DNA of 64,000 bases from Polaribacter litorisediminis. GTDB lineage: Bacteria > Bacteroidota > Bacteroidia > Flavobacteriales > Flavobacteriaceae. Made by a program: the position numbers and the translations under genes. Every line of letters starts with the position of its first letter. Positions within the stretch are counted from its first letter, which is position 1. This document shows positions 1-64,000 of this stretch, piece by piece. The notes under the pieces were generated by a model. That model saw only the letters and a list, made by a program, of their open reading frames with translations, did no database searches and was not told where the DNA came from. Location: NCBI RefSeq assembly GCF_019968605.1, contig NZ_CP082966.1, positions 2,841,501 through 2,905,500 on the forward strand, in the 5' to 3' direction.

Positions 1-190
1 TTAATGCAGTCACTAAAACCAAATTACCTTTTTCTATTTTTTTATCATCAATTAACGAGAGCGGCAATTTTGCTTTGTATTTACCATACATTTCTAAATC
101 GTCTTCTTCTATATTAATTTTGGTTGCAATTTCTTTTATATGTTGTAATTTTATAGCCTGTGCTATTTCTATATCCGACAGATGTGACAT
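1..190 (-). CDS. fhs: Formate--tetrahydrofolate ligase, N-terminal part
   Basis: The gene starts with ATG at 188-190 on the minus strand and runs off the left edge, so only about 63 codons are visible. The translation begins MSHLSDIEIAQAIKLQHIKE and contains LEMYGKYKAKLPLS, which match the conserved N-terminus of formyltetrahydrofolate synthetase (SDIEIAQ...LYGKYKAK). The enzyme makes 10-formyl-THF from formate, THF and ATP in cytosolic one-carbon metabolism. A 5-formyl-THF cyclo-ligase, folA and thyA lie elsewhere in the window but are not linked to it. The active-site P-loop lies outside the window; identification rests on the N-terminus alone. Confidence 0.85.
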   Translation of the reverse strand, partial: MSHLSDIEIAQAIKLQHIKEIATKINIEEDDLEMYGKYKAKLPLSLIDDKKIEKGNLVLVTAL

Positions 191-589
191 ATTCTTAATA
201 ATTAGAGGTTTTTTTTTATCAATTCATAAATTTAAGACAAACATTTTTAATAATAGATACTATTTCTAAAGTTTTATAGCAATCCTAACATAAAAATTTA
301 GACACAACAAATGAAACGATTTTACTCGTTAAATTACCTTAATGGTTTCTTATTTTTTTTTCATCCCATAAAACCAATTTTCATAGATTTTAGGCTGCTT
401 TTATCTAATTTTGTTCCCAATAAAATCGATAAAATTACCTTTTAAAGAAAGTTGCGTATGTTTTCGGGTAATTTTCTTCCTTTTGGAATTTTAAATTTAA
501 TGTAATCTTGAAATCTAATTACCAATAAACGATGCCATAAGATTACTTTTTACTGTTATTGAGAGTAATCTTTTTTATATATTTGACCC
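191..589. other. Intergenic region between fhs and a divergent gene
   Basis: No convincing gene is visible in this 399-nt AT-rich stretch; it separates divergent genes and should hold two promoters. A hairpin with 8-bp arms (AGATTACT / AGTAATCT) followed by a T run lies near 538-575, just before the start of the next gene, and could be a terminator or attenuator. The short phrase AAATTACCTT recurs several times, but I see no clear operator. Confidence 0.5.
578..585 (+). promoter_or_regulatory. Bacteroidota -7 element, possibly leaderless
   Basis: TATATTTG matches the Bacteroidota -7 consensus TAnnTTTG and ends only 4 nt before the ATG at 590. Transcription would start at or near the A of the start codon, giving a leaderless mRNA. 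A TTG at 559-561 is a possible -33 element, at a spacing of 16 nt. Confidence 0.45.
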
Positions 590-1192
590 ATGAATGTGAA
601 GTGGTACATTAGCACACTATTTTTAATACTTATCTACTGGGGAGGGTTCCAAGAGCCAATTTCTGTGCGGAACCAAGAAATTGTTTTAGAATTTTTTGAC
701 ACTAAAATCAACCAAAAAAATATTGAAAGCATCAGTACTGATATTCAAGAAAAGCTTTTAAAAATTGGTGTTTCTAATATTAAAATTCAAGAAACCGCAA
801 ATGGTACTTTAAAAATTTCATATTTTAGTATCGTTCCTACAGAAACAATTAAAGCTGCTCTGGCTGAGGATATAGACCTTGTTTCCGATCAGAAATCAAA
901 AAATAATCAAAATAACACTCCTTCTTCTCATTATAATATTGATATATATCAGTTAACCGACGAAGCAGATTTATCAAATTTAGATGATAAATTTATATTT
1001 GAAATTAAGTATAACTCTGACAGATTTACGAATAATTACAAGTACGCTCACACAAGAAGTTTACAAATACACCATACAAATCAACTTTTTAAAATCGCTT
1101 ATAAAGCGAACAAAAAAAGTCCTTTTACAAAAGATCGCACTTCACATAAAGAGCCAGAAGTTAGAGCTGGACCCTGCATTTACGATATCTAA
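590..1192 (+). CDS. Hypothetical protein upstream of secDF
   Basis: A 200-residue protein starting at ATG 590. The first ~20 residues (MNVKWYISTLFLILIYWGGF) look like a membrane anchor or uncleaved signal, so the rest is probably in the periplasm or membrane-attached. The body is polar with no motif I recognise; an asparagine-rich stretch follows residue ~100. It ends about 150 nt before secDF, which has its own promoter, so the two are probably neighbours and not one operon. Codon use resembles its neighbours, which supports a real gene. Function unknown. Confidence 0.7.
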   Translation: MNVKWYISTLFLILIYWGGFQEPISVRNQEIVLEFFDTKINQKNIESISTDIQEKLLKIGVSNIKIQETANGTLKISYFSIVPTETIKAALAEDIDLVSDQKSKNNQNNTPSSHYNIDIYQLTDEADLSNLDDKFIFEIKYNSDRFTNNYKYAHTRSLQIHHTNQLFKIAYKANKKSPFTKDRTSHKEPEVRAGPCIYDI

Positions 1193-1276
1193 AGATATAT
1201 TAGTTTACATATTTCTTAAACTACTTTAACCTCATGAGTATGAAACTCATAAATAAAAAACATTCCATAAGAATAA

Positions 1277-1307
1277 TTGTCAAATTTTAAGAGAAGTTAT
1301 ATATTTG
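1277..1307 (+). promoter_or_regulatory. secDF promoter (TTG-N20-TAnnTTTG)
   Basis: TTG at 1277-1279 and TATATTTG at 1300-1307 are 20 nt apart, which matches the Bacteroidota sigma-ABfr consensus of TTG, about 19-20 nt, then TAnnTTTG. The secDF start codon is 35 nt downstream. This is the best-formed promoter I found in the window. Confidence 0.65.
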
Positions 1308-1342
1308 CCCGCTTTTAATTTTTTGAACAAAAAACATATCAA

Positions 1343-4318
1343 ATGCAAAACAAGGGACTTATTAAATTATTCGCAATCCTTTTCGGATTGGTGAGTTTAT
1401 ACCAATTATCATTTACATTTCTAGCGAATAAAGTAGAAGATGATGCTGTAATTTATGCTGATAGCAAAGCAGATGAAAATGACGCTAGACAAAAAGCAAC
1501 CTTCGAAAGAAAATTTTTGGATAGCGTTGCGAACAAAGACATTATCGATTTAGGGATTGTGCAATACACTTATAATGACGTAAAAGACAAAGAAATGAAT
1601 CTTGGTCTTGACTTAAAAGGTGGTATTAATGCAATTTTACAGGTTTCTGTAAAAGAAGTTTTAAAAAGCTTGTCTAACGACTCTAAAAACGAAGCCTTTA
1701 ATAAGGCTTTAGATGCCGCAGATGTTAGACAGAAAAATAGTAATTTAAATTATTTAGATTTATTTTTTGAGGAATTTCAAAAAATTGCTGGAACTACAAA
1801 ATTAAGTGATCCTTCTATATTCGGAACAAAAGCTTTAAGCGAAAAGATTTCTTTTGACGAAGAAAACATTACCGTTAGAGAAACTTTACAAGAAGAAATT
1901 AACAGTTCTATTGGTACTGCTTTTGAAGTATTAAGAAGTAGAATTGATAAATTTGGAGTTACGCAACCAAACATCCAAAGAATCGGAAACTCTGGTAGAA
2001 TTCAGATTGAGTTACCAGGTGCAAAAGATGTTGAACGTGTTACAAAATTAATTACAAGTAAAGCTGAATTACAGTTTTGGGAAGTACACACCAACGCAGA
2101 AGTTCAGAACTTTTTCTTTGCAGCCAATGCAAAAGTTGCCGAATTATTAAAAGATGATTCAGCAGTAAAACAAGTAAAAGACTCTATCAAAGAAGATGAT
2201 ATCGACGCTCTTTTAGGAGAAGAAAATGATTCTACACAAGTACAAAAGAATTTATTTACGTATTTATTTCCTAATGTAGCACAATCTCAACAACAATTAA
2301 GTTCTTTAGTAGGACAAGCTAGAGTTTTAGATACCGCAACTGTAAACGATTTATTAAGCAACAAAGAAGTAAGAGCTTTACTTCCTAGAGAATTAAAGTA
2401 TGTTAAATTTTTATGGTATTACAAGTCCTCAAAAGGAAATGACGGTTCTGAATTAATAGGTTTATATGCTATTAAATCTAATAGAAATGATAAACCAACG
2501 ATAGAAGGTGATGTTATTTTAGATGCGAGACAAGATTTTGATCAGTTAAGCAAACCTGTTGTGAGTATGACGATGAATAGTTCAGGCACAAAACAATGGG
2601 CCAAAATGACTGCTGACAATGTAGGGAATTTTGTTGCAGTTGTTTTAGATGATTATGTGTATACCGCACCTTCTGTAAACCAAGCAATTACTGGTGGAAA
2701 TACACAGATTTCTGGTGGTACCATGACGATTGAAGAAGCGGAAGATATTGCGACAGTTTTAAAAGCTGGTAAATTGCCTGCTGCTGCAAGTATTATTCAA
2801 GCAGAGGTTGTTGGACCCTCTTTAGGACAAGAATCTATTGATGCTTCTATAAGCTCTTTCGGATTAGCAATTCTGTTAGTTTTACTTTGGATGATTTTAT
2901 ATTATGGAAAAGCAGGTTTGTATGCAGACGTTGCTTTAGCGGTAAACATCTTATTTATTTTCGGTATTTTATCATCATTCAGCGCTGTGTTAACATTACC
3001 TGGAATTGCAGGTATTATCTTAACAATCGGTATGTCTGTAGATGCAAACGTGATCATCTTTGAAAGAATAAAAGAAGGCTTGTTTAAAAAGAAAGGATTA
3101 AAACAATCTGTAGAAGAAGGTTTCTCTGTAAAAGGAGCTTTATCTGCCATTATAGATGCGAATATTACAACCTTATTAACAGGTATTATTTTATATGTTT
3201 TTGGAACAGGCCCTATTAAAGGTTTTGCTTTAACATTAATGATTGGTATTGCAACCTCTTTATTTACAGCGGTTTTTATTACACGTTTGTTAATTGATGG
3301 TGCAGTGAATAAAGGTGCCAACCTAACCTTTAATACAAACTTTTCTAAAGGATGGTTTCAAAACATCAATGTTGAGTTCTTAAAGAAACGTAAAATTGCA
3401 TATGTGATTTCAGGAGCCATCATTATTGGTGGTCTTATTTCCATTTTTACATTAGGATTAAAACAAGGTGTTGACTTTAAGGGAGGTAGATCTTATGTTG
3501 TTCGTTTCGATCAAGATATGAATGCCACAGAAGTTGCAGGAAGTTTAAAAGATGCCTTTGGTTCTGCACCAGAAGTAAAAACTTATGGTACCAATAATCA
3601 GTTAAAAATAACAACCGCCTACAGAATTGATGATGAAGGATCTGAGGTTGATGAAAATGTACAAAACACTTTATTTACCGGATTAAAATCTTATTTAGGA
3701 GATACTACTTACGACAACTTTAAACCAGGTTTTGAAAAGCAAGGTGCAGGTGTTATGAGTTATATGAAAGTTTCGCCAACCATTGCAGATGACATTAAAA
3801 CTTCGGCTTTGTATGCCGTTTTTGGTTCGTTGCTAATCGTTTTCTTATATATTTTATTACGATTTAGAAAAATTGCTTTCTCTATCGGTGCTGTAATTGC
3901 TGTTTTTCATGATGTATTAATTGTGTTAGGCGTATTTTCTATCACCTATAGTTTTATGCCATTTGATATGGAAATTGGGCAATCTTTTATTGCAGCCATT
4001 TTAACAGTAGTGGGGTATTCATTAAATGATACCGTGGTCATATTCGATAGAATTAGAGAGTTTGCAGGCATTCATACAAAATGGAAATATAGCGAAGTTG
4101 TTGATAAAGCCTTAAGTTCTACTTTAGGAAGAACCATCAATACTTCTTTAACCACATTATTGGTAATGTTAGCTATCTTCTTATTTGGAGGGGACTCTAT
4201 TAAAGGATTTATGTTTGCCTTAATTATTGGTGTAGCAGTAGGTACCTATTCTTCATTATTCGTGGCAACACCAATTATGTATGACGCTTCTAAAAAAGAA
4301 GAAAAGAACAAGGAATAA
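1343..4318 (+). CDS. secDF: Protein translocase subunit SecDF (fused SecD and SecF)
   Basis: A 991-residue inner-membrane protein that uses the proton motive force to help SecYEG export proteins. The SecD half starts with one TM helix (residues ~5-27), then the SecD signature GLDLKGG (88-94), a long periplasmic P1 region and five TM helices around 500-640. The SecF half has its own signature, GVDFKGGRSYVVRF (near 710), a second periplasmic domain and five closing TM helices with a GYSLNDTVVIFDRIRE motif. The single-chain SecDF arrangement is usual in Bacteroidota. It has its own promoter upstream and a strong hairpin terminator downstream, so it is probably monocistronic. Confidence 0.97.
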   Translation: MQNKGLIKLFAILFGLVSLYQLSFTFLANKVEDDAVIYADSKADENDARQKATFERKFLDSVANKDIIDLGIVQYTYNDVKDKEMNLGLDLKGGINAILQVSVKEVLKSLSNDSKNEAFNKALDAADVRQKNSNLNYLDLFFEEFQKIAGTTKLSDPSIFGTKALSEKISFDEENITVRETLQEEINSSIGTAFEVLRSRIDKFGVTQPNIQRIGNSGRIQIELPGAKDVERVTKLITSKAELQFWEVHTNAEVQNFFFAANAKVAELLKDDSAVKQVKDSIKEDDIDALLGEENDSTQVQKNLFTYLFPNVAQSQQQLSSLVGQARVLDTATVNDLLSNKEVRALLPRELKYVKFLWYYKSSKGNDGSELIGLYAIKSNRNDKPTIEGDVILDARQDFDQLSKPVVSMTMNSSGTKQWAKMTADNVGNFVAVVLDDYVYTAPSVNQAITGGNTQISGGTMTIEEAEDIATVLKAGKLPAAASIIQAEVVGPSLGQESIDASISSFGLAILLVLLWMILYYGKAGLYADVALAVNILFIFGILSSFSAVLTLPGIAGIILTIGMSVDANVIIFERIKEGLFKKKGLKQSVEEGFSVKGALSAIIDANITTLLTGIILYVFGTGPIKGFALTLMIGIATSLFTAVFITRLLIDGAVNKGANLTFNTNFSKGWFQNINVEFLKKRKIAYVISGAIIIGGLISIFTLGLKQGVDFKGGRSYVVRFDQDMNATEVAGSLKDAFGSAPEVKTYGTNNQLKITTAYRIDDEGSEVDENVQNTLFTGLKSYLGDTTYDNFKPGFEKQGAGVMSYMKVSPTIADDIKTSALYAVFGSLLIVFLYILLRFRKIAFSIGAVIAVFHDVLIVLGVFSITYSFMPFDMEIGQSFIAAILTVVGYSLNDTVVIFDRIREFAGIHTKWKYSEVVDKALSSTLGRTINTSLTTLLVMLAIFLFGGDSIKGFMFALIIGVAVGTYSSLFVATPIMYDASKKEEKNKE

Positions 4319-4338
4319 TTCTACTTTAAGATACATTA

Positions 4339-4396
4339 AAACCGTTTTCTTTATGCTGAATTTGTTTTCAGTATCTAAAAGAAAACGGTTTTTTTT
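4339..4396 (+). terminator. Rho-independent terminator after secDF
   Basis: A 14-bp perfect stem (AAACCGTTTTCTTT at 4339-4352 with AAAGAAAACGGTTT at 4378-4391) is followed by a run of T. The loop region holds a second small hairpin (4353-4376) that resembles the CTGAACTTGTTTCAG repeat family seen elsewhere in this window, as if a repeat had been built into the terminator. Confidence 0.85.
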
Positions 4397-4425
4397 ATCT
4401 TGTAGGTTTTTAAAAATAAGACCTT

Positions 4426-4433
4426 TATATTTG
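4426..4433 (+). promoter_or_regulatory. -7 element of hpt-adk, possibly leaderless
   Basis: TATATTTG at 4426-4433 matches TAnnTTTG and ends 7 nt before the ATG at 4441. The nearest TTG upstream (4400-4402) gives a 23-nt spacing, longer than ideal. The short distance to the start codon suggests a transcript with almost no leader. Confidence 0.5.
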
Positions 4434-4440
4434 CATACTT

Positions 4441-5559
4441 ATGAGCATTATAAAACTTCACGATTTACACTTTAAACCTTATATTGATAAGGAAGAAATT
4501 GCGGCAACCGTTAAATTTCTTGCACAAAGAGTTAAAGAAGATTTATCTAAAAATGAAATACCAATTTTTGTTGGTATTTTAAATGGATGTTTTCTTTTTG
4601 CTGCAGATTTTATTAGAGAATTTAAAGGAAATTGCGAAGTTTCGTTTGTTAGATTAGCTTCTTATGAAGGAACCTCTTCTACTGAAAAAATTAAACATTT
4701 AGTTGGTTTAAATGAAGACTTAACAGGCAGAACTGTTATTATTTTAGAAGATATTATAGATACAGGCGGAACGCTCCAAGAAATTTATAATATCTTTAGA
4801 CATAAAAACGTAAAGCAATTAAAAGTTGTTACTTTATTTTTTAAACCAGATGTTTTTAGAAAAGAACTCCCAATAGATTATATCGGAAAAAATATTGAAG
4901 ATAAATTTATTGTTGGTTACGGTCTAGATTACGATGGTTTAGGAAGAAATTACCCAGAAATATATCAATTAACACCCATACCAAAAATGAAAAATATTGT
5001 ATTATTTGGCCCTCCTGGAGCCGGAAAAGGAACACAGGCAAACTTCTTAAAAGAGATGTATAATTTAGTACATATTTCTACAGGAGATGTATTTCGTTTC
5101 AACATTAAAAACCAAACAGAACTCGGTTTGCTTGCTAAAAAATATATGGATGAAGGAGATTTAGTGCCAGATGAAGTAACCATTAATATGCTAAAAGCAG
5201 AAGTAGATAAAAATGCAGATGCCAATGGTTTTATCTTTGATGGTTTTCCGAGAACAGAATCTCAAGCGACTGCATTAGATGCATTTTTAGCGGAAAAAGG
5301 AGAGCAAATTAACGCAATGATTGCTTTAGAAGTACCGGAAGATTTATTGGTCGAACGTTTATTAGAACGCGGAAAAACAAGCGGTAGATCTGATGATACT
5401 GATGAAGTTAAAATTCGAAATCGTTTTAATGAATACAATACAAAAACAGCTGTCTTAAAAGATTATTTTAATACTCAAGAAAAATACTACGGTGTAAATG
5501 GTGTAGGTTCTATAGAAGAAATTACCCAAAGAATCGCCAACGTATTTAATACACTATAA
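4441..5559 (+). CDS. adk: Hypoxanthine phosphoribosyltransferase / adenylate kinase fusion
   Basis: A 372-residue two-enzyme fusion. Residues 1-180 are a purine phosphoribosyltransferase with the PRPP loop ILEDIIDTGGTL (101-112); it salvages hypoxanthine or guanine to the monophosphate. Residues 183-372 are adenylate kinase, beginning MKNIVLFGPPGAGKGT (P-loop 190-197), with DGFPRTES (267-274) and the RGKTSGRSDD segment (310-319). The lid is the short, zinc-free form. The fused enzymes would link purine salvage to AMP phosphorylation. Such fusions are known in Flavobacteriia, so this is unusual among bacteria but not in this group. obgE follows 77 nt downstream on the same strand. Confidence 0.93.
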   Translation: MSIIKLHDLHFKPYIDKEEIAATVKFLAQRVKEDLSKNEIPIFVGILNGCFLFAADFIREFKGNCEVSFVRLASYEGTSSTEKIKHLVGLNEDLTGRTVIILEDIIDTGGTLQEIYNIFRHKNVKQLKVVTLFFKPDVFRKELPIDYIGKNIEDKFIVGYGLDYDGLGRNYPEIYQLTPIPKMKNIVLFGPPGAGKGTQANFLKEMYNLVHISTGDVFRFNIKNQTELGLLAKKYMDEGDLVPDEVTINMLKAEVDKNADANGFIFDGFPRTESQATALDAFLAEKGEQINAMIALEVPEDLLVERLLERGKTSGRSDDTDEVKIRNRFNEYNTKTAVLKDYFNTQEKYYGVNGVGSIEEITQRIANVFNTL

Positions 5560-5599
5560 ATTCAAAGTTCAAAATTTAGGATTCAAGGTTCACAAGCCT

Positions 5600-5632
5600 A
5601 AACTTTAAATTTAAAACTTTAAACTTTAAACT
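5600..5632. repeat. Low-complexity AAACTTTAA repeats before obgE
   Basis: The spacer between adk and obgE consists largely of iterated AAACTTTAAA-type units. Each unit is near-palindromic. I see no promoter consensus here; obgE may be read through from hpt-adk. Confidence 0.5.
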
Positions 5633-5636
5633 TCTT

Positions 5637-6626
5637 ATGACTGAAGGAAATTTTGTTGACTACATAAAAATATACGCTACTTCTGGAAAAGGTGGACAAG
5701 GTTCTGTGCATCTTCACAGAGAAAAGTTTATTACCAAAGGAGGTCCTGATGGTGGTGATGGTGGCCGTGGCGGACACATTATTTTACGTGGCGATAAAAA
5801 TATGTGGACGTTATTTCACCTAAAATTTAAACGTCACTTTAGAGCAGAACCTGGCGGATCAGGAAGCGCAAGCAGAAGTTCTGGAGCAGATGGAGGAGAT
5901 GTTTATATCGATGTCCCTTTAGGAACCATCATTAAAGATGCAGACACGGACGAGGTTATTCTAGAGATTACAGAAGATAAAAAAGAAGTTATTCTATTAC
6001 GAGGCGGAAAAGGTGGTTTAGGAAATTGGAATTTTAAAACCTCTACCAATCAAACACCTAGATATGCGCAACCTGGTATGGATGCCGTTGAAGGTTGGTT
6101 TCGAATGGAATTAAAATTATTAGCGGATGTTGGTTTGGTCGGTTTCCCAAATGCTGGTAAATCTACTTTATTATCCGTTTTAACGTCAGCAAAACCTAAA
6201 ATTGCTGATTATGCTTTTACAACGCTAAAACCTAATTTAGGTATTGTGGAGCATAGAAATCATCAAACATTTGTGATGGCAGATATTCCCGGAATTATAG
6301 AAGGTGCTGCAGAAGGCAAAGGTTTAGGCCATCGATTTTTACGTCATATAGAACGTAATTCTGCTTTATTATTCATGGTTCCTGCAGATAGTGATGACAT
6401 CAATAAAGAATACGAGATTCTTTTAAATGAGCTTAAAAAACACAATCCTGAATTGTTAGATAAAGATAGATTATTAGCCATCACTAAAACAGATATGTTA
6501 GATGATGAATTGCAAGCTGAAATAAAAGCGGATTTACCAAAAGGCGTAGAAGCGTTGTTTATTTCCTCTGTTGCTCAAATTGGTTTGCAAGAATTAAAAG
6601 ACAAACTCTGGAAGATGTTAAACTAG
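5637..6626 (+). CDS. obgE: GTPase ObgE/CgtA
   Basis: A 329-residue Obg-family GTPase, a 50S ribosome assembly and stress factor. The N-terminal Obg fold (residues ~8-160) carries the glycine-rich runs typical of the family, such as [13 protein letters not shown] (34-46). The G domain follows, with GFPNAGKST (169-177), DIPG (216-219) and TKTD (283-286). The C-terminal OCT domain of some Obg proteins is absent, as is common in Bacteroidota. The start at ATG 5637 puts [16 protein letters not shown] at the proper N-terminal position. Confidence 0.96.
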
Positions 6627-6671
6627 CATTGTGCTTTTTTTTGTAAAACTAATTTTCAATTCAAAAAATAG

Positions 6672-6703
6672 TCTTAAAATCTAAAACAGCTTAGGATTTT
6701 AAG
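6672..6703. terminator. Terminator-like hairpin between convergent genes
   Basis: TCTTAAAATCTAA and TTAGGATTTTAAGA form a stem with one bulged base and a 6-nt loop. It lies between obgE (plus) and the lipoprotein gene (minus). There is no long T run, so its strength is uncertain; it could serve both directions. Confidence 0.5.
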
Positions 6704-6767
6704 ATAGATATCTTTTCTTAGAGACCAAGGTTTTAAAGCAAGATAAAAAACAGGCAGCCTTCAAATA

Positions 6768-7244
6768 TTACTCTTGTAATCGAATTTGAATAGGCAACTG
6801 ATACTTGGTAGTAACAGGCATTCCTCTTTTTATGGCGGCATGAACAATAGGCAATTGATCTACAGCAAGTTGAATGATACTATCCAATGCTAAAAGTTGA
6901 TTTTTAATGTTTTCTGAAGATTGAATTTCTTTTAAAACAATTTCTCCATTCGAATTGATAATCAAATCAACAAAAATAGTTTCATTGATCGTATCTTTAC
7001 TCGTAAATATATGCTTTTTGAGCTCCTCTCCTATTTTTTGATGAATAGTATTTCGAAAACAATTTTCTTTTGCTGTTTTATCAATCAAAGAATCACAAAC
7101 TTTAAAAGACGGGGAAAAATCTACAGAGGTAAAATCTACAAGAGTATCTAACTTCTGTAGTGTATTCTCTTTTTTAAGTGAAAATTGATCACACGAAGTG
7201 ATAAAAATCAACAAAACGAAAAAATAAAAAACCCGAGAAAACAT
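6768..7244 (-). CDS. Small lipoprotein with TonB-like C-terminal domain
   Basis: A 158-residue protein with a lipoprotein signal (hydrophobic run then ITSC, cysteine at about residue 18). The C-terminal half (DLIINSNGEIVLKEIQ ... YQLPIQIRLQE) looks like the small beta-alpha-beta fold of TonB C-terminal domains, which is also found at the end of the M56 protein two genes upstream. It is the last gene of the blaI-M56-TPR series, 41 nt after the TPR gene. It might bind the same partner as the M56 protein; that is inference only. Confidence 0.7.
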   Translation of the reverse strand: MFSRVFYFFVLLIFITSCDQFSLKKENTLQKLDTLVDFTSVDFSPSFKVCDSLIDKTAKENCFRNTIHQKIGEELKKHIFTSKDTINETIFVDLIINSNGEIVLKEIQSSENIKNQLLALDSIIQLAVDQLPIVHAAIKRGMPVTTKYQLPIQIRLQE

Positions 7245-7285
7245 TGCTTATTTTAAGACGTAAAATTACTAAATTTTAACGACTT

Positions 7286-8536
7286 TTATTTTAAACTTTC
7301 TCCTCTTAAAAAATACTCTTTTTTAATCTCTTTTATTCTACTTCTTACAAAAGCAGACATGCCTTCATCCGTTTCATAAAAGGTTTCAATATATTTTATA
7401 TAATGTTTGTACGCTATTTTTTTCTCTTTATAATAATCATCAGAGAGTTTTGCTAATTGATATAAGGCTCTATAATTTCTGGTATTTTCTTTATACGCAT
7501 TTTCAAATGCTCTAATGGCTTGTTGGGGTTTTTTCATCTCATAATAAACGGTTGCCATGCCATAGAACTCCTCATCTCTACTCCTTTTACCCTTAAAACT
7601 AGCCATTACATAATGCATTCGAGCTACTTTATAGTCTTTTTGTTGCAAAGCAATATGGCCTAAATAGGTATTGGCTTTGAATTCTTCTGGATCTAAATAA
7701 GACAACTTCGTAAAATACTTTTTAGCCTTTTCTAAACTGTCTAAATTATAATATACTTTTCCTAAGGCATTGATACTATAGGTGTCTTTTGTATACAACG
7801 TATCAATATTTAGTAGAAATGGTAAGGTTTCTTTGTACTTTTTCTCTTTAAAAAGCTGGTTTATTTTTAATTGATTAAGATCAAAATCATCGGGTGAAAT
7901 CACCAAGCCCTTATTGACAAATAATTGTGTAGAATCTACATCTTTTAACTTATGAAAACTTTTTGCCAGCCGAGTAATAGACTTTATGTGCAAGGTGTCT
8001 TTTTCAAACGTATCAATAAAACTATTAATCATCGGGTCTCTTTCCCCATTTAAAGCGTAAGCGAGCCCTAAATAATAAGAATAGTTAGCATTTTCAAGAT
8101 CATTCTTAATCAGATACTGAAAAGTAGTAATCGCTTTTTTAGGTTTTCTGTTGATAATGTATAATTTACCCAATTGATATTTTAAAACTAGATTCAAGGA
8201 ATCTTTTGCTAGAATATCTTCGTAAATTGGAATTGCTTTTTGAGACAATTTTAAAGAACGGTAATTTTTTGCCAACTTTAGTTTTGTTTTTTCATCATCT
8301 TTAAAAGTGAGGGCTTTTTCTAGAAAATTTGCTGCTTTTTTATAATTATCTATAGATTCATAAATAACGGCTGTTTTATAGTTTGATAAAAATGAAGGCG
8401 CACTTTTATCCAACTCCTTTAAAGCAAGTTGATACCTGCCTTTGGCAAACAAACTATCTGAAACAGCAAAAGTCGAAGTTTGCGCTTCAACTTTTACCAT
8501 TACAAATAATACTACAATTAAAATTTTCTTTTTCAT
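7286..8536 (-). CDS. Exported TPR-repeat protein
   Basis: A 416-residue protein with a cleavable signal peptide (residues 1-18, ending VEAQ) followed by tandem tetratricopeptide repeats throughout (for example ALNGERDPMINSF, AKKYFTKLSYLDPEEFKANT, YYEMKKPQQAIRAFENAYKE). TPR arrays are protein-binding scaffolds. It starts 9 nt after the end of the M56 peptidase gene, so it is co-transcribed and probably works with that sensor in the periplasm. No enzymatic motif is seen. Confidence 0.8.
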   Translation of the reverse strand: MKKKILIVVLFVMVKVEAQTSTFAVSDSLFAKGRYQLALKELDKSAPSFLSNYKTAVIYESIDNYKKAANFLEKALTFKDDEKTKLKLAKNYRSLKLSQKAIPIYEDILAKDSLNLVLKYQLGKLYIINRKPKKAITTFQYLIKNDLENANYSYYLGLAYALNGERDPMINSFIDTFEKDTLHIKSITRLAKSFHKLKDVDSTQLFVNKGLVISPDDFDLNQLKINQLFKEKKYKETLPFLLNIDTLYTKDTYSINALGKVYYNLDSLEKAKKYFTKLSYLDPEEFKANTYLGHIALQQKDYKVARMHYVMASFKGKRSRDEEFYGMATVYYEMKKPQQAIRAFENAYKENTRNYRALYQLAKLSDDYYKEKKIAYKHYIKYIETFYETDEGMSAFVRSRIKEIKKEYFLRGESLK

Positions 8537-8545
8537 CGGTTCTCT

Positions 8546-10102
8546 TTATTCTACAATAATAGTAAACGGAATTGCATATTTTACAGCAACTACTTTCCCA
8601 TCATTTTCTCCTGGAATCACTTTTGGTAAAGAACTCATCACAGATAATACTTCTGCCTTTATATCTTCATGTGGCGCTCTCACTTGCAAATCAACAATAG
8701 CTCCTTGTTTATCAATTTTAAATCCAATAAAAACCCTTTTTCTTCCAGATTCTAAACCTAAAGTTTTTGGCAAGTTTGCGTCAAAATTTGTAGCAAAATG
8801 TTTTTGAATCATTTTAGAGAAACAGTCTTTATCTCCTGTTTCACAACCTGGAAAAGTTGGTGCTTTTTCAATTGACATGAATGAAATTTCTTCTGTTTCT
8901 GTTACTTCTTTTATAACTGCACTTTTTAACTTTTCCAAATTAATAATGTTAGCAACAACTTTTCTTCCATTTTTTTGTTGATATAATTTAAGGGTTGTTA
9001 GTTTTGCAAGTGTATTGTCTGAATTATTTATTTTATCTACTTGTAATTCATACTCTTCTGCTTCTTCAAAAGTTAAATTATCAAAAGTAATTTCATCCCA
9101 GTCAGGAGCTGTTGTACCTATATATATATCAAGATAGCTTGTTTCTTCAGTTTCTCTAATTTTAATTGGCTTGTCTCCAAACTTTGTATATCTGATCTGT
9201 TGCTGTTTTACAGAAATTTTATTCGCATTCATATTTGTACTCTCATCTGAACAAGAAGTATAAAAAAGCATACTTGCTAATACAGGTAACAAGACTAAAT
9301 ACTTTAACTGATTCATTTTTTTTGATTTGTTTTTCGTCATCATAATAATTCGTTTTTTAATAAATGTTGGTTTATAAAATTGATTGATAAACGTTATGTT
9401 TTCAACCTGAAAAAAGCTGGATAGTAAATTGTTGATATAGGTTTCTCTATTTTCTAATTTTACAACAACTGCATCAGAAATATATTCGTGCACTAAGGTG
9501 ATTCTCTTTTGATAGAAATAAATCATAGGATTAAACCACATGGCTATTTTTAAAATTTCAAAAAACATTAAATCTAAAGAATGCCTATGCTGGCTGTGCA
9601 CCAATTCGTGCTGAATCACTTTTTCTTGTTGCGAAATAGGAATTTCTTTTCCCAAAAAGATGTAATTGAAAAATGAAAAGGCTTTGGTTTCATTGGGTAA
9701 TAATATCAACGTAAAATTAGCTTGTTTTGCAACTTTATATTTTCTGATGATATTGATAATCTTCACTAACTTTATCAAAAATAGCAATAAAAAAAGTACA
9801 ACTCCAAGCCAAAATAAAATGTTGATATAGTTTACAGATTCATAAAAACCAGATTCAGTTATTTTTTGCTGAATTACTTTTTCTGGCGATAAAACAATTT
9901 CTGGTAAATGCACAATAAACTCTCGTGGAACCGCCTTTTGAAAGTTTGGTATTTTTATCAAAGGAATTAAAAAAGACAAAATAGGCGTCGTTAATAAATA
10001 CCATCTGTTTTTAGTAAAAAACGTTTCTTTGCTTAAAAAGAAGTCATAAATCGCCAAGAATAATACTTGAAATAAGATAACTTGAAGGATATAATTGATC
10101 AT
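8546..10102 (-). CDS. BlaR1-type M56 membrane metallopeptidase with TonB-like tail
   Basis: A 518-residue sensor-protease of the BlaR1/MecR1 group. TM helices lie near residues 3-22, 36-50, 92-112 and 265-282. The zinc-protease motif HELVH is at 165-169, and a later acidic segment HEYISDA (205-211) fits the third ligand. Instead of the penicillin-binding domain of true BlaR1, the periplasmic C-terminus (~400-518) is a TonB-C-like domain (KRVFIGFKIDKQGAIVDLQV). A large class of Bacteroidota M56 proteins has this layout. With the BlaI repressor encoded upstream, the likely job is signal-triggered cleavage of BlaI. No beta-lactamase gene is nearby, so the signal and target are unknown. Confidence 0.88.
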   Translation of the reverse strand: MINYILQVILFQVLFLAIYDFFLSKETFFTKNRWYLLTTPILSFLIPLIKIPNFQKAVPREFIVHLPEIVLSPEKVIQQKITESGFYESVNYINILFWLGVVLFLLLFLIKLVKIINIIRKYKVAKQANFTLILLPNETKAFSFFNYIFLGKEIPISQQEKVIQHELVHSQHRHSLDLMFFEILKIAMWFNPMIYFYQKRITLVHEYISDAVVVKLENRETYINNLLSSFFQVENITFINQFYKPTFIKKRIIMMTKNKSKKMNQLKYLVLLPVLASMLFYTSCSDESTNMNANKISVKQQQIRYTKFGDKPIKIRETEETSYLDIYIGTTAPDWDEITFDNLTFEEAEEYELQVDKINNSDNTLAKLTTLKLYQQKNGRKVVANIINLEKLKSAVIKEVTETEEISFMSIEKAPTFPGCETGDKDCFSKMIQKHFATNFDANLPKTLGLESGRKRVFIGFKIDKQGAIVDLQVRAPHEDIKAEVLSVMSSLPKVIPGENDGKVVAVKYAIPFTIIVE

Positions 10103-10118
10103 AGGTATATTTTAAAGT

Positions 10119-10225
10119 GTCACTTCGAGTGATTTTATAGAGATAAAAATCGAAATAAAATTGTATCGAGAAGTGCGTTGTTCTCGATACTATTTTGACG
10201 AAAAGTCAAAATCACTCGAACCGAC
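10119..10225. repeat. 107-bp structured repeat with inverted ends
   Basis: The ends are inverted copies of GTCnnTTCGAGTGATTTT (10119-10136 and 10208-10225, 16 of 18 matching). Inside are a perfect 10-bp stem (GTATCGAGAA 10163-10172 with TTCTCGATAC 10181-10190) and an 8-bp stem (ATTTTGAC 10192-10199 with GTCAAAAT 10205-10212). It fills most of the gap between blaI and the M56 gene. A degraded relative is present near 40361-40375. Confidence 0.75.
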
Positions 10226-10275
10226 AAATTCTCTAAACTTTTAACTGAAAACTGCATCTGCTTACTTACTGCATA

Positions 10276-10638
10276 CTACTTATTTTTATTCACTTCTTTT
10301 AGAATGGACTCCAGTTCAGCAACATCCATTTTATTTTCTTTCACAAAAAAAGAAACCATACTTTTAAAAGAACCATCAAAATAACCATTCATAATTTTGT
10401 GTAAACTTTGGTTGCTGTAGGTTTCTTTATCGATTAAAGGAAAATACACATACCCTCTACCCTTGGCTTTATGCCCAACAAATTCTTTGGTTTCTAAAAT
10501 TCTAATAATGGTAGAAACCGTATTGTAAGCAGGTTTCGGTATTGGTAATTTTTCAATAACATCTTTTACAGAAGTTTCTTGCAAATCCCATAAAACTTGC
10601 ATAATTTGTTCTTCAGCTTTTGTTAATTGTTTTTTCAT
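10276..10638 (-). CDS. blaI: BlaI/MecI/CopY family transcriptional repressor
   Basis: A 120-residue winged-helix repressor. The start is placed at ATG 10636-10638 because the protein then begins MKKQLTKAEEQIMQVLWDL, the usual BlaI N-terminus; a longer frame exists only from a TTG. The body contains the DNA-binding helix region (TVSTIIRILETKEFVGHKAKGR) and the C-terminal dimerisation part. It heads the operon with the M56 protease, which presumably cleaves it. A perfect 36-bp palindrome begins 36 nt upstream of the start and is the obvious operator. Confidence 0.93.
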   Translation of the reverse strand: MKKQLTKAEEQIMQVLWDLQETSVKDVIEKLPIPKPAYNTVSTIIRILETKEFVGHKAKGRGYVYFPLIDKETYSNQSLHKIMNGYFDGSFKSMVSFFVKENKMDVAELESILKEVNKNK

Positions 10639-10644
10639 AATTTT

Positions 10645-10710
10645 AACTAATATTTTAGTTTGATATGACAAATATAACTAAATAATTAGTTTAAACTAAT
10701 TATTTAGTTA
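10645..10710 (-). promoter_or_regulatory. BlaI operator candidate: 36-bp perfect palindrome plus a second site
   Basis: Positions 10675-10710 are a perfect 36-bp palindrome; each arm reads TAACTAAATAATTAGTTT toward the centre. A second, imperfect copy of the same AACTAA...TTAGTT half-site pair lies at 10645-10660, between the palindrome and the blaI start. Paired palindromic sites upstream of an autoregulated blaI are usual in this family. Which protein binds is inference. Confidence 0.75.
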
Positions 10711-10875
10711 GAATTAATCTAACAAATGTGTGGTCATTTCGTCCTATCATAAAATTCAGCAGTGCGAAAAGATGCATACGAAACTTGATGCTTTAGGAAA
10801 GATTGAAGCTGGCTATTCAAAGAAAAAATTGGATTATCAATCTCAAATACAGCTATTTATATTTAAAAATTAACG

Positions 10876-11376
10876 ATGGATATTTTTTTATTGATTCTAG
10901 GATTTTGCTTTGCTTGCCTCGGAATTATTGGTTCATTTTTACCAATTTTACCTGGCCCCATAACAAGTTGGTTTGGGCTACTGCTTTTATATCTTACAAA
11001 AATTATTCCGATTGATTATACTTTTCTCGGAATCACTTTAGCAATTGCAGTACTCATTTGGGTATTAGATTATTTTATTCCGGCAATGGGAACAAAACGT
11101 TTTGGAGGTACAAAATATGGCGTTTATGGCACCACTATCGGCTTACTCATCGGCTTGTTTTCTCCGATTCCTTTCGGCATGTTATTGGGCGCTTTTTTTG
11201 GAGCCTTTATAGGGGAATTACTCTATGACAACAAAGACACCAAAAGAGCGCTCAAAGCTTCTTTTGGTGCCTTTATCGGTTTTTTAGCCTCTGCTACTAT
11301 TAAGTTCTCAATAGCAACCGTTTACGTCATTTTATTCGTACTAAAGTTTTGGGAATATAAAAGTGAATTCTTTTAG
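10876..11376 (+). CDS. DUF456 family membrane protein
   Basis: A 166-residue integral membrane protein with about four to five hydrophobic segments and the DUF456 pattern: an N-terminal GSFLPILPGP segment, a GGTKYG turn near residue 75 and glycine-rich helices (GLLIGLF, GAFFGAFIGELL). The function of the family is unknown. It is divergent from blaI and seems to be a single-gene unit, followed by the IS66 element. Confidence 0.88.
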   Translation: MDIFLLILGFCFACLGIIGSFLPILPGPITSWFGLLLLYLTKIIPIDYTFLGITLAIAVLIWVLDYFIPAMGTKRFGGTKYGVYGTTIGLLIGLFSPIPFGMLLGAFFGAFIGELLYDNKDTKRALKASFGAFIGFLASATIKFSIATVYVILFVLKFWEYKSEFF

Positions 11377-11549
11377 GGTTATAGAGGTCAGTAGATCCTT
11401 ACTTTTATAAATTGTTGATTTTTAACAATTTACGTTAATGCAATTCGAAACCTATATTTAGTTTCTCAATAGTTCTCGACTGCGCTACCATTGACGTTAT
11501 TATTAAATAATTGTTTTTCAGTGATTTAAAGGTCGATTAAAGTTACTTG

Positions 11550-13110
11550 GTAACTATTCAGCCCAAACAGTAATAAAAGGATTTTTCAGAAAAGCATTTC
11601 GAATATTTTCAAGCACATTTTCCTTATTTTTCTTGAGTGTGGTTATGTATCCTCTAATGCAGGCAAAGTAACTTGCATGCGTTTGAGCTCTAAAACAACC
11701 AGACACTTTTTGCTTGACTTTAATCATCCTGAGATCTCTTTCGGCTTGATTATTATCAAAAGGAATTTCAGCTTTCTCGATAAATTTAAGAATTAGATAT
11801 TTGTGTTTTTCTAAAGCAAAAGCTAATCGCTCTTCATCAGTTTTTGTATACTTTTTATCGTATTTTTTTATCACAGGTCTAATGATGTTGACATACTTTT
11901 TAAATATTTTGGAATAATAGGATACTTTTAGATTTGGATTTTTCTCTTTCATTTTTTTAGCATCAAGAAGTAATTCTTTAATTTGTTTTGCCCAAGTGGC
12001 ATTAAAGGCTTCTTCTACATAAATAAGATCTCTTAAAATATGGGCATTGCAAAGACTGTGTTCACAGCCATACCCAAAATAGCTACTAAATCGATCATGA
12101 ATTAGGGTGCCATTATAAAGTGCCAATAACCCAATTTCATCCATCGCCTGTCTGCCTCTGTTTAAATGATGTGCAAAATAACTGATACTTTTATTACTGA
12201 TTACATGCATCCAAGATATTTTTCCGTTTAGACGAATACCTGTTTCATCGGCATTTAATATGGGGCTCTGTAATAATTGCTTTTTTATCTCTTGCTCATA
12301 TCCCTCTAACCGAGTAACACAGACCTCTTGAAAATTAGACAAACTACCTGTAGACATGCTGTGACCTGTTAAATCTGCAATGAATTCTTTACAGCGTGCA
12401 TACGGTAACATTTGATAATTTTGGAGATAGACACAGAGCGATTTTAGGTTGTTTCCATATTGAGTTTTTTGGGTAACTCCTTCTGGAAACTTTGCTGTAT
12501 TTTGAGTACCACAAACCCTACAGGTTTTCTGTATTGCTCTATGTTCTGTGACTTGTATTTTTATAGGCGGCAAATCAAAAACTTGTCGGGCATCATAAAT
12601 CTCGCTGCTCTTTGGTAAGTTATTTCCGCAGCAATTGCATTGGCTAATATCGTGAATTACGGTAGTATCTGGTGTAGCAACCATTTCTAATTTACTTCCC
12701 TGATGTCCTTTTTGACCGCCTTGAAGCTTATTGGATTTGGCTCGCAAACTTTTTGTTTTCCGATAAGGATCTTGCGAAGGAGCAACACTACTATTACCAC
12801 TATTTTTAGGGTTTTCGTATTTTGAGAGTTTGTTTTCTAATTCTACAATACGCAAACGTAGTGCAATATTCTCTTTTTTTAGAATCTCAAAATCTCTTAA
12901 TAGTTGTTTTATAATCGCTTTATCGGTCAAAAATAGTTGTTTTATCTAAGGTCGGCAACTAAATAATAATGACCAAAAGTTAGCCAAAAATACAATCATT
13001 GACTTATGAACCAATGTGAATAAAACAGTGCTTTTTTACTAAACCTTAAGAATCTATTGAAAATCTAACTAAAATTGTTAATAACTAACAAACTTCCGCT
13101 GAATAGTTAC
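11550..13110 (-). mobile_element. Complete IS66-family insertion sequence (ISBst12-like, one gene)
   Basis: The element is 1561 bp. The ends are perfect 13-bp inverted repeats, GTAACTATTCAGC at 11550-11562 and its complement at 13098-13110, beginning GTAA as in IS66 elements. Both sides carry the identical 8-bp target duplication GTTACTTG (11542-11549 and 13111-13118), also the IS66 length. It contains only the tnpC-type transposase; tnpA and tnpB are missing, as in the ISBst12 group. Intact ends and target duplication argue for a recent insertion. The 5' side (12931-13097) is non-coding. Confidence 0.95.
11554..12930 (-). CDS. IS66-family transposase (TnpC type)
   Basis: A 458-residue DDE transposase. 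In order: an N-terminal coiled coil (residues ~5-38), a linker ending GGQKGHQG (71-78), a zinc-finger-like region with two cysteine pairs (CNCCG near 98-102 and CRVCG 137-141), and the catalytic domain starting NADETGIRLNGK (226-237), with the final acid in FDNNQAERDLRM near 395. The only long start is TTG at 12928-12930, with no early in-frame ATG. The stop codon TAG lies inside the left terminal inverted repeat. The frame is intact, so the element may be active. Confidence 0.95.
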   Translation of the reverse strand: MTDKAIIKQLLRDFEILKKENIALRLRIVELENKLSKYENPKNSGNSSVAPSQDPYRKTKSLRAKSNKLQGGQKGHQGSKLEMVATPDTTVIHDISQCNCCGNNLPKSSEIYDARQVFDLPPIKIQVTEHRAIQKTCRVCGTQNTAKFPEGVTQKTQYGNNLKSLCVYLQNYQMLPYARCKEFIADLTGHSMSTGSLSNFQEVCVTRLEGYEQEIKKQLLQSPILNADETGIRLNGKISWMHVISNKSISYFAHHLNRGRQAMDEIGLLALYNGTLIHDRFSSYFGYGCEHSLCNAHILRDLIYVEEAFNATWAKQIKELLLDAKKMKEKNPNLKVSYYSKIFKKYVNIIRPVIKKYDKKYTKTDEERLAFALEKHKYLILKFIEKAEIPFDNNQAERDLRMIKVKQKVSGCFRAQTHASYFACIRGYITTLKKNKENVLENIRNAFLKNPFITVWAE

Positions 13111-13255
13111 GTTACTTGTATTTTTACAATTATTTTGCAATTCAGTATATTTAAAACCAATTTACGTCATCTTCTACGCTTGTAAAAATTTTTTTCTTGG
13201 GTCTCGAACAGACAGTATATATAAATTCAATTTTTTAACAATCAAATAACTAAAA

Positions 13256-13852
13256 TTACTCTTTTTCAGCCATTTTCTTCACATAATCAGTAATAATTAC
13301 AATCTGTGTGGGCCCTACTTTACCCTCAATATATTTTGCATTTTCATGATCTAAGGAAATTCTTCTTACCGTAGTACCTTGTTTTGCAACCAAACTAGAA
13401 CCTTTTACTTTTAAATCTTTTACTAAAACAACAGCATCTCCAGCTTGTAAAATAACACCATTGGCATCTCTGTGAATTATCTTTTCACTTTCATCTAAAT
13501 GATCTCCAGATTCTTTTGCAAAACGCAAATCATCGTCTTCCAAATACATCATGTCCAACAAATCTTTTGGCCAGCCTTCATTTCTTAAACGCGATAGCAT
13601 TCTCCAAGCCACAACTTTTACAGCTCTGTGCTCACTCCACATCGAGTCGTTTAAACAACGCCAATGATTTGCATCCATTTCTTCCGGGTTATCCATTTGA
13701 GAACTACAAGTTTGGCAAGTTAACAAACTTCCATCAACGCCACCTCCGCCTGTAATCGTTGGTTTTACATCGTAAATTGATAAACTATCTTTTGATGCAC
13801 ACAATTCGCATTGATTGCCACTTCTATTTTCTAAATCTTGTTGTAAACTCAT
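13256..13852 (-). CDS. PhnA (YjdM) domain protein
   Basis: A 198-residue protein. Start set at ATG 13850-13852, giving MSLQQDLENRSGNQCELC; the frame extends upstream without homologous-looking sequence. The N-terminus has a zinc-ribbon pattern with CELC (about 15-18) and CQTC, and the C-terminus has the PhnA SH3-like domain (DANGVILQAGDAVVLVKDLKVKG). The name comes from the E. coli phosphonate operon, but the family is not required for phosphonate use and its role is unclear. No phosphonate genes are nearby. Confidence 0.87.
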   Translation of the reverse strand: MSLQQDLENRSGNQCELCASKDSLSIYDVKPTITGGGGVDGSLLTCQTCSSQMDNPEEMDANHWRCLNDSMWSEHRAVKVVAWRMLSRLRNEGWPKDLLDMMYLEDDDLRFAKESGDHLDESEKIIHRDANGVILQAGDAVVLVKDLKVKGSSLVAKQGTTVRRISLDHENAKYIEGKVGPTQIVIITDYVKKMAEKE

Positions 13853-14014
13853 ATTATTTTTGTTTGATCTGGGCAAATGTAGCGATTTATTTGAAGCAAT
13901 TTCCTGCTTTTCGCACTCGCTTTGTGCCCAAAAGCGTAAGAGCTCAAACAGGTCGTTCAATCAGGGCTAGACTTGTTTGCTAGCTGTTTGATAATATTCG
14001 TATGAAGTCAGTTT

Positions 14015-14401
14015 TGTCATTCCCTTGAAAAAGGGAATCCATACTAATCTATTAAAAGATTATCATACCAATCTTTAGCTAAATCCCTCCAACCGATATT
14101 CTCTTTTTCTATCAACTCAATTTTCCAACTTCTGTTCCATTTTTTTAGTCTTTTTTCTCTTTCAATTGCCTCTTCAATATTTTGAAAAGTTTCAAAATAG
14201 ACCAGTCTATTTACTCCGTATTTAAAGGTAAAACCTTTTTTAATTCCCATTTTATGCTCATAAACTCTTCTTTGCAAATCATTTGTTACACCAATGTATA
14301 GAGTACCTCTTATTTTACTTGCCAATAAATAAACATAATATTGATGAATGGTTTTCATTTTTATTTTTTAAGTATGGATTCCCACTTTCGTGGGAATGAC
14401 A
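14015..14401 (-). mobile_element. GIY-YIG cassette bounded by inverted hairpin repeats
   Basis: Two inverted 31-nt repeats, 14015-14045 and 14371-14401, enclose the nuclease gene almost exactly: one overlaps the stop codon by two bases, the other begins 12 nt before the start codon. Each is an 8-bp hairpin of form ATTCCCnn-GAAA-nnGGGAAT. The copies differ at four positions, all in the two inner base pairs of the stem, and every change keeps pairing (TT/AA in one, AC/GT in the other). The ATTCCC-N8-GGGAAT pattern equals the dRS3 repeat consensus I recall from Neisseria. The arrangement suggests a small mobile unit. Confidence 0.7.
14044..14358 (-). CDS. GIY-YIG nuclease family protein
   Basis: A 104-residue stand-alone GIY-YIG domain, as in the UvrC N-terminus and homing enzymes. 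The opening YYVYLLASKIRGTLYIGVTND carries the paired signature (here VYL and YIG about 10 residues apart), then the catalytic arginine region LQRRVYEHK and a later glutamate in the FQNIEEAIEREKRLKKW segment. Such short proteins are common in multiple copies in Bacteroidota genomes; substrate unknown. It is packed tightly between two inverted hairpin repeats, which suggests that the enzyme acts on these repeats. Confidence 0.92.
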   Translation of the reverse strand: MKTIHQYYVYLLASKIRGTLYIGVTNDLQRRVYEHKMGIKKGFTFKYGVNRLVYFETFQNIEEAIEREKRLKKWNRSWKIELIEKENIGWRDLAKDWYDNLLID

Positions 14402-14406
14402 GACGA

Positions 14407-16026
14407 CTATATTTCCAAAGAAGTAAACTGAAACGTATTCCCATCAAACAAACCTTTATCAGATAATTTTAAAGACGGAATCACCAACAACGCCATAAAC
14501 GACAAACTCATATAAGGTGCTCGTAATTTACTTCCCATTTCTTTTGCCATTTTATCCAGTTTTGCATAAGATTTTCCAATTTCTTGAGCCGATTTATCAG
14601 ACATAATACCAGCAACGGGCAAAGGAAGAATTTTTTCTTCGGATGCATTTACCGCACAAACTCCGCCTCTATTTTCAATGACTAGATTTACCGCCTTACA
14701 AATCATTTTATCAGAAACCCCAACAGCAATAATATTATGAGAATCGTGCCCCACAGAACTTGCAATAGCGCCTTCTTTCAATCCGATATTTTTGATAAAT
14801 GCGATTGCGGGCTTATCATTCTTATAACGATTTACAACTGTCATTTTTAAAATATCAGTTTTTGTGTTTGAAACTAAATTTCCATCTTCAATTAATGCAT
14901 CAGCTTCAATTTGGTTTGTGACTAATTCGCCGTCTAAAGCTTCAATTACACTTATTTTTTTAGAAGAAGACTCGAATTTAAAATCAGACACTTTCTTTGT
15001 ATCCGTATTAAAATTATTGAGCACTTCAAAATTGACGTCCTGTATAAAACTTTTTCCGTTTTTGGCAACCAATTCGCCGTTTATATAAGTTTCTAAAACA
15101 GTAAAATTCTTTAAATTATCCACCATAATAAAATCAGCAAAATCTCCTTTTTGCAGCAAACCAACCTCTAAATTATAATGTTTTACAGGATTTACGCAAG
15201 CTGCTTGTAGTACTTTAAAAACATCAATTCCTTTGGCAACTGCTCTTTCACATAATCGATTGATATGACCTAACAACAAATCATCAGGATGTTTATCGTC
15301 TGAACAAAACATCATATTTTCGAAATGCTCTGGCAACAAATCAATCAAGGCTTCAAAGTTTTTGGCAGCAGAACCCTCTCTAATAATCACTTTCATTCGT
15401 TTTACCAATTTCTCTTTGGCTTCTTCAAAAGAAAAACATTCGTGATCTGTAGAAATTCCCGCTGCAATATATTTTGTAGCATCTTCTCCTCTTAATCCTG
15501 GAGCATGGCCATCTATAGGCTTGTTATTGTTTTTGGCGTGTTGAATTTTTTGAAGCACCTCTTCATCATCAAACAAAACACCAGGATAATTCATCATTTC
15601 TGCCAAATATTTAATATCCGGATTTTCCATCATCAATTTAATATCATCAGCATCAATAATAGCGCCAGCACTTTCAAAAGAAGTTGCAGGAACACAAGAG
15701 GGTGCTCCAAAATTGAATTTTAACGGAACTTTCTTTCCGTTTTCAATCATAAAATCAACTCCTTTTACACCTAAAACATTGGCAATTTCGTGCGGATCAG
15801 AAACCGTAGCAACTGTTCCGTGTATTACTGCAATTTTTGCAAACTCAGAAGGCACTAACATCGAACTTTCTATATGAATATGTGCATCAACAAAACCAGG
15901 AAGAATATAATTTTCTATAGTGTGATTGCACTTTCTAATCGCCACAATTCGTTTCTTTTCAACTTCAATTTCTCCCTTAAAAATGATGTTATTTACTACA
16001 TCTACAATGTTCCCTTGTACAATCAT
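14407..16026 (-). CDS. ade: Adenine deaminase
   Basis: A 539-residue amidohydrolase-fold enzyme that deaminates adenine to hypoxanthine, feeding purine salvage (an Hpt domain is encoded at 4441). The metal-binding motif DAHIHIESS is at 47-55, followed by the adenine-deaminase-specific [11 protein letters not shown]. Later segments include [24 protein letters not shown] and the C-terminal [10 protein letters not shown] and GGVCAV motifs. The length fits the ADE family (about 540-600). The gene is divergent from the next large gene and starts at ATG 16024-16026. Confidence 0.95.
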
Positions 16027-16106
16027 TTTAAAACTATTTTACACAAAACTACAAATAATAAAAGTTGTTGTGAGGTACATCCTAAACTTTATCTTATTTT
16101 TAGTTC

Positions 16107-19100
16107 ATGAAAACCGACCAGAGAAAACCAACCAAAAAAGAAGCAGAGGAAATTCTTTTTAGGGTATACAACATCAGAGGAACTGCATCAGCATTACCCG
16201 GTGAAATTGATGCTAATTTCAGCATAAAAATTGAGGGTAAAAATGAATATATTTTAAAAATAAGTCCTAAAAACACAGCTAAAAGCGAATTAGATTTTCA
16301 GCAAAAAATCCTTCAACATCTTAATGAGAAGGATATTTCTTTAAAGAGTCCGAAGGTAATTTTGGATACCAATAAAAACTCTATTTCTGAAATTAGTATC
16401 GACTCCAACACCACGCTAAAAGTTCGGTTATTAACTTGGATTGATGCCAGAGTTTGGTCTTCTGTAAATCCGCAATTAACTGATTTACGTTTTAGTTTAG
16501 GAGAAAAAGCAGGAGAAATTACCAACAACTTACAAGATTTTCATCATCCGAAAGCAAAGAGAACCTTTGCTTGGGATATCGCTCAAGGTGTATGGATAAA
16601 AGAGTATTTACACCTTTTTAAAAATGAAGAAAAAGCAACAATTTCTTACTTTTTAAACAAGTTTGAAGCTTTCCAAAAGGAATATCAAAACTTAAGAAAA
16701 AGCGTTGTGCATAATGATGCTAACGACAACAATGTTTTGGTATCCGGAGATTTAATACACCCAAAAGTAACAGCCATTATCGATTTTGGTGATGCTATAA
16801 AAACCCAAATCATAAACGACGTTGCTATTACTTGTTGTTATGCAATGATGCATCATACAGATCCTTTAGAAGCAAGTTTACCAATCATAAAAGGATATCA
16901 TTCTAAATTTCCATTAGCAGAAAAAGAGTTGGAATTTTTGTACGTTTTAATTGCCATGCGATTGGTAATTTCAGTAACCAAATCAGCGATTAACAAAATA
17001 GAACATCCAGAAAATGAATATTTATTAATCTCTGAAAAAACTGCTTGGGATTTACTGAATAATTGGCAAAATGTTTCTGAAGATTTTGCACACTATAGTT
17101 TCAGAAATGCATGCGGATTTTTAGCACATCCAAATCAACAAGAATTTGAAAATTGGGCAAAGGGAGCATCATTTTCATTGTCAGAATTGTTTCCAACGAT
17201 CAACCGAAATGAAATTCATCATTTAGATTTGAGCGTTTCCAGCACTTTTCCTGGACATCAAAAAGAGTTTAATAATTTAGATGTATTTCAATTTAAAATA
17301 GAGCAACTTCAAAAAGAGGTTCCGAATAAAATTTTAGCTGGAGGCTATCTAGAACCTAGAAATCTATATACTTCAACGGAATATGATACTGTTGGAAATT
17401 ATGGCAAGCAAAGCAGAACCATTCATTTAGGAATTGATTTTTGGCTGCCCGAAAACACCCCTGTTCACGCACTTTTTGATGGCGAAGTTGTGATTGTAGA
17501 AAATGATCAGGGCGATAAAGAATATGGCGGATTAATCGTTTTAAAACATCAACAAAAAGATTTTTGTTTCTATACTTTATATGGCCATAATACGGCTGCA
17601 AGTGTTTTGAGCTACAAGCTTGGAGATACCATCAAAAAAGGAGAACAAATTGCTGTTTTGGCAAATTATCCTGAAAACGGAAATTGGGCGCCACATTTAC
17701 ATTTTCAAGTAATGCTTTCTTTATTAGATTACAAAACTGATTTTCCTGGCGTGGCGTATTTTAATCAAATTGATGTTTGGAAAAGCCTATGTCCAAACCC
17801 CAATTTACTATTTAAACTGGATGGTTTTAAAGAGAATTTAATTGACGATGTTGATGAAATTCTTACACAAAGAAAACAGCATTTGGGCAAAGGAATGAGT
17901 TTGCAATACCAGAAACCATTGCACATTGTAAAAGGTGCTAACCAATATCTAATCGATGCTTTTGGGCGAAAATATTTAGATACTGTAAATAATGTCGCCC
18001 ATGTAGGTCATGAAAATTTTAAGGCTGTAAAAGCGGGTCAAAATCAAATGGCATTGCTAAACACCAACACTCGTTATTTACATGAGAACATCACTATTTT
18101 GGCAGAAGAATTGTTAGCTACGTTACCCAAAGAAATCTCAGTGTTACATTTTGTAAATTCAGGCAGCGAGGCGAATGAGCTCGCCATTAGAATGGTAAAA
18201 ACCTGCACAAATTCTGATGAAATTATTGCTAGTGAACATGGGTATCATGGAAATACAAATGAAACCATCAATATTTCTTCCTATAAATTTGATGGAAAAG
18301 GCGGAAAAGGAAAACCTAAAAACACGCATATTTTCCCAATTCCTGATGTATTTAAAGGAAAATATCGTGGAGAAAATACAGCCGATAATTATGCTGAAGA
18401 AATTCAAGTTTTAATTGATGAAATTCATCAACAACATAAAAAAGTTGGCGGCTTTATTATAGAACCCATTATTTCTTGTGGCGGACAAGTGGAATTACCC
18501 GAAGGATTTTTAAAACAAGCTTATCAAATCGTAAAAAAAGCGGGCGGATTGTGTATTTCTGATGAAGTACAAACCGGTATTGGACGCATGGGCAAAACCT
18601 TTTGGGGTTTTCAATTGCATGATGTGATTCCTGATATCGTTACCATCGGTAAACCCTTAGGAAACGGACATCCCATTGCCGCAGTTGCGTGTACCGAAGA
18701 AGTAGCCCAAAAATTTGCAAACGGAATGGAGTTCTTTAACACTTTTGGTGGAAATCCTGTTTCCTGTGCAATTGCCACAGAAGTTTTACGCGAAGTAAAA
18801 AGAGAAAAATTGCAAGAAAATGCCTTAGAAGTTGGTGGTTTTTTAAAGTCTAAATTCATAAAATTATCTCATAAATTTCCGATTATTGGCGATGTTCGAG
18901 GACAAGGTTTGTTTTTAGGTATTGAGCTGGTTGATAAACATTTAAATCCGCTTGCAGAAAAAACTGATTATGTCATAAATAGAATGAAAGAATTCGGAAT
19001 TTTAATGAGTTCAGATGGTCCTGATCATAACGTAATCAAGATAAAACCACCGATTACTTTTACAAAAGAAAATGCCCAAGAAGTTATTTTCTACTTACAA

Positions 19101-19136
19101 AAAATCCTTGGTGAAGATTTTATGAAACAAAACTAA
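16107..19136 (+). CDS. Three-domain protein: APH-type kinase, M23 peptidase fold, class III aminotransferase fold
   Basis: A 1009-residue fusion. Residues ~15-330 are an aminoglycoside-phosphotransferase-like kinase (HNDANDNN 202-209, IDFGDA 225-230), related to hydroxylysine kinase. Residues ~430-560 are an M23/LytM fold (HLGIDF near 440, HLHFQV near 530). Residues ~590-1005 are a PLP fold-type I class III enzyme (SGSEANELA, DEVQTGIGR, and lysine ~848 in IGKPLGNGHP), like ethanolamine-phosphate and phosphohydroxylysine phospho-lyases. The logic would be to phosphorylate an amino alcohol, then eliminate phosphate. Such fusions occur in several phyla. Substrate and the purpose of the central domain are unknown; no signal peptide is seen. 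Confidence 0.88.
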   Translation: MKTDQRKPTKKEAEEILFRVYNIRGTASALPGEIDANFSIKIEGKNEYILKISPKNTAKSELDFQQKILQHLNEKDISLKSPKVILDTNKNSISEISIDSNTTLKVRLLTWIDARVWSSVNPQLTDLRFSLGEKAGEITNNLQDFHHPKAKRTFAWDIAQGVWIKEYLHLFKNEEKATISYFLNKFEAFQKEYQNLRKSVVHNDANDNNVLVSGDLIHPKVTAIIDFGDAIKTQIINDVAITCCYAMMHHTDPLEASLPIIKGYHSKFPLAEKELEFLYVLIAMRLVISVTKSAINKIEHPENEYLLISEKTAWDLLNNWQNVSEDFAHYSFRNACGFLAHPNQQEFENWAKGASFSLSELFPTINRNEIHHLDLSVSSTFPGHQKEFNNLDVFQFKIEQLQKEVPNKILAGGYLEPRNLYTSTEYDTVGNYGKQSRTIHLGIDFWLPENTPVHALFDGEVVIVENDQGDKEYGGLIVLKHQQKDFCFYTLYGHNTAASVLSYKLGDTIKKGEQIAVLANYPENGNWAPHLHFQVMLSLLDYKTDFPGVAYFNQIDVWKSLCPNPNLLFKLDGFKENLIDDVDEILTQRKQHLGKGMSLQYQKPLHIVKGANQYLIDAFGRKYLDTVNNVAHVGHENFKAVKAGQNQMALLNTNTRYLHENITILAEELLATLPKEISVLHFVNSGSEANELAIRMVKTCTNSDEIIASEHGYHGNTNETINISSYKFDGKGGKGKPKNTHIFPIPDVFKGKYRGENTADNYAEEIQVLIDEIHQQHKKVGGFIIEPIISCGGQVELPEGFLKQAYQIVKKAGGLCISDEVQTGIGRMGKTFWGFQLHDVIPDIVTIGKPLGNGHPIAAVACTEEVAQKFANGMEFFNTFGGNPVSCAIATEVLREVKREKLQENALEVGGFLKSKFIKLSHKFPIIGDVRGQGLFLGIELVDKHLNPLAEKTDYVINRMKEFGILMSSDGPDHNVIKIKPPITFTKENAQEVIFYLQKILGEDFMKQN

Positions 19137-19181
19137 AATATAAATCATATCTTTATAAACCATACTATTTAATCAACCCTT

Positions 19182-22100
19182 ATGACGTATAAAAAATTAA
19201 TTCTACTGTTTGTTTTATTCACTACAATGCTAACAAACGCTCAAAAAAAGGAAGAGAAACCCAAAGATTGGGATGTAAACAATCCTCATAAAGATTGGAA
19301 ATACAACACCTTTAATCTTAAAACAGATGAAGGAACCTGGATGAATTTAGATGTTTCCCCAGACGGAAAAACCATCGTTTTTGATTTATTAGGAGATATT
19401 TATACGATGCCTATTTCTGGAGGAGAAGCAACTATTTTACGTTCTGGTTTGGCATACGAAGTACAACCAAGATTCAGCCCGAACGGGAACTATATTTCTT
19501 TTACAAGTGATGCAGAAGGCGGAAATAATATTTGGGTGATGACGGCAGATGGCAAGAATGCCAAATCTATTACCAAAGAAAAGTTTAGATTGTTAAACAA
19601 TGCTGTTTGGACACCCGACGGGACGTCTTTAGTAGCCCGAAAACATTACACCTCACAACGTTCTGTAGGCGCAGGCGAAATGTGGCAATATCCGCTTTCG
19701 GGAGCTGCCGGATTGCAACTAACCAAAAGAAAAAATGATCAACAAGACGTCAATGATCCCTCAATTTCCTCTGATGGAAAGCACTTATATTATGCAGAAG
19801 ACATGTATCCAGGAGGCGCTTTTCAATATAATAAAGATCCGAATAAACAGATTTATGTCATCAACCAGTATAATTTTGAAACTGGTAAAACCGAACGCAT
19901 TACGGGAGGACCTGGAGGAGCTGCACGTCCTGTTATTTCTAATAACGGAAAATTTTTAGCCTTTGTAAAACGGGTAAGAACAAAGTCTGTTTTATACATT
20001 CATGAACTGGAATCTGGAAAAGAATGGCCTATTTATGAGAACTTAAGCAAGGATCAAAGTGAAGCTTGGGCTGTTTTTGGCGTGTATCCTCATTTTTCTT
20101 GGATGCCCAATGACAAAGACATTATTATTTGGGCTCAAGGAAAAATTAATAAAATTAATATTGAGAGTAAACAGATAGAAAACATCCCTTTTCAAGTAAA
20201 CACAAAAATTAAATTGGCAAAAACACATCGGGTTCAAAGAAAAGTTTTTGAAGAGGAGTTTACGTCAAAAATGATTAAAAATGTACAAACTTCACCTGAC
20301 GGAAAAACCATCGTTTTTACCTCTTTAGGTCATATTTATAAAAAAACAGTACCCGAAGGGATCCCAACAAGAATAACCACTTTATCTGATTTTGAAGCAG
20401 AACCTAGTTTTTCTTCGGATGGAAAATCAATTTTGTTTGTTACCTGGAATGATGAAAATTTAGGCGCTATTTATAAAGTTAATGTAGATGGTTCTGGTTT
20501 AGAGAAAATTACACAAGAAAAAGGAATTTATAGAACTCCAACGTATAATAGCTCAGATTCTAAAATTGTATATCGCAAAGAAGCTGGAAATGGAGACCAA
20601 GGTTTTGATTATACTAAAAAGACAGGAATTTATTTGGCAAATGCCGATGGAAAAGCTGCTAAAAGAGTTTCTAAAACAGGAGAATTTCCAAGTTTTTCTG
20701 CCGATAATCAACGTATTTTCTTTCAAACTGGAGGTTCCTTTTTTGGAGGTTTAACTAAAAATTTAAAAAGTGTTGATTTAAATGGAAAAGACGAAAGAAG
20801 TCATTTTTCTTCAAAATTAGCAAACAGATTAGCACCAAGTCCTGATAATCAATGGATTGCTTTTATACACTTACACAAACTTTTTGTGGCTCCTTTTGTC
20901 ATGAATGGGAGTGAAATAAACTTAGATCAAAATACGAAATCTTTTCATGTAGAAAGCTTGTCTAAAAATGCAGGCATCAACTTACATTGGTCTACGAACA
21001 ATGAAAAAGTTCATTGGACTTTAGGGGATTCCTATTTTACAAAATCTGTGGTCAACAATACACAAAATCCGTTTGCAAAAACTAATTTAGTGTCAGCAGA
21101 AGAGGAAGAAATTAAAATTAATCTAAAAGAAAAATCGGACGTTCCTGAAGGGCGCATTGCATTTAAAAATGCTCGAATTATTACCATGGACGGTGATAAA
21201 ATTATTGAAGAAGGTACCATCATCATCCGAAATAATAAAATAGAAAAAGTTGGTAAAACAAGCTCTATTACCATTCCGTCAGATGCGAAAGTATACGATA
21301 TGAATGGCAAAACCATTATGCCAGGAATGGTAGATGTTCATGCTCATGTGGGTGCTTTCAGAAACGGATTAAGCACACAAAAGCATTGGCAATTTTATGC
21401 AAATTTAGCTTTTGGAGTAACCACTTCTCATGATCCTTCTGTACATACAGCAGCTGCTTTTACTTTAGAAGAATTGCAAAGAAGCGGCCAATTAGTAGGT
21501 CCGCGACTATTTTCTACAGGATTTATTTTATACGGTGCAGAAGGCGATTTTAAAGCCGTTGTAAATAATTTAGACGATGCGCGTTTTGCCATTGCAAGAA
21601 CCAAAGCTTTTGGTGCAAAATCAATAAAAAGTTACAATCAACCCAGAAGAGAACAGCGTCAGCAAATTATGCAAGCAGCCAGAGAATTAGGTGTAAATGT
21701 AGTTCCTGAAGGAGGTTCAAATTTCTATTCGAACATGTCTATGATTTTTGATGGTCATACAGGAATTGAACACAATATTCCTGTAAATCCAGTATATAAA
21801 GATGTTTTATCACTGTGGAAAAATAGTAAAACTGGCTATACGCCAACCTTAATTGTAAATTATGGAGGGATGAATGGCGAGTTTGAATGGTATCAAAAAA
21901 CAAATGTTTGGGAAAACAAAACCTTACTAAACTATACGCCAAGATATGTAGTGGATTCAAGATCAAGACACAGAACAATGGTGCCTGAAGAAGAGTATAA
22001 AAACGGACATGTTTTAACTTCTGAAACCGTAACTGCTCTGGCTAACGAAGGTGTAAAAGTAAATTTAGGTGCGCATGGACAGTTGCAAGGTTTAGGTGCT

Positions 22101-22460
22101 CACTGGGAATTATGGATGCTGCAACAAGGTGGTTTATCGAATCATGAAGCCTTAAAAGCAGCTACCATAAATGGTGCAGATTATATTGGGGTTGCTGATG
22201 AATTAGGTTCTTTAGAAAAAGGAAAATTAGCAGACTTAATTATTTTAAGTAAGAATCCATTAGAGGATATTAAAAACTCAAATTCGGTGATGTATACCAT
22301 GGTTAATGGTCGTTTATACGATGTAAGTAGCATGAACGAAATTGGAAATTACGATAACAAAAGAACCAAGTTTTACTTTGAAATGGATGGTTACAATCAA
22401 GGTGTGCCTGTAAATATGAATACGAATAGTTTTACGACGCCTACTTGTAGTTGTCATTAG
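19182..22460 (+). CDS. Secreted amidohydrolase with N-terminal TolB-like beta-propeller
   Basis: A 1092-residue exported protein (signal peptide ~1-20, ending TNAQ). Residues ~45-650 are WD40-like PD40/TolB repeats with recurrent SPDGKTIVF / SSDGKHLYY blades. Residues ~655-1070 are an amidohydrolase TIM barrel with its small beta sandwich (GRIAFKNARIITMDG), the metal motif VDVHAHVG near 719, HDPSVHT, and the closing LGSLEKGKLADLIILSKNPL. It follows the preceding gene by 45 nt on the same strand. It probably hydrolyses a cyclic amide or peptide in the periplasm. The tail ends TPTCSCH; an echo of this tail exists at 23619-23668. Confidence 0.9.
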   Translation: MTYKKLILLFVLFTTMLTNAQKKEEKPKDWDVNNPHKDWKYNTFNLKTDEGTWMNLDVSPDGKTIVFDLLGDIYTMPISGGEATILRSGLAYEVQPRFSPNGNYISFTSDAEGGNNIWVMTADGKNAKSITKEKFRLLNNAVWTPDGTSLVARKHYTSQRSVGAGEMWQYPLSGAAGLQLTKRKNDQQDVNDPSISSDGKHLYYAEDMYPGGAFQYNKDPNKQIYVINQYNFETGKTERITGGPGGAARPVISNNGKFLAFVKRVRTKSVLYIHELESGKEWPIYENLSKDQSEAWAVFGVYPHFSWMPNDKDIIIWAQGKINKINIESKQIENIPFQVNTKIKLAKTHRVQRKVFEEEFTSKMIKNVQTSPDGKTIVFTSLGHIYKKTVPEGIPTRITTLSDFEAEPSFSSDGKSILFVTWNDENLGAIYKVNVDGSGLEKITQEKGIYRTPTYNSSDSKIVYRKEAGNGDQGFDYTKKTGIYLANADGKAAKRVSKTGEFPSFSADNQRIFFQTGGSFFGGLTKNLKSVDLNGKDERSHFSSKLANRLAPSPDNQWIAFIHLHKLFVAPFVMNGSEINLDQNTKSFHVESLSKNAGINLHWSTNNEKVHWTLGDSYFTKSVVNNTQNPFAKTNLVSAEEEEIKINLKEKSDVPEGRIAFKNARIITMDGDKIIEEGTIIIRNNKIEKVGKTSSITIPSDAKVYDMNGKTIMPGMVDVHAHVGAFRNGLSTQKHWQFYANLAFGVTTSHDPSVHTAAAFTLEELQRSGQLVGPRLFSTGFILYGAEGDFKAVVNNLDDARFAIARTKAFGAKSIKSYNQPRREQRQQIMQAARELGVNVVPEGGSNFYSNMSMIFDGHTGIEHNIPVNPVYKDVLSLWKNSKTGYTPTLIVNYGGMNGEFEWYQKTNVWENKTLLNYTPRYVVDSRSRHRTMVPEEEYKNGHVLTSETVTALANEGVKVNLGAHGQLQGLGAHWELWMLQQGGLSNHEALKAATINGADYIGVADELGSLEKGKLADLIILSKNPLEDIKNSNSVMYTMVNGRLYDVSSMNEIGNYDNKRTKFYFEMDGYNQGVPVNMNTNSFTTPTCSCH

Positions 22461-23230
22461 AAAAAATCAATGTGAATTGGAATGGGCTTTAGCCCATTTT
22501 TATAATAGCCATAAAATTGATAGGCTTTAGCCAAAACATTACAAAACTGTGAGGTTAATATTTGGCTAAAGCCTTTTTATTCTTTTATCTCATTACAACA
22601 AGTTGAAACTTGTTGTAATTGAAGCGTAAAAAAAAACATTCTATAAACAAATTATATTATTTTGGATACATCACATCATCCAAAGGAACATCAAACGCAT
22701 TAATATCATCAATTTTAGCAATAGGTTTAAAGAAATTTAAGCCTATTTTTTTTACATCTTTTTTACATTTTGATAAAAACCGATCGTAAAAACCTTTACC
22801 ATAACCAATTCTATAATTATCGTTATTAGAAATTAAAAGTCATTAGAAAAAATCAATGTGAATTGGAATGGACTTTAGCCCATTTTTATAATGACCATAA
22901 AATTGATATGCTTTAGCCAAAACATTACAAAACTGTGAGGTTAATATTTGGCTAAAGCCTTTTTATTCTTTTATCTAATTACAACAAGTTGAAACTTGTT
23001 GTAATTGAAGCGTAAAAAACAACCTTCTATAAACAAATCAAATTATATTATTTTGGATACATCACATCATCCAAAGGAACATCAAACGCATTAATATCAT
23101 CAATTTTAGCAATAGGTTTAAAGAAATTTAAGCCTATTTTTTTTACATCTTTTTTGCATTTTGATAAAAACCGATCGTAAAAACCTTTACCATAACCAAT
23201 TCTATAATTATCGTTATTAGAAATTAAAAG
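22454..23230. repeat. Tandem direct duplication, about 386 + 391 bp
   Basis: Unit 1 is 22454-22839, unit 2 is 22840-23230, and they are nearly identical apart from about a dozen differences including a 5-nt insertion in unit 2. Each begins with TCATTAG, the last bases of the amidohydrolase gene, and ends inside the 5-formyl-THF cyclo-ligase gene. Each contains a GGGCTTTAGCCC palindrome, a long inverted repeat (GGCTTTAGCCAAA with TTTGGCTAAAGCC) followed by Ts, and a hairpin ACAACAAGTT/AACTTGTTGT. These hairpins probably act as bidirectional terminators between convergent genes. Confidence 0.95.
22657..22839 (-). pseudogene. Duplicated C-terminal fragment of 5-formyl-THF cyclo-ligase
   Basis: This is the part of unit 1 that corresponds to the last ~60 codons of the full cyclo-ligase gene at 23048-23599. 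The reading frame and stop codon (TAA at 22657-22659) are preserved but there is no start: the copy is cut where the duplication joins at 22839/22840. It contains the family motif region (YRIGYGKGFYDRF), yet cannot make an enzyme by itself. Confidence 0.9.
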
Positions 23231-23599
23231 CGGCACAAATACCAAATCTATTTCAGTTTCTAAAACGGACTCAGCGTTTTTAGGCTCTGGGATTCCGTGT
23301 TTGCTGATTACTATTTCAGTATTTTCTTCTAAATAAAAATGCGTTAATGTGTTATCGGTGAAATCGCTTTTGCTTACTATTATTCTTTTCTGATGCTTTC
23401 TAAAATAGTCGATGATTGGTGTTGTACTTATCTCTTTAAATTTGTCTAAAGTGAGAAAAATATGAATATTATTTATCTCAGAAATATCTAAATCATAAAT
23501 TTGATTGTAGATATTTTCTTGCATTTTTTGAATTTGTTCAAAAATTAATGCATTGCGCTTTAGCTTGTATATTTTTCTTAATTCAGATTTTATCATCAA
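23048..23599 (-). CDS. 5-formyltetrahydrofolate cyclo-ligase
   Basis: A 183-residue enzyme that converts 5-formyl-THF to 5,10-methenyl-THF with ATP, returning a storage folate to the one-carbon pool. Features: N-terminal KSELRKIYKLKRNAL, the basic helix typical of the family; the middle ISKHGIPEPKNAESV, matching the GIPEP motif; and the C-terminal YRIGYGKGFYDRFLSK signature. Start is one of two adjacent ATGs at 23594-23599. Its 3' third was duplicated in tandem downstream, but the intact copy keeps its own stop. It is convergent with the amidohydrolase gene. Confidence 0.93.
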   Translation of the reverse strand: MMIKSELRKIYKLKRNALIFEQIQKMQENIYNQIYDLDISEINNIHIFLTLDKFKEISTTPIIDYFRKHQKRIIVSKSDFTDNTLTHFYLEENTEIVISKHGIPEPKNAESVLETEIDLVFVPLLISNNDNYRIGYGKGFYDRFLSKCKKDVKKIGLNFFKPIAKIDDINAFDVPLDDVMYPK

Positions 23600-23618
23600 C
23601 TCAAAAATAACGTATTTT

Positions 23619-23668
23619 TAAATATGAAAACCAGTAGTTTTACGACTCCTATTTTTGGTTGTCATTAA
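23619..23668 (+). pseudogene. Relic of an amidohydrolase 3' end
   Basis: These 50 nt match the last 50 nt of the amidohydrolase gene (22411-22460) at 42 of 50 positions, in the same orientation, including the terminal ...GTCATTA stop region. The translation of the relic ends SSFTTPIFGCH against NSFTTPTCSCH. It is more diverged than the tandem duplication, so it is an older trace, perhaps of a paralogue deleted between this point and the cyclo-ligase gene. Confidence 0.75.
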
Positions 23669-23698
23669 TTTTCAAATAAAAACTTCACCTCATCAGAT

Positions 23699-24946
23699 TT
23701 AAAACTTTCTACTAGGATTGTAAAAACTTACATCTAAGGATGTTTTTTTATCAGAAATAATTTCAGAAACTAATTTTCCTGTTGCAGGCCCTAAACTCCA
23801 CCCCATCATTGCATGGCCCGTTGCAATTGTTAAATTAATACAATGTAGAGATTTTCCTATGTAAGGCAATCCATCTGGAGAACAAGGTCTTAAACCACAT
23901 TTCGCAGCGTCTTTTTCTGGTTGATTTATATGCAGTCCTGAATAGTAACTTTCACCTGCTTTTGCAATTGCATGTACTCTTTTTGTATTAATTTTATGAT
24001 TAATACCACCAATTTCCATCGTGCCCGCAAAACGGGTAAATCCATTCATGGGTGTAACTGCCACTTTCGCTTCTACCAAAATTGCCGGAATTGTAATTTT
24101 AGTATCTCTAGCTGTATTGATGCTATACCCTTTTCCTGCTTGAATTGGTATATTGATCTTAAATTTTTTAGCAAATTTTTGCGACCAAGAACCCGTTGCT
24201 AAAACAAACTCATCACCAGTAATAGTCTTACTTTTTGTTTTTATAGATTTAATTTCACCTAACACAATTTCAGCATCTAAAACTTCTTCATCACCTAAAA
24301 TAGTTACACCATTTCGTTCCAAATACGCTTTTAGTTGTTGCATAAAATTATTAGGAGTCATGTGAGCATCCGAATGATAATAAACAGCTCCTTTAATATT
24401 TAAATCAATACCGGGCTCTAGCTTTTGAGTTTCTTCTTTTGTTAAATTTTCAACTTTTAAGCCTTCTTTTATGGCTCTTTCTCCAACATTCCATTCTTCT
24501 TCTCCAGCTTTATCCGTTTTATAAAACATCAATAAACCTTTATGGTCAAACGAAAAATTAAAAGTTTGTGATGCTTTTAAATCTTTATATAGCTCTCGAC
24601 TAAAAACATTAATGTCTTTTAGTGCCGGAATTGCTTTTTCTACTTTCGCTTTGGTTGCCGATTTTTTAAAAGCCAAAGACCATTTTAAGAACTCTTTATC
24701 TAGTCTTGGTTTTACATAAAAAGGACTTGACGAATTGAACATCCATTTTATTCCTTTTGAAATCATTCCGGGAGCAGCTAATGGTATAAAATGACTTGGA
24801 GTTATGTAACCTGCATTCACATAAGAAGCTCCTTTTGAAAAATCAGACTTATCCACTACTGTAACCTTATGACCTTCTTTTTGTAAATAATATGCAGAAC
24901 AAAGTCCAATTATTCCACCTCCAATAACTACTACTTCCTTGCTCAT
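23699..24946 (-). CDS. FAD-dependent D-amino-acid oxidoreductase, probably cis-4-hydroxy-D-proline dehydrogenase
   Basis: A 415-residue DadA/DAO-family flavoprotein. The Rossmann FAD motif VIGGGIIGLCSAYYL is at residues 7-21, and the C-terminal FAD segment is GLRPCSPDGLPYIGK with TGHAMMGWSLGPATG. In hydroxyproline catabolism this family oxidises cis-4-hydroxy-D-proline to 1-pyrroline-4-hydroxy-2-carboxylate. That substrate is inferred from the epimerase, DHDPS-type deaminase and aldehyde dehydrogenase in the same minus-strand cluster; sequence alone would also fit a general D-amino acid dehydrogenase. It is the last catabolic gene, separated from the epimerase by a decayed gene. Confidence 0.88.
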   Translation of the reverse strand: MSKEVVVIGGGIIGLCSAYYLQKEGHKVTVVDKSDFSKGASYVNAGYITPSHFIPLAAPGMISKGIKWMFNSSSPFYVKPRLDKEFLKWSLAFKKSATKAKVEKAIPALKDINVFSRELYKDLKASQTFNFSFDHKGLLMFYKTDKAGEEEWNVGERAIKEGLKVENLTKEETQKLEPGIDLNIKGAVYYHSDAHMTPNNFMQQLKAYLERNGVTILGDEEVLDAEIVLGEIKSIKTKSKTITGDEFVLATGSWSQKFAKKFKINIPIQAGKGYSINTARDTKITIPAILVEAKVAVTPMNGFTRFAGTMEIGGINHKINTKRVHAIAKAGESYYSGLHINQPEKDAAKCGLRPCSPDGLPYIGKSLHCINLTIATGHAMMGWSLGPATGKLVSEIISDKKTSLDVSFYNPSRKF

Positions 24947-25068
24947 TATTCCAACTTAAAATCCCTAATTAGTGCTCTATCTTGCCAGTATTCAATAAAA
25001 TAAATCTAATTTTTTTTTAAAATACTTTCTTGCTTTTCCTTGATATCCATGCCGTTGACTTCAGAAAA

Positions 25069-25301
25069 TTAATAAATCAAATTTTTTATCTGCATTACCA
25101 AAGTTTCTGAAAATTTAAAAGTTGTAAAAGTATATACATGATCATCCATTCTTTTATAAACTGATACCAATGCTGCATTAAAAATTTTTGAATTTACACT
25201 AATCATTCTGTTTGACGAAATATTGGTAGCATAAAAATTCTTTGCAATTTCTTGTAAAACGCTAAAGTGCTTCTAATAAAACTTTCTTTATAGCTGTTCA
25301 T
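25069..25301 (-). pseudogene. Frameshifted small gene inside the hydroxyproline cluster
   Basis: The 461-nt gap between the epimerase and the flavoprotein has no intact gene, but the minus strand reads MNSYKESFIRST from ATG 25299-25301, and after a frame change near 25265 continues VLQEIAKNFYATNISSNRM and on to FKFSETLVMQIKNLIY with a stop at 25069. The second part has protein-like composition over about 60 codons but lacks a start. I do not recognise the family. It looks like a remnant of a small cytosolic protein. Confidence 0.5.
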
Positions 25302-25407
25302 GTTCTTTAGTTATACAATTAGCACCTAATTTTTATTGATTCTTTGACGTGAAAGTTCGCTGCAACAATGCTTTTTAAAAATTAAGTTCTTTTCTTTTTT
25401 CATGATT

Positions 25408-26418
25408 TTAGATCACACTAAATCCATAAGCATAAGGATCATCTTCTGTATTAATAGTAATGGTATTTTGCCCGTAAATCTTTGCCCAACCTTTTATACT
25501 AGGAATAATCGCTAATTTTCCATTTAATGTGGTTTCTTCCTCTATAACTCCTGTAAAAGTACTACCAATAAAACTTTCGTGAATAAAATTTTCGCCAACT
25601 TTTAGTTTTCCTTTAGCATATAATTGTGCTAATCTTGCTGAAGTGCCCGTTCCACAAGGACTTCTATCGATGGCTTTATCACCATAAAAAACAGCATTTC
25701 TTCCATTAGAAGTAGGGTCAATAGGAGTTCCAGTCCATAGCATGTGCGTTACATCTTTGATACTTTCGTTTTCTGGATGCACAAATAGATTGGGATATTT
25801 TTGATTAATTCGCTCCCTTAAAACTTGAGAATATTGAATGATTTTTGTTGCTGTAAAATCTTGAATTCCGCTAAAATTTTTCTGAGGATCTACAATTGCA
25901 TAAAAGTTTCCTCCATAAGCAACATCAAAAGTAAGTTCTCCTAATTCATCACAATCTATGGTTAAATTTTCGGCAGCTAGATAACTTTTTACATTGGTTA
26001 ACTTTACCCATTCAACTTTTTCATTTTTCAACGAATATGCTATTTCAACCAAACCCGCAGGGGCTTCCATTTTTATTTTCCCTGGGATTTTAGGCGTAAT
26101 TAAACCTTCTTCAATGGCGATGGTAATAGTACCGATAGTTCCATGACCGCACATGGGCAAACAACCCGAAGTTTCTATAAATAAAACAGCAAAATCGTTT
26201 TCCGGATTATGAGGTGGATATAATATAGATCCACTCATCATGTCATGACCCCTAGGCTCAAACATTAACCCTTTTCTTATCCAATCATATTCTTTTAGAA
26301 AATGCAACCGCTTTTCATTCATGGTTTTTCCAACCAAATCAGGGCCACCTTTTTTTATGACTCTAACAGGGTTTCCACAAGTATGAGCATCTATGCAAAC
26401 AAACGTATGTTTACTCAT
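25408..26418 (-). CDS. 4-hydroxyproline 2-epimerase (proline racemase family)
   Basis: A 336-residue cofactor-independent epimerase. Both catalytic cysteines are present: C90 in PMCGHGTIG and C255 in DRSPCGTGTSARL, which separates it from the threonine-bearing trans-3-hydroxyproline dehydratases. It would convert trans-4-hydroxy-L-proline to cis-4-hydroxy-D-proline, the first step of the pathway encoded here. Its start overlaps the end of the DUF885 gene by 8 nt, so the two are translationally coupled. Proline racemase activity is the alternative, but the neighbours favour hydroxyproline. Confidence 0.92.
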   Translation of the reverse strand: MSKHTFVCIDAHTCGNPVRVIKKGGPDLVGKTMNEKRLHFLKEYDWIRKGLMFEPRGHDMMSGSILYPPHNPENDFAVLFIETSGCLPMCGHGTIGTITIAIEEGLITPKIPGKIKMEAPAGLVEIAYSLKNEKVEWVKLTNVKSYLAAENLTIDCDELGELTFDVAYGGNFYAIVDPQKNFSGIQDFTATKIIQYSQVLRERINQKYPNLFVHPENESIKDVTHMLWTGTPIDPTSNGRNAVFYGDKAIDRSPCGTGTSARLAQLYAKGKLKVGENFIHESFIGSTFTGVIEEETTLNGKLAIIPSIKGWAKIYGQNTITINTEDDPYAYGFSVI

Positions 26419-28132
26419 TTTTTGTATTATTGATGTAGTTGTTGATACGTTCTTCTAAAATAGATAAAGTAACCGTACCCTGTTCTAAAACAACTTCGTG
26501 AAAGTTTCTAATATCAAATTTATCACCTAATTCATTTTCTGCTTTTTTACGCATTTCACGAATTTTGAGTTCTCCTATTTTATAGGACAATGCTTGACCT
26601 GGCCAAGAAATATAACGATCTGTTTCCGTGGTTACCTCATGTATAGAGAGTGCTGTATTTTGTGACAAATAATTAATCATTTGTTGTCTTGTCCAACCTT
26701 TTGCATGCACCCCTGTATCTACCACCAACCTACAAGCTCGCCACATTTCATAGGTCAGCTGCCCAAATTTTTCATAAGGTGTGGTGTAAATACCCATTTC
26801 AGCAACCAAATATTCAGTATACAATCCCCACCCTTCACCAAAAGCAGATAAGTATAAATTTCTTCTAAATTGGGGAATTGTTTCTGGTAATTCGTTGTTT
26901 AATGACATTTGTAAATGATGCCCAGGAACAGCTTCATGAGCGGTAAGTGCTGGAATTGTATACAACGTTCTACTTGGTAAATTATAGGTGTTTACCCAGT
27001 AAAACCCTGCAGTCGTCTCGCTTCTAGAACCTGAATATCTACCTCCTGTATAATTTGGGGCTAAATCTGCAGGAACAGGAACAACACCATAAGGTTTTCT
27101 AGGTAAAGTTTTAAAATATTTTGGCAATTCTGCATCAATTCTTTTGGCAATATCCCTTGCAAACATCAACAATTCTTTGGCCGTTTTTGGATAAAATTGT
27201 TCGTCCGTTCTCAAAAATTCTATAAATTCTGCAAAACTTCCTTTAAAACCTAAATCGTCAATAATTTTTTGCATTTCTGCTTTAATTCTTGCAACTTCCT
27301 TTAAACCAATTTGATGTATATCTTCTGCCGTATATTGATTACTTGTTGTGAAATAATCAATTCTATTTTGATAAAATGCTTCTCCATTTGGTGTGCTAGA
27401 AACGCCAAGCTCTTTTCGGGTATTTGGCAAATATTCGTTTTCAAAAAACTGTTTAATTTTTTGATATTCACCAACTACATTATTTTTAACACTAGTTTTT
27501 GCCACTTTTATGACGGAATCTTTGTATGTTTCCGAGAATGATTCAGGTAAATTTAAAAATGGTTTGTAAAATTCACTTTTGGTAACATCTGCAACAATAT
27601 GTTTATCATAAGTAATGTTGTAATTATTAAATATAGCACTAGGTTGCGCCATTCCCTCTTTTACTGCAGTTTTTAATAAGCTAAAATTATACGAAACTCT
27701 ATTTGGCAAATCCTCTAATCTTTGAAGATAGTTTTTTACTTGTTTTTTATTTTTAAAACGAGTGCTTGCCATTCTACTAAAATTTAAATGAAACGCATTC
27801 TCATTTGTAATTGTATTTAAATACGTTTTGTAATTGTGTGCGTCTATTTTATCCTGTAATACAAAAAGCAATAAATCTTTAGATATTTTATCAGACTCAG
27901 ATAAACCTTCAGATGAAATCTGGTCCAATTCCTTTATTAGATTTTTAGAAAACTCGGCCTCAGCTTGATAATATTTTGCTGTGTTCTCAACAGATGCATA
28001 CCGGTCAAATTCATATTTTCTATCTGATTCGTACCTATTAATGATCTCCTGTAGTTGCTCAACTTCTGTCGTTTTTTCACATGAGAACAAGACCAATAGT
28101 AATGTTAAAAATGTGAATTTTAGATTTTTCAT
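26411..28132 (-). CDS. DUF885 lipoprotein, putative metallopeptidase
   Basis: A 573-residue DUF885 protein with a lipoprotein signal (MKNLKFTFLTLLLVLFSC, cysteine at 18). The family hallmark HEAVPGHHLQ lies near residues 398-407, a zinc-binding HExxxGHH variant. C-terminal segments include PGQALSYKIGELKIREMR, also typical. It sits inside the hydroxyproline operon, 11 nt after the aldehyde dehydrogenase and overlapping the epimerase. I infer that it releases hydroxyproline or dipeptides from collagen-derived peptides at the cell envelope; no activity can be read from the sequence. Confidence 0.88.
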   Translation of the reverse strand: MKNLKFTFLTLLLVLFSCEKTTEVEQLQEIINRYESDRKYEFDRYASVENTAKYYQAEAEFSKNLIKELDQISSEGLSESDKISKDLLLFVLQDKIDAHNYKTYLNTITNENAFHLNFSRMASTRFKNKKQVKNYLQRLEDLPNRVSYNFSLLKTAVKEGMAQPSAIFNNYNITYDKHIVADVTKSEFYKPFLNLPESFSETYKDSVIKVAKTSVKNNVVGEYQKIKQFFENEYLPNTRKELGVSSTPNGEAFYQNRIDYFTTSNQYTAEDIHQIGLKEVARIKAEMQKIIDDLGFKGSFAEFIEFLRTDEQFYPKTAKELLMFARDIAKRIDAELPKYFKTLPRKPYGVVPVPADLAPNYTGGRYSGSRSETTAGFYWVNTYNLPSRTLYTIPALTAHEAVPGHHLQMSLNNELPETIPQFRRNLYLSAFGEGWGLYTEYLVAEMGIYTTPYEKFGQLTYEMWRACRLVVDTGVHAKGWTRQQMINYLSQNTALSIHEVTTETDRYISWPGQALSYKIGELKIREMRKKAENELGDKFDIRNFHEVVLEQGTVTLSILEERINNYINNTKNE

Positions 28133-28143
28133 TTGTTATTGTA

Positions 28144-29712
28144 TTATAGAGTCCCGTTCATATTTCTTTTAATTCCCAGTGGATTCTCATTCTGTAGTTC
28201 TGCTGGCAATAAATGATTTGGCCAATCTTGATAACTAAAAGGACGCACCCAACGTTTTATAGAAGCGATCCCCACGGCAGAAAAACGACTATCTGTTGAT
28301 GCTGGATATGGCCCTCCATGAACCATAGATTCACAAACCTCAACACCCGTTGGCACACCGTTAAAAATAATTCTACCAACTCTATTTTGTAGTGCCGCAA
28401 TTACAGCTTGATAGTTGCTCACTTCGTTTTCATCAGAAATAACGGTTCCTGTTAATTGCCCTTCTAAACTCACAATTACTTGTTCTAATTCATCGGTGTC
28501 TTCACACTGAACAACCATTGAAAAAGGTCCAAAAACTTCTAAATGTAAGGTAGCGTTTTCTAAGAATGTTTTTCCATCAACTGAGACAACTGCTTGTTGT
28601 GCATAATTATTTTCAACATCAGATTCATAATTTGCTGTAACACGAACATAATCTTGAGAAACTACCTTTTCTTTATTGGCATTGTATCCTTTTTTGATGT
28701 TGGGATGCAACATACAAGAAGGATTTATATCCATAATTTCTTGGGATAAATTATTAACAAAAGTGCTCAAAGCATCACTTTTAATTCCTAATAATAAACC
28801 CGGATTTGTACAAAACTGACCTGTTCCTAAAGTGATCGAACCTGCATACGTTTTTGCAATTTCTGCTTGTCTATTTTCTAAGGCTTTTGGTAAAATTACT
28901 ACAGGATTTATACTGCCCATTTCTGCAAACACAGGAATTGGTTCAGCTCGTTTAGCGGCTAAATCTAACAAGGCTCTTCCTCCACGAATACTTCCTGTAA
29001 AACCAACTGCTTTTACTTTTGGATTCGAAACTAATTGTTGCCCAACCTCTATTCCACTTGAATTTAGGTTCGAAAAAACGCCATTTGGCATTCCTGTTTT
29101 TTTTGCTGCTTTTACAATTGCCGACGCTACCAAAGCTCCTGTTCCCGCATGCATTGGATGCGATTTTACAATCACCGAACAACCTGCGGCTAATGCTGCT
29201 GCTGTATCTCCACCTGCGGTTGAATATGCTAAAGGGAAATTACTTGCTCCAAATACCACAACTGGCCCTAAAGGAATTAGCATTTTTCTGATATCCGATT
29301 TTGGCATTGGTTCTCTGTTTGGCTGCGCAGCATCTATAGTTGCTTCCACCCAAGACCCTTCTGCTACTAAATTTGCAAAACTTCTTAATTGCCCAACGGT
29401 TCTGCCTCTTTCTCCTTTTGCTCTTCCTTCTGGCAAACCAGTTTCTGAACAATACATTTGAATTAGTTCATCATCTAATGCTAAAATTTCATCTGCAATT
29501 GTGTTTAGAAATTCGGCTTTTTTAGTTCCTGATATTATTCTGAATTCTTTAAATGCCTCTGAAGCTAAATCAACTGCTTTATTTATTTCTTCTATTGATG
29601 CTTCTGTAAAAACAGTTTCGTTTTCTTTATTTAATTCTGGGTTATAGGTTTTAAATGTTTTATTGCCTTTGGCTGATTCTAAATTACCTATGTAGTTTTT
29701 TCCTGTAGTCAT
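28144..29712 (-). CDS. Aldehyde dehydrogenase, 2,5-dioxovalerate (alpha-ketoglutaric semialdehyde) type
   Basis: A 522-residue NAD(P)-dependent aldehyde dehydrogenase. Cofactor-site FGASNFPLAYSTAGGD (154-169), FTGS (238-241), catalytic glutamate in AEMGS (E264) and the catalytic cysteine C301 in GTGQFCTNPG. This cysteine context (FCTNPG) is typical of the ketoglutaric semialdehyde group. It would perform the last step of hydroxyproline breakdown, oxidising 2,5-dioxopentanoate to 2-oxoglutarate for the TCA cycle. It precedes the DUF885 gene by 11 nt and is followed upstream by the DHDPS-type gene after a 203-nt gap with no gene. Confidence 0.92.
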   Translation of the reverse strand: MTTGKNYIGNLESAKGNKTFKTYNPELNKENETVFTEASIEEINKAVDLASEAFKEFRIISGTKKAEFLNTIADEILALDDELIQMYCSETGLPEGRAKGERGRTVGQLRSFANLVAEGSWVEATIDAAQPNREPMPKSDIRKMLIPLGPVVVFGASNFPLAYSTAGGDTAAALAAGCSVIVKSHPMHAGTGALVASAIVKAAKKTGMPNGVFSNLNSSGIEVGQQLVSNPKVKAVGFTGSIRGGRALLDLAAKRAEPIPVFAEMGSINPVVILPKALENRQAEIAKTYAGSITLGTGQFCTNPGLLLGIKSDALSTFVNNLSQEIMDINPSCMLHPNIKKGYNANKEKVVSQDYVRVTANYESDVENNYAQQAVVSVDGKTFLENATLHLEVFGPFSMVVQCEDTDELEQVIVSLEGQLTGTVISDENEVSNYQAVIAALQNRVGRIIFNGVPTGVEVCESMVHGGPYPASTDSRFSAVGIASIKRWVRPFSYQDWPNHLLPAELQNENPLGIKRNMNGTL

Positions 29713-29915
29713 CTTTACTTATTTTTTTAATGCTTTTTTTCAAATTTACTCATTTATAAGCTACTTTTTTTGATAATAGGTGTTTTTGAAGTAATACCTT
29801 GAAATGAAAAACCTTTTCTCATAACCATCTCTAGAATTATGAAAAACGTGTTATAAAGCTTCCATTATGCTTTCTGTAGAAACGAACCTTTCTCATTTTT
29901 GAATATTTGAAAAGA

Positions 29916-30872
29916 TCAACTTATTAAGTCCAGAACTTCAAGTCTTTCTTTCGCCAATATATATCTTGCACGTACATCATCAATTTGCTGTTTCGTTAAT
30001 TTCTTACCAAAAGTACGCAGCCCTCCAGCAACATCATTATGATGAATTCCCATAGCAAGCTTAAGATATTCCATAAGCAGCGGCTGAGCATCCAGATACG
30101 ATAAGGAATTTAAAGCCTGAGAAATTTTGTTTGCCTTAGCCCATTCTCCATTTAAAACATGCTCCTGCATAGTAACACTTGCTTTAGGGAAGATCGTACC
30201 TACACCTGTAATTCCACCACATGCTCCAGCGAGCCCTGCATGAACTGTGACTGTGTCTACTCCTGCCAAAATTTTTAAATCTTTGTTCTCTAACATCAGC
30301 GTTTCAATAATTGAAACATCTATGGTCGATATTTTAAGAGCAGTTACTTTAGGCAGCACAGAAAGTCTTAAAAGAAGGTCAGTTGAGAGTGCATGATAAC
30401 CTGCTGCATCAGGATTGTTATAAGGCATAATTGTTACGCCTACATCTTTTGCAGTTGCTTCAGAGAGTGCATAGTACTCATACATTTCTTTTTCAGAAGG
30501 AACCGCCTTCGTTTTTGGTGGCATAACCATGACGGTATCAACTCCTACTGTTGCAAGTCCTTCAATGATTTTTGCAAGTTCTTCCTTAGTTTCTGCTGAA
30601 GCTCCGCTGATTAAAGGAACATTGTATTCTTTAGCAACCTCAGAAAGGGATTTCAATAAAGAAAGACGCTGTTTATTGCTCAGGTAGCTATTCTCACCTA
30701 GAGTACCAGAACCTACAAGTCCGCTCATTCTGCTTCCGCCCTTTCCTTGAACTTTTAAAATACCTGCGGCCTGTTTTTGTGTTGCATCAAGGTCAATTTC
30801 AAGAGCGCCGGATTTTGACTCTTTCAGCCATGTAAACACTGCAGGCATTACACCATCCCAATTACATTTCAT
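29916..30872 (-). CDS. DHDPS-family lyase, probably 1-pyrroline-4-hydroxy-2-carboxylate deaminase
   Basis: A 318-residue class I aldolase fold of the DapA/N-acetylneuraminate lyase family. The Schiff-base lysine is K180 in VTALKIST and the conserved tyrosine Y151 in MPYNNP. In hydroxyproline pathways the member of this family converts 1-pyrroline-4-hydroxy-2-carboxylate to 2,5-dioxopentanoate plus ammonia, exactly the gap between the oxidase and the aldehyde dehydrogenase encoded here. It is the first gene of the minus-strand cluster and is divergent from the AraC regulator. Local base composition is patchy and partly richer in G+C than most of the window. Confidence 0.88.
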   Translation of the reverse strand: MKCNWDGVMPAVFTWLKESKSGALEIDLDATQKQAAGILKVQGKGGSRMSGLVGSGTLGENSYLSNKQRLSLLKSLSEVAKEYNVPLISGASAETKEELAKIIEGLATVGVDTVMVMPPKTKAVPSEKEMYEYYALSEATAKDVGVTIMPYNNPDAAGYHALSTDLLLRLSVLPKVTALKISTIDVSIIETLMLENKDLKILAGVDTVTVHAGLAGACGGITGVGTIFPKASVTMQEHVLNGEWAKANKISQALNSLSYLDAQPLLMEYLKLAMGIHHNDVAGGLRTFGKKLTKQQIDDVRARYILAKERLEVLDLIS

Positions 30873-30903
30873 TTTGCTATAATTTGTTTGATATAAAATT
30901 ATG

Positions 30904-30929
30904 AATCCTAATTCTTTTAAATTAGGATT
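30904..30929. promoter_or_regulatory. Inverted repeat in the divergent promoter region
   Basis: AATCCTAATT (30904-30913) and AATTAGGATT (30920-30929) form a perfect 10-bp inverted repeat with a 6-nt spacer. It lies 31 nt upstream of the deaminase start and 90 nt upstream of the AraC gene. It is a candidate operator for the cluster; AraC proteins more often bind direct repeats, so the binder is uncertain. Confidence 0.5.
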
Positions 30930-30988
30930 AAACTATTCAATTTTAATACTATATTATCCTTAGCAAATACCAAAAGTGTATTTTTGAA

Positions 30989-30996
30989 TAACTTTG
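30989..30996 (+). promoter_or_regulatory. -7 element of the araC-type gene
   Basis: TAACTTTG matches the Bacteroidota consensus TAnnTTTG and ends 22 nt before the ATG at 31019. No well-placed TTG is found about 20 nt upstream, which would suit an activator-dependent promoter. Confidence 0.4.
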
Positions 30997-31018
30997 TATC
31001 AACAATAAGTTAACTTCC

Positions 31019-31867
31019 ATGAAAGTTTTACCTTTTAAAATTCCGAAGCCAGAAAATAATGCATTGATTTATCAAGAAGATATTGAATTTGTTTTTTACG
31101 ATAAATTACATCAACATGAGGAGATTCAGATTAGTTTTATTGAAATAGGAACAGGAACTTTATTGGTAGGAGATACCATTTCTAGTTATGCTGAAAATGA
31201 TATTTTTATTTTAGGAAGTAACTTACCGCACGCTTTTAAGAGCGATAAGAAGGAAGCAGAAAAGTCTAAAATGTTGACTTTATTTTTTACTAAAACTTCT
31301 TTTGGGGAATCCTTTTTTGAATTGAATGAGTTTACAGAAATTAAGGGTTTCTTTTCAAAATCTTTACAAGGTTCTATTCTGAAAACCAATCAAACTGAAA
31401 TTATTAAACTCTTTTTAAGATTAAAAAAGGCCTCTAAATTTGAGCGTTTTATGTTGTTTTTAAAGATTTTAAAAATTATTTCTAACTTTAAAACCGAACC
31501 GCTTTCTAGTTTTGTTCATCGTAAAAAATATTCTGATACTGAAGGGAAAAGAATGAGAACTATTTTTGAATTCACGATGGAAAATGCCCATCAAAAAATT
31601 TCTTTAGAAGACATTGCGGGTATTGCAAACATGACTAAAAATGCGTTCTGCAAGTATTTTAAAAAGCGAACAAATAAAACCTATATTAGTTTTTTAACAG
31701 AAGTAAGAATTGAGAATGCTTGTAAGTTTTTAAAATCTAAGGAAGAATTTTCAATCGGGGATATTGCTTATAAATCAGGATTTTATAACATTTCAAATTT
31801 TAATAGAAAATTTAAAGAAATCAAGAAAATGACACCTTTACAGTATAAATTTTATCATGGAATTTAA
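31019..31867 (+). CDS. AraC family transcriptional regulator of the hydroxyproline cluster
   Basis: A 282-residue regulator. The N-terminal half has a cupin-like sensing domain (LHQHEEIQISFIEIGTGTLLVGD, then LGSNLPHAF). The C-terminal ~100 residues are the double helix-turn-helix: KISLEDIAGIANMTKNAFCKYF and FSIGDIAYKSGFYNISNFNRKF, with the closing KKMTPLQYK. It is transcribed away from the catabolic genes across a 146-nt region that holds an inverted repeat. It most likely activates the cluster in response to a hydroxyproline-derived ligand, which is inferred from position. Confidence 0.9.
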   Translation: MKVLPFKIPKPENNALIYQEDIEFVFYDKLHQHEEIQISFIEIGTGTLLVGDTISSYAENDIFILGSNLPHAFKSDKKEAEKSKMLTLFFTKTSFGESFFELNEFTEIKGFFSKSLQGSILKTNQTEIIKLFLRLKKASKFERFMLFLKILKIISNFKTEPLSSFVHRKKYSDTEGKRMRTIFEFTMENAHQKISLEDIAGIANMTKNAFCKYFKKRTNKTYISFLTEVRIENACKFLKSKEEFSIGDIAYKSGFYNISNFNRKFKEIKKMTPLQYKFYHGI

Positions 31868-31906
31868 GTAAATCTGCTCTGGTCAAGAAAACTAAATTAA
31901 GCTACT

Positions 31907-32275
31907 TTACAGTGCCTCTAATTCTTTTTGTAATTTCTTAGTCAGTCCTTTTACCACTAAATCATAAGAATGGTTGATGAGTTCTTTAACCAAAGCGTCA
32001 GAAACATCCGCAGTATTTATGGTTACTGTGTTCCAAAGTCTTTTGTTCATATGCCAGCCAGGCTTAATGCCTTCATATGCTGCTCTTAACTCTTCTGCTT
32101 TGTCTGGATCACATTTTAAGTTGATACTTTCTTCTCTTTTTTCCCAAGCATCTAAACTCGATAATGCAAACATTTTATGCATCACTTTAAAAACTAAAGT
32201 AACCTCGTCAAAAGGAAAATGTTCCGTGACTCCCTTTTTAGCTATACAAAAATCTCTTAACTCTTCGATATTCAT
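31907..32275 (-). CDS. MmcQ/YjbR family protein
   Basis: A 122-residue protein with the MmcQ/YjbR fold signature: N-terminal MNIEELRDFCIAKKGVTEHFPF, the middle FKVMHKMFALSSL, then LKCDPDKAEELRAAY and KRLWNTVTI. The family resembles DNA-binding CyaY-like folds, but no firm function is established. It is convergent with the AraC gene with a 39-nt gap, and seems to be an independent unit. Confidence 0.9.
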   Translation of the reverse strand: MNIEELRDFCIAKKGVTEHFPFDEVTLVFKVMHKMFALSSLDAWEKREESINLKCDPDKAEELRAAYEGIKPGWHMNKRLWNTVTINTADVSDALVKELINHSYDLVVKGLTKKLQKELEAL

Positions 32276-32405
32276 TTTTGGTTTTTTTGGTTTTTGATAA
32301 GAAATAATTATCTGGATATCATTTTTAAAAGATATAAAAATATAATTAAAATGAACTTTTAGGAATTTAAAAGTATCTTTATAAAACCAAATCTACAATA
32401 AATTT

Positions 32406-33389
32406 ATGATGGAGCAGGAATTTTTAAAACATACATCACTTATTAGTTATTCCGCTAAAAGTTATCAAAAAAACTATTATGAATCTGTTTCAGACATTAT
32501 TTTATCTAATAAAACGCCTTCTACAGAATGGATAAATACCTATGGAAATAAATATTCAGAAATTTTTAAGACGATTGTGGCAAATAACAACTTAGATGAT
32601 TTTTTAATGAAATTATTTATGGATGATGAACATTCTAATAAAGTGATTTTACTAGACGATTTGGTTTTTGTTTCTACTCGGGTATTAATTACAAAAAGTG
32701 AAACCTTAGAATCTGAACAAATGCTTTTTGTGGTTTCCTCTAGTTATTTATGGAGTATTCAGGAAAAAGTTGGTGATTATTTTGATTGGATTCGAGAGCG
32801 TTTAAAAGGGAATAAAGGAATCGTTAGAAGAAAAAAAACAGACTATTTATTGTTTTTAATTTTAGAATCTATTGTTGATAATTACCAAGAAACCTATCAA
32901 AAAAATGCAGAATTAAGTGCTGATAAATTAAACTCTACTCAAATAAAACCTACTCCTGAATTTACATCTTTGGTTGAAAAAAGAAAACAGGAATTGTTCA
33001 ATTTTAAGAAAGCAACCCTAAGTTTACGCGATACGATTATCAAATTAGAAAAAATAGAAATCGATAATTTTAATGTAAAATATTTTAGTGAATTAAAAGA
33101 ACAAACGAGTAATTTAGTTTCTAATATCGATTTTGAGTTGCAAGAATTAGAAAGTAAAATCAATTTAATTTTTAGTATTCAAGGACATCGTTTAAATGAG
33201 GTGATGAAAACGTTGACGATTTTGTCTGTGATTTTTATTCCGCTTACTTTTTTAGCTGGAATTTACGGAATGAATTTCGAGAATATACCAGAACTAAAAT
33301 TCAAATATGGATACTTCGCTTTATTGGGAATTATGGTTTTAGTAACTTTTGGTGCCGTTTGGTATTTTAAACGTAAGAAGTGGTTTTGA
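32406..33389 (+). CDS. corA: CorA family magnesium/divalent cation transporter
   Basis: A 327-residue CorA protein. The N-terminal cytoplasmic domain (1-265) includes a long helix (residues ~150-255). Two TM helices follow: ~265-285 and ~300-318, joined by the pore signature YGMN (287-290) with FENIPEL in place of the usual MNFxxMP segment. A start one codon later (second ATG) is possible. The last ~175 nt of the gene and ~30 nt beyond the stop recur in decayed form at 35687-35891, so a second copy of this 3' end once lay downstream. Confidence 0.93.
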   Translation: MMEQEFLKHTSLISYSAKSYQKNYYESVSDIILSNKTPSTEWINTYGNKYSEIFKTIVANNNLDDFLMKLFMDDEHSNKVILLDDLVFVSTRVLITKSETLESEQMLFVVSSSYLWSIQEKVGDYFDWIRERLKGNKGIVRRKKTDYLLFLILESIVDNYQETYQKNAELSADKLNSTQIKPTPEFTSLVEKRKQELFNFKKATLSLRDTIIKLEKIEIDNFNVKYFSELKEQTSNLVSNIDFELQELESKINLIFSIQGHRLNEVMKTLTILSVIFIPLTFLAGIYGMNFENIPELKFKYGYFALLGIMVLVTFGAVWYFKRKKWF

Positions 33390-33454
33390 GAATTATTTAG
33401 TTTGTTTCTAAAATTAAAAAAACAAAACCTTCCTAACTCTGCATATACAAACCT

Positions 33455-33486
33455 GTGCTGAACTTGATTCCGTATTGAGACTCCGC
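33455..33486. repeat. Member of the GCTGAACTTG intergenic repeat family
   Basis: GTGCTGAACTTGATTCCG followed by a TATTGAGACTCCGC stretch. It resembles the CTGAACTTGTTTCAG-type elements at 4353, 38285 and 57896 but has diverged, and lies in the 213-nt gap between corA and the sigma factor gene. Confidence 0.5.
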
Positions 33487-33602
33487 TATTGAAACTTAGC
33501 TATTAAAAATAGTTGACAAACATTAAAAACTTAAAAAAACCATTCAAAACTGTGATTTTTAAAAAACATTTACGAATAATGGTATATAAACAATAGCCAA
33601 AA

Positions 33603-34103
33603 GTGAGTTCATTAAAGAAAACAGAGAGATTTCAAAAAATCATACAAGAAAACAAAGGAATCTTATATAAAGTTATCAATATATACTGTAAGGGTATTGA
33701 AGACAAAAAAGACCTAGAACAAGAAATATTGATTCAGTTATGGAGTTCTTTAAAAAACTACAATGAAAACTATAAACTCTCTACTTGGATTTATAAAATA
33801 GCAATGAATGTTTCAATTTCTTTCTATAGAAAAAACAAACTTAGAAATACCACAACACATTTACCGATTGATTCAATCTTCATAGAAGGAGAAGTTGATC
33901 AAGAAACTGATGAGTTCAAACATCAAAAAAAAGTTTTAAATATATTCATTGATAAACTAAATGAATTCGACAAAGCGATAATCATACTTTATATGGAAGA
34001 ATACAACTATAAGGAAATTGCTGACATCATTGGTATTTCTGAAACAAATGTAGGAACTAAAATCAATAGAATTAAGAAGAAACTTAAAGAAAAAATAAAT
34101 TAG
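33603..34103 (+). CDS. ECF-type RNA polymerase sigma factor
   Basis: A 166-residue sigma-70 family protein of extracytoplasmic-function size. Region 2 contains DKKDLEQEILIQLWSSLKNY and LSTWIYKIAMNVSISFYRK; region 4 contains DKAIIILYMEEYNYKEIADIIGISETNVGTKINR, a clear helix-turn-helix. The frame starts with GTG at 33603, as no ATG fits the conserved N-terminus. The next gene, a membrane protein, begins 3 nt after its stop, the usual place for a cognate anti-sigma factor. Target genes are unknown. Confidence 0.92.
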   Translation: MSSLKKTERFQKIIQENKGILYKVINIYCKGIEDKKDLEQEILIQLWSSLKNYNENYKLSTWIYKIAMNVSISFYRKNKLRNTTTHLPIDSIFIEGEVDQETDEFKHQKKVLNIFIDKLNEFDKAIIILYMEEYNYKEIADIIGISETNVGTKINRIKKKLKEKIN

Positions 34104-34106
34104 ATT

Positions 34107-34718
34107 ATGGATTTAAAAGAATTTAAAGAAGTTTGGAAAAAAGAGCAGAATGAACTGATTTCTAGAATTGATATTAATGAAAAAAAAATTGGTGAGTTAG
34201 AATTTGAAAAATCAAAAAATGAATTTGACAAATACATAAACACATCTATTATGGGTAGAAACTTTGCATTGATTTATTTTATGATATCAATTTTGCTTGC
34301 GTCCCAATTATTTAATGATGAACTGTATAGTATTCCTGCTCTTATTGGAGGTTTTGCGATGCTTTTCTCTTTCTTTCAACATTTACCATTAAAGAAACCC
34401 AATTATAGTTTAATGACTATTATTGAATTACAAAGAACAATTAATTCTTTTAGAATACATACATTAAAATACTCAAAATTTGATACTGGAATTGTTATTC
34501 TATGGCTTTTATCAATAATACCTGTTTTACTTAAATTAAGTTTTAAAATTTCTATTTTAAGCAATTTCTATAGTTTAATTATATATAGTTTAATTGGAGT
34601 CATCGCTATTATAATTATAATAAAATACTTGCCTTTTGATGTTTACAAAAAATGGGATTTAGAATTGAAAAATGCTGAGAAACAATTGAATGAGGTTAGA
34701 AAATTTGAAGCAGAATAG
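34107..34718 (+). CDS. Membrane protein, possible anti-sigma factor
   Basis: A 203-residue protein, 3 nt after the sigma factor gene and thus co-transcribed. The first ~50 residues are a charged, probably helical cytoplasmic part (MDLKEFKEVWKKEQNELISR), followed by four hydrophobic segments (~52-66, 74-90, 128-145, 150-170) and a charged C-terminal helix. There is no zinc-binding HxxxCxxC anti-sigma motif. Position suggests that it holds the sigma factor at the membrane; similar pairs are frequent in Flavobacteriaceae, but this is inference. Confidence 0.7.
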   Translation: MDLKEFKEVWKKEQNELISRIDINEKKIGELEFEKSKNEFDKYINTSIMGRNFALIYFMISILLASQLFNDELYSIPALIGGFAMLFSFFQHLPLKKPNYSLMTIIELQRTINSFRIHTLKYSKFDTGIVILWLLSIIPVLLKLSFKISILSNFYSLIIYSLIGVIAIIIIIKYLPFDVYKKWDLELKNAEKQLNEVRKFEAE

Positions 34719-34883
34719 CGTTTGGCAACAAAAAAGTATAAAATTTATGGTAACTTTAAAGAAAAATTGTAAAACCAAAACAACCAATTAACATTTGTAC
34801 TAGACTGAAAATCTTACGGCTTTTAAGCCGCACAAATCTTATACAATCCCGTTCGGGAATTCTTATAAAGAAAATCATAAAAC

Positions 34884-34917
34884 AACTAAAAGTTTCAATA
34901 TATAGAAACTTTTAGTT
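34884..34917. promoter_or_regulatory. Inverted repeat upstream of the toxin-antitoxin pair
   Basis: AACTAAAAGTTTC (34884-34896) and GAAACTTTTAGTT (34905-34917) form a perfect 13-bp inverted repeat around AATATATA. It ends 29 nt before the toxin start. Higher-order HigBA-type operons are autoregulated by the HTH antitoxin at such sites, so this is the probable operator. Confidence 0.65.
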
Positions 34918-34946
34918 AGCTTTGTTGTCTAAATTGCAAAAAAGGA

Positions 34947-35288
34947 ATGAACCCTAAATTTGAAGTTATATTTTTAGAACAAGCTATTGAATTTGTGGAA
35001 AATTTAGACAATAAAACGAGAATGAAAATATTCTATAATATTGATAAAGCTAAATTGACCAATGACCCTAAACTCTTTAAAAAACTAAAAGATGAAATTT
35101 GGGAATTTAGAACAAAATATAGCGGAATTCAAATTAGACTTTTTGCTTTTTGGGATAAATCTGCGAAAACGGAAACATTAGTAATATCAACTCATGGAAT
35201 TATTAAAAAAGTAAATAAAGTCCCAAGATCAGATATTGAAAAAGCAGAAAAATTGAGAATAGATTATTTTAATCATAAAAAACTTTAA
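34947..35288 (+). CDS. RelE/HigB-like toxin (Gp49 type)
   Basis: A 113-residue protein with the HigB/Gp49 pattern: IFLEQAIEFVENLDNKTRMKIFYNIDKA at the start, then LKDEIWEFRTKYSGIQIRLFAFWDK, a hallmark of this toxin group, and a basic C-terminal helix with THGIIKKVNKVPRSDIEKAE. It probably cleaves mRNA at the ribosome. The antitoxin gene follows 2 nt downstream, the reversed toxin-first order of higBA. The pair lies between the two corA 3' ends, a typical accessory location. Confidence 0.92.
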   Translation: MNPKFEVIFLEQAIEFVENLDNKTRMKIFYNIDKAKLTNDPKLFKKLKDEIWEFRTKYSGIQIRLFAFWDKSAKTETLVISTHGIIKKVNKVPRSDIEKAEKLRIDYFNHKKL

Positions 35289-35290
35289 AA

Positions 35291-35620
35291 ATGGAAACTT
35301 CTAAAAAAATGAGAATGATGAGTTTAGACCAACTTAAAGACAAACATCTTGGAGAAGTTGGAACAGATGAAAGAGATAAATATGAATTTGACTTAAAAAT
35401 TGAAATTCTTGGAGATATGATAAAATCTGTAAGAAAAGAAAGACATTTAACTCAGGAACAATTAGGTAAATTAATTGGAGTGCAAAAATCTCAAATATCA
35501 AAACTTGAGAGAAATACTAGAAATGTTACCATTGAAACAATTTTGAAGGTATTTAAAGCTCTGAAAACGAATATCAAATTTAGTATAGAAATGAACGAGG
35601 AAGAATTTAAAATAGCTTAA
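35291..35620 (+). CDS. HigA-like helix-turn-helix antitoxin
   Basis: A 109-residue protein. The C-terminal two thirds are an XRE-type HTH: LGDMIKSVRKERHLTQEQLGKLIGVQKSQISKLERNTRNVTIETILKVFKALK. The N-terminal ~40 residues are charged (MRMMSLDQLKDKHLGEVGTDERDKYE) and probably contact the toxin. It directly follows the toxin gene and should repress the operon through the inverted repeat at 34884-34917. Confidence 0.92.
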   Translation: METSKKMRMMSLDQLKDKHLGEVGTDERDKYEFDLKIEILGDMIKSVRKERHLTQEQLGKLIGVQKSQISKLERNTRNVTIETILKVFKALKTNIKFSIEMNEEEFKIA

Positions 35621-35686
35621 AAGTGCTACTAGTAATAAAGTGCAAAATTAATTGCTTGCTCTTTATATACTTCTGAAAATCCTCGC

Positions 35687-35860
35687 GACTTTCTATCGGT
35701 AATTTTTATTCCGCTTACCTTTTTAGCGAGAATTTACGAAATAAATTTCGAGAATATTCCTAAACTTAAAAACCCAAATGGCTATTTTATTTTATTGGGT
35801 GTTATGGTTTTAGTAACCTTTGGTTCCGTTTGGTATTTTAAACGTAAGAAGTGGTTTTGA
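35687..35860 (+). pseudogene. Remnant of a second corA 3' end
   Basis: About 58 codons keep an open frame (DFLSVIFIPLTFLA ... VWYFKRKKWF and stop TGA at 35858-35860) matching the end of corA at 33216-33389. The pore motif has decayed from YGMN to YEIN. Identity is highest at the very end and continues past the stop for about 30 nt (to ~35891), matching 33390-33420. No upstream part of the gene is present. The rest of this 337-nt gap shows nothing else I can support. Confidence 0.9.
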
Positions 35861-35957
35861 GAATTATTTAGTTTGTTTCTAAAATTAAAAAACCATACTT
35901 TCGTTAAATGCGTATTCTAAACTACATGATGCGCAACAAACCAAAATCTGAAAAAAT

Positions 35958-36449
35958 ATGAATTCTTATGCTGACAGTAAACAGAAGAATAAAAGCCAAT
36001 CGTTAGCTAGTGAATCTTTCCAAAAGAAGAGCAGTAGTGAATCTAATTTTCAGTTTGTAGATAACCGACCTGAAGCTGTTGCGCAAAGAAAACTGCAAAA
36101 TATAGCTAATAATAGTATGCAAATTGCGCAACTAAAAGGTTTTCAAGACATGGCTAACAATAGCCATGAAGTCGTTCAAAGAATTGGTTGGGACGACTTA
36201 TTGGAAGCGGGTACTGCTATTGCCGATCAGCTTCTTGGGGAGCGGACCGCAGAAGCTGTGGTCAGTGCTGTGAATCCTTATAACGCATTGTCGCTTGGAG
36301 AGCGTGCAAGCTTAATTTTGGCTGCCACTGCAAACGCAACCATGGCAAACTTATCAACTGTGATGGGAGCTCTTGGTGCTGATCCTCAACTTATAAATCT
36401 TATAGAAAATGCTGAGGAAGCGAGAGACATCGATGAGTTGGGTCGATGA
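35958..36449 (+). CDS. Small protein with eCIS-cargo-like leader (DNRPEAVAQRKLQ repeats)
   Basis: A 163-residue protein. Residues 30-75 carry the phrase FVDNRPEAVAQRKLQ and an internal repeat: AQRKLQNIANNSMQI then AQLKGFQDMANNSHEV. I know this leader from Bacteroidota and cyanobacterial proteins linked to DUF4157 and to cargo of extracellular contractile injection systems. Residues 76-163 (IGWDDLLEAGTAIADQLLGE and onwards) are alanine-rich, helical in look and unrecognised. The DNA for this part is clearly richer in G+C (63 of 120 bases in 36181-36300) than the leader part. No injection-system genes are in the window. It may be a cut-down or small cargo protein. Confidence 0.7.
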   Translation: MNSYADSKQKNKSQSLASESFQKKSSSESNFQFVDNRPEAVAQRKLQNIANNSMQIAQLKGFQDMANNSHEVVQRIGWDDLLEAGTAIADQLLGERTAEAVVSAVNPYNALSLGERASLILAATANATMANLSTVMGALGADPQLINLIENAEEARDIDELGR

Positions 36450-36585
36450 AAATAGTTCAAAAAATCAATGTGTTTTTAATTTTGCTTTAAATATTCTATT
36501 TCATGATCCCATGAAGCCTATAATTTTTAAGAAAACAAAGCATATTACATAGAATAAAAGCAAATAAAATAGGAGTATTCTCACG

Positions 36586-37530
36586 TTAGCGAATTCTAAT
36601 AAATTCCTCCAAAATAGCTAAACTCTCTTCAGGATTTTCTTCCATAGGAACGTGTCCTGAATTTTCTAAAACAACCAATTTTGAGTTTGGTAAAGCTTTA
36701 TCCATTCGTTTTCCATTATCTAAAGGAATCCAGGTATCTTTTGCTCCCCAAATTAATAGTGTCGGAGTTTGGATACTTTTCAATTTTTCTAAATTTGATT
36801 TTGTTCCTAGCTTAAAATCTATTTTTGCTCTATCTATAAAGGCTTGTCTATTGCCAACTCGTAAAGCCATTTTATGATAACGTGTAATTAGTTCATCAGT
36901 AATTTTAGATTCATTGCCATACACTTCTTTCATGTTTTTTTTGATGAAGAATTTTGGTGTCACATATAAAAATAGTGAATTTAAAACAGGCGTTTTTGCC
37001 ATTTTGAAAATAGCAGGTTGTTCTTTGTTTGTGGGCAATCCGCTTGCATCAATCAAAATTAGTTTTTCTATTTTTTCAGGATGTTCGGCTGTATAATTCC
37101 ACGCAATATTTCCGCCTAAGGAATTTCCTGCTAGATGGAATTTATCAACTTTAATTTCCTCTAAAAATTGGTGTAAAAAGTTGGTATAGGCTTTTATAGA
37201 GTAATCTGCATTTTTATTGGGACCTGTAATTCCGAATGCTGGTAAATCCATTCTTATGACTCTATAATTTTTGGTGAGCTGTTTTGTCCAATCGTTCCAA
37301 GTATGCAAAGAAGAAGCTGTACCATGCACTAAAACAATAGGAAATCCTTTTCCTTCATCTCTATAATGCACTTGCATTCCGTCTATTTCTATAAATTTAG
37401 AATGCTCTTTTGCATATTCCTTTTTTAAATCATCTACAGAAATATCGGCATAAAAAATACTACTGATGAAGAGCATTAAAATCACTAAAACTGTGTAGAA
37501 ATAATATTTTATATTTCTATTTTTCGTCAT
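36586..37530 (-). CDS. Alpha/beta hydrolase
   Basis: A 314-residue alpha/beta-fold hydrolase. An N-terminal membrane anchor or signal (residues 8-28) places it at the envelope. The oxyanion-loop VLVHGTASS (67-75), nucleophile S137 in AGNSLGG, acid in WGAKDTWIP and histidine in NSGHVPMEENPE complete the triad. The order resembles epoxide- and C-C-bond hydrolases, but the substrate cannot be read. It ends the two-gene unit with the cyclase-family gene, starting 2 nt after it. Confidence 0.88.
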   Translation of the reverse strand: MTKNRNIKYYFYTVLVILMLFISSIFYADISVDDLKKEYAKEHSKFIEIDGMQVHYRDEGKGFPIVLVHGTASSLHTWNDWTKQLTKNYRVIRMDLPAFGITGPNKNADYSIKAYTNFLHQFLEEIKVDKFHLAGNSLGGNIAWNYTAEHPEKIEKLILIDASGLPTNKEQPAIFKMAKTPVLNSLFLYVTPKFFIKKNMKEVYGNESKITDELITRYHKMALRVGNRQAFIDRAKIDFKLGTKSNLEKLKSIQTPTLLIWGAKDTWIPLDNGKRMDKALPNSKLVVLENSGHVPMEENPEESLAILEEFIRIR

Positions 37531-37532
37531 TC

Positions 37533-38282
37533 TTATTTTATGATTTCATACAAAATAGGTTTGCTTGGTGTGGCATCATTTTCAAAAGGAGCAATCATTA
37601 AATTGAGTAAATATTCGCCATCCTCTACGGAGTTAGGAACATAAATAAACTCAGTAATTGTAGCATCCATTCTGATTTCGCCATCTGTATTCCAAAATGC
37701 ATTATGTGATAATAACTGTCCATCATCTTTTTCTTTATCTACTGATGGTAAATCAATTAACAAATGTTTTATGCCTTTTTCTCTTAAATAAATAGCCGCT
37801 TTCTCAGACAGATATGTTGGGTTTGTATCTGAATATCGCATACTCTTTTTCTCCTCTAAATTAGGCAACGTTCTGATTACAATAGCATCACGTTTTTTGT
37901 TTCTCAAGGCATTTTTTAGTTGTTTAACGCCAATCAAAAAATCTCCATTATGAAACAAAGGAGCAATTGTAACAACTTCTGCTAAGAAAATAAAATATTT
38001 TAAATTTTTATTTATTGAATGTACTTTCTCCGTAATATGACCCACACATTCTGTGTGTGTAATATGTGAATGTGGATTAAATTGAATATTATTAAAATTA
38101 ACAACGGCACCATTCGCAACGCTTATTTCATAACCATCTTGTGTTTCCGCAGAAATCTTTGGATCATCCGCGTACCAAGCATTTATATTCTGTTTTGATA
38201 CATCAATCGGAATTGAAATATCTATTGGATTAGAAATATCTACCTCTATTTTTCTTGAATTATATTCTATAGTTGCTTTCAT
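37533..38282 (-). CDS. Cyclase family protein (kynurenine formamidase-like fold)
   Basis: A 249-residue metal-dependent hydrolase fold. The metal-binding region is represented by FNPHSHITHTECVGHI, a variant of the HxGTHxDxxxH motif of kynurenine formamidase and arylformamidase. LRTLPNLEE-like and HLLIDLPSVD segments fit the fold, and the acidic/His region DGQLLSHNAFW is near the C-terminus. The hydrolysed substrate is unknown. It begins just upstream of the alpha/beta hydrolase with a 2-nt gap, suggesting a shared degradative role. Confidence 0.8.
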   Translation of the reverse strand: MKATIEYNSRKIEVDISNPIDISIPIDVSKQNINAWYADDPKISAETQDGYEISVANGAVVNFNNIQFNPHSHITHTECVGHITEKVHSINKNLKYFIFLAEVVTIAPLFHNGDFLIGVKQLKNALRNKKRDAIVIRTLPNLEEKKSMRYSDTNPTYLSEKAAIYLREKGIKHLLIDLPSVDKEKDDGQLLSHNAFWNTDGEIRMDATITEFIYVPNSVEDGEYLLNLMIAPFENDATPSKPILYEIIK

Positions 38283-38284
38283 TT

Positions 38285-38306
38285 ATGCTGAACTTGTTTC
38301 AGTAAT
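38285..38306. repeat. CTGAACTTGTTTCAG repeat
   Basis: ATGCTGAACTTGTTTCAGTA, a near-palindromic member of the family also seen at 4353-4376 and as an inverted pair at 57896-57961. It lies immediately upstream of the cyclase gene start. Confidence 0.7.
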
Positions 38307-38332
38307 TTTTTAGTTATTTTCTTACATTTTAA

Positions 38333-39538
38333 TTACGCTAAATTTAGCATAAATAAATCTGACGCCAATCCGTCAGACAAAAATTTTCCCTTTTTAGTAG
38401 TTTTTAAAACATCGTTTTCAATATACAATAATTCTTGTTGAATAAACTTTTTAGATTGCATTTGTAAATATTTTGAATAATTGTTTCCGAAATCTCTTTC
38501 TATTTTTGATAAAGAAACTCCCCAAATTGTGCGTAAACCTGTCATTACATATTCATTATATCGATCTGTTACAGTTAACGTTTCTCTTTGAATTGCCAAT
38601 TCGTTTTGATTTATTTTTTTTATATAAATAGCATTATTTTGTACATTCCAACTTCGTTGTTTTCCGTTAAACGAATGCGCTGCTGGCCCTATACCCAAAT
38701 ACGATTTACCTAACCAATATGCCGAATTATTTTTACTGAAAAAACCTGCTTTTCCAAAATTTGATAATTCATAATGTATAAAATCTGCTTTGCTTAATTC
38801 TTCTGTAAGAATTACAAATTGTTCTTCTGCTTTGTCATCATCTACATTTTTAATAATTCCTTTTTTTATAAAATTTGCCAACGCTGTTTTTGGCTCTACG
38901 GTTAAAGCATAACTAGAAATATGTGGTACTCCAAAATTTAACGTAGTTTGAATATTTTCTCTCCATTGTTCGTTTGTACAATCTGGAATTCCGTAAATTA
39001 AATCTACAGAAATATTACTAAAATATTGTGTTGCAATTTGCAAACATTCGATAGCTTCATTAGAATTATGTGCTCTATTCATCAATTTTAAATCGTGTTC
39101 AAAAAAAGATTGTACACCAATACTCAATCTATTTATTTTTGATTTAGAAAGCTCAATTATTTTTTCTTCTGATAAATCATCCGGATTTGCTTCTAACGTA
39201 ATTTCTGGGTTCTCAACCACAATAAAATTACTATAAACAGCTTCTATCAATCTATTTATTTCTTGGGTTGATAAAATACTTGGCGTTCCTCCACCAAAAT
39301 AAATGGTTTCAATAGTTGCTCCATTTAATTCACTTTTTCGTAATTCAATTTCTTTGATTAAGCAAGATATTAATTCGTCTTTCTTTTTTAAAGACGTTGA
39401 AAAATAAAAGTTACAATAGTAACAAGCTTGTTTACAAAATGGAATATGGATGTAGATACCAGAGGCCCCATCTAACTTCCCCAAAGGGGAAGAATTCTCA
39501 CTATTATGAGACGACTCTAAATATGATTTTTGTGCCAA
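38333..39538 (-). CDS. hemW: Radical SAM family heme chaperone HemW
   Basis: A 401-residue HemW/CPO-like radical SAM protein, which binds heme and delivers it to respiratory enzymes. The cluster motif FCKQACYYCNF gives C35, C39 and C42, with the fourth conserved position phenylalanine 44; the YFGGGTPS motif follows. The protein normally starts M(A)GIYIHIPFC, but here GIYIHIPFC is preceded by 26 extra residues that include SSPLGKLDGAS, encoded by a palindromic repeat. No ATG exists; candidate starts are TTG 39536-39538 or TTG near 39484. The frame opens right after the ruvC stop. Confidence 0.92.
   Translation of the reverse strand: MAQKSYLESSHNSENSSPLGKLDGASGIYIHIPFCKQACYYCNFYFSTSLKKKDELISCLIKEIELRKSELNGATIETIYFGGGTPSILSTQEINRLIEAVYSNFIVVENPEITLEANPDDLSEEKIIELSKSKINRLSIGVQSFFEHDLKLMNRAHNSNEAIECLQIATQYFSNISVDLIYGIPDCTNEQWRENIQTTLNFGVPHISSYALTVEPKTALANFIKKGIIKNVDDDKAEEQFVILTEELSKADFIHYELSNFGKAGFFSKNNSAYWLGKSYLGIGPAAHSFNGKQRSWNVQNNAIYIKKINQNELAIQRETLTVTDRYNEYVMTGLRTIWGVSLSKIERDFGNNYSKYLQMQSKKFIQQELLYIENDVLKTTKKGKFLSDGLASDLFMLNLA
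39468..39495. repeat. Hairpin repeat in the hemW 5' end
   Basis: CTTCCCC (39476-39482), AAA, GGGGAAG (39486-39492) form a 7-bp hairpin next to the phrase GCCCCATCTAA. A second member occurs at 54246-54275, before thyA. This copy lies inside the hemW reading frame and encodes SSPLGKLDGA. Confidence 0.7.
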
Positions 39539-39544
39539 ATTTGT

Positions 39545-40144
39545 TTATTTTTTCTTTCTCAAATTTACAACGATTCCGCTTTTTGAGCCCCCTTTGGGGG
39601 TTTGGGGGCTATTCTGTTTAACGAAAGAAGCCCAACCTGTATAGTTTTTTCCTCCCACAACTTTTCCAGAATTGTAAAAATGACAAACGGCTGCTGCTAA
39701 ACCATCTGTAGCATCCAAATTTTTAGGCAAAGTTTTTAAATTTAAAAGCGATTTTAACATTAAAGCCACTTGCTCTTTACTAGCACTTCCGTTTCCGGTA
39801 ATCGACATTTTAATTTTCTTTGGTAAATATTCTGTAATCGGAATTTCTCGAGACAATCCTGCCGCCATGGCCACTCCTTGCGCTCTACCCAACTTTAACA
39901 TGGATTGTACATTTTTACCAAAAAAAGGTGCTTCAATCGCTATTTCGTCCGGATTATAAGTGTCAATTAATTCGATCGTTCTTTCAAAAATTAACTTCAG
40001 TTTTAAATAATGGTCTGTATATTTGGTAAGCATTAATTCATTCATTTGAATAAACTCCATCTTTTTACCAATCACCTTTATAATTCCGAAACCCATAATG
40101 GTGGTTCCTGGATCTATTCCTAAAATAATTTTTTCTACTTTCAA
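39545..40144 (-). CDS. ruvC: Crossover junction endodeoxyribonuclease RuvC
   Basis: A 199-residue Holliday junction resolvase. The acidic active-site residues are all present: D11 in GIDPGT, E71 in [10 protein letters not shown], and D144/D147 in [13 protein letters not shown]. The frame begins at TTG 40142-40144, giving [15 protein letters not shown], the expected N-terminus. The C-terminal tail after ~residue 175 is not family sequence: it is translated from a palindromic repeat. A 43-aa membrane peptide gene lies 13 nt upstream and hemW follows in the same frame after the stop. Confidence 0.93.
39586..39610. repeat. G/C-tract hairpin repeat in the ruvC 3' end
   Basis: AGCCCCC, TTT, GGGGG, TTT, GGGGGCT: a strong palindromic element of a type common between genes in Flavobacteriaceae. 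Here it is read in frame as [12 protein letters not shown] in the C-terminal tail of RuvC (residues ~178-189). Confidence 0.7.
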
Positions 40145-40157
40145 AAATTACGAGGAG

Positions 40158-40289
40158 TTAAAATATTGCCGTTAACAGTGTTTCTGCCTTAAACCAAAGC
40201 AATAAAGCTAGCGCTAATAACAAGACTAACATGAGTCCTTTTTTAGGCTTTGATTCTTTCTGTTTCCCAAATTTTCTTTTAAATTTCAT
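40158..40289 (-). CDS. Small membrane protein, 43 aa, upstream of ruvC
   Basis: A short minus-strand frame starting at ATG 40287-40289: a basic N-terminus MKFKRKFGKQKESKPKKG (nine lysine or arginine residues in the first 18), then one hydrophobic helix (LMLVLLLALALLLWF) and a short tail ending LLTAIF. This composition, positive-inside then one TM helix, is unlikely by chance in such an AT-rich gap. Its stop is 13 nt before the ruvC start, so it is probably co-transcribed. I do not recognise a family. Confidence 0.65.
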   Translation of the reverse strand: MKFKRKFGKQKESKPKKGLMLVLLLALALLLWFKAETLLTAIF

Positions 40290-40437
40290 TTTATATAATT
40301 ATTTTGAAATTATTTGTGAATATAAAAATATTTTCGATTCTATTTCGATGAAAAATGGTAATCACTAGAACCGACAAACCGCAAACTACAACGATCAACT
40401 GTGAATTTTCACAACAACTGTAAACTGCAATTGCCTT

Positions 40438-41127
40438 TTACGATCTATTTTTAGTAGCTCTTAACATTTCTCTTTTTCCCGGAGGTCCAGGCAATCTTTC
40501 TACCATAAAACCAACAGTTTGCAAGGCTCTTCTTACACTTCCTTTTGCAGAATAGGTGACTAAAATACCCTTAAATTTCAAAGCCGTATACATATTCTGA
40601 AAAATTTCTTCCGTCCATAATTCAGGTTGATTTCTAGCACCAAATGCATCGAAATAAATTAAGTTGAAGACATTTTCATCTTGAATATCCGCAAAAAATT
40701 GTTTCCTTTTCGTCAGCTGAAAATCTTTTGAAATAGCCAATTTATCTTCCCAAGAAATCTCATGCATGGCATCAAAAATTAATTGATGTTCAGACGCATT
40801 TAATTCAGAAACATAATTGAGTTTTTGAATTTCATCCGCTAAAACAGGGTATGCTTCTACCCCGACATACTCTATTTTTACTTCTTTTTTAATGCCTTCT
40901 AAAAAAGTAATAAAAGCGTTTAAACCAGTACCAAAACCAATTTCTAAAATCGAAATATTGCCTTTAGATTCAGATTCAAGTTTTGAGCAAACAGGTTCAA
41001 ACCCACTTTTTATAAAAACATGATAAGCCTCTTGGATAGCGCCATGCTTAGAATGATATTGCTCATCCCAATCTGGTAAATGAATGGTTGTAGAACCATC
41101 TGAAGTTATCAAAATTTCTCTTTTCAC
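40438..41127 (-). CDS. mnmD: tRNA 5-methylaminomethyl-2-thiouridine methyltransferase MnmD
   Basis: A 229-residue SAM-dependent methyltransferase, the stand-alone form of the MnmC N-terminal half, which completes the mnm5s2U34 wobble modification. Family landmarks: DWDEQYHSKHGAIQEAYHVFI near the start, the SAM motif ILEIGFGTGLNAFIT, YFDAFGARNQPELWTEEIF, and the tail TYSAKGSVRRALQTVGFMVERLPGPPGKREMLRA. The oxidase half of MnmC is absent, as usual in Bacteroidota. The next gene upstream ends 3 nt before it. Confidence 0.94.
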   Translation of the reverse strand: MKREILITSDGSTTIHLPDWDEQYHSKHGAIQEAYHVFIKSGFEPVCSKLESESKGNISILEIGFGTGLNAFITFLEGIKKEVKIEYVGVEAYPVLADEIQKLNYVSELNASEHQLIFDAMHEISWEDKLAISKDFQLTKRKQFFADIQDENVFNLIYFDAFGARNQPELWTEEIFQNMYTALKFKGILVTYSAKGSVRRALQTVGFMVERLPGPPGKREMLRATKNRS

Positions 41128-41130
41128 GAT

Positions 41131-41553
41131 TTATGGAATCAGTAATTTTTTAATTTTTGGAATCGGTCCAATGCAAGTCGTTTTATGACAAGCAATACAG
41201 CTGTTAATTGTATTGTTATGTTTTAAAACCAAAGAATCTTTAGAACTTCTAAAAACTTGTTGATAGCTGTCTAAATAAAATTCTGAAAAAGCCTGAAAGG
41301 AAGCATCTCTATCCGCCGGATCTGTAAGTGTTGCCGTGTGAATGTTTGCAAACTTTTTCGAAAAATTCACTGGCGTTTTCCCTTCTAAAATAAGCTGTTT
41401 ATTTTCTAAATTCGCATCATACATTTGTAACATTAAAGCAGCCATTTCTGACTGCTTGTATAGATTACTTTTTTTTATTTGTACTTCCGTCTCTTTTTTA
41501 GAAGAACACGCAACGAGCAATACCAATAAAAATATATAAAATAAACTTTTCAT
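41131..41553 (-). CDS. Small lipoprotein with one CxxCH heme-binding motif
   Basis: A 140-residue exported lipoprotein (MKSLFYIFLLVLLVAC, lipobox cysteine 16). Near the C-terminus NSCIACHKTTCIGPIPKIKK contains a single CxxCH, the covalent heme c motif, followed by proline-rich sequence. The body is helical (MAALMLQMYDANLENKQLIL), as in small c-type or cytochrome c'-like proteins. It overlaps the DUF4920 gene start/stop by one base and precedes mnmD by 3 nt. Electron transfer or redox sensing is likely but the partner is unknown. Confidence 0.72.
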   Translation of the reverse strand: MKSLFYIFLLVLLVACSSKKETEVQIKKSNLYKQSEMAALMLQMYDANLENKQLILEGKTPVNFSKKFANIHTATLTDPADRDASFQAFSEFYLDSYQQVFRSSKDSLVLKHNNTINSCIACHKTTCIGPIPKIKKLLIP

Positions 41554-42059
41554 TATTTTTTTAACAGAACACCATTCGCCTCAAAAGCAAACTCAATTTT
41601 TGGTGCTGTAATCATAGCGATTTCTTCTTTTGATTTCCCTGCATCTTCTGCATAATGTTGCAATTCTTCTACAGAAGTTTCTTGTACAAAAGCTTTTCCT
41701 TCTAAAATAACCTCTCTGTCTTTAGCATCTAAAGGCATAAAAAAACCATATTCTTTAAAACGAACCATCGTTTCCTTTTCGCCCACTGGCAACTTCATCC
41801 AACATCCTTTTTTAGAACAAACTTCATCTATTTTTGACGCAAATTTTGCAGTAATCGTATCTCCTACTTTCATGTTATTAAATTTTGCCAACATTTCATC
41901 AGCAGACATTGCTTTTTCAGCTGTAATTTTATCACCAAAAGCATCAAAATTCATCGCTACTTGATTGGTCTCTTTCTTTTCAGAATTTTCTGTTTCACCC
42001 TTTTTACATGCAGAAAAAACTAAAAGTGCCACGGCACAAAATTTAACAAAATTTCTCAT
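41553..42059 (-). CDS. DUF4920 lipoprotein
   Basis: A 168-residue lipoprotein. Start set at ATG 42057-42059 (MRNFVKFCAVALLVFSACKK); a slightly longer frame adds only MLNNYI. After a glutamate/lysine-rich linker comes the DUF4920 domain, with VCSKKGCWMKL as a recognisable core and VRFKEYGFFMPLDAKDREVILEG. The CxxKxCW motif suggests a role with metals or redox, but the family is uncharacterised. Its stop overlaps the start of the heme lipoprotein gene, so the two are coupled. Confidence 0.85.
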   Translation of the reverse strand: MRNFVKFCAVALLVFSACKKGETENSEKKETNQVAMNFDAFGDKITAEKAMSADEMLAKFNNMKVGDTITAKFASKIDEVCSKKGCWMKLPVGEKETMVRFKEYGFFMPLDAKDREVILEGKAFVQETSVEELQHYAEDAGKSKEEIAMITAPKIEFAFEANGVLLKK

Positions 42060-42148
42060 AATATAATTATTTAACATTTAAAGAACAAAAGTAATAAATT
42101 TACGCAGAAAACGAGTGAAATCTTTGAGATTTGAATACTTAAATTTAG

Positions 42149-42156
42149 TACATTTG
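42149..42156 (+). promoter_or_regulatory. -7 element of ilvE
   Basis: TACATTTG fits TAnnTTTG and lies 22 nt before the ilvE ATG. A TTG at 42124-42126 is 22 nt upstream of it, and a second at 42131-42133 is 15 nt upstream; the first is within the tolerated spacing. Confidence 0.5.
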
Positions 42157-42178
42157 TAGCCTAAATAACCATAAAGAA

Positions 42179-43237
42179 ATGACACCAAATATAGAAATTA
42201 ATCGTATTAAAGAATCTAAGATTGACTCTGTAGACTTTAACAATTTGCCATTTGGAAGCGTATATTCTGATCATATGTTAGAATGTGATTTTATAAATGG
42301 AGCATGGCAAACACCTGTTATTAAACCTTATCAACCAATATCTCTAGACCCTTCTGCAAAGATTTTTCATTACGGACAATCTATTTTTGAGGGAATGAAA
42401 GCGTATAAAGATGTTGATGAAAACATTTTACTCTTTAGACCTACTGATAATTGCAAACGCTTAAATAAATCTGCTGAACGATTGGTCATTCCGCAAATTC
42501 CTGAAGCTATTTTTATGGAAGGTTTAAAGCAATTATTAAAAGTTGACAGTGATTGGATTCCTAAAAACGAAGGAAGTTCTTTATATATAAGACCTTTTAT
42601 GTTTGCTACGGGTAAAGGTTTTCATGCCTCACCAGCAGATGCTTATAAATTTATTATTTGTACGGCTCCTTCTGGCGCTTATTTTGCTGGAAAAGTAAAA
42701 GTTCTTATTGAAGAAAAATATGCAAGAGCTGCAAATGGTGGTGTTGGTTTTGCAAAAGCTGGTGGAAATTATGCTGCCCAATTTTACCCAACACAATTGG
42801 CTATTGAAAAAGGATACAATCAAGTAATTTGGACGGATGACAATACGCATCAATTTATTGAAGAAGCTGGTGCAATGAATATTTTTATCCGAATTAATGA
42901 CACTTTAATTACGAGCCCAACAAGCGACCGTATTTTAGACGGAATTACGCGTAAAAGTATTTTACAAATAGCCGAAGATAACGGCATAGCAACTGAAGTA
43001 AGAAAAATTTCTGTAGGTGAAGTTGTAGAAGCTGCCAAAAACGGAAATTTAAAAGAGATGTTTGGTGCTGGAACAGCTGCAGTAATTTCTCCAATTGCTG
43101 GTTTTGGATATCAAGAAAATGATTTTGAATTACCCGTATTAGAGAATCCCTATGCGGCACAATTAAAGAAATTAATTACAGACATACAAACTAACAAAAG
43201 CGAAGACCCTTATGGATGGAGGGTTTTAGTAGAGTAG
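42179..43237 (+). CDS. ilvE: Branched-chain amino acid aminotransferase
   Basis: A 352-residue PLP fold-type IV transaminase that interconverts valine, leucine and isoleucine with their 2-oxo acids. Landmarks: HYGQSIFEGMKAYK (conserved N-domain), LYIRPFMFATGKG, the catalytic-lysine region GGVGFAKAGGNYAAQF, then EEAGAMNIFI and the C-terminal GTAAVISPIAGF. The length matches the longer BCAT2-like type usual in Bacteroidota. It has its own promoter and terminator, so probably is a single-gene unit. Confidence 0.95.
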   Translation: MTPNIEINRIKESKIDSVDFNNLPFGSVYSDHMLECDFINGAWQTPVIKPYQPISLDPSAKIFHYGQSIFEGMKAYKDVDENILLFRPTDNCKRLNKSAERLVIPQIPEAIFMEGLKQLLKVDSDWIPKNEGSSLYIRPFMFATGKGFHASPADAYKFIICTAPSGAYFAGKVKVLIEEKYARAANGGVGFAKAGGNYAAQFYPTQLAIEKGYNQVIWTDDNTHQFIEEAGAMNIFIRINDTLITSPTSDRILDGITRKSILQIAEDNGIATEVRKISVGEVVEAAKNGNLKEMFGAGTAAVISPIAGFGYQENDFELPVLENPYAAQLKKLITDIQTNKSEDPYGWRVLVE

Positions 43238-43261
43238 TTTCTATTTAAAATTTTATATACG

Positions 43262-43294
43262 AAAGCATCAATTTTATAATTGGTGCTTTTTTTG
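43262..43294 (+). terminator. Terminator after ilvE
   Basis: AAAGCATCAATT (43262-43273) pairs with AATTGGTGCTTT (43278-43289), one G-T pair, around TTAT, followed by a run of T. Confidence 0.8.
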
Positions 43295-43320
43295 TAGCTT
43301 TCACCGTCAAATATTTTTTC

Positions 43321-44262
43321 ATGAAAACCTTTATTTATATTCCGATTTGTTTCATTTTCCTGATGTCGTGCCATCAAAAAAAAGAAAATAAAAAGATTGG
43401 CTACGAGCAATACATCACTGTTTTAGGAATTGCACAAGATGGCGGTTATCCTCATATTGGTTGCCAAAAAGTATGTTGTGCTGATTTCTATGCAGGAAGG
43501 AAAGAAAGAAAAAGTGTTGTTTCGCTAGGTTTGGTTGATTTGCAAAACCAACAAAAATGGATCTTTGAAGCAACTCCAGATTTACATACCCAATTGGCCG
43601 ATTTAGAACAAAATCATCTAAAAACAAAGACCATTATTAATGGTGTTTTTTTGACCCATGCGCATATTGGTCATTACACAGGGCTCATGTATTTTGGACG
43701 AGAAGCTTATGGCAAAAAAGATATTCCTGTTTTTGTCATGCCAAAAATGAAAGCGTTTCTAACCAATAACGGTCCTTGGAATCAATTGGTTTCCTTGCAA
43801 AATATTATGCTCAATGAGCTACAATCAGACTCCACTGTAATTTTGAATAAAAAACTAAAAGTGACTCCTTTTTTGGTGCCTCATAGAGATGAATTTTCTG
43901 AAACCGTAGGCTACAAGATTGAAGGCACTCATAAATCTGCCTTATTTATTCCTGATATTGATAAATGGTACCAATGGAAAAAGAACATTCTTGAAGAAGT
44001 CAAAAAAGTAGATTACGCTTTTTTAGACGCCACTTTTTTAAATCAGAAAGAAGTAAAAAGAGCGATGATAGAAGTACCGCATCCATTTATTGACGAAACG
44101 ATAAACTTGTTTAAAAACGAATCTTTAACAACCAAAAATAAAGTAATTTTCATTCATTTTAATCATACAAATCCTGCATTGCAAAAAAATAGTAAAGAAC
44201 GAATAGCAATAGAAAAATTGGGATTTCGTTTTGCTACCGAAAAAAATAACTACGAACTTTAA
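43321..44262 (+). CDS. PqqB-like MBL-fold hydrolase, lipoprotein
   Basis: A 313-residue metallo-beta-lactamase-fold protein with a lipoprotein signal (IFLMSC, cysteine 17). It resembles PqqB: the early LGIAQDGGYPHIGCQKVCC (cysteines 48, 52 and 53), then LTHAHIGHYTGLMYFG (metal motif 112-118) and FLVPHRDEFSETVGYKI. The window has no pqqA, pqqC, pqqD or pqqE, and PQQ formation is not expected from a lone envelope lipoprotein, so it belongs to a related hydrolase group of unknown substrate. A small NTF2-like gene follows 20 nt downstream. Confidence 0.85.
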   Translation: MKTFIYIPICFIFLMSCHQKKENKKIGYEQYITVLGIAQDGGYPHIGCQKVCCADFYAGRKERKSVVSLGLVDLQNQQKWIFEATPDLHTQLADLEQNHLKTKTIINGVFLTHAHIGHYTGLMYFGREAYGKKDIPVFVMPKMKAFLTNNGPWNQLVSLQNIMLNELQSDSTVILNKKLKVTPFLVPHRDEFSETVGYKIEGTHKSALFIPDIDKWYQWKKNILEEVKKVDYAFLDATFLNQKEVKRAMIEVPHPFIDETINLFKNESLTTKNKVIFIHFNHTNPALQKNSKERIAIEKLGFRFATEKNNYEL

Positions 44263-44282
44263 TAACTTATAAATCACAAAAA

Positions 44283-44732
44283 ATGATAAAACCCATTCTA
44301 ATTTATTTTTTACTCATCATTTCAATATCGATACAAAGTCAAGAAAAAGAACATACTTTGCAAGCTATTCAAACCACTATTCAGAATTATTATGATGGTT
44401 ATATAGAAAGAGATCTCAACAAACTCAATAAAGCATTTGATACCGTGAACGGCACGATGAAAATTCCTATTTCAAAAGAAGATCAAACCATGGGTTATAA
44501 AAATGCATTCTTTAAAGATTTAATGCCTATTTGGGGAAACCGGGAAAAATTATCAAAAGAAACACTAGAAAATTGTGCTCTAGAAATTTTAAATATCGAT
44601 GTGGTTGCTACTCAAATAGCAAGTGCAAAAATGCGTATGAAAGTAGATTTAGTAACTTATATTGATATTTTATCGCTTCAAAAAATAAATGGTTTTTGGA
44701 AAATAACGAATAAAATTTATATCGTAGAATGA
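44283..44732 (+). CDS. Exported NTF2-like (lumazine-binding-like) protein
   Basis: A 149-residue protein with a signal peptide (residues 1-19, ending IQSQ) and an NTF2/SnoaL cone fold of the putative lumazine-binding type: IQTTIQNYYDGYIERDLNKLNKAF at the start, and VDLVTYIDILSLQKINGFWKITNKIY at the end. Such proteins are ligand-binding or structural; no catalytic residue can be assigned. It is probably in one operon with the MBL-fold lipoprotein. Confidence 0.78.
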   Translation: MIKPILIYFLLIISISIQSQEKEHTLQAIQTTIQNYYDGYIERDLNKLNKAFDTVNGTMKIPISKEDQTMGYKNAFFKDLMPIWGNREKLSKETLENCALEILNIDVVATQIASAKMRMKVDLVTYIDILSLQKINGFWKITNKIYIVE

Positions 44733-44872
44733 GTATATTTTAGTTTAAAAAGAACTTAAGAAACTTATAATATAGCTTTGTTTATTCATTGCTATACTAT
44801 TTTTCATGCCCAAGACACTGTATTTTTCATAAAAAAAAACTAAATTTGTTTTCAACCCCCAAGAAAACTCAT

Positions 44873-46537
44873 ATGTCTGACTTCTCTAAAACAAGAGTAA
44901 AACTAGTATCTAACCTTTCTTTTTTCACTACAATTATTACCGCTATTTGGTACTTTGTTGCTCGATCTATAAACTTGATAGCTTTGAGTAATTGTCTTGG
45001 AATTACAGTAATTCTATTTGTTTTATCTGCAATTATTGCTAAAAAAGGAAATCTCGCAATTGCTAGAATATTGTATTTACTGGCCTTAAGCTTTAGTGTT
45101 TCTCTTACGGCTTCCTTTATTGGCAGGCCAGGAAGTGTAGAGTTTGTTTTACTATTTGCTATCGGACTTCCTTTTTTGCTTTTTTCTTTTAGAAGAGAAC
45201 CTTTTTCTGTTGGTTTTTTTGCAATTCTGCCCTGTATTTTCTGGATATTATTGCAACTTACAGATTTCAAACTTTTTACAAAACAGCAAATGAACCCTGA
45301 ATTAGCTCGAGATTTTATTTATCCCATTTCTGTCATTAGCACAATTGCATTAGCAACGTTTCAATTAATTTATTTCTCTTTACTAAATGGTCGATATTTT
45401 GCTAAAATACACAACAAAAAAGATGAAGCTATTGAGGCATCTAATGCGAAGTCTCAATTCTTAAGCACTATGAGTCATGAAATTAGAACTCCTTTAAATG
45501 CTATTATTGGTTTATCTTATATCTTAAATGAATCGAAACCACCAGAAAATCTAAAAGAAAATATAGAAGCCTTAAATTATTCGGGTAAAATTTTATTGAA
45601 TTTACTAAATGATGTGTTAGATTTTAGTAAAATGCAATCGACAAAGATAGAGCTAGATTTAATTCCTACTGACATTCATAAAGCCATACGACAGATAAAA
45701 AAAACGCATGAAGCTAGTTGTTTACGAAAAGGAATTACATTAAGTTTAGAGATAGATCATGATATACCAGTTGTTTGGCTAGATATCGTTCGCTTTAATC
45801 AAGTTATTAACAATCTGGTTTCTAACGCTATTAAATTTACCAAAAAAGGAGGTGTATCCTTAGTGATTAAAAATAAACCTGCTGATGACCATCAAATTAT
45901 ATTAAATACTACAGTAAAAGATACTGGCATTGGTTTAACACCAGAGCAACAAGAAAAAATATGGGATGCTTTTACCCAGGCTTCTAGCAGCACAAATAGA
46001 TTGTATGGTGGTACTGGTTTGGGGCTTTCTATTGTAAAAAGTATTATCACCGCGATGAACTCTAGTGTAAAAATTGATAGTTCTATAGGAAACGGCAGCA
46101 GTTTTTCTTTCGATTTAGCCTTAAAAATAGCCTCTAAAGACGAACTACTAAAACAAACTGAAAAGAAAGATCGTAATTTTACAAATAAAAAAGTTTTATT
46201 AGTTGAAGATAACCTCATCAATGTAATGGTTGGAAAACAAATACTTGAAAAAGCAGGTTTAAAAGTAGAGGTAGCGAATGATGGAAAAGTAGCTGTAAAT
46301 ATGGTTCAAGAAAACCATTATGATACTGTTCTTATGGACATTCAAATGCCTATTATGGATGGATATACAGCATCTTCAGAAATTCGAAAATTTAATACTA
46401 CGGTTCCAATTTTAGCACTTTCGGCTTCTGTTTTTATTGAAGTGAAAAACAAAATTCAATCCTGTGGTATGAACGGTTTTATTTATAAGCCCTTTGACCC
46501 AGAAGACCTTTTGGATAAAATTGAAGAAACCTTTTAA
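44873..46537 (+). CDS. Hybrid sensor histidine kinase/response regulator
   Basis: A 554-residue protein if started at ATG 44873 (MSDFSKTRVKL); a longer frame from 44789 adds 28 residues without clear support. Residues ~10-175 hold six or so TM helices with no separate periplasmic sensor domain. Then H-box STMSHEIRTPLNAIIG (phosphorylated H202), N-box NQVINNLVSNAIKFTKKGG, DTGIGL and GGTGLGLSI boxes. A C-terminal receiver domain has VLLVEDNLINV, phospho-acceptor D489 in LMDIQMPIMDGY, and a lysine near the end (FIYKPF). No output domain or adjacent regulator is visible. Confidence 0.94.
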   Translation: MSDFSKTRVKLVSNLSFFTTIITAIWYFVARSINLIALSNCLGITVILFVLSAIIAKKGNLAIARILYLLALSFSVSLTASFIGRPGSVEFVLLFAIGLPFLLFSFRREPFSVGFFAILPCIFWILLQLTDFKLFTKQQMNPELARDFIYPISVISTIALATFQLIYFSLLNGRYFAKIHNKKDEAIEASNAKSQFLSTMSHEIRTPLNAIIGLSYILNESKPPENLKENIEALNYSGKILLNLLNDVLDFSKMQSTKIELDLIPTDIHKAIRQIKKTHEASCLRKGITLSLEIDHDIPVVWLDIVRFNQVINNLVSNAIKFTKKGGVSLVIKNKPADDHQIILNTTVKDTGIGLTPEQQEKIWDAFTQASSSTNRLYGGTGLGLSIVKSIITAMNSSVKIDSSIGNGSSFSFDLALKIASKDELLKQTEKKDRNFTNKKVLLVEDNLINVMVGKQILEKAGLKVEVANDGKVAVNMVQENHYDTVLMDIQMPIMDGYTASSEIRKFNTTVPILALSASVFIEVKNKIQSCGMNGFIYKPFDPEDLLDKIEETF

Positions 46538-46693
46538 TTGTTTTTACTTTTGATGCTCAATTGAATCAAACAAAAATAAAAATTAGGGTAGCCACCTCAA
46601 ATCCTCTCGATTTATTTTTATTGATTTCGTTTATAGCAAATAACTAAGGGTATGTGTAAAATGATGGTAGCCCTATTTTCTAAACCTAAAATT

Positions 46694-47080
46694 TTATAGA
46701 TCCAAAATTCCACTAATATTTGGTTTAGAGTAATTTGGTCCTTTTAAAACTTTACCATCTTCTCTATAAATTGGTTTGCCATTTTCACCTAACTTACTCA
46801 TGTTACTTCGTTGAATTTCATTAAAAACAGCCTCTATTTTATCTTGCATTCCGTGTTCTATAATAGTTCCACATAAAATATACAACATATCTCCCAAAGC
46901 ATCTGCAACCTCTACCAAATCATTGTTATTGGCAGCTTCTAAATATTCTTCATTTTCTTCTTGCATCAAATTAAACCGCAATAAATTTCGATCTTCGCCA
47001 ATATGGGCTACAGGTTCATTGTTCATGTTTAATTTAAAAGCTGTGTGAAATTCAGTTACTGCGGTTATTTTACTTTTCAT
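46694..47080 (-). CDS. MazG-like nucleotide pyrophosphohydrolase
   Basis: A 128-residue all-alpha NTP-PPase. The EExxE(12-28)ExxD pattern is given by LMQEENEEYLEA and EVADALGDMLYILCG. C-terminal YREDGKVLKGPNYSKPNI is typical of the phosphoribosyl-ATP-diphosphatase-like subgroup found in Bacteroidota and phages. It is likely to hydrolyse non-canonical or excess nucleoside triphosphates. It is convergent with the kinase gene and has no operon partner. Confidence 0.88.
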   Translation of the reverse strand: MKSKITAVTEFHTAFKLNMNNEPVAHIGEDRNLLRFNLMQEENEEYLEAANNNDLVEVADALGDMLYILCGTIIEHGMQDKIEAVFNEIQRSNMSKLGENGKPIYREDGKVLKGPNYSKPNISGILDL

Positions 47081-47358
47081 GTATTTATATTTTAGCGATT
47101 CTCGTTTCCAGTAAGCAACTGACTGTCAATTTCTTGTAATAACACCATTGATCATTTGCAATTATTGGTAGAAATATATCGAAGTAGCAGTGCTTTATTT
47201 TTTTTGTTTTTATTGATTTATAATGACATCCGAGTTAAATTACAAATGCCGTTCTTACTTTTATTCGTAATTTTGCAAGCAACAATATATAGAAACTTTA
47301 TGAAAAAATAAAACATCATAAAGGCAAAATATTTTAAACCTTATAAAGAATAAAAAGA

Positions 47359-47565
47359 ATGTTTTTAGGTGCTTATTTTACAACAGGAAGAATTATTTTT
47401 ATAATTTTCTTTGTACTTGCTTTTGGTTCGCTCATTGTTTGGAGTTACAGAAAAGATCTTAAAAATCATCATCGATATTATAAAGATGCTGGTAAGAAGG
47501 TGGCAATTTATGGCGGCATTATTATTGCTGTTTTCGTTGCCATTCGTTTTATATTTGGCAACTAA
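47359..47565 (+). CDS. Small two-helix membrane protein
   Basis: A 68-residue protein: an N-terminal hydrophobic segment (IIFIIFFVLAFGSLIVWSY), a basic loop rich in Lys/His (RKDLKNHHRYYKDAGKKVAI) and a second hydrophobic segment (YGGIIIAVFVAIRFIFG). It ends 3 nt before the stop of the convergent channel gene. This layout is conserved in small flavobacterial proteins, but I know no function. The good TM pattern and loop charge support a true gene. Confidence 0.72.
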   Translation: MFLGAYFTTGRIIFIIFFVLAFGSLIVWSYRKDLKNHHRYYKDAGKKVAIYGGIIIAVFVAIRFIFGN

Positions 47566-47568
47566 TTT

Positions 47569-48486
47569 TTACATTTTTTCTACTTCACTTAATTTATCGT
47601 GATCTAAAACCGTGAAACCTTCAGCATCAAAACTAGAGGAAGGCACGTATTTTACATCGATCAAAACATCTTTAAAGTCATAGTTATGAAGTTGATATAC
47701 CTTTTGTGAAAAAGATTCTTCATGATAATTTATGAGTAAGTAAAGATGTGCATCTAAGTTTTTAATTTCTTCTTTCGAATAGGTAACTAACGGACTTTCA
47801 GCATTAATTTCATGCACAATTGTCCATATGGTTGGCAAGTACATCACTTTATTCCGCTCTAAATCTAGTGTATGAAAACGACGTTTAAATTCGCCATGCT
47901 CATCTTTTTCTGAAATCGACAGTGTTACTGTAATTTCTGGCTCTATCATCACCGTTTTCCGGCTGTTCATCAATCTAAACATTAACGCCCTATGCCCTTT
48001 AAAATCTCTTATAATAAGATTTTTACTGAATTTTAAAGACGCTTTAGGTTTTGAAAAACGACCATACAATAAACCGGTGATAAAAGAAAAACTTAACAAA
48101 CCAATCATCGCTTCAAAAGCTGCAATTAAATTGGCTGTAATTCCTTTTGGCGCAATTCCCCCATAGCCCACAGTCGTTAATGTTTGTGCACTGAAGAAAA
48201 ATCCGTTTAAGAAATCTGCAAAAAAAGTTCCTTTTGTTTTCGTAATTTGTTCAATACCTATGGCCACATATAGCAACCCAAAAAAGACATTAAAAAGTGT
48301 GTATACCAAAATGATTAACAAGAAAAATTGCGACCAAGAAATATCAACAAAAAAGGTATATAAATCATTTATATTTCTTTTTCTGTTGATGTGATTTACA
48401 TTACTGCCTCCATCATCATTGATAATACTCTTCGCATTTTCTTTTGTATTATAACCAAAACCTGGGTCTCTTGTTTTTCTTGCCAT
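47569..48486 (-). CDS. KirBac-type inward-rectifier potassium channel
   Basis: A 305-residue Kir-family channel. An N-terminal cytoplasmic part (1-50, with DLYTFFVDISWSQFFLL slide/outer helix), two TM helices (~52-75 and ~120-140) and between them the selectivity filter TVGYG (105-109) in SAQTLTTVGYGGIAPKG. The C-terminal ~160 residues form the immunoglobulin-like cytoplasmic domain typical of Kir proteins (FSKNLIIRDFKGHRALMFRLMNSRK). It would conduct K+. It ends a minus-strand series, 20 nt after the preceding membrane protein gene. Confidence 0.94.
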   Translation of the reverse strand: MARKTRDPGFGYNTKENAKSIINDDGGSNVNHINRKRNINDLYTFFVDISWSQFFLLIILVYTLFNVFFGLLYVAIGIEQITKTKGTFFADFLNGFFFSAQTLTTVGYGGIAPKGITANLIAAFEAMIGLLSFSFITGLLYGRFSKPKASLKFSKNLIIRDFKGHRALMFRLMNSRKTVMIEPEITVTLSISEKDEHGEFKRRFHTLDLERNKVMYLPTIWTIVHEINAESPLVTYSKEEIKNLDAHLYLLINYHEESFSQKVYQLHNYDFKDVLIDVKYVPSSSFDAEGFTVLDHDKLSEVEKM

Positions 48487-48506
48487 TTATTTTAAGAATG
48501 ATTCGC

Positions 48507-49262
48507 CTAGTATTTTTTACTGTTTTTTAAACGAAACCAAGCTATTTTATGTCGTTGTGTATAGATAAAAAAGCAACCAATGTCTAATAAAAAATAAAAT
48601 AAACTAATACCACTTGGCGGATTATTACTTGGCAAAAACTCAAAAACTTCAAAACCAATATTTGGCCATTTCCAGCAACCAAATGCAGTGCCTCCTATTT
48701 CTAAAATGGCGACTAAAATATACATCGTATAAAAAAACAACCGATCTTTTGGTCTTTTTAAAAGCAATAGAAAAACACAAATAGTCATCACAAAACCAAA
48801 AACATCTTTAAAAAAAATCAAATAAATAGTGGCAAAAATTGCGATAACGATTGCTAATAATTGCTCTATAGCTTTATGATACTTTCTAATAATAGAAGCT
48901 TTACTAAACATAAAAACTCTACCATACAAAGCTGCATGACCAATTGGGACATACCATGGAACATTTTCTAATCGGTAGGTGTACATATTTAATCCTCTAG
49001 AAAAAAAATATTCACCTATAAAACCTAAAATAACTGCATAGATCATTAATTCTTTTATTCTAGGTGTGGCTCTTACAAAAAAAATAAAAAAACCAAGAAG
49101 CATCAGTATATTAATCCATATTTGCGAGTTCGATATATTGGCGGCAAAATAATTACTATCAAAAAAAAGCACAAAAACAAAGAGTATAAACAGTCCTATT
49201 TTCCTATTAAAAACAGCTATAATTTGTTTTAAATCTTCCTTAGGAATCGAAAATACTAGCAT
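48507..49262 (-). CDS. Multi-pass membrane protein of unknown function
   Basis: A 251-residue protein with about seven to eight hydrophobic segments spread through its length (for example LFILFVFVLFFDSNYF, IWINILMLLGFFIFFV, YAVILGFIGEYFF, FGFVMTICVFLLLL, ISLFYFLLDIGCFFIY). The conserved-looking motif TAFGCWKWPNIGFEVFEFLPSNNPPSG is in the last third. I do not recognise the family. It overlaps the tag stop/start by one base and is 20 nt upstream of the channel gene, so these are co-transcribed. Confidence 0.75.
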   Translation of the reverse strand: MLVFSIPKEDLKQIIAVFNRKIGLFILFVFVLFFDSNYFAANISNSQIWINILMLLGFFIFFVRATPRIKELMIYAVILGFIGEYFFSRGLNMYTYRLENVPWYVPIGHAALYGRVFMFSKASIIRKYHKAIEQLLAIVIAIFATIYLIFFKDVFGFVMTICVFLLLLKRPKDRLFFYTMYILVAILEIGGTAFGCWKWPNIGFEVFEFLPSNNPPSGISLFYFLLDIGCFFIYTQRHKIAWFRLKNSKKY

Positions 49263-49819
49263 TAATTTGGATATTTAAAACAGTCTGTTGTATGATCATT
49301 TACCATGCCCACAGCTTGCATATAAGCATACATAACGGTAGCCCCCGTAAACTTAAATCCTCTTTTTTTTAAATCTTTAGACAGTTGATTAGAAATTTCA
49401 GTAGTTGCAGGGACTTCTAATCTGGTTTTAAATTGATTTATGATGGGTTGATGATTTACATAACTCCAAATAAATGTAGAAAAAGAACCAAACTCTTTTT
49501 GGATATCCATAAATAACTGTGCGTTGGTAATGGCGCTTCTAATTTTTAATTTATTTCTGATAATCCCCTTATTTTGCATCAATTGATTGAATTTACTTTC
49601 GGGATATTTTGCAATCTTTTTATAATCGAAATCATCAAATGCCTTTCTAAAATTTTCTCTTTTATTCAAAACAGTAATCCAACTTACACCCGCCTGAAAA
49701 GTTTCTAAAAGTAGAAACTCAAACAAAATAGCATCATCATAAACTGGAGTTCCCCATTCATAATCATGATATTCTTGATATAATTTACTTTCTGTAACCC
49801 AAAAACATCGGTGTTGCAT
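49262..49819 (-). CDS. tag: DNA-3-methyladenine glycosylase I
   Basis: A 185-residue base-excision repair enzyme that removes 3-methyladenine. The N-terminal RCFWVTESKLYQEYHDYEWGTPVYDD matches Tag proteins, including the zinc cysteine near residue 4; LLLETFQAGVSWITVLNKRENFRKAF, and the C-terminal GFKFTGATVMYAYMQAVGMVNDHTTDCF with the zinc-binding histidines and cysteine complete it. The gene starts immediately after the stop of the peptidase gene and overlaps the next gene by one base. Confidence 0.95.
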   Translation of the reverse strand: MQHRCFWVTESKLYQEYHDYEWGTPVYDDAILFEFLLLETFQAGVSWITVLNKRENFRKAFDDFDYKKIAKYPESKFNQLMQNKGIIRNKLKIRSAITNAQLFMDIQKEFGSFSTFIWSYVNHQPIINQFKTRLEVPATTEISNQLSKDLKKRGFKFTGATVMYAYMQAVGMVNDHTTDCFKYPN

Positions 49820-51166
49820 TTACTCTATTTTTATAGGTTTAATAGCAGTTTGCCTTTCATTTACATAGTCAAATGTATCATCTCCAAAAAAACCTGCCTC
49901 TTCCAACATAATTCTAATATCCTTATCCCATTCTTTAATAAAAACTGTGGTATTTAATTCAATGGCATACGCCGTATTTTTTTGAAGCGGATAATCACCA
50001 TTAAACGGCACTCCTTCCTGAGAATCCCACATACCAATGGTTGTACCAGCACTATGTCCATATTTTCCTAGGGGATGGGTATAAATTGAAGGCCTCAATC
50101 CTTCTTTTTTTCCTTGGGATAAAGCTTGTGCTAAAATGTCATTCCCCGTTTTACCAAATTTCATATTGCTCGTTAAAATATCTTGAATCCTATTTCCTTT
50201 TTTAAAAGCATCCGTCAGGAAATCAGGGACCTCTTTTTCATCTATATTTAAAACATACGCATGCTGCTGGCAATCTGTATTTAAACCAATGTAGGTGATA
50301 CCAAAATCGCAATGTAACAAATCTCCTTTTTGAATTATCTTTTCATCTTTCGCTTTTGAAAAAGACTCAATATGAGATTTTAACGCTTCATTATTTCTTT
50401 GTACATCTATGGTAGGATGAAACCATGTTGCTAAACCTAAATCGGTTACTTTTTGACGCAGATACCAAACTAAATCTTCTGTAGTAGTTTCTCCGGGAAC
50501 AATTGTGTTCTCAGAAAAAGTTTCATCAATAATATCATGGGTAATTTTTACTAAATCTCTAAATACAGCCAATTCTTTTTCAGTTCTAGTTTCTATCCAA
50601 GCAATCGCTAATTTTTCTGCAGAAACTAATTTAGAACTCATTTCATCCGGTAAATTTTCTTTCAATTCATCATAATCCGTTTTCACCAAACCGTCTGCCA
50701 ATGCAAAATATTTAGAAAAATTAACACCTATTTTATTTGGATTTCTTTCTTTGATAATGTCCACCAACGCTTTCCATTGATTGGGTTCTTTTTCTTTATC
50801 CCAAGCAGATTGTATGCTTTTACCAATATCATATCGGGCAACAGCTAGTCTTTCTAGCGTGTTTTTTTCTTTATTTCTATAAAAAACAATGATGGTTCTT
50901 CTTCTAGCATTTAACCAAGTTGCCGGCAACATGGTTTTTAAAACAGGATCTTCATTGTATTCTCTTGAAATTAATAACCACATATCAAGACCCGATTGAT
51001 CCATTAATTTTGGGAGTAAATTTACAAATCTATCTTCTAAAAGTTCATCTTTTAAAGAAGCCCTATCTACCTCGCTTAAAATTGAATATGTGTTTTTTTC
51101 TGGCTCTTTTTGGGAACATGAAAAGGAAATGCTCAAAAAAAATACTGCTACTATGATATACTTCAT
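49820..51166 (-). CDS. M24 family metallopeptidase, Xaa-Pro aminopeptidase-like lipoprotein
   Basis: A 448-residue protein with a lipoprotein signal (VFFLSISFSC, cysteine 17). The creatinase-type N-terminal domain (LPKLMDQSGLDMWLLISREYNEDP) is followed by the pita-bread M24 domain: LLHCDFGITYIGLNTDCQQHAYVL (two metal aspartates), THPLGKYGHSAGTTIGMWD (histidine) and YAIELNTTVFIKEWDKDIRIMLEEAGFF (glutamates). It probably trims proline-containing peptides at the envelope. It is the first gene of the minus-strand run that continues with tag. Confidence 0.9.
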   Translation of the reverse strand: MKYIIVAVFFLSISFSCSQKEPEKNTYSILSEVDRASLKDELLEDRFVNLLPKLMDQSGLDMWLLISREYNEDPVLKTMLPATWLNARRRTIIVFYRNKEKNTLERLAVARYDIGKSIQSAWDKEKEPNQWKALVDIIKERNPNKIGVNFSKYFALADGLVKTDYDELKENLPDEMSSKLVSAEKLAIAWIETRTEKELAVFRDLVKITHDIIDETFSENTIVPGETTTEDLVWYLRQKVTDLGLATWFHPTIDVQRNNEALKSHIESFSKAKDEKIIQKGDLLHCDFGITYIGLNTDCQQHAYVLNIDEKEVPDFLTDAFKKGNRIQDILTSNMKFGKTGNDILAQALSQGKKEGLRPSIYTHPLGKYGHSAGTTIGMWDSQEGVPFNGDYPLQKNTAYAIELNTTVFIKEWDKDIRIMLEEAGFFGDDTFDYVNERQTAIKPIKIE

Positions 51167-51391
51167 CTACAAATAATTAAGGTTTAAAATTAATATTTAA
51201 AGAATTAAAAACGGTATGTTTTTAAAATAATTTTTCAATTTTTAAATAGATTTACCAACTAGAAGAAGCTCTGAATGCTTTGTAGGTTTTCTAATTTAAA
51301 GAATTAACGTGTTTTTGATAAATAATCAGGAAACAAAATAAATACAGCTGAATAGGAATAAATGGATCTAAATTTAATATCTTTAACTTCT

Positions 51392-51826
51392 ATGAAATAT
51401 TTAAAACAAATACTCGTACTTTTTATTTTTGGAATCTTTTTTTGGGCATGTGGCTCATTACCAAACAATAAAGCATCTGAAATTAAGGAAGAACCTGTTG
51501 TAATTGCGAATGACAGTTTAGAATATGAAATTACAATTATTGATATTGGTTTTAATTATTACCTGAATGCAATTGCGCAACCTAAAGGTTTTTACTCACA
51601 AGATTATCTTGAAACTAGAAATAGAGTTTGGGTAACTACTTGGAATATGAGAGCTCAAAATCCTGGGCAATTTGACCCCAATATTTATGAAAATATCATT
51701 GATTATCAGCCGAACATAAATTATGGCTATGATGTAAACTACAAACTATTCAATTACTTTTTGTTTGCTCAAAGAAAATATAAAATGAATTTAGGTGGGG
51801 GCTTTCGAACAGATCGGATTAATTGA
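51392..51826 (+). CDS. DUF6146 lipoprotein
   Basis: A 144-residue lipoprotein. Start set at ATG 51392 because it gives a proper signal (MKYLKQILVLFIFGIFFWAC, cysteine 20); the longer frame adds ten residues before it. The mature part (YEITIIDIGFNYYLNAIAQP, WNMRAQNPGQFDPNIYENII, YDVNYKLFNYFLFAQRKYK) matches the DUF6146 family of Bacteroidota. Function unknown. Its 3' end overlaps the convergent folA by 8 nt. Confidence 0.82.
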   Translation: MKYLKQILVLFIFGIFFWACGSLPNNKASEIKEEPVVIANDSLEYEITIIDIGFNYYLNAIAQPKGFYSQDYLETRNRVWVTTWNMRAQNPGQFDPNIYENIIDYQPNINYGYDVNYKLFNYFLFAQRKYKMNLGGGFRTDRIN

Positions 51827-52313
51827 TGATTTTTTCATACCGCACAAAACTATGCGCTAATGTATTTTTTTCATCCATATCGAAATCTTCTCTTTCTGTT
51901 TCTTTCCAAATGTTTAAATCTATTTCAGGAAAAAAGACATCTGCATCGAACTCCTTGTGCACTTGCGTAATATCTAAAACATCAGCCAAATTATTTTCAA
52001 TAGCCTTCTGATATATCTGAGCTCCACCGATGATAAAAATATGTACCTCTTCTTTTGCCATTTCCAAAGCCTGTTCTAAACTGTGTGCAATTAAACACCC
52101 ATCTTTAACATAATTTTTATTTCTGGTGATGATCACAGTAGTTCTGTTTGGTAAAGGCCTACCAATAGATTCAAAAGTATTTCTACCCATTAAAATATAA
52201 TGACCAGTCGTTCGTTTTTTAAAACGCTTTAGATCTGCAGGTAAATGCCAAATTAAATCATTATTTTTTCCTAAGGCATTATTTTTTGCAATTGCTGCTA
52301 TTATCGTAATCAT
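51819..52313 (-). CDS. folA: Dihydrofolate reductase
   Basis: A 164-residue DHFR, which regenerates tetrahydrofolate after thymidylate synthesis (thyA is at 53419). N-terminal MITIIAAIAKNNALGKNNDLIWHLPADL holds the catalytic and NADPH loop residues (LIWHLPADLKRFK, acid D28 region); GRNTFESIGRPLPNRTTVIITRN and the VHIFIIGGAQIYQKAI motif follow. It begins 1 nt after the stop of a small exported protein gene, so shares its transcript. Confidence 0.96.
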   Translation of the reverse strand: MITIIAAIAKNNALGKNNDLIWHLPADLKRFKKRTTGHYILMGRNTFESIGRPLPNRTTVIITRNKNYVKDGCLIAHSLEQALEMAKEEVHIFIIGGAQIYQKAIENNLADVLDITQVHKEFDADVFFPEIDLNIWKETEREDFDMDEKNTLAHSFVRYEKIIN

Positions 52314-52314
52314 C

Positions 52315-52764
52315 TTAATTTGCTATATAATACCCATTAAACTTTACTTTAAAAGGGAGTATAAACTCTATGCTCACTTCTTTATGATCCTTTTGGGCTA
52401 ATTTTTCTACTTCAATTTTCTCAATAGCTTCCATAAATTTTTCATGAAGCTTCTTTTTTTTAATATTTGATTTTAAAACTTTCAACTTTTTATTTTTATC
52501 TAATCGAATTTTAAAGTAAAATTTTACATCCGACTTAAAAGAGCTTTGAGTTTTAGGGTCCAAACTTTTAATGATTTCTTTTTGCATAAAAGCGTTAAAA
52601 CTAGCCTTATTATTTTTTAGAGAATCTACAACTTTTCTATGCACAAATTCAGGATAATGATCTACTTCTGTTAATTTTACTGTTGTATTTTTATCAAAAT
52701 GTACATCTTGCGAAAAAACGGTCATCGAAAAACATAAAAAAAGGACTCCTAATATATTTTTCAT
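52315..52764 (-). CDS. Small exported protein of unknown function
   Basis: A 149-residue protein, start set at ATG 52762-52764 (MKNILGVLFLCFSMTVFSQD: signal peptide cleaved near residue 19). The mature part is lysine-rich, and its latter half (SDVKFYFKIRLDKNKKLKVLKS ... VSIEFILPFKVKFNGYYIA) has the alternating pattern of a TonB C-terminal-like domain, seen also at 6768 and 8546. It precedes folA by 1 nt; a functional link to folate is not obvious. Confidence 0.7.
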   Translation of the reverse strand: MKNILGVLFLCFSMTVFSQDVHFDKNTTVKLTEVDHYPEFVHRKVVDSLKNNKASFNAFMQKEIIKSLDPKTQSSFKSDVKFYFKIRLDKNKKLKVLKSNIKKKKLHEKFMEAIEKIEVEKLAQKDHKEVSIEFILPFKVKFNGYYIAN

Positions 52765-53050
52765 CGTACAAAAATAAGTCAAATGTTTTGAGATTTCACG
52801 TTTTTTAATAAATTACATAAAAAAGAACGCATTAACGAAACCGTTTTCGAGCTAAAATTACTAAAAATAAAGCAAAAAGAAATGCTATTAATTTTAAAAA
52901 ACCAATAATTAAATTCTACTTTTATTTTGAATTATCTGTAAATAATATATACATTTTATAAAACTGATAATTTTTTCTTCTTATTATCGCATATAGTTTG
53001 TAATAACAATCTTCTTACCTACATTTACCCTATAATTTAATCTAATAATT

Positions 53051-53347
53051 ATGGCAATTAAAAAACAATTTTTAAAAAGTAAACCAGTTTGTAAAGTAAC
53101 TTTTACGGTACCTGCTGAAGAAGCTAGTAGTGTTGCAGTAGTTGGAAGTTTTAATGAGTGGAATGTAGAAGCGACACCTCTTAAAAAATTAAAAAATGGA
53201 TCTTTTAAGGGTACTATTGATTTAGAAACAGGCAGTTCTTATGAATTCAGATATTTAGTTGACGGCGAATATGTTAATGAACAAGAAGCAGATGGTACTG
53301 TTTGGAGTGATTTTGCTGGCGCAGAAAACAGCTTATTAAGCTTATAA
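53051..53347 (+). CDS. Stand-alone CBM48 / isoamylase early-set domain protein
   Basis: A 98-residue single-domain protein with the CBM48-like fold: VCKVTFTVPAEEASSVAVVGSFNEWN near the start, LKKLKNGSFKGTIDLETGSSYEFRYLVDGEYV in the middle. This fold binds glycogen or alpha-glucans, as in AMPK beta. No enzyme is attached and no glycogen genes are near. It is a cytosolic protein (no signal) with its own upstream region and a good terminator. Confidence 0.9.
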   Translation: MAIKKQFLKSKPVCKVTFTVPAEEASSVAVVGSFNEWNVEATPLKKLKNGSFKGTIDLETGSSYEFRYLVDGEYVNEQEADGTVWSDFAGAENSLLSL

Positions 53348-53366
53348 CTGCATGTAAGCATAAAAT

Positions 53367-53404
53367 AAAAGAGCTTTGAATTAATTTTGAAAGCTCTTTT
53401 TTGC
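53367..53404 (+). terminator. Terminator after the CBM48 gene
   Basis: AAAAGAGCTTT (53367-53377) pairs with AAAGCTCTTTT (53390-53400), followed by T residues. It may also serve the convergent thyA. Confidence 0.8.
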
Positions 53405-53418
53405 TTTGGCAGTAGTTT

Positions 53419-54243
53419 CTATATCGCAACGACTCCTTTTATATGAGGATGAGGATTGTAGTCTGATAGCTCAAAATCATCAAACGAAAAATCTTCTATG
53501 TCTGTGATATCTGGATTTATTGTCATTTTTGGTAAAGGCCTAACATCTCTAGACAACTGTAATTCTAATTGTTTTATATGGTTGTTATAAATATGTGCAT
53601 CTCCAAAAGTATGGATAAAATCACCTGCCTCATAACCACAAACTTGTGCAATCATCATCGTAAACAAAGCATAAGAAGCAATATTAAAAGGAACTCCTAA
53701 AAATATATCTGCACTTCTTTGGTACAACTGACACGATAATTTTCCTTCAGAAACATAAAACTGAAAAAAGGCATGGCAAGGAGGTAGCGCTGCTTTTCCA
53801 TTGGCAACATTATCAGCAAAAGAAATGCTGGTATCTGGCAATACTGATGGGTTCCAAGCAGAAATAAGCATTCTTCTAGAATCAGGATTTTTCTTTAAAG
53901 TATCAATCACTTCTTTTAACTGATCTACTTCATCGCTGTTCCAGTTTCGCCATTGGTGGCCGTAAACTGGACCTAGATCTCCATGTTTATCCGCCCAAGA
54001 GTTCCATATTTTTACACCGTTTTCTTGTAAGTATTTAATATTCGTATCCCCTTTTATAAACCAAAGCAATTCATAAATAATAGATTTTAAATGTAACTTT
54101 TTAGTCGTTACCATCGGGAAACCCTCACTTAAATCAAAACGCATTTGATATCCAAAAACACTTTTTGTTCCGGTTCCTGTTCTATCTCCTTTTTCGTTTC
54201 CGTTTTCTAAAACGTGTTTTACTAAATCGTGATATTGTTTCAT
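53419..54243 (-). CDS. thyA: Thymidylate synthase
   Basis: A 274-residue ThyA that makes dTMP from dUMP with methylene-THF, producing dihydrofolate for FolA. Landmarks: [19 protein letters not shown] near the start, the catalytic-cysteine region [33 protein letters not shown] and the C-terminal [12 protein letters not shown]. The C-terminus ends PHIKGVVAI, the usual hydrophobic tail. It lies about 1.1 kb from folA with an unrelated gene between. Confidence 0.97.
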
Positions 54244-54600
54244 AAGCCCATCTGAATCTTCCCAAAGGGAAGAAACACTCTTGTGTTAAAAATTAACTGT
54301 AAAAATAGAAAAAGCATCAGTAATTCTATAATTTATTTTTTTAAACCTATTTAAAAAGTCAATAAAGTTATACAAAATTACACCAATACTTTAGAAGTTT
54401 AACAATACATTTCAGAAGGTTACGGCGTAATTTCATAGGGATTATTGTTCTTTCCTTTATTCTGAAAATATAAAATATTTCTTCCCTAAAAATTGAGTTT
54501 TTTACTTGAACTTAAGTTATAATTGTGGTAAGAACCGTAAAAATTAATGACCTTTTATTTATTTTCCATTTCAGGGAAATATCCTCAAGGAAAAGTGGAT
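54244..54600. other. Gene-free region between thyA and the nucleoside transporter
   Basis: No coding frame is supported in these 357 nt. The left end (54246-54275) holds a member of the CCCATCT...CTTCCC-AAA-GGGAAG hairpin repeat family, also present in the hemW 5' end. The remainder is AT-rich and includes the thyA promoter region on the minus strand; I could not pick out a convincing TTG/TAnnTTTG pair. Confidence 0.6.
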
Positions 54601-56004
54601 TTACCCTATAATCATTCCTGCAATGGTTGCAGACATTAAAGAAGCAATGGTACCCCCTAATAAAGCCTTCATTCCAAATTCTGATAATGTTTTACGCTGA
54701 CCTGGCGCTAAAGAACCTATCCCTCCTATTTGTATCCCTATCGAGGCGAAATTTGCAAAGCCACATAACATATACGTTGCCATAATGATAGATTTGTTAA
54801 ACGTTAAATGCGTGGCACTTGCTACGTTTTTTAATTCTGCTAGTTGAATATAACCGACAAACTCACTTGCCGCCAATTTTATCCCTAATAATTGTCCCAT
54901 TAAAGCAATATCTTCGGATGCAACACCAATTAGCCACATTAAGGGCGCAAAAATATATCCTAAGATGGCTTCTAACGAAAGTGCTTCATAAGCAGTATTT
55001 ACTGCCATCCAAGAGTTTAGAGTTGTAATATCTCCTACCCATCCTAAGATTCCGTTAAGCATAGCAATTACAGCGACAAAAACCAATAACATTGCACCGA
55101 CATTTACCGCCAATCGCAAACCCTCTGTAGTTCCGTTTGCAATGGCATCTAAAATATTTGAGCCTATTTTTTCTTGAGAAACTGTAACATCTGTATTGAC
55201 TTCTTCCGTTTGCGGGTACAACATTTTAGAAATTACAATAGCGCCAGGCGCTGCCATTACAGAGGCTGCTAATAAATGTTTGGCAAAAATGAGCTCTAAT
55301 TCCTTATCACCACCACCCAAGAAGCCAATATAGGCCGCCAAAACTGCTCCGGCCACTGTTGCCATACCTCCAATCATCACCAATAACATTTCTGACCTAT
55401 TCATTTTCTCTAAATAAGCTTTGATTAGCAATGGTGCTTCGGTTTGCCCTAAAAAGATATTTCCGGCAACAGACAAACTTTCCATCCCAGAGATTCCTAA
55501 AAATTTTGACAATCCAATTGCCAATATTTTTACCACTTTCTGAATAATTCCTAAATAAAACAACAAAGAAGTTAGTGCCGAGAAGAATATAATTGTTGGT
55601 AATACTTGAAAAGCAAAAATGTATCCAAATTTATTCATATCACCAACCATACCTGCAAATAAGAATTCACTACCAGCTTTGGTATATTCTAAAATTTCAA
55701 TAAAAATACTCCCAATAAATTCGAATATTTTCTGAATAAATTTTACTTTTAAAACCCCCACTGCAATTAATAATTGCAAGGACAAACCAATTCCTACTTT
55801 TTTCCAATCGATGGCTTTTCTGTTACTGCTGAATAAAAAAGCGATTAAAATCAGAGCAAACATTCCTAAAACTCCTCGCCATAAACTATTTAAAGAAAAC
55901 CCTTGACTCGGAATAATTTCAGTTAATGTAGAAACTACCTCTGTATTTTGAGAAAAAGTTGAAATGGATAAGAAGCAAAAAACAAAAACAAGTATTTTTT
56001 TCAT
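54601..56004 (-). CDS. Concentrative nucleoside transporter (NupC/CNT family)
   Basis: A 467-residue membrane protein of the CNT family, importing nucleosides with Na+ or H+. Unusually an apparent signal peptide (MKKILVFVFCFLSISTFSQ) precedes the core. The core begins with FALILIAFLFSSNRKAIDWKKVG, followed by the conserved FLGQTEAPLLIKAYLEKMNRSE (substrate site with QTEAP), GFANFASIGIQIGGIGSLAPGQR near the end and several further TM helices. It follows the bifunctional nuclease gene by 15 nt, perhaps joining nucleotide turnover with uptake. Confidence 0.93.
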   Translation of the reverse strand: MKKILVFVFCFLSISTFSQNTEVVSTLTEIIPSQGFSLNSLWRGVLGMFALILIAFLFSSNRKAIDWKKVGIGLSLQLLIAVGVLKVKFIQKIFEFIGSIFIEILEYTKAGSEFLFAGMVGDMNKFGYIFAFQVLPTIIFFSALTSLLFYLGIIQKVVKILAIGLSKFLGISGMESLSVAGNIFLGQTEAPLLIKAYLEKMNRSEMLLVMIGGMATVAGAVLAAYIGFLGGGDKELELIFAKHLLAASVMAAPGAIVISKMLYPQTEEVNTDVTVSQEKIGSNILDAIANGTTEGLRLAVNVGAMLLVFVAVIAMLNGILGWVGDITTLNSWMAVNTAYEALSLEAILGYIFAPLMWLIGVASEDIALMGQLLGIKLAASEFVGYIQLAELKNVASATHLTFNKSIIMATYMLCGFANFASIGIQIGGIGSLAPGQRKTLSEFGMKALLGGTIASLMSATIAGMIIG

Positions 56005-56019
56005 GATAAAAATGTAATT

Positions 56020-56631
56020 TTAAGAACGCTTACTTATCTCGTCTCTTATTTTTGCTGCTAATTCGTAATTTTCATTATCCACGGCAGTATGTAATTGCTT
56101 TTGTAATTCTTTTAAAGTAAGATTTGAAAAATTGCCAGTATCTTTAATGTCTACTTTCTCTGTTTCTAGCGATACCTCCTTAGACCCAAACTTATTTTCA
56201 ATGGCCATTTCTTCATCAACTTTTAGATAAATTCCCGCTTTATCTATAATATTTTCATACGTAAAAATAGGTGCATCAAACCGAACAGCAATGGCAATAG
56301 CATCAGAAGTTCTTGTATCTATGATTTCTTCTTTGCCTTCTCTTTCACAGATTAAACTAGAAAAGAAAACACCATCTACTAATTTATGAATAATAACCTC
56401 TTTAATATTGATATCAAAAGCATCAGAAAATGTTTTGAATAAATCGTGCGTAAGTGGTCTTGGTGGTCTTATTTCTGATTCTAAAGCGATGGCTATCGAT
56501 TGTGCTTCAAAAGCTCCGATTATTATAGGCAAGGTTCTTGCCCCATCTATTTCACTCAAAACCAATGCGTAAGCACCACTTTGAGTTTGGCTGTAAGAAA
56601 TACCTTTAATGGTTAATTGTATTAAACTCAT
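56020..56631 (-). CDS. Bifunctional nuclease family protein (DUF151) with UvrB/C motif
   Basis: A 203-residue protein. Residues ~1-130 are the BFN/DUF151 domain (VLSEIDGARTLPIIIGAFEAQSIAIAL and TSDAIAIAVRFDAPIFTYE). Residues ~168-203 are a UVR motif (LKELQKQLHTAVDNENYELAAKIRDEI), as in UvrB/UvrC interacting proteins. This combination is the usual one in Bacteroidota; the plant homologue has RNase and DNase activity, but the bacterial role is unsettled. It is in one operon with the nucleoside transporter. Confidence 0.92.
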   Translation of the reverse strand: MSLIQLTIKGISYSQTQSGAYALVLSEIDGARTLPIIIGAFEAQSIAIALESEIRPPRPLTHDLFKTFSDAFDINIKEVIIHKLVDGVFFSSLICEREGKEEIIDTRTSDAIAIAVRFDAPIFTYENIIDKAGIYLKVDEEMAIENKFGSKEVSLETEKVDIKDTGNFSNLTLKELQKQLHTAVDNENYELAAKIRDEISKRS

Positions 56632-56852
56632 ATATTTTGATCCAAAAAACGATACTATTTAAAATTGATATCGTCATTTACTGTCATTATAAACAATTAA
56701 AGTTCTCTTTAAATTGAAATCGACTTCATAAAAAAATCAAGTTCATCAGAACTGTTAGCAATGACAAAATTCTTTATTTTTGTTCTTCTTTTTGACGGCA
56801 CAATTTAATAAAAATAATAGATTGATAACTTTTATTTCATCAGTTTTTAAAA

Positions 56853-56892
56853 AAGAAAAATCCTATTGATAATTATACCAAGAGGATTTTAT
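56853..56892 (-). terminator. Terminator after etfA
   Basis: On the minus strand AAAATCCTCTTG pairs with CAATAGGATTTTT around an AT-rich loop, followed by T-rich sequence. It lies 27 nt after the etfA stop. Confidence 0.7.
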
Positions 56893-56918
56893 GCATAAAC
56901 TATGTTTGAATATTTGAA

Positions 56919-57875
56919 TTAAGCTTGCTTAAAAGCTTTTAACTTCTCGATTAATTTGGGTACAACCTCAAAAGCATCACCAACAATACCGTAATCTGCA
57001 GCTTTAAAGAAAGGTGCTTCAGGATCTGTGTTAATGACTACTTTTACTTTAGATGCATTAATACCTGCCAAATGCTGAATGGCTCCAGAAATTCCGATGG
57101 CAATATACAAATTAGTCGCTACAGGCTTCCCGGTTTGACCTACATGTTCTCCGTGAGGACGCCATCCTAAATCTGAAACAGGCTTAGAGCAGGCTGTAGC
57201 GGCACCTAAAACACCAGCTAATTCCTCAATCATACCCCAATTTTCAGGCCCTTTTAAACCCCGTCCTGCAGAAACAACTACATCTGCATCTGCAATCGTT
57301 ACTTGTCCTGTAACTCGTTCTACTTTTTCAGATTTTACACCAGAATCTGCAATTGTAGCATCAAAACTTTCTGTGGTTCCTGTTACTGGGTTTTCAAAAA
57401 CTCCGTAAGAATTTTGAGCAACTCCAATCACCTTAGTATCCGCTGCTATTACTGTATTGCTAAAAGCTTTGTTAGAAAACGCCTTTCTTTTCACAGTAAA
57501 AGGACTTGTAGAACTCGGCAACGCTACTACATTAGAAACATAACCTGCATCTAGTGCAACTGCTAAGATAGGTGCAACATGCAAAGTATCGATACTAGAA
57601 TCTAAAATAACTACGGATGAATTTTGAGCATCTGCAACTTGTTGAATTACCGAAGCATATGCTTTTGCATTAAAAGTTGATAAAGCATCGTTTGTAACTG
57701 AAAATACTTTGTCCGCTCCATAGGTATACAAAGTTTCTGTATTATTTGCATTTATGGTTACAACAACTACAGTACTTCCGAGTTGTTCTGCTACCTTTTT
57801 TCCATAAGAAACTACTTCAAAAGCATTTTTCTTAAATTTTCCGTCTGTTGAATTGGCAAAAACTAAAACTGACAT
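56919..57875 (-). CDS. etfA: Electron transfer flavoprotein subunit alpha
   Basis: A 318-residue EtfA, which with EtfB carries electrons from acyl-CoA and other flavin dehydrogenases to the quinone pool. The N-terminal domain is adenine-nucleotide-hydrolase-like; the C-terminal FAD domain has the signature GRGLKGPENWGMIEELA, CSKPVSDLGWRPHGEHVGQTGKPVATNLYIAIGISGAIQH, and INTDPEAPFFKAADYGIVGD. It follows etfB after a gap holding an inverted pair of repeats, so expression relative to etfB might be adjusted there. Confidence 0.96.
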   Translation of the reverse strand: MSVLVFANSTDGKFKKNAFEVVSYGKKVAEQLGSTVVVVTINANNTETLYTYGADKVFSVTNDALSTFNAKAYASVIQQVADAQNSSVVILDSSIDTLHVAPILAVALDAGYVSNVVALPSSTSPFTVKRKAFSNKAFSNTVIAADTKVIGVAQNSYGVFENPVTGTTESFDATIADSGVKSEKVERVTGQVTIADADVVVSAGRGLKGPENWGMIEELAGVLGAATACSKPVSDLGWRPHGEHVGQTGKPVATNLYIAIGISGAIQHLAGINASKVKVVINTDPEAPFFKAADYGIVGDAFEVVPKLIEKLKAFKQA

Positions 57876-57895
57876 ATTTTATATTGTTTTTTATC

Positions 57896-57961
57896 CTGAA
57901 CTCGTTTCAGGAATTTATTATTGTTCGTTAAATCTTAAGAAAGACACTGAAACAAGTTCAG
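57896..57961. repeat. Inverted pair of CTGAACTTGTTTCAG repeats between etfB and etfA
   Basis: CTGAACTCGTTTCAG (57896-57910) and CTGAAACAAGTTCAG (57947-57961) are inverted copies with one mismatch, 36 nt apart. They can form a large intercistronic hairpin. The family also occurs singly at 4353-4376 and 38285-38306. Confidence 0.8.
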
Positions 57962-57991
57962 CTTAATTTATTTTATTTTTGCAAAAAAAAA

Positions 57992-58738
57992 TTAAATAAC
58001 TTTTGCTTCGTTATGCAATAAGTTAATCAACTCATCTATATTATCTGCAGCTACTAACTTTACGGCTCCTTTTGGCGCTGGCTTTTCAAATGATGCTATA
58101 GATGTGGCATTTTCCCCTGCAACCGGTTCTAAAACTTTTAAGGGTTTTTTACGAGCCATCATAATTCCGCGCATATTTGGAATTCGCAAATCTTTCTCTT
58201 CTACAATTCCTTTTTGACCTGCAACGACCATAGGCAAAGAAGCTGTTAAAGACTCATTCCCGCCATCAATTTCTCTTGTTAATGAAACTGCAGTTCCATC
58301 AACTTCCATCCCTACACAACCATTTACAAAATTAAAATCTAATAAAGAAGCTAACATCCCAGGAACCATTCCTCCATTATAATCTATGGATTCTCTTCCT
58401 GCTAAAACCAAATCATAACCTCCATTTTTCACAACTTCTGCCAATTGTTTTGCAACCGATAACCCATCAACAGACTCCATATTTACACGAATCGCATCAT
58501 CAGCACCAATTGCCAAAGCTTTTCTTAAGGTAGGTTCTGTAGCAGCTGTACCAACATTTACAACAGTTACACTTGCACCTTGCTTTTCTTTAAACCACAT
58601 GGCTCTTGTTAAACAGAATTCGTCGTATGGATTAATCACAAACTGAACTCCGTTTGTATCAAACTTTGTATCATTTTCTGTAAAATTAATTTTTGAAGTA
58701 GTATCAGGCACATTACTTATACACACCAATATTTTCAT
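57992..58738 (-). CDS. etfB: Electron transfer flavoprotein subunit beta
   Basis: A 248-residue EtfB. The N-terminus MKILVCISNVPDTTSKINF matches the family; AMP-binding region GADDAIRVNME, LVLAGRESIDYNGGMVPGMLA, and the recognition-loop segment LTREIDGGNESLTASLPMVVAGQKGIVEEKDLRIPNMRGIMMARKKP are all present. It heads the etfBA operon. The promoter region carries a 28-bp palindrome, so the operon is probably under a dedicated repressor. Confidence 0.96.
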   Translation of the reverse strand: MKILVCISNVPDTTSKINFTENDTKFDTNGVQFVINPYDEFCLTRAMWFKEKQGASVTVVNVGTAATEPTLRKALAIGADDAIRVNMESVDGLSVAKQLAEVVKNGGYDLVLAGRESIDYNGGMVPGMLASLLDFNFVNGCVGMEVDGTAVSLTREIDGGNESLTASLPMVVAGQKGIVEEKDLRIPNMRGIMMARKKPLKVLEPVAGENATSIASFEKPAPKGAVKLVAADNIDELINLLHNEAKVI

Positions 58739-58767
58739 AATTGTATTTTTTAATCTTTGTTAGAAGG

Positions 58768-58816
58768 CAAAGCTACATCTTTTTTTTAAAAAATACTATG
58801 CATGCATAGTATTTTT
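58768..58816 (-). promoter_or_regulatory. etfB promoter with overlapping 28-bp palindrome
   Basis: On the minus strand, TAGCTTTG (58768-58775) matches the TAnnTTTG -7 element and lies 29 nt before the etfB start. A perfect palindrome, arms AAAAATACTATGCA toward the centre, covers 58789-58816, where the -33 element would be. A protein bound there would block the promoter, so this looks like a repressor operator. I cannot name the regulator; no regulatory gene is adjacent. Confidence 0.7.
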
Positions 58817-58951
58817 GTTTTATTTAACAATTTTCGAAAACGATTGAGTAATTATAGTAACTCAAAAATGTTAGTTTATAAAATGGAACTAAAAAAATTG
58901 ATAATTATTTGCTTACTTTTGCTATCAATAATATTTACAACGAAAATATAG

Positions 58952-59932
58952 ATGAAAACAGTTCAATTCAGAGAAGCAATTTGCGAAGCAATGAGCGAAG
59001 AAATGCGCAGAGATGAAAGCATATATTTAATGGGTGAAGAAGTTGCCGAATATAATGGTGCTTACAAAGCAAGTAAAGGAATGCTAGAAGAATTTGGCGC
59101 TAAAAGAGTTATCGATACTCCGATTGCTGAATTAGGTTTTGCAGGCATTGCTATTGGTTCTGCCATGAATGGTAACAGACCTATTGTAGAATATATGACG
59201 TTTAACTTCTCTTTAGTAGGAATTGATCAAATTATAAATAACGCAGCAAAAATTAGACAAATGTCTGGTGGGCAATTTAATTGTCCTATTGTGTTTAGAG
59301 GTCCTACAGCTTCTGCAGGTCAATTAGGCGCTACACACTCACAAGCTTTTGAAAACTGGTTTGCAAATACACCGGGTTTAAAAGTAATTGTACCTTCGAA
59401 TCCTTATGATGCAAAAGGTTTATTAAAAGCAGCCATTAGAGATGATGATCCGGTAATTTTTATGGAATCTGAGCAGATGTATGGCGATAAAATGGAGATT
59501 CCTGAAGGAGAATATATCATTCCTATTGGAGTTGCAGAGATTAAAAGAGCTGGTACAGACGTTACCGTGGTTTCTTTTGGAAAAATTATAAAAGAAGCTT
59601 ATAAGGCAGCTGAAGAATTAGCCAAAGAAAATATTTCGATCGAAATTATCGATTTAAGAACGGTTCGCCCAATGGATCATGATGCTATTTTAAAGTCTGT
59701 TAAAAAAACAAATAGGTTAGTCGTTTTAGAAGAAGCATGGCCTTTTGCAAGTGTTGCTTCAGAAATTACCTATAGAATACAAGATCAAGCATTTGATTAT
59801 TTAGATGCACCCATCAAAAGAATTACAACCGCAGATACTCCTGCACCTTATTCTCCTGTATTATTAGAAAAATGGATTCCGAATCATAACGATGTTATCA
59901 AAGCTGTAAAAGAAGTTTTGTATATTAAATAA
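58952..59932 (+). CDS. pdhB: Pyruvate dehydrogenase E1 component, beta subunit
   Basis: A 326-residue transketolase-like E1 beta. Landmarks: MKTVQFREAICEAMSEEM, GEEVAEYNGAYKASKGMLEEFG, DTPIAELGFAGIAIGSAMNG, YMTFNFSLVGIDQIINNAAKI and FRGPTASAGQLGATHSQ. It forms the alpha2beta2 thiamine-diphosphate E1 with PdhA, which is not in the window; separation of pdhA from pdhB is common in Flavobacteriaceae. A strong hairpin terminator follows. The gene is divergent from etfB. Confidence 0.94.
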   Translation: MKTVQFREAICEAMSEEMRRDESIYLMGEEVAEYNGAYKASKGMLEEFGAKRVIDTPIAELGFAGIAIGSAMNGNRPIVEYMTFNFSLVGIDQIINNAAKIRQMSGGQFNCPIVFRGPTASAGQLGATHSQAFENWFANTPGLKVIVPSNPYDAKGLLKAAIRDDDPVIFMESEQMYGDKMEIPEGEYIIPIGVAEIKRAGTDVTVVSFGKIIKEAYKAAEELAKENISIEIIDLRTVRPMDHDAILKSVKKTNRLVVLEEAWPFASVASEITYRIQDQAFDYLDAPIKRITTADTPAPYSPVLLEKWIPNHNDVIKAVKEVLYIK

Positions 59933-59954
59933 AAAAAAATAAATAGCTCCTATA

Positions 59955-59995
59955 AAAATCCTTTTTGATCCCTTTCAAAAAGGATTTTCTTTTTG
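59955..59995 (+). terminator. Terminator after pdhB
   Basis: A 14-bp perfect stem, AAAATCCTTTTTGA (59955-59968) with TCAAAAAGGATTTT (59975-59988), followed by CTTTTTG. Confidence 0.9.
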
Positions 59996-60113
59996 ATAAG
60001 AAGATTTACTCTAAATTACTTAAAAATCAAAAAGCTTTCTGAAAAAAATCTTTTAAAGAGTCTTTATTTCGTTATTTTTGTTTTTCATTAAAATTAAAGA
60101 AATAAAAAATACA

Positions 60114-60641
60114 ATGGTTAGAGAAGACGAGACTACATTTGATGTTTTAGTAGAAATTCCTAAAGGAAGTAGAAATAAGTATGAATACGATTTTGACTTA
60201 AATAAAATTCGTTTTGATAGAATGCTATTTTCTTCAATGATGTATCCAGCAGATTATGGTTTTGTACCAGAAACCTTAGCGCTAGATGATGATCCTTTAG
60301 ATGTTCTCGTTTTAGGGCATGAACCAACATTTCCTATGTGTGTGATGCAGGTAAAACCCATTGGAGTTTTTCATATGACCGATGAAAAAGGACCCGATGA
60401 AAAAGTAATTTGTGTTCCTGTCTCAGACCCTATTTGGAACGGAAAAAAAGATATTTTTGACTTAAATCCTCACAGACTAAAAGAAATTGAACACTTTTTT
60501 AAAGTGTATAAAGATTTAGAAAAGAAAAAAGTTGATGTCGGTGGATGGGGAGATGCTGCCGAAGCTATCCAAATTTTTCATGATTCTGTGAAGAGATATA
60601 ATGAAAGTGAATACAAAAAGACTAATAAATTCAAGATTTAA
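60114..60641 (+). CDS. ppa: Inorganic pyrophosphatase, family I (soluble)
   Basis: A 175-residue soluble pyrophosphatase. Start set at ATG 60114; a TTG further upstream (60078) would lengthen it but overlaps a likely -7 element (TATTTTTG at 60073-60080). The active-site landmarks are EIPKGSRNKYEYD, MMYPADYGFVPETLALDDDPLDVLVL (metal aspartates in DDDPLDVLV) and KDIFDLNPHRLKEIEHFFKVYKDLEKK. It stands next to the membrane pyrophosphatase gene, so two PPi-hydrolysing systems are side by side. Confidence 0.94.
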   Translation: MVREDETTFDVLVEIPKGSRNKYEYDFDLNKIRFDRMLFSSMMYPADYGFVPETLALDDDPLDVLVLGHEPTFPMCVMQVKPIGVFHMTDEKGPDEKVICVPVSDPIWNGKKDIFDLNPHRLKEIEHFFKVYKDLEKKKVDVGGWGDAAEAIQIFHDSVKRYNESEYKKTNKFKI

Positions 60642-60665
60642 CAAAATTTACAATACTATTTTATC

Positions 60666-60702
60666 AACCTCTTAAAATTAAACATTTTAAGAGGTTTTTT
60701 TT
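60666..60702 (+). terminator. Terminator between ppa and hppA
   Basis: AACCTCTTAAAAT (60666-60678) pairs perfectly with ATTTTAAGAGGTT (60684-60696), loop TAAAC or similar, followed by a T run. ppa and hppA are therefore probably separate transcripts. Confidence 0.9.
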
Positions 60703-60757
60703 ATTCTGATTTTCTTACTTTAGCATCCGTTTTAAACTAATCAAATTAAAAATATTT

Positions 60758-63187
60758 ATGGAGTCAATGATGATTTACATGCCAATTGTAATGGCAGTTT
60801 TAGGCTTAATCTATATGTGGATTAAGAAATCTTGGGTAATGAAACAAGATGCAGGAGATGGTAAAATGAAAGAAATTTCAGATTATATTTACGAAGGTGC
60901 ACTCGCCTTTTTAAGCGCAGAATATAAATTACTCGCTATCTTTGTAGTAATTGTCAGTGTTGCATTAGCCGCTGTATCTTTTATAGTACCTACAACACAC
61001 TGGTTAATTGTAATTGCTTTTATTTTTGGAGCTGTTTTTTCTGCTTTTGCAGGAAATATAGGAATGAAGATTGCTACCAAAACAAATGTTAGAACTACAC
61101 AAGCTGCAAAAACAAGTTTACCAAATGCTCTAAAAGTATCTTTTGGTGGCGGAACCGTAATGGGTCTTGGAGTTGCTGGTTTGGCTGTTTTAGGTTTAAC
61201 AATATTCTTTATTATATTTTATAACTACTTTATGGGCGGTGCAGAAGGTGTTTTTTCTGTTGATAAAATGACCATCGTTTTAGAAACCTTAGCTGGTTTT
61301 TCTTTAGGTGCAGAATCTATTGCATTGTTTGCAAGAGTTGGTGGAGGAATTTATACAAAAGCAGCAGATGTTGGTGCTGATTTAGTGGGTAAAGTAGAAG
61401 CTGGAATTCCAGAAGATGACCCAAGAAACCCAGCCACAATTGCAGATAATGTTGGTGATAATGTTGGTGATGTTGCAGGAATGGGAGCCGATTTATTTGG
61501 TTCTTATGTTGCAACAGTTTTAGCAGCCATGGTTTTAGGAAACTATATCATTAAAGATATGGGAGGTTCAATCGATGATGCTTTTGGCGGAATTGGTCCT
61601 ATTTTATTACCAATGGCAATTGCTGGAGTTGGAATTATCATTTCTATAATTGGTACAATGTTGGTGAAAATTAGCTCTAATGATGCTAAAGAAGACCAAG
61701 TAATGGGCGCTTTAAATAAAGGAAACTGGACTTCTATTATATTAGTTGCAGGAGCTTGTTTTGGTTTAGTTACTTGGATGTTGCCAGAAACAATGACTAT
61801 GGAGTTCTTCGGAGAAGGACCTCAACAAATTTCTTCTATGAGAGTGTTTTATGCTACCTTAGTTGGTTTGGTTGTAGGTGCTGTAATATCATCAGTAACG
61901 GAATATTATACAGGCTTAGGGAAATCTCCAATCTTAAAAATAGTGCAACAATCATCAACTGGAGCAGGAACCAACATTATTGCAGGTTTGGCAACCGGTA
62001 TGATTTCTACATTTCCATCTGTATTATTATTTGCAGGTGCAATTTGGGCTTCTTATGCTTTTGCAGGTTTTTACGGAGTTGCTTTGGCAGCTTCTGCAAT
62101 GATGGCTACAACAGCAATGCAACTAGCTATCGATGCTTTTGGACCTATTGCCGATAATGCAGGTGGTATTGCTGAAATGAGTGAACAAGAACCAATTGTA
62201 AGAGAACGTACCGATATTTTAGATGCTGTTGGAAATACAACTGCTGCAACTGGAAAAGGTTTTGCCATTGCCTCTGCGGCATTAACTTCATTAGCTTTAT
62301 TTGCTGCTTATGTAACTTTTACAGGAATTGACGGAATTAATATTTTTAAAGCACCAGTTTTAGCCATGTTATTTGTTGGTGGTATGGTACCTGTGGTATT
62401 TTCTGCACTGGCAATGAACGCCGTTGGAAAAGCTGCTATGGAAATGGTACAAGAAGTAAGAAGACAGTTTAAAGAAATTCCTGGAATTATGGAAGGAACT
62501 GGAAAGCCTGAATATGATAAATGTGTGGCAATTTCTACGGAAGCTTCTTTAAGAGAAATGATGTTACCAGGTTTATTAACTATTGGTTTTCCATTAATTA
62601 TTGCTTTTGTTCCAATGATTTTTGGAATGGATAATTTAGCAATTGCAGAAATGTTAGGTGGTTATATGGCTGGTGTTACTGTTTCTGGTGTACTTTGGGC
62701 AATCTTTCAAAACAACGCAGGTGGTGCTTGGGATAATGCAAAAAAGTCTTTCGAAGCTGGGGTTGAAATCAATGGAGAAATGACCTATAAAGGTTCTGAA
62801 GCACATAAAGCTGCGGTAACTGGTGATACTGTTGGAGATCCGTTTAAAGATACTTCTGGTCCTTCCATGAATATTTTAATTAAACTTACCTGTTTAATTG
62901 GCCTAGTCATTGCACCTATTTTAGGTGGTCATGTTGCTGATGCTCATGCTATCCATGATATTAAAAAGGAAGTTATTATAGAACAAAACAACCAAAACGC
63001 TATTGCAACATTAATTACGACAACAACAATTGATGGAAAAACAGTTACTGAAACTCAAAAAATTGAAGGAACGATAGCAGAAATAGAAAAGAAAGCAAAT
63101 TTAGCTGGAGAAATTGTTTCAATGGATGTGAAAAAAAATACAGAAACTACCGAAAAAGAAATTGAAATTATTATTGAGAAAAAATAA
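60758..63187 (+). CDS. hppA: K+-dependent membrane pyrophosphatase (Na+- or H+-pumping)
   Basis: An 809-residue integral membrane pyrophosphatase with about 16 TM helices. The PPi/Mg site motif [19 protein letters not shown] is near 220-238. [10 protein letters not shown] near 492-501 carries alanine where K+-independent enzymes have lysine, so this is the K+-dependent class, which contains the Na+ pumps. It couples PPi hydrolysis to ion export. The last ~70 residues after the final helix ([20 protein letters not shown] and on to EIEIIIEKK) form a charged, threonine- and glutamate-rich tail that most family members lack. Confidence 0.95.
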
Positions 63188-63212
63188 TAATTTTCTTTTT
63201 CATAGCTTATTA

Positions 63213-63239
63213 AAAACCACACCTAGTGTGGTTTTTTTT
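63213..63239 (+). terminator. Terminator after hppA
   Basis: AAAACCACAC (63213-63222), loop CTA, GTGTGGTTTT (63226-63235), then more Ts: a textbook intrinsic terminator. Confidence 0.95.
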
Positions 63240-63759
63240 GTGAAATAGAAAAGAAAAAAGGGCGTTTTATTGCGGTTATTTCAATGTAGAATTGGCATAG
63301 GAAACGTAAAAAGTAAAAAAAAGAATAGTGCGTATTAAAAAGCTGATTAAAAATTATTGTTGTCCGATAAAAGTTAAAAAGACCGCTTTCGCTGTTAGAA
63401 TCAAGAACAAAGACTTGAATATAACTAACTGAAAAACAATAGTATTACGATTTTAAATTTTTCGATACATCATAAATTCTAAAGCGGTTTTAATAGCAAG
63501 GTGTACTACTTTAAAAACTCTTGAAAATCAAGACTATCAATACTTTAAAACACTTTAGCTAATTTTAATCGGTCAACACTAATTAAAAATTATTGCATCC
63601 TCCTTTTCCATGAACAGCATGTAGCGATGATGCTATAAAACATATTAAACTAGGATAGGTTTATCAGGATTCTTTTTATCTGCCATCATAGACTTCAATT
63701 AGGCTTAGCAAGAAACAAAAATTAAATTATCTTTATACTTTTTTAAAAATTGTGCCAGT
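63240..63759. other. Gene-free region after hppA
   Basis: I see no supported coding frame in these 520 nt. A 14-nt phrase, ATTAAAAATTATTG, occurs at 63346-63359 and again at 63582-63595. The stretch between has a patchy composition and could be the remains of an old insertion, but nothing identifies it. Confidence 0.5.
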
Positions 63760-64000
63760 ATGGTAGAAATTGAAATAATTGCTGATAGCCCAAAAGAAAC
63801 CATAAATCAAATAAAAAATGTTTTAGGCGGCTCTATTCAAGAAAACTGGGGAGAATTTACCTTAAGGATTGAGAATGAAAATGCCACTGGAAACATCCGA
63901 TATATCCCTTTTGATTGGGGAGTAAATCTGTTAGATTTCGACATTACATTTCATAAAGAAATCATCTTTAAAATTAAAGCACATCGTAAATTTAACCCCA
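63760..64000 (+). CDS. N-terminal part of a possible AraC-type regulator
   Basis: An open frame starts with ATG at 63760 and runs off the right edge after 80 codons. The translation begins MVEIEIIADSPKETINQIKN and includes GNIRYIPFDWGVNLLDFDIT. This resembles, from memory, the N-terminal ligand-binding part of a group of flavobacterial AraC-family regulators, but the DNA-binding domain would lie outside the window. Codon use looks normal. The call of a real gene is firmer than the family. Confidence 0.55.
   Translation, partial: MVEIEIIADSPKETINQIKNVLGGSIQENWGEFTLRIENENATGNIRYIPFDWGVNLLDFDITFHKEIIFKIKAHRKFNP

Follow-up and report, generated by a model that had tools for sequence, protein, structure and literature searches.

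REPs are common in intergenic spacers, and CGTC-tagged REPs, as a paper of 2013 describes them, have a CGTC or TGTC tag, a stem of 8-9 bp starting with AT, a loop of 4-5 nt and a tail that is mostly CCA, with head-to-head dimers predominating (PMC3733652). They occur in Bacteroidetes, among others, and the carriers named there include S. meliloti, A. lipoferum, N. aromaticivorans and Neisseria; the CGTC-1 family takes in Neisseria dRS3 and Rickettsia RPE-6 (PMC3733652). RAYTs, which are HUH tyrosine transposases, are tied to GTAG REPs, whereas the CGTC REPs are described as having no dedicated transposase and no association with transposase genes, and the paper ends on the open question of what mobilises them, dRS3 included (PMC3733652). 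Here, we describe a 387-bp block in the window (the whole 64,000-nucleotide stretch of Polaribacter litorisediminis DNA that was analysed), in which two such hairpins enclose the gene of a small GIY-YIG nuclease. We put at about 0.62 the probability that the block is a mobile-type unit, composed of the GIY-YIG gene and two inverted CGTC-tagged REP hairpins as its ends.

The whole unit spans positions 14015..14401 (- strand) from tag to tag, and consists of a hairpin, the GIY-YIG gene and an inverted hairpin. The distal tagged hairpin (14015..14045, 31 nt, + strand) is composed of TGTC (14015-14018), an 8-bp stem of ATTCCCTT and AAGGGAAT (14019-14026 with 14031-14038), the loop GAAA (14027-14030) and then CCATACT, beginning with the tail CCA (14039-14041). 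In the proximal tagged hairpin (14371..14401, 31 nt, - strand, read from 14401 to 14371), the tag TGTC (14401-14398) is followed by ATTCCCAC and GTGGGAAT (14397-14390 with 14385-14378), which enclose the loop GAAA (14389-14386), and again by CCATACT, with the tail CCA at 14377-14375. In a scripted comparison the two differ solely at positions 11, 12, 17 and 18, which make up the inner two pairs of the stem (A-T and C-G in one copy, T-A and T-A in the other), so that two base pairs are exchanged and the pairing is kept; the sequence-only reading of this DNA, which had described 31-nt inverted flanks with four differences confined to these pairs and a constant GAAA loop, was correct on this point. 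The gene between them (14044..14358, - strand, ATG to TAG, 104 aa; PF01541, 66.6 bits) fits tightly, as that reading had also noted: the distal repeat reaches into the stop codon, covering two of its three bases, and 12 nt separate the end of the proximal repeat from the ATG. The cassette directly follows ade, the adenine deaminase gene (14407..16026, - strand), with 5 bp between the ade stop codon and the proximal tag, and ade serves as the anchor for the empty-site comparison. On the other side lies a YjdM/PhnA-like zinc-ribbon gene (13256..13852, - strand; start codon set from relatives), which is the next gene past ade in 15 of 30 ade loci of relatives. The two hairpins fit the CGTC-tagged REP design of the Neisseria dRS3 type, each having an unpaired TGTC tag, an 8-bp stem starting with A and T, a 4-nt loop and a short unpaired CCA tail. 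The sequence-only reading had been right to draw the likeness to dRS3: PMC3733652 equates the Neisseria CGTC-1 repeats with dRS3.

Dispersed copies, a further mark of CGTC-1 REPs, are found in the 4.34-Mb genome of the window: ATTCCC-N8-GGGAAT occurs in 20 places, compared with 2 for a reversed control pattern, and the tagged hairpin form in 25 copies at up to three mismatches, compared with 0 for the control. Chance hairpins are ruled out by these genome counts and by the flank-pair and strict-test controls given below. The window pair alone among the 25 hairpins consists of opposite-strand copies within 5 kb of each other. Besides this pair, five hairpins are isolated, and the other 18 are embedded in a dispersed repeat that is longer, at about 190 bp, so that those 18 spread with something longer; most of the genome's hairpins are thus no simple kin of the cassette, a naive count misleads, and we count the 18 against a mobile unit. 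The tail of most of the other hairpins is TCT, compared with CCA in the window pair, and 23 of the 25 lie away from the nuclease gene; in RAYT/REP systems, REP elements likewise outnumber enzyme genes. The repeat of about 190 bp (L016-L035, 18 loci), with a single tagged hairpin midway along it, might itself be mobile as an independent repeat. None of the genome's remaining short GIY-YIG genes has the window-type hairpin, but those at 612.9 kb and 3539.1 kb sit in arrays of another TGTC-tagged repeat, for which 71 genome matches to TGTCASTTCGAGTG were found (control 0). Long arrays of this second repeat were also seen at 2209-2222 kb and 2490-2492 kb.

The sequence-only reading had proposed selection on the fold from the two window hairpins, and a larger set bears this out. 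A search pattern in which the three inner stem pairs were left free has matches in 20 of 59 genomes, compared with 0 for its reversed control; the 23 genomes that belong to other genera have none. From the 150 hairpin matches listed, of more than 150 in total, 58 distinct hairpin cores were obtained, in which 139 of 174 inner pairs are Watson-Crick, compared with a shuffle mean of 87.3 and with 0 of 20000 shuffles reaching 139; the inner stem pairs therefore covary. All three inner pairs form, with G-U allowed, in 127 of the 150 listed hairpins.

The protein encoded between the hairpins has PF01541 as its sole profile match at E 0.001, and its conserved residues are Y21, G23, R31, H35, E68 and N87, with the catalytic positions invariant across 16 aligned relatives. 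AlphaFold2 predicts a confident single-domain fold (mean pLDDT 92.2), the nearest solved folds being the UPF0213 protein BH0048 (1zg2) and then Slx1, a branched-DNA nuclease, with E<0.001 for 1zg2 only. With an N. gonorrhoeae ORF (L171), which sits among dRS3-type hairpins and may be the published Neisseria Ssn nuclease, the protein shares 54% identity. Chenal and others are said to have described in 2025, in Nature Communications, GIY-YIG nucleases of this kind that cut single-stranded DNA at Neisseria repeats and affect transformation; that paper reportedly already connects these nucleases with dRS3-type repeats, and the link between nuclease and hairpin is thus not wholly new. The window enzyme probably belongs to this Ssn family of single-strand nucleases. 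It is small, consists of one GIY-YIG domain and keeps its catalytic residues intact, and the closeness of gene and target repeats that the family is said to show is seen in the window and, by the strict test defined below, in 38 of 79 named loci. Other candidates were rejected, namely a group I intron GIY-YIG homing endonuclease (TIGR01453, 22.4 bits against a cut-off of 56.05), an anti-phage defence gene (0 PADLOC families match) and a phage gene (the phage collection contained no match).

The association of gene and hairpins was followed across relatives with a flank-pair test, which scores inverted flanks with a local score of at least 28 and uses shifted positions as controls, and with a strict test, which counts outward-tagged hairpins on both sides of the gene. 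The genus/order set was composed of 30 + 40 loci from the matches listed, with weaker matches left out, and of L007-L009, giving 73 loci, of which 71 were usable (L009 and L117 dropped); in the named-genome set, 79 of 80 loci were usable (L197 dropped). Inverted flank pairs are present in 43 of 71 genus/order loci (shifted positions, 3/275) and in 58 of the 79 loci that encode relatives in named genomes (shifted controls, 6/439); related GIY-YIG genes thus have inverted hairpin pairs too, spaced much as in the window, which supports the sequence-only reading. The strict test gives 38/79 for the named loci compared with 2/442 for controls, with inward-facing pairs in 8/79, and 13/71 for the genus/order loci compared with 1/275; many genus/order GIY-YIG genes lie in other repeat families, and the small number of strict pairs in the genus weighs against a mobile unit. 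So do two loci that have no flank pair, one in Rhizobium (L173) and one in Photobacterium (L179), and the flanks from different loci, which reach a score of at least 28 in 213 of 1955 cases because one REP design is common to the loci. Going by the record titles, of which many are those of metagenome bins, loci scoring at least 28 come from Bacteroidota, Proteobacteria, Patescibacteria, Armatimonadota, Chloroflexi, Nitrospirae, Acidobacteria and Coriobacteriales. In a plasmid collection the protein occurs in 33 records, and an inverted pair scoring at least 36 was found in 12 of the 14 examined, a count made without a control set; several of these loci belong to species or genera that PMC3733652 names as CGTC carriers. 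Other small GIY-YIG genes (L067, L121, L129 and L137) were seen between duplicated tRNA-like sequences, and these are perhaps cassettes that use tRNA genes.

It could be argued that such an arrangement arises by passive hitch-hiking, in which a small gene is trapped by chance between two of the REPs that accumulate in spacers. REPs are indeed common in spacers (PMC3733652), and the 23 hairpins that are not next to the nuclease gene agree with such a process, but across many phyla the pairs are matched, inverted, outward-facing and close to the start and stop codons, and matches are much rarer between flanks drawn from separate loci than between those of one locus (213/1955 versus 58/79). Hitch-hiking is disfavoured by the flank-pair and strict-test controls, and we consider it very improbable. 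The pattern that the sequence-only reading had itself named as unfavourable, that is, hairpins mostly without such genes together with other GIY-YIG genes lacking the pair, is present in its first half (23/25) and not in its second.

The ends of the unit can be placed by comparing cassettes with each other, although pairs that share loci are not independent. In these comparisons the tag marks the limit of homology at 75 of 104 left ends and 48 of 86 right ends, whereas the same test further out gives 1/416 and 3/324, respectively; 45 pairs extend beyond the gene on both sides, and 18 of these have both ends at tags. The earlier delimitation of the unit from tag to tag is thereby upheld, and its length is 345-421 bp in 21 measured loci. 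Short target duplications are absent from 20 of 21 cassettes (0 or 2 matching bases), with a 5-base match in the remaining one, so that insertion leaves no signature, a further point against a mobile unit. Genome G015 has two copies, 84% identical and 1.5 kb apart, whose homology ends no more than 10 bp from the tags and whose flanks are unrelated, and in S. meliloti Ak57 a full cassette lies beside an internally deleted copy that keeps both hairpin ends (L169, 2659-2819). The latter record is labelled pSymB, yet is 3.7 Mb long.

Tag-ended homology could also reflect selection on gene and hairpins while neutral flanks decay, as expected if the protein were a non-mobile, site-specific single-strand nuclease for DNA uptake or genome upkeep, with the hairpins as its conserved targets and with transfer by ordinary recombination or transformation. 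The identity of 54% to an N. gonorrhoeae ORF among dRS3-type hairpins and the single-strand cutting and transformation effect reported for Ssn are in keeping with this explanation. It is, however, difficult to reconcile with the two copies in G015, which share a genome and have unrelated flanks, with the deleted copy in Ak57, which retains both ends, and with the presence of the block at different places in related species, even between two genes of one operon, and we regard it as unlikely.

Presence and absence of the cassette were compared at defined sites. The nuclease gene is within reach in 4 of 30 ade loci of relatives (G000, G009, G029 and G026), and it also adjoins ade in G031. At the 15 loci where both ade and yjdM are readable, the cassette is present in 2 and absent from 13, the shortest empty ade-yjdM spacers being 63, 84, 85 and 113 bp. 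The window insertion is common to G009, another species, at the identical place and is therefore probably old; it looks like an old, vertically kept insertion; this, too, is counted against the mobile unit. The same subfamily (86% identical protein) occurs at another place in G021 and a second time in G029, these two copies occupying one shared site. In Azospirillum lipoferum, a GIY-YIG gene with a hairpin dimer on each side lies between sufB and sufC, and 11 other Azospirillum records match both sides, are 490-590 bp shorter between them and have no cassette. Among the matches listed, the cassette is present in 7 Sphingobium records and absent from 4, and in the matches listed for the Rhizobium CIAT894 cassette no empty site was found. 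Relatives thus lack the block, as seen at the 13 ade-yjdM loci and in the 11 Azospirillum records, but the empty sites of the sister species are not base-clean, because their spacers have diverged.

Some of the cassette-free sites bear on homing into existing hairpins, in which a palindromic hairpin would be cut and the cassette copied in by break repair, turning one hairpin into two. A single hairpin tagged at both ends is found at the site in two of the three cassette-free Sphingobium records examined in sequence, TomTYG64 and TomTYG74, and in the cassette-free Sinorhizobium C101 at the place where S. meliloti Ak57 has cassettes. These single hairpins (loci L183, L268 and L269) may be uncut targets or deletion scars, and deletion between the two hairpins, which are partly direct repeats too, would leave the same scar. 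No hairpin tagged at both ends is present at the empty site of Sphingobium TomTYG72 or in the four of the 11 Azospirillum empty sites that were examined in sequence. Such hairpins are rare, with one each in 3 of 59 genomes and none in the genome of the window; as a general target they were rejected on this count, and homing by this route appears improbable.

The last 20-45 bp of ade were seen by eye to be copied in series downstream of the gene in G009 (L072), G026 (L082) and G029 (L080), where the copies precede REP dimers and the GIY-YIG cassette, and even stand between repeats of different families. These serial copies may be long target duplications or the outcome of in-register tandem copying. 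At the window cassette no duplicated ade tail was found, 1060 of 5000 shuffles scoring as high.

Taken together, tag-to-tag homology, the association of gene and hairpins and their presence and absence at defined sites indicate that a unit running from tag to tag has been moved or copied, and a mobile-type unit is thus our preferred reading. The nuclease-hairpin unit that had been proposed to move with its own sites gains from the hairpin pairs at relatives, the tag-to-tag ends and the lack of the block in relatives, and loses in that the window insertion itself is probably old. The hairpins are most likely the recognition sites of the nuclease, which would bind and cut them, and we infer that it is this cutting that drives movement of the unit. 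In the proposed model, a strand is exposed at a replication fork or during DNA uptake and each hairpin folds, the bare GIY-YIG domain would nick the hairpin base beside the TGTC tag, and host repair would then copy or splice the cassette, or a hairpin pair without the gene, into another place with no short target duplication left behind. On a broader and more tentative reading, which we hold to be possible but somewhat short of an even chance, CGTC REPs in general, a large superfamily, would derive from a very widespread mobile element, as its ends and as reduced descendants of it, and the enzyme of this element would be a single-strand hairpin nuclease made of the GIY-YIG domain alone.

These data suggest that a tiny nuclease gene and its hairpins form one small mobile unit, and they offer an enzyme for a REP family that had been described without one. 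For the question of CGTC REP mobilisation on which PMC3733652 closes, a candidate enzyme, exact unit ends and sites of presence and absence are now given. Should the nuclease prove to be the mover, GIY-YIG enzymes would stand beside the HUH transposases as enzymes that generate REP-type repeats, and if the broader reading is true, a REP-type transposition system has been built on the GIY-YIG enzyme class. If the nuclease is no mover, the pairing still predicts likely target sites of many single-strand nucleases from the flanking sequence alone. To our knowledge, GIY-YIG enzymes have been known only as endonucleases, and no paper linking GIY-YIG genes to REPs was seen among those listed in our literature searches.

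Among known systems, the Ssn family shares with the window a small single-domain GIY-YIG protein beside dRS3-type repeats, with 54% identity to the Neisseria ORF; the Ssn work reportedly concerns cutting and transformation, whereas mobility of a tag-to-tag unit is the addition made here. Group I intron homing endonucleases and UPF0213 proteins share the catalytic domain, and UPF0213 BH0048 is the nearest solved relative, but the window gene has neither the intron nor the extra DNA-binding domain of the homing endonucleases. RAYT/REP systems (REPtrons and REPINs) are alike in having an enzyme gene between inverted REPs, further REPs dispersed away from the gene, REPIN-like dimers and no short target duplication; they differ in that an HUH tyrosine transposase acts with GTAG REPs, whereas the window combines a GIY-YIG protein, PF01541 being its only match at E 0.001, with a CGTC/TGTC tag. 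The CGTC-1 REPs share the YGTC tag, the 8-bp stem from AT, the 4-nt loop, the CCA tail and the inverted dimers, and are found in Bacteroidetes and Neisseria; the paper that describes them reports that they are not associated with transposase genes and nowhere uses the term GIY-YIG (PMC3733652), whereas the window pair encloses a GIY-YIG gene.
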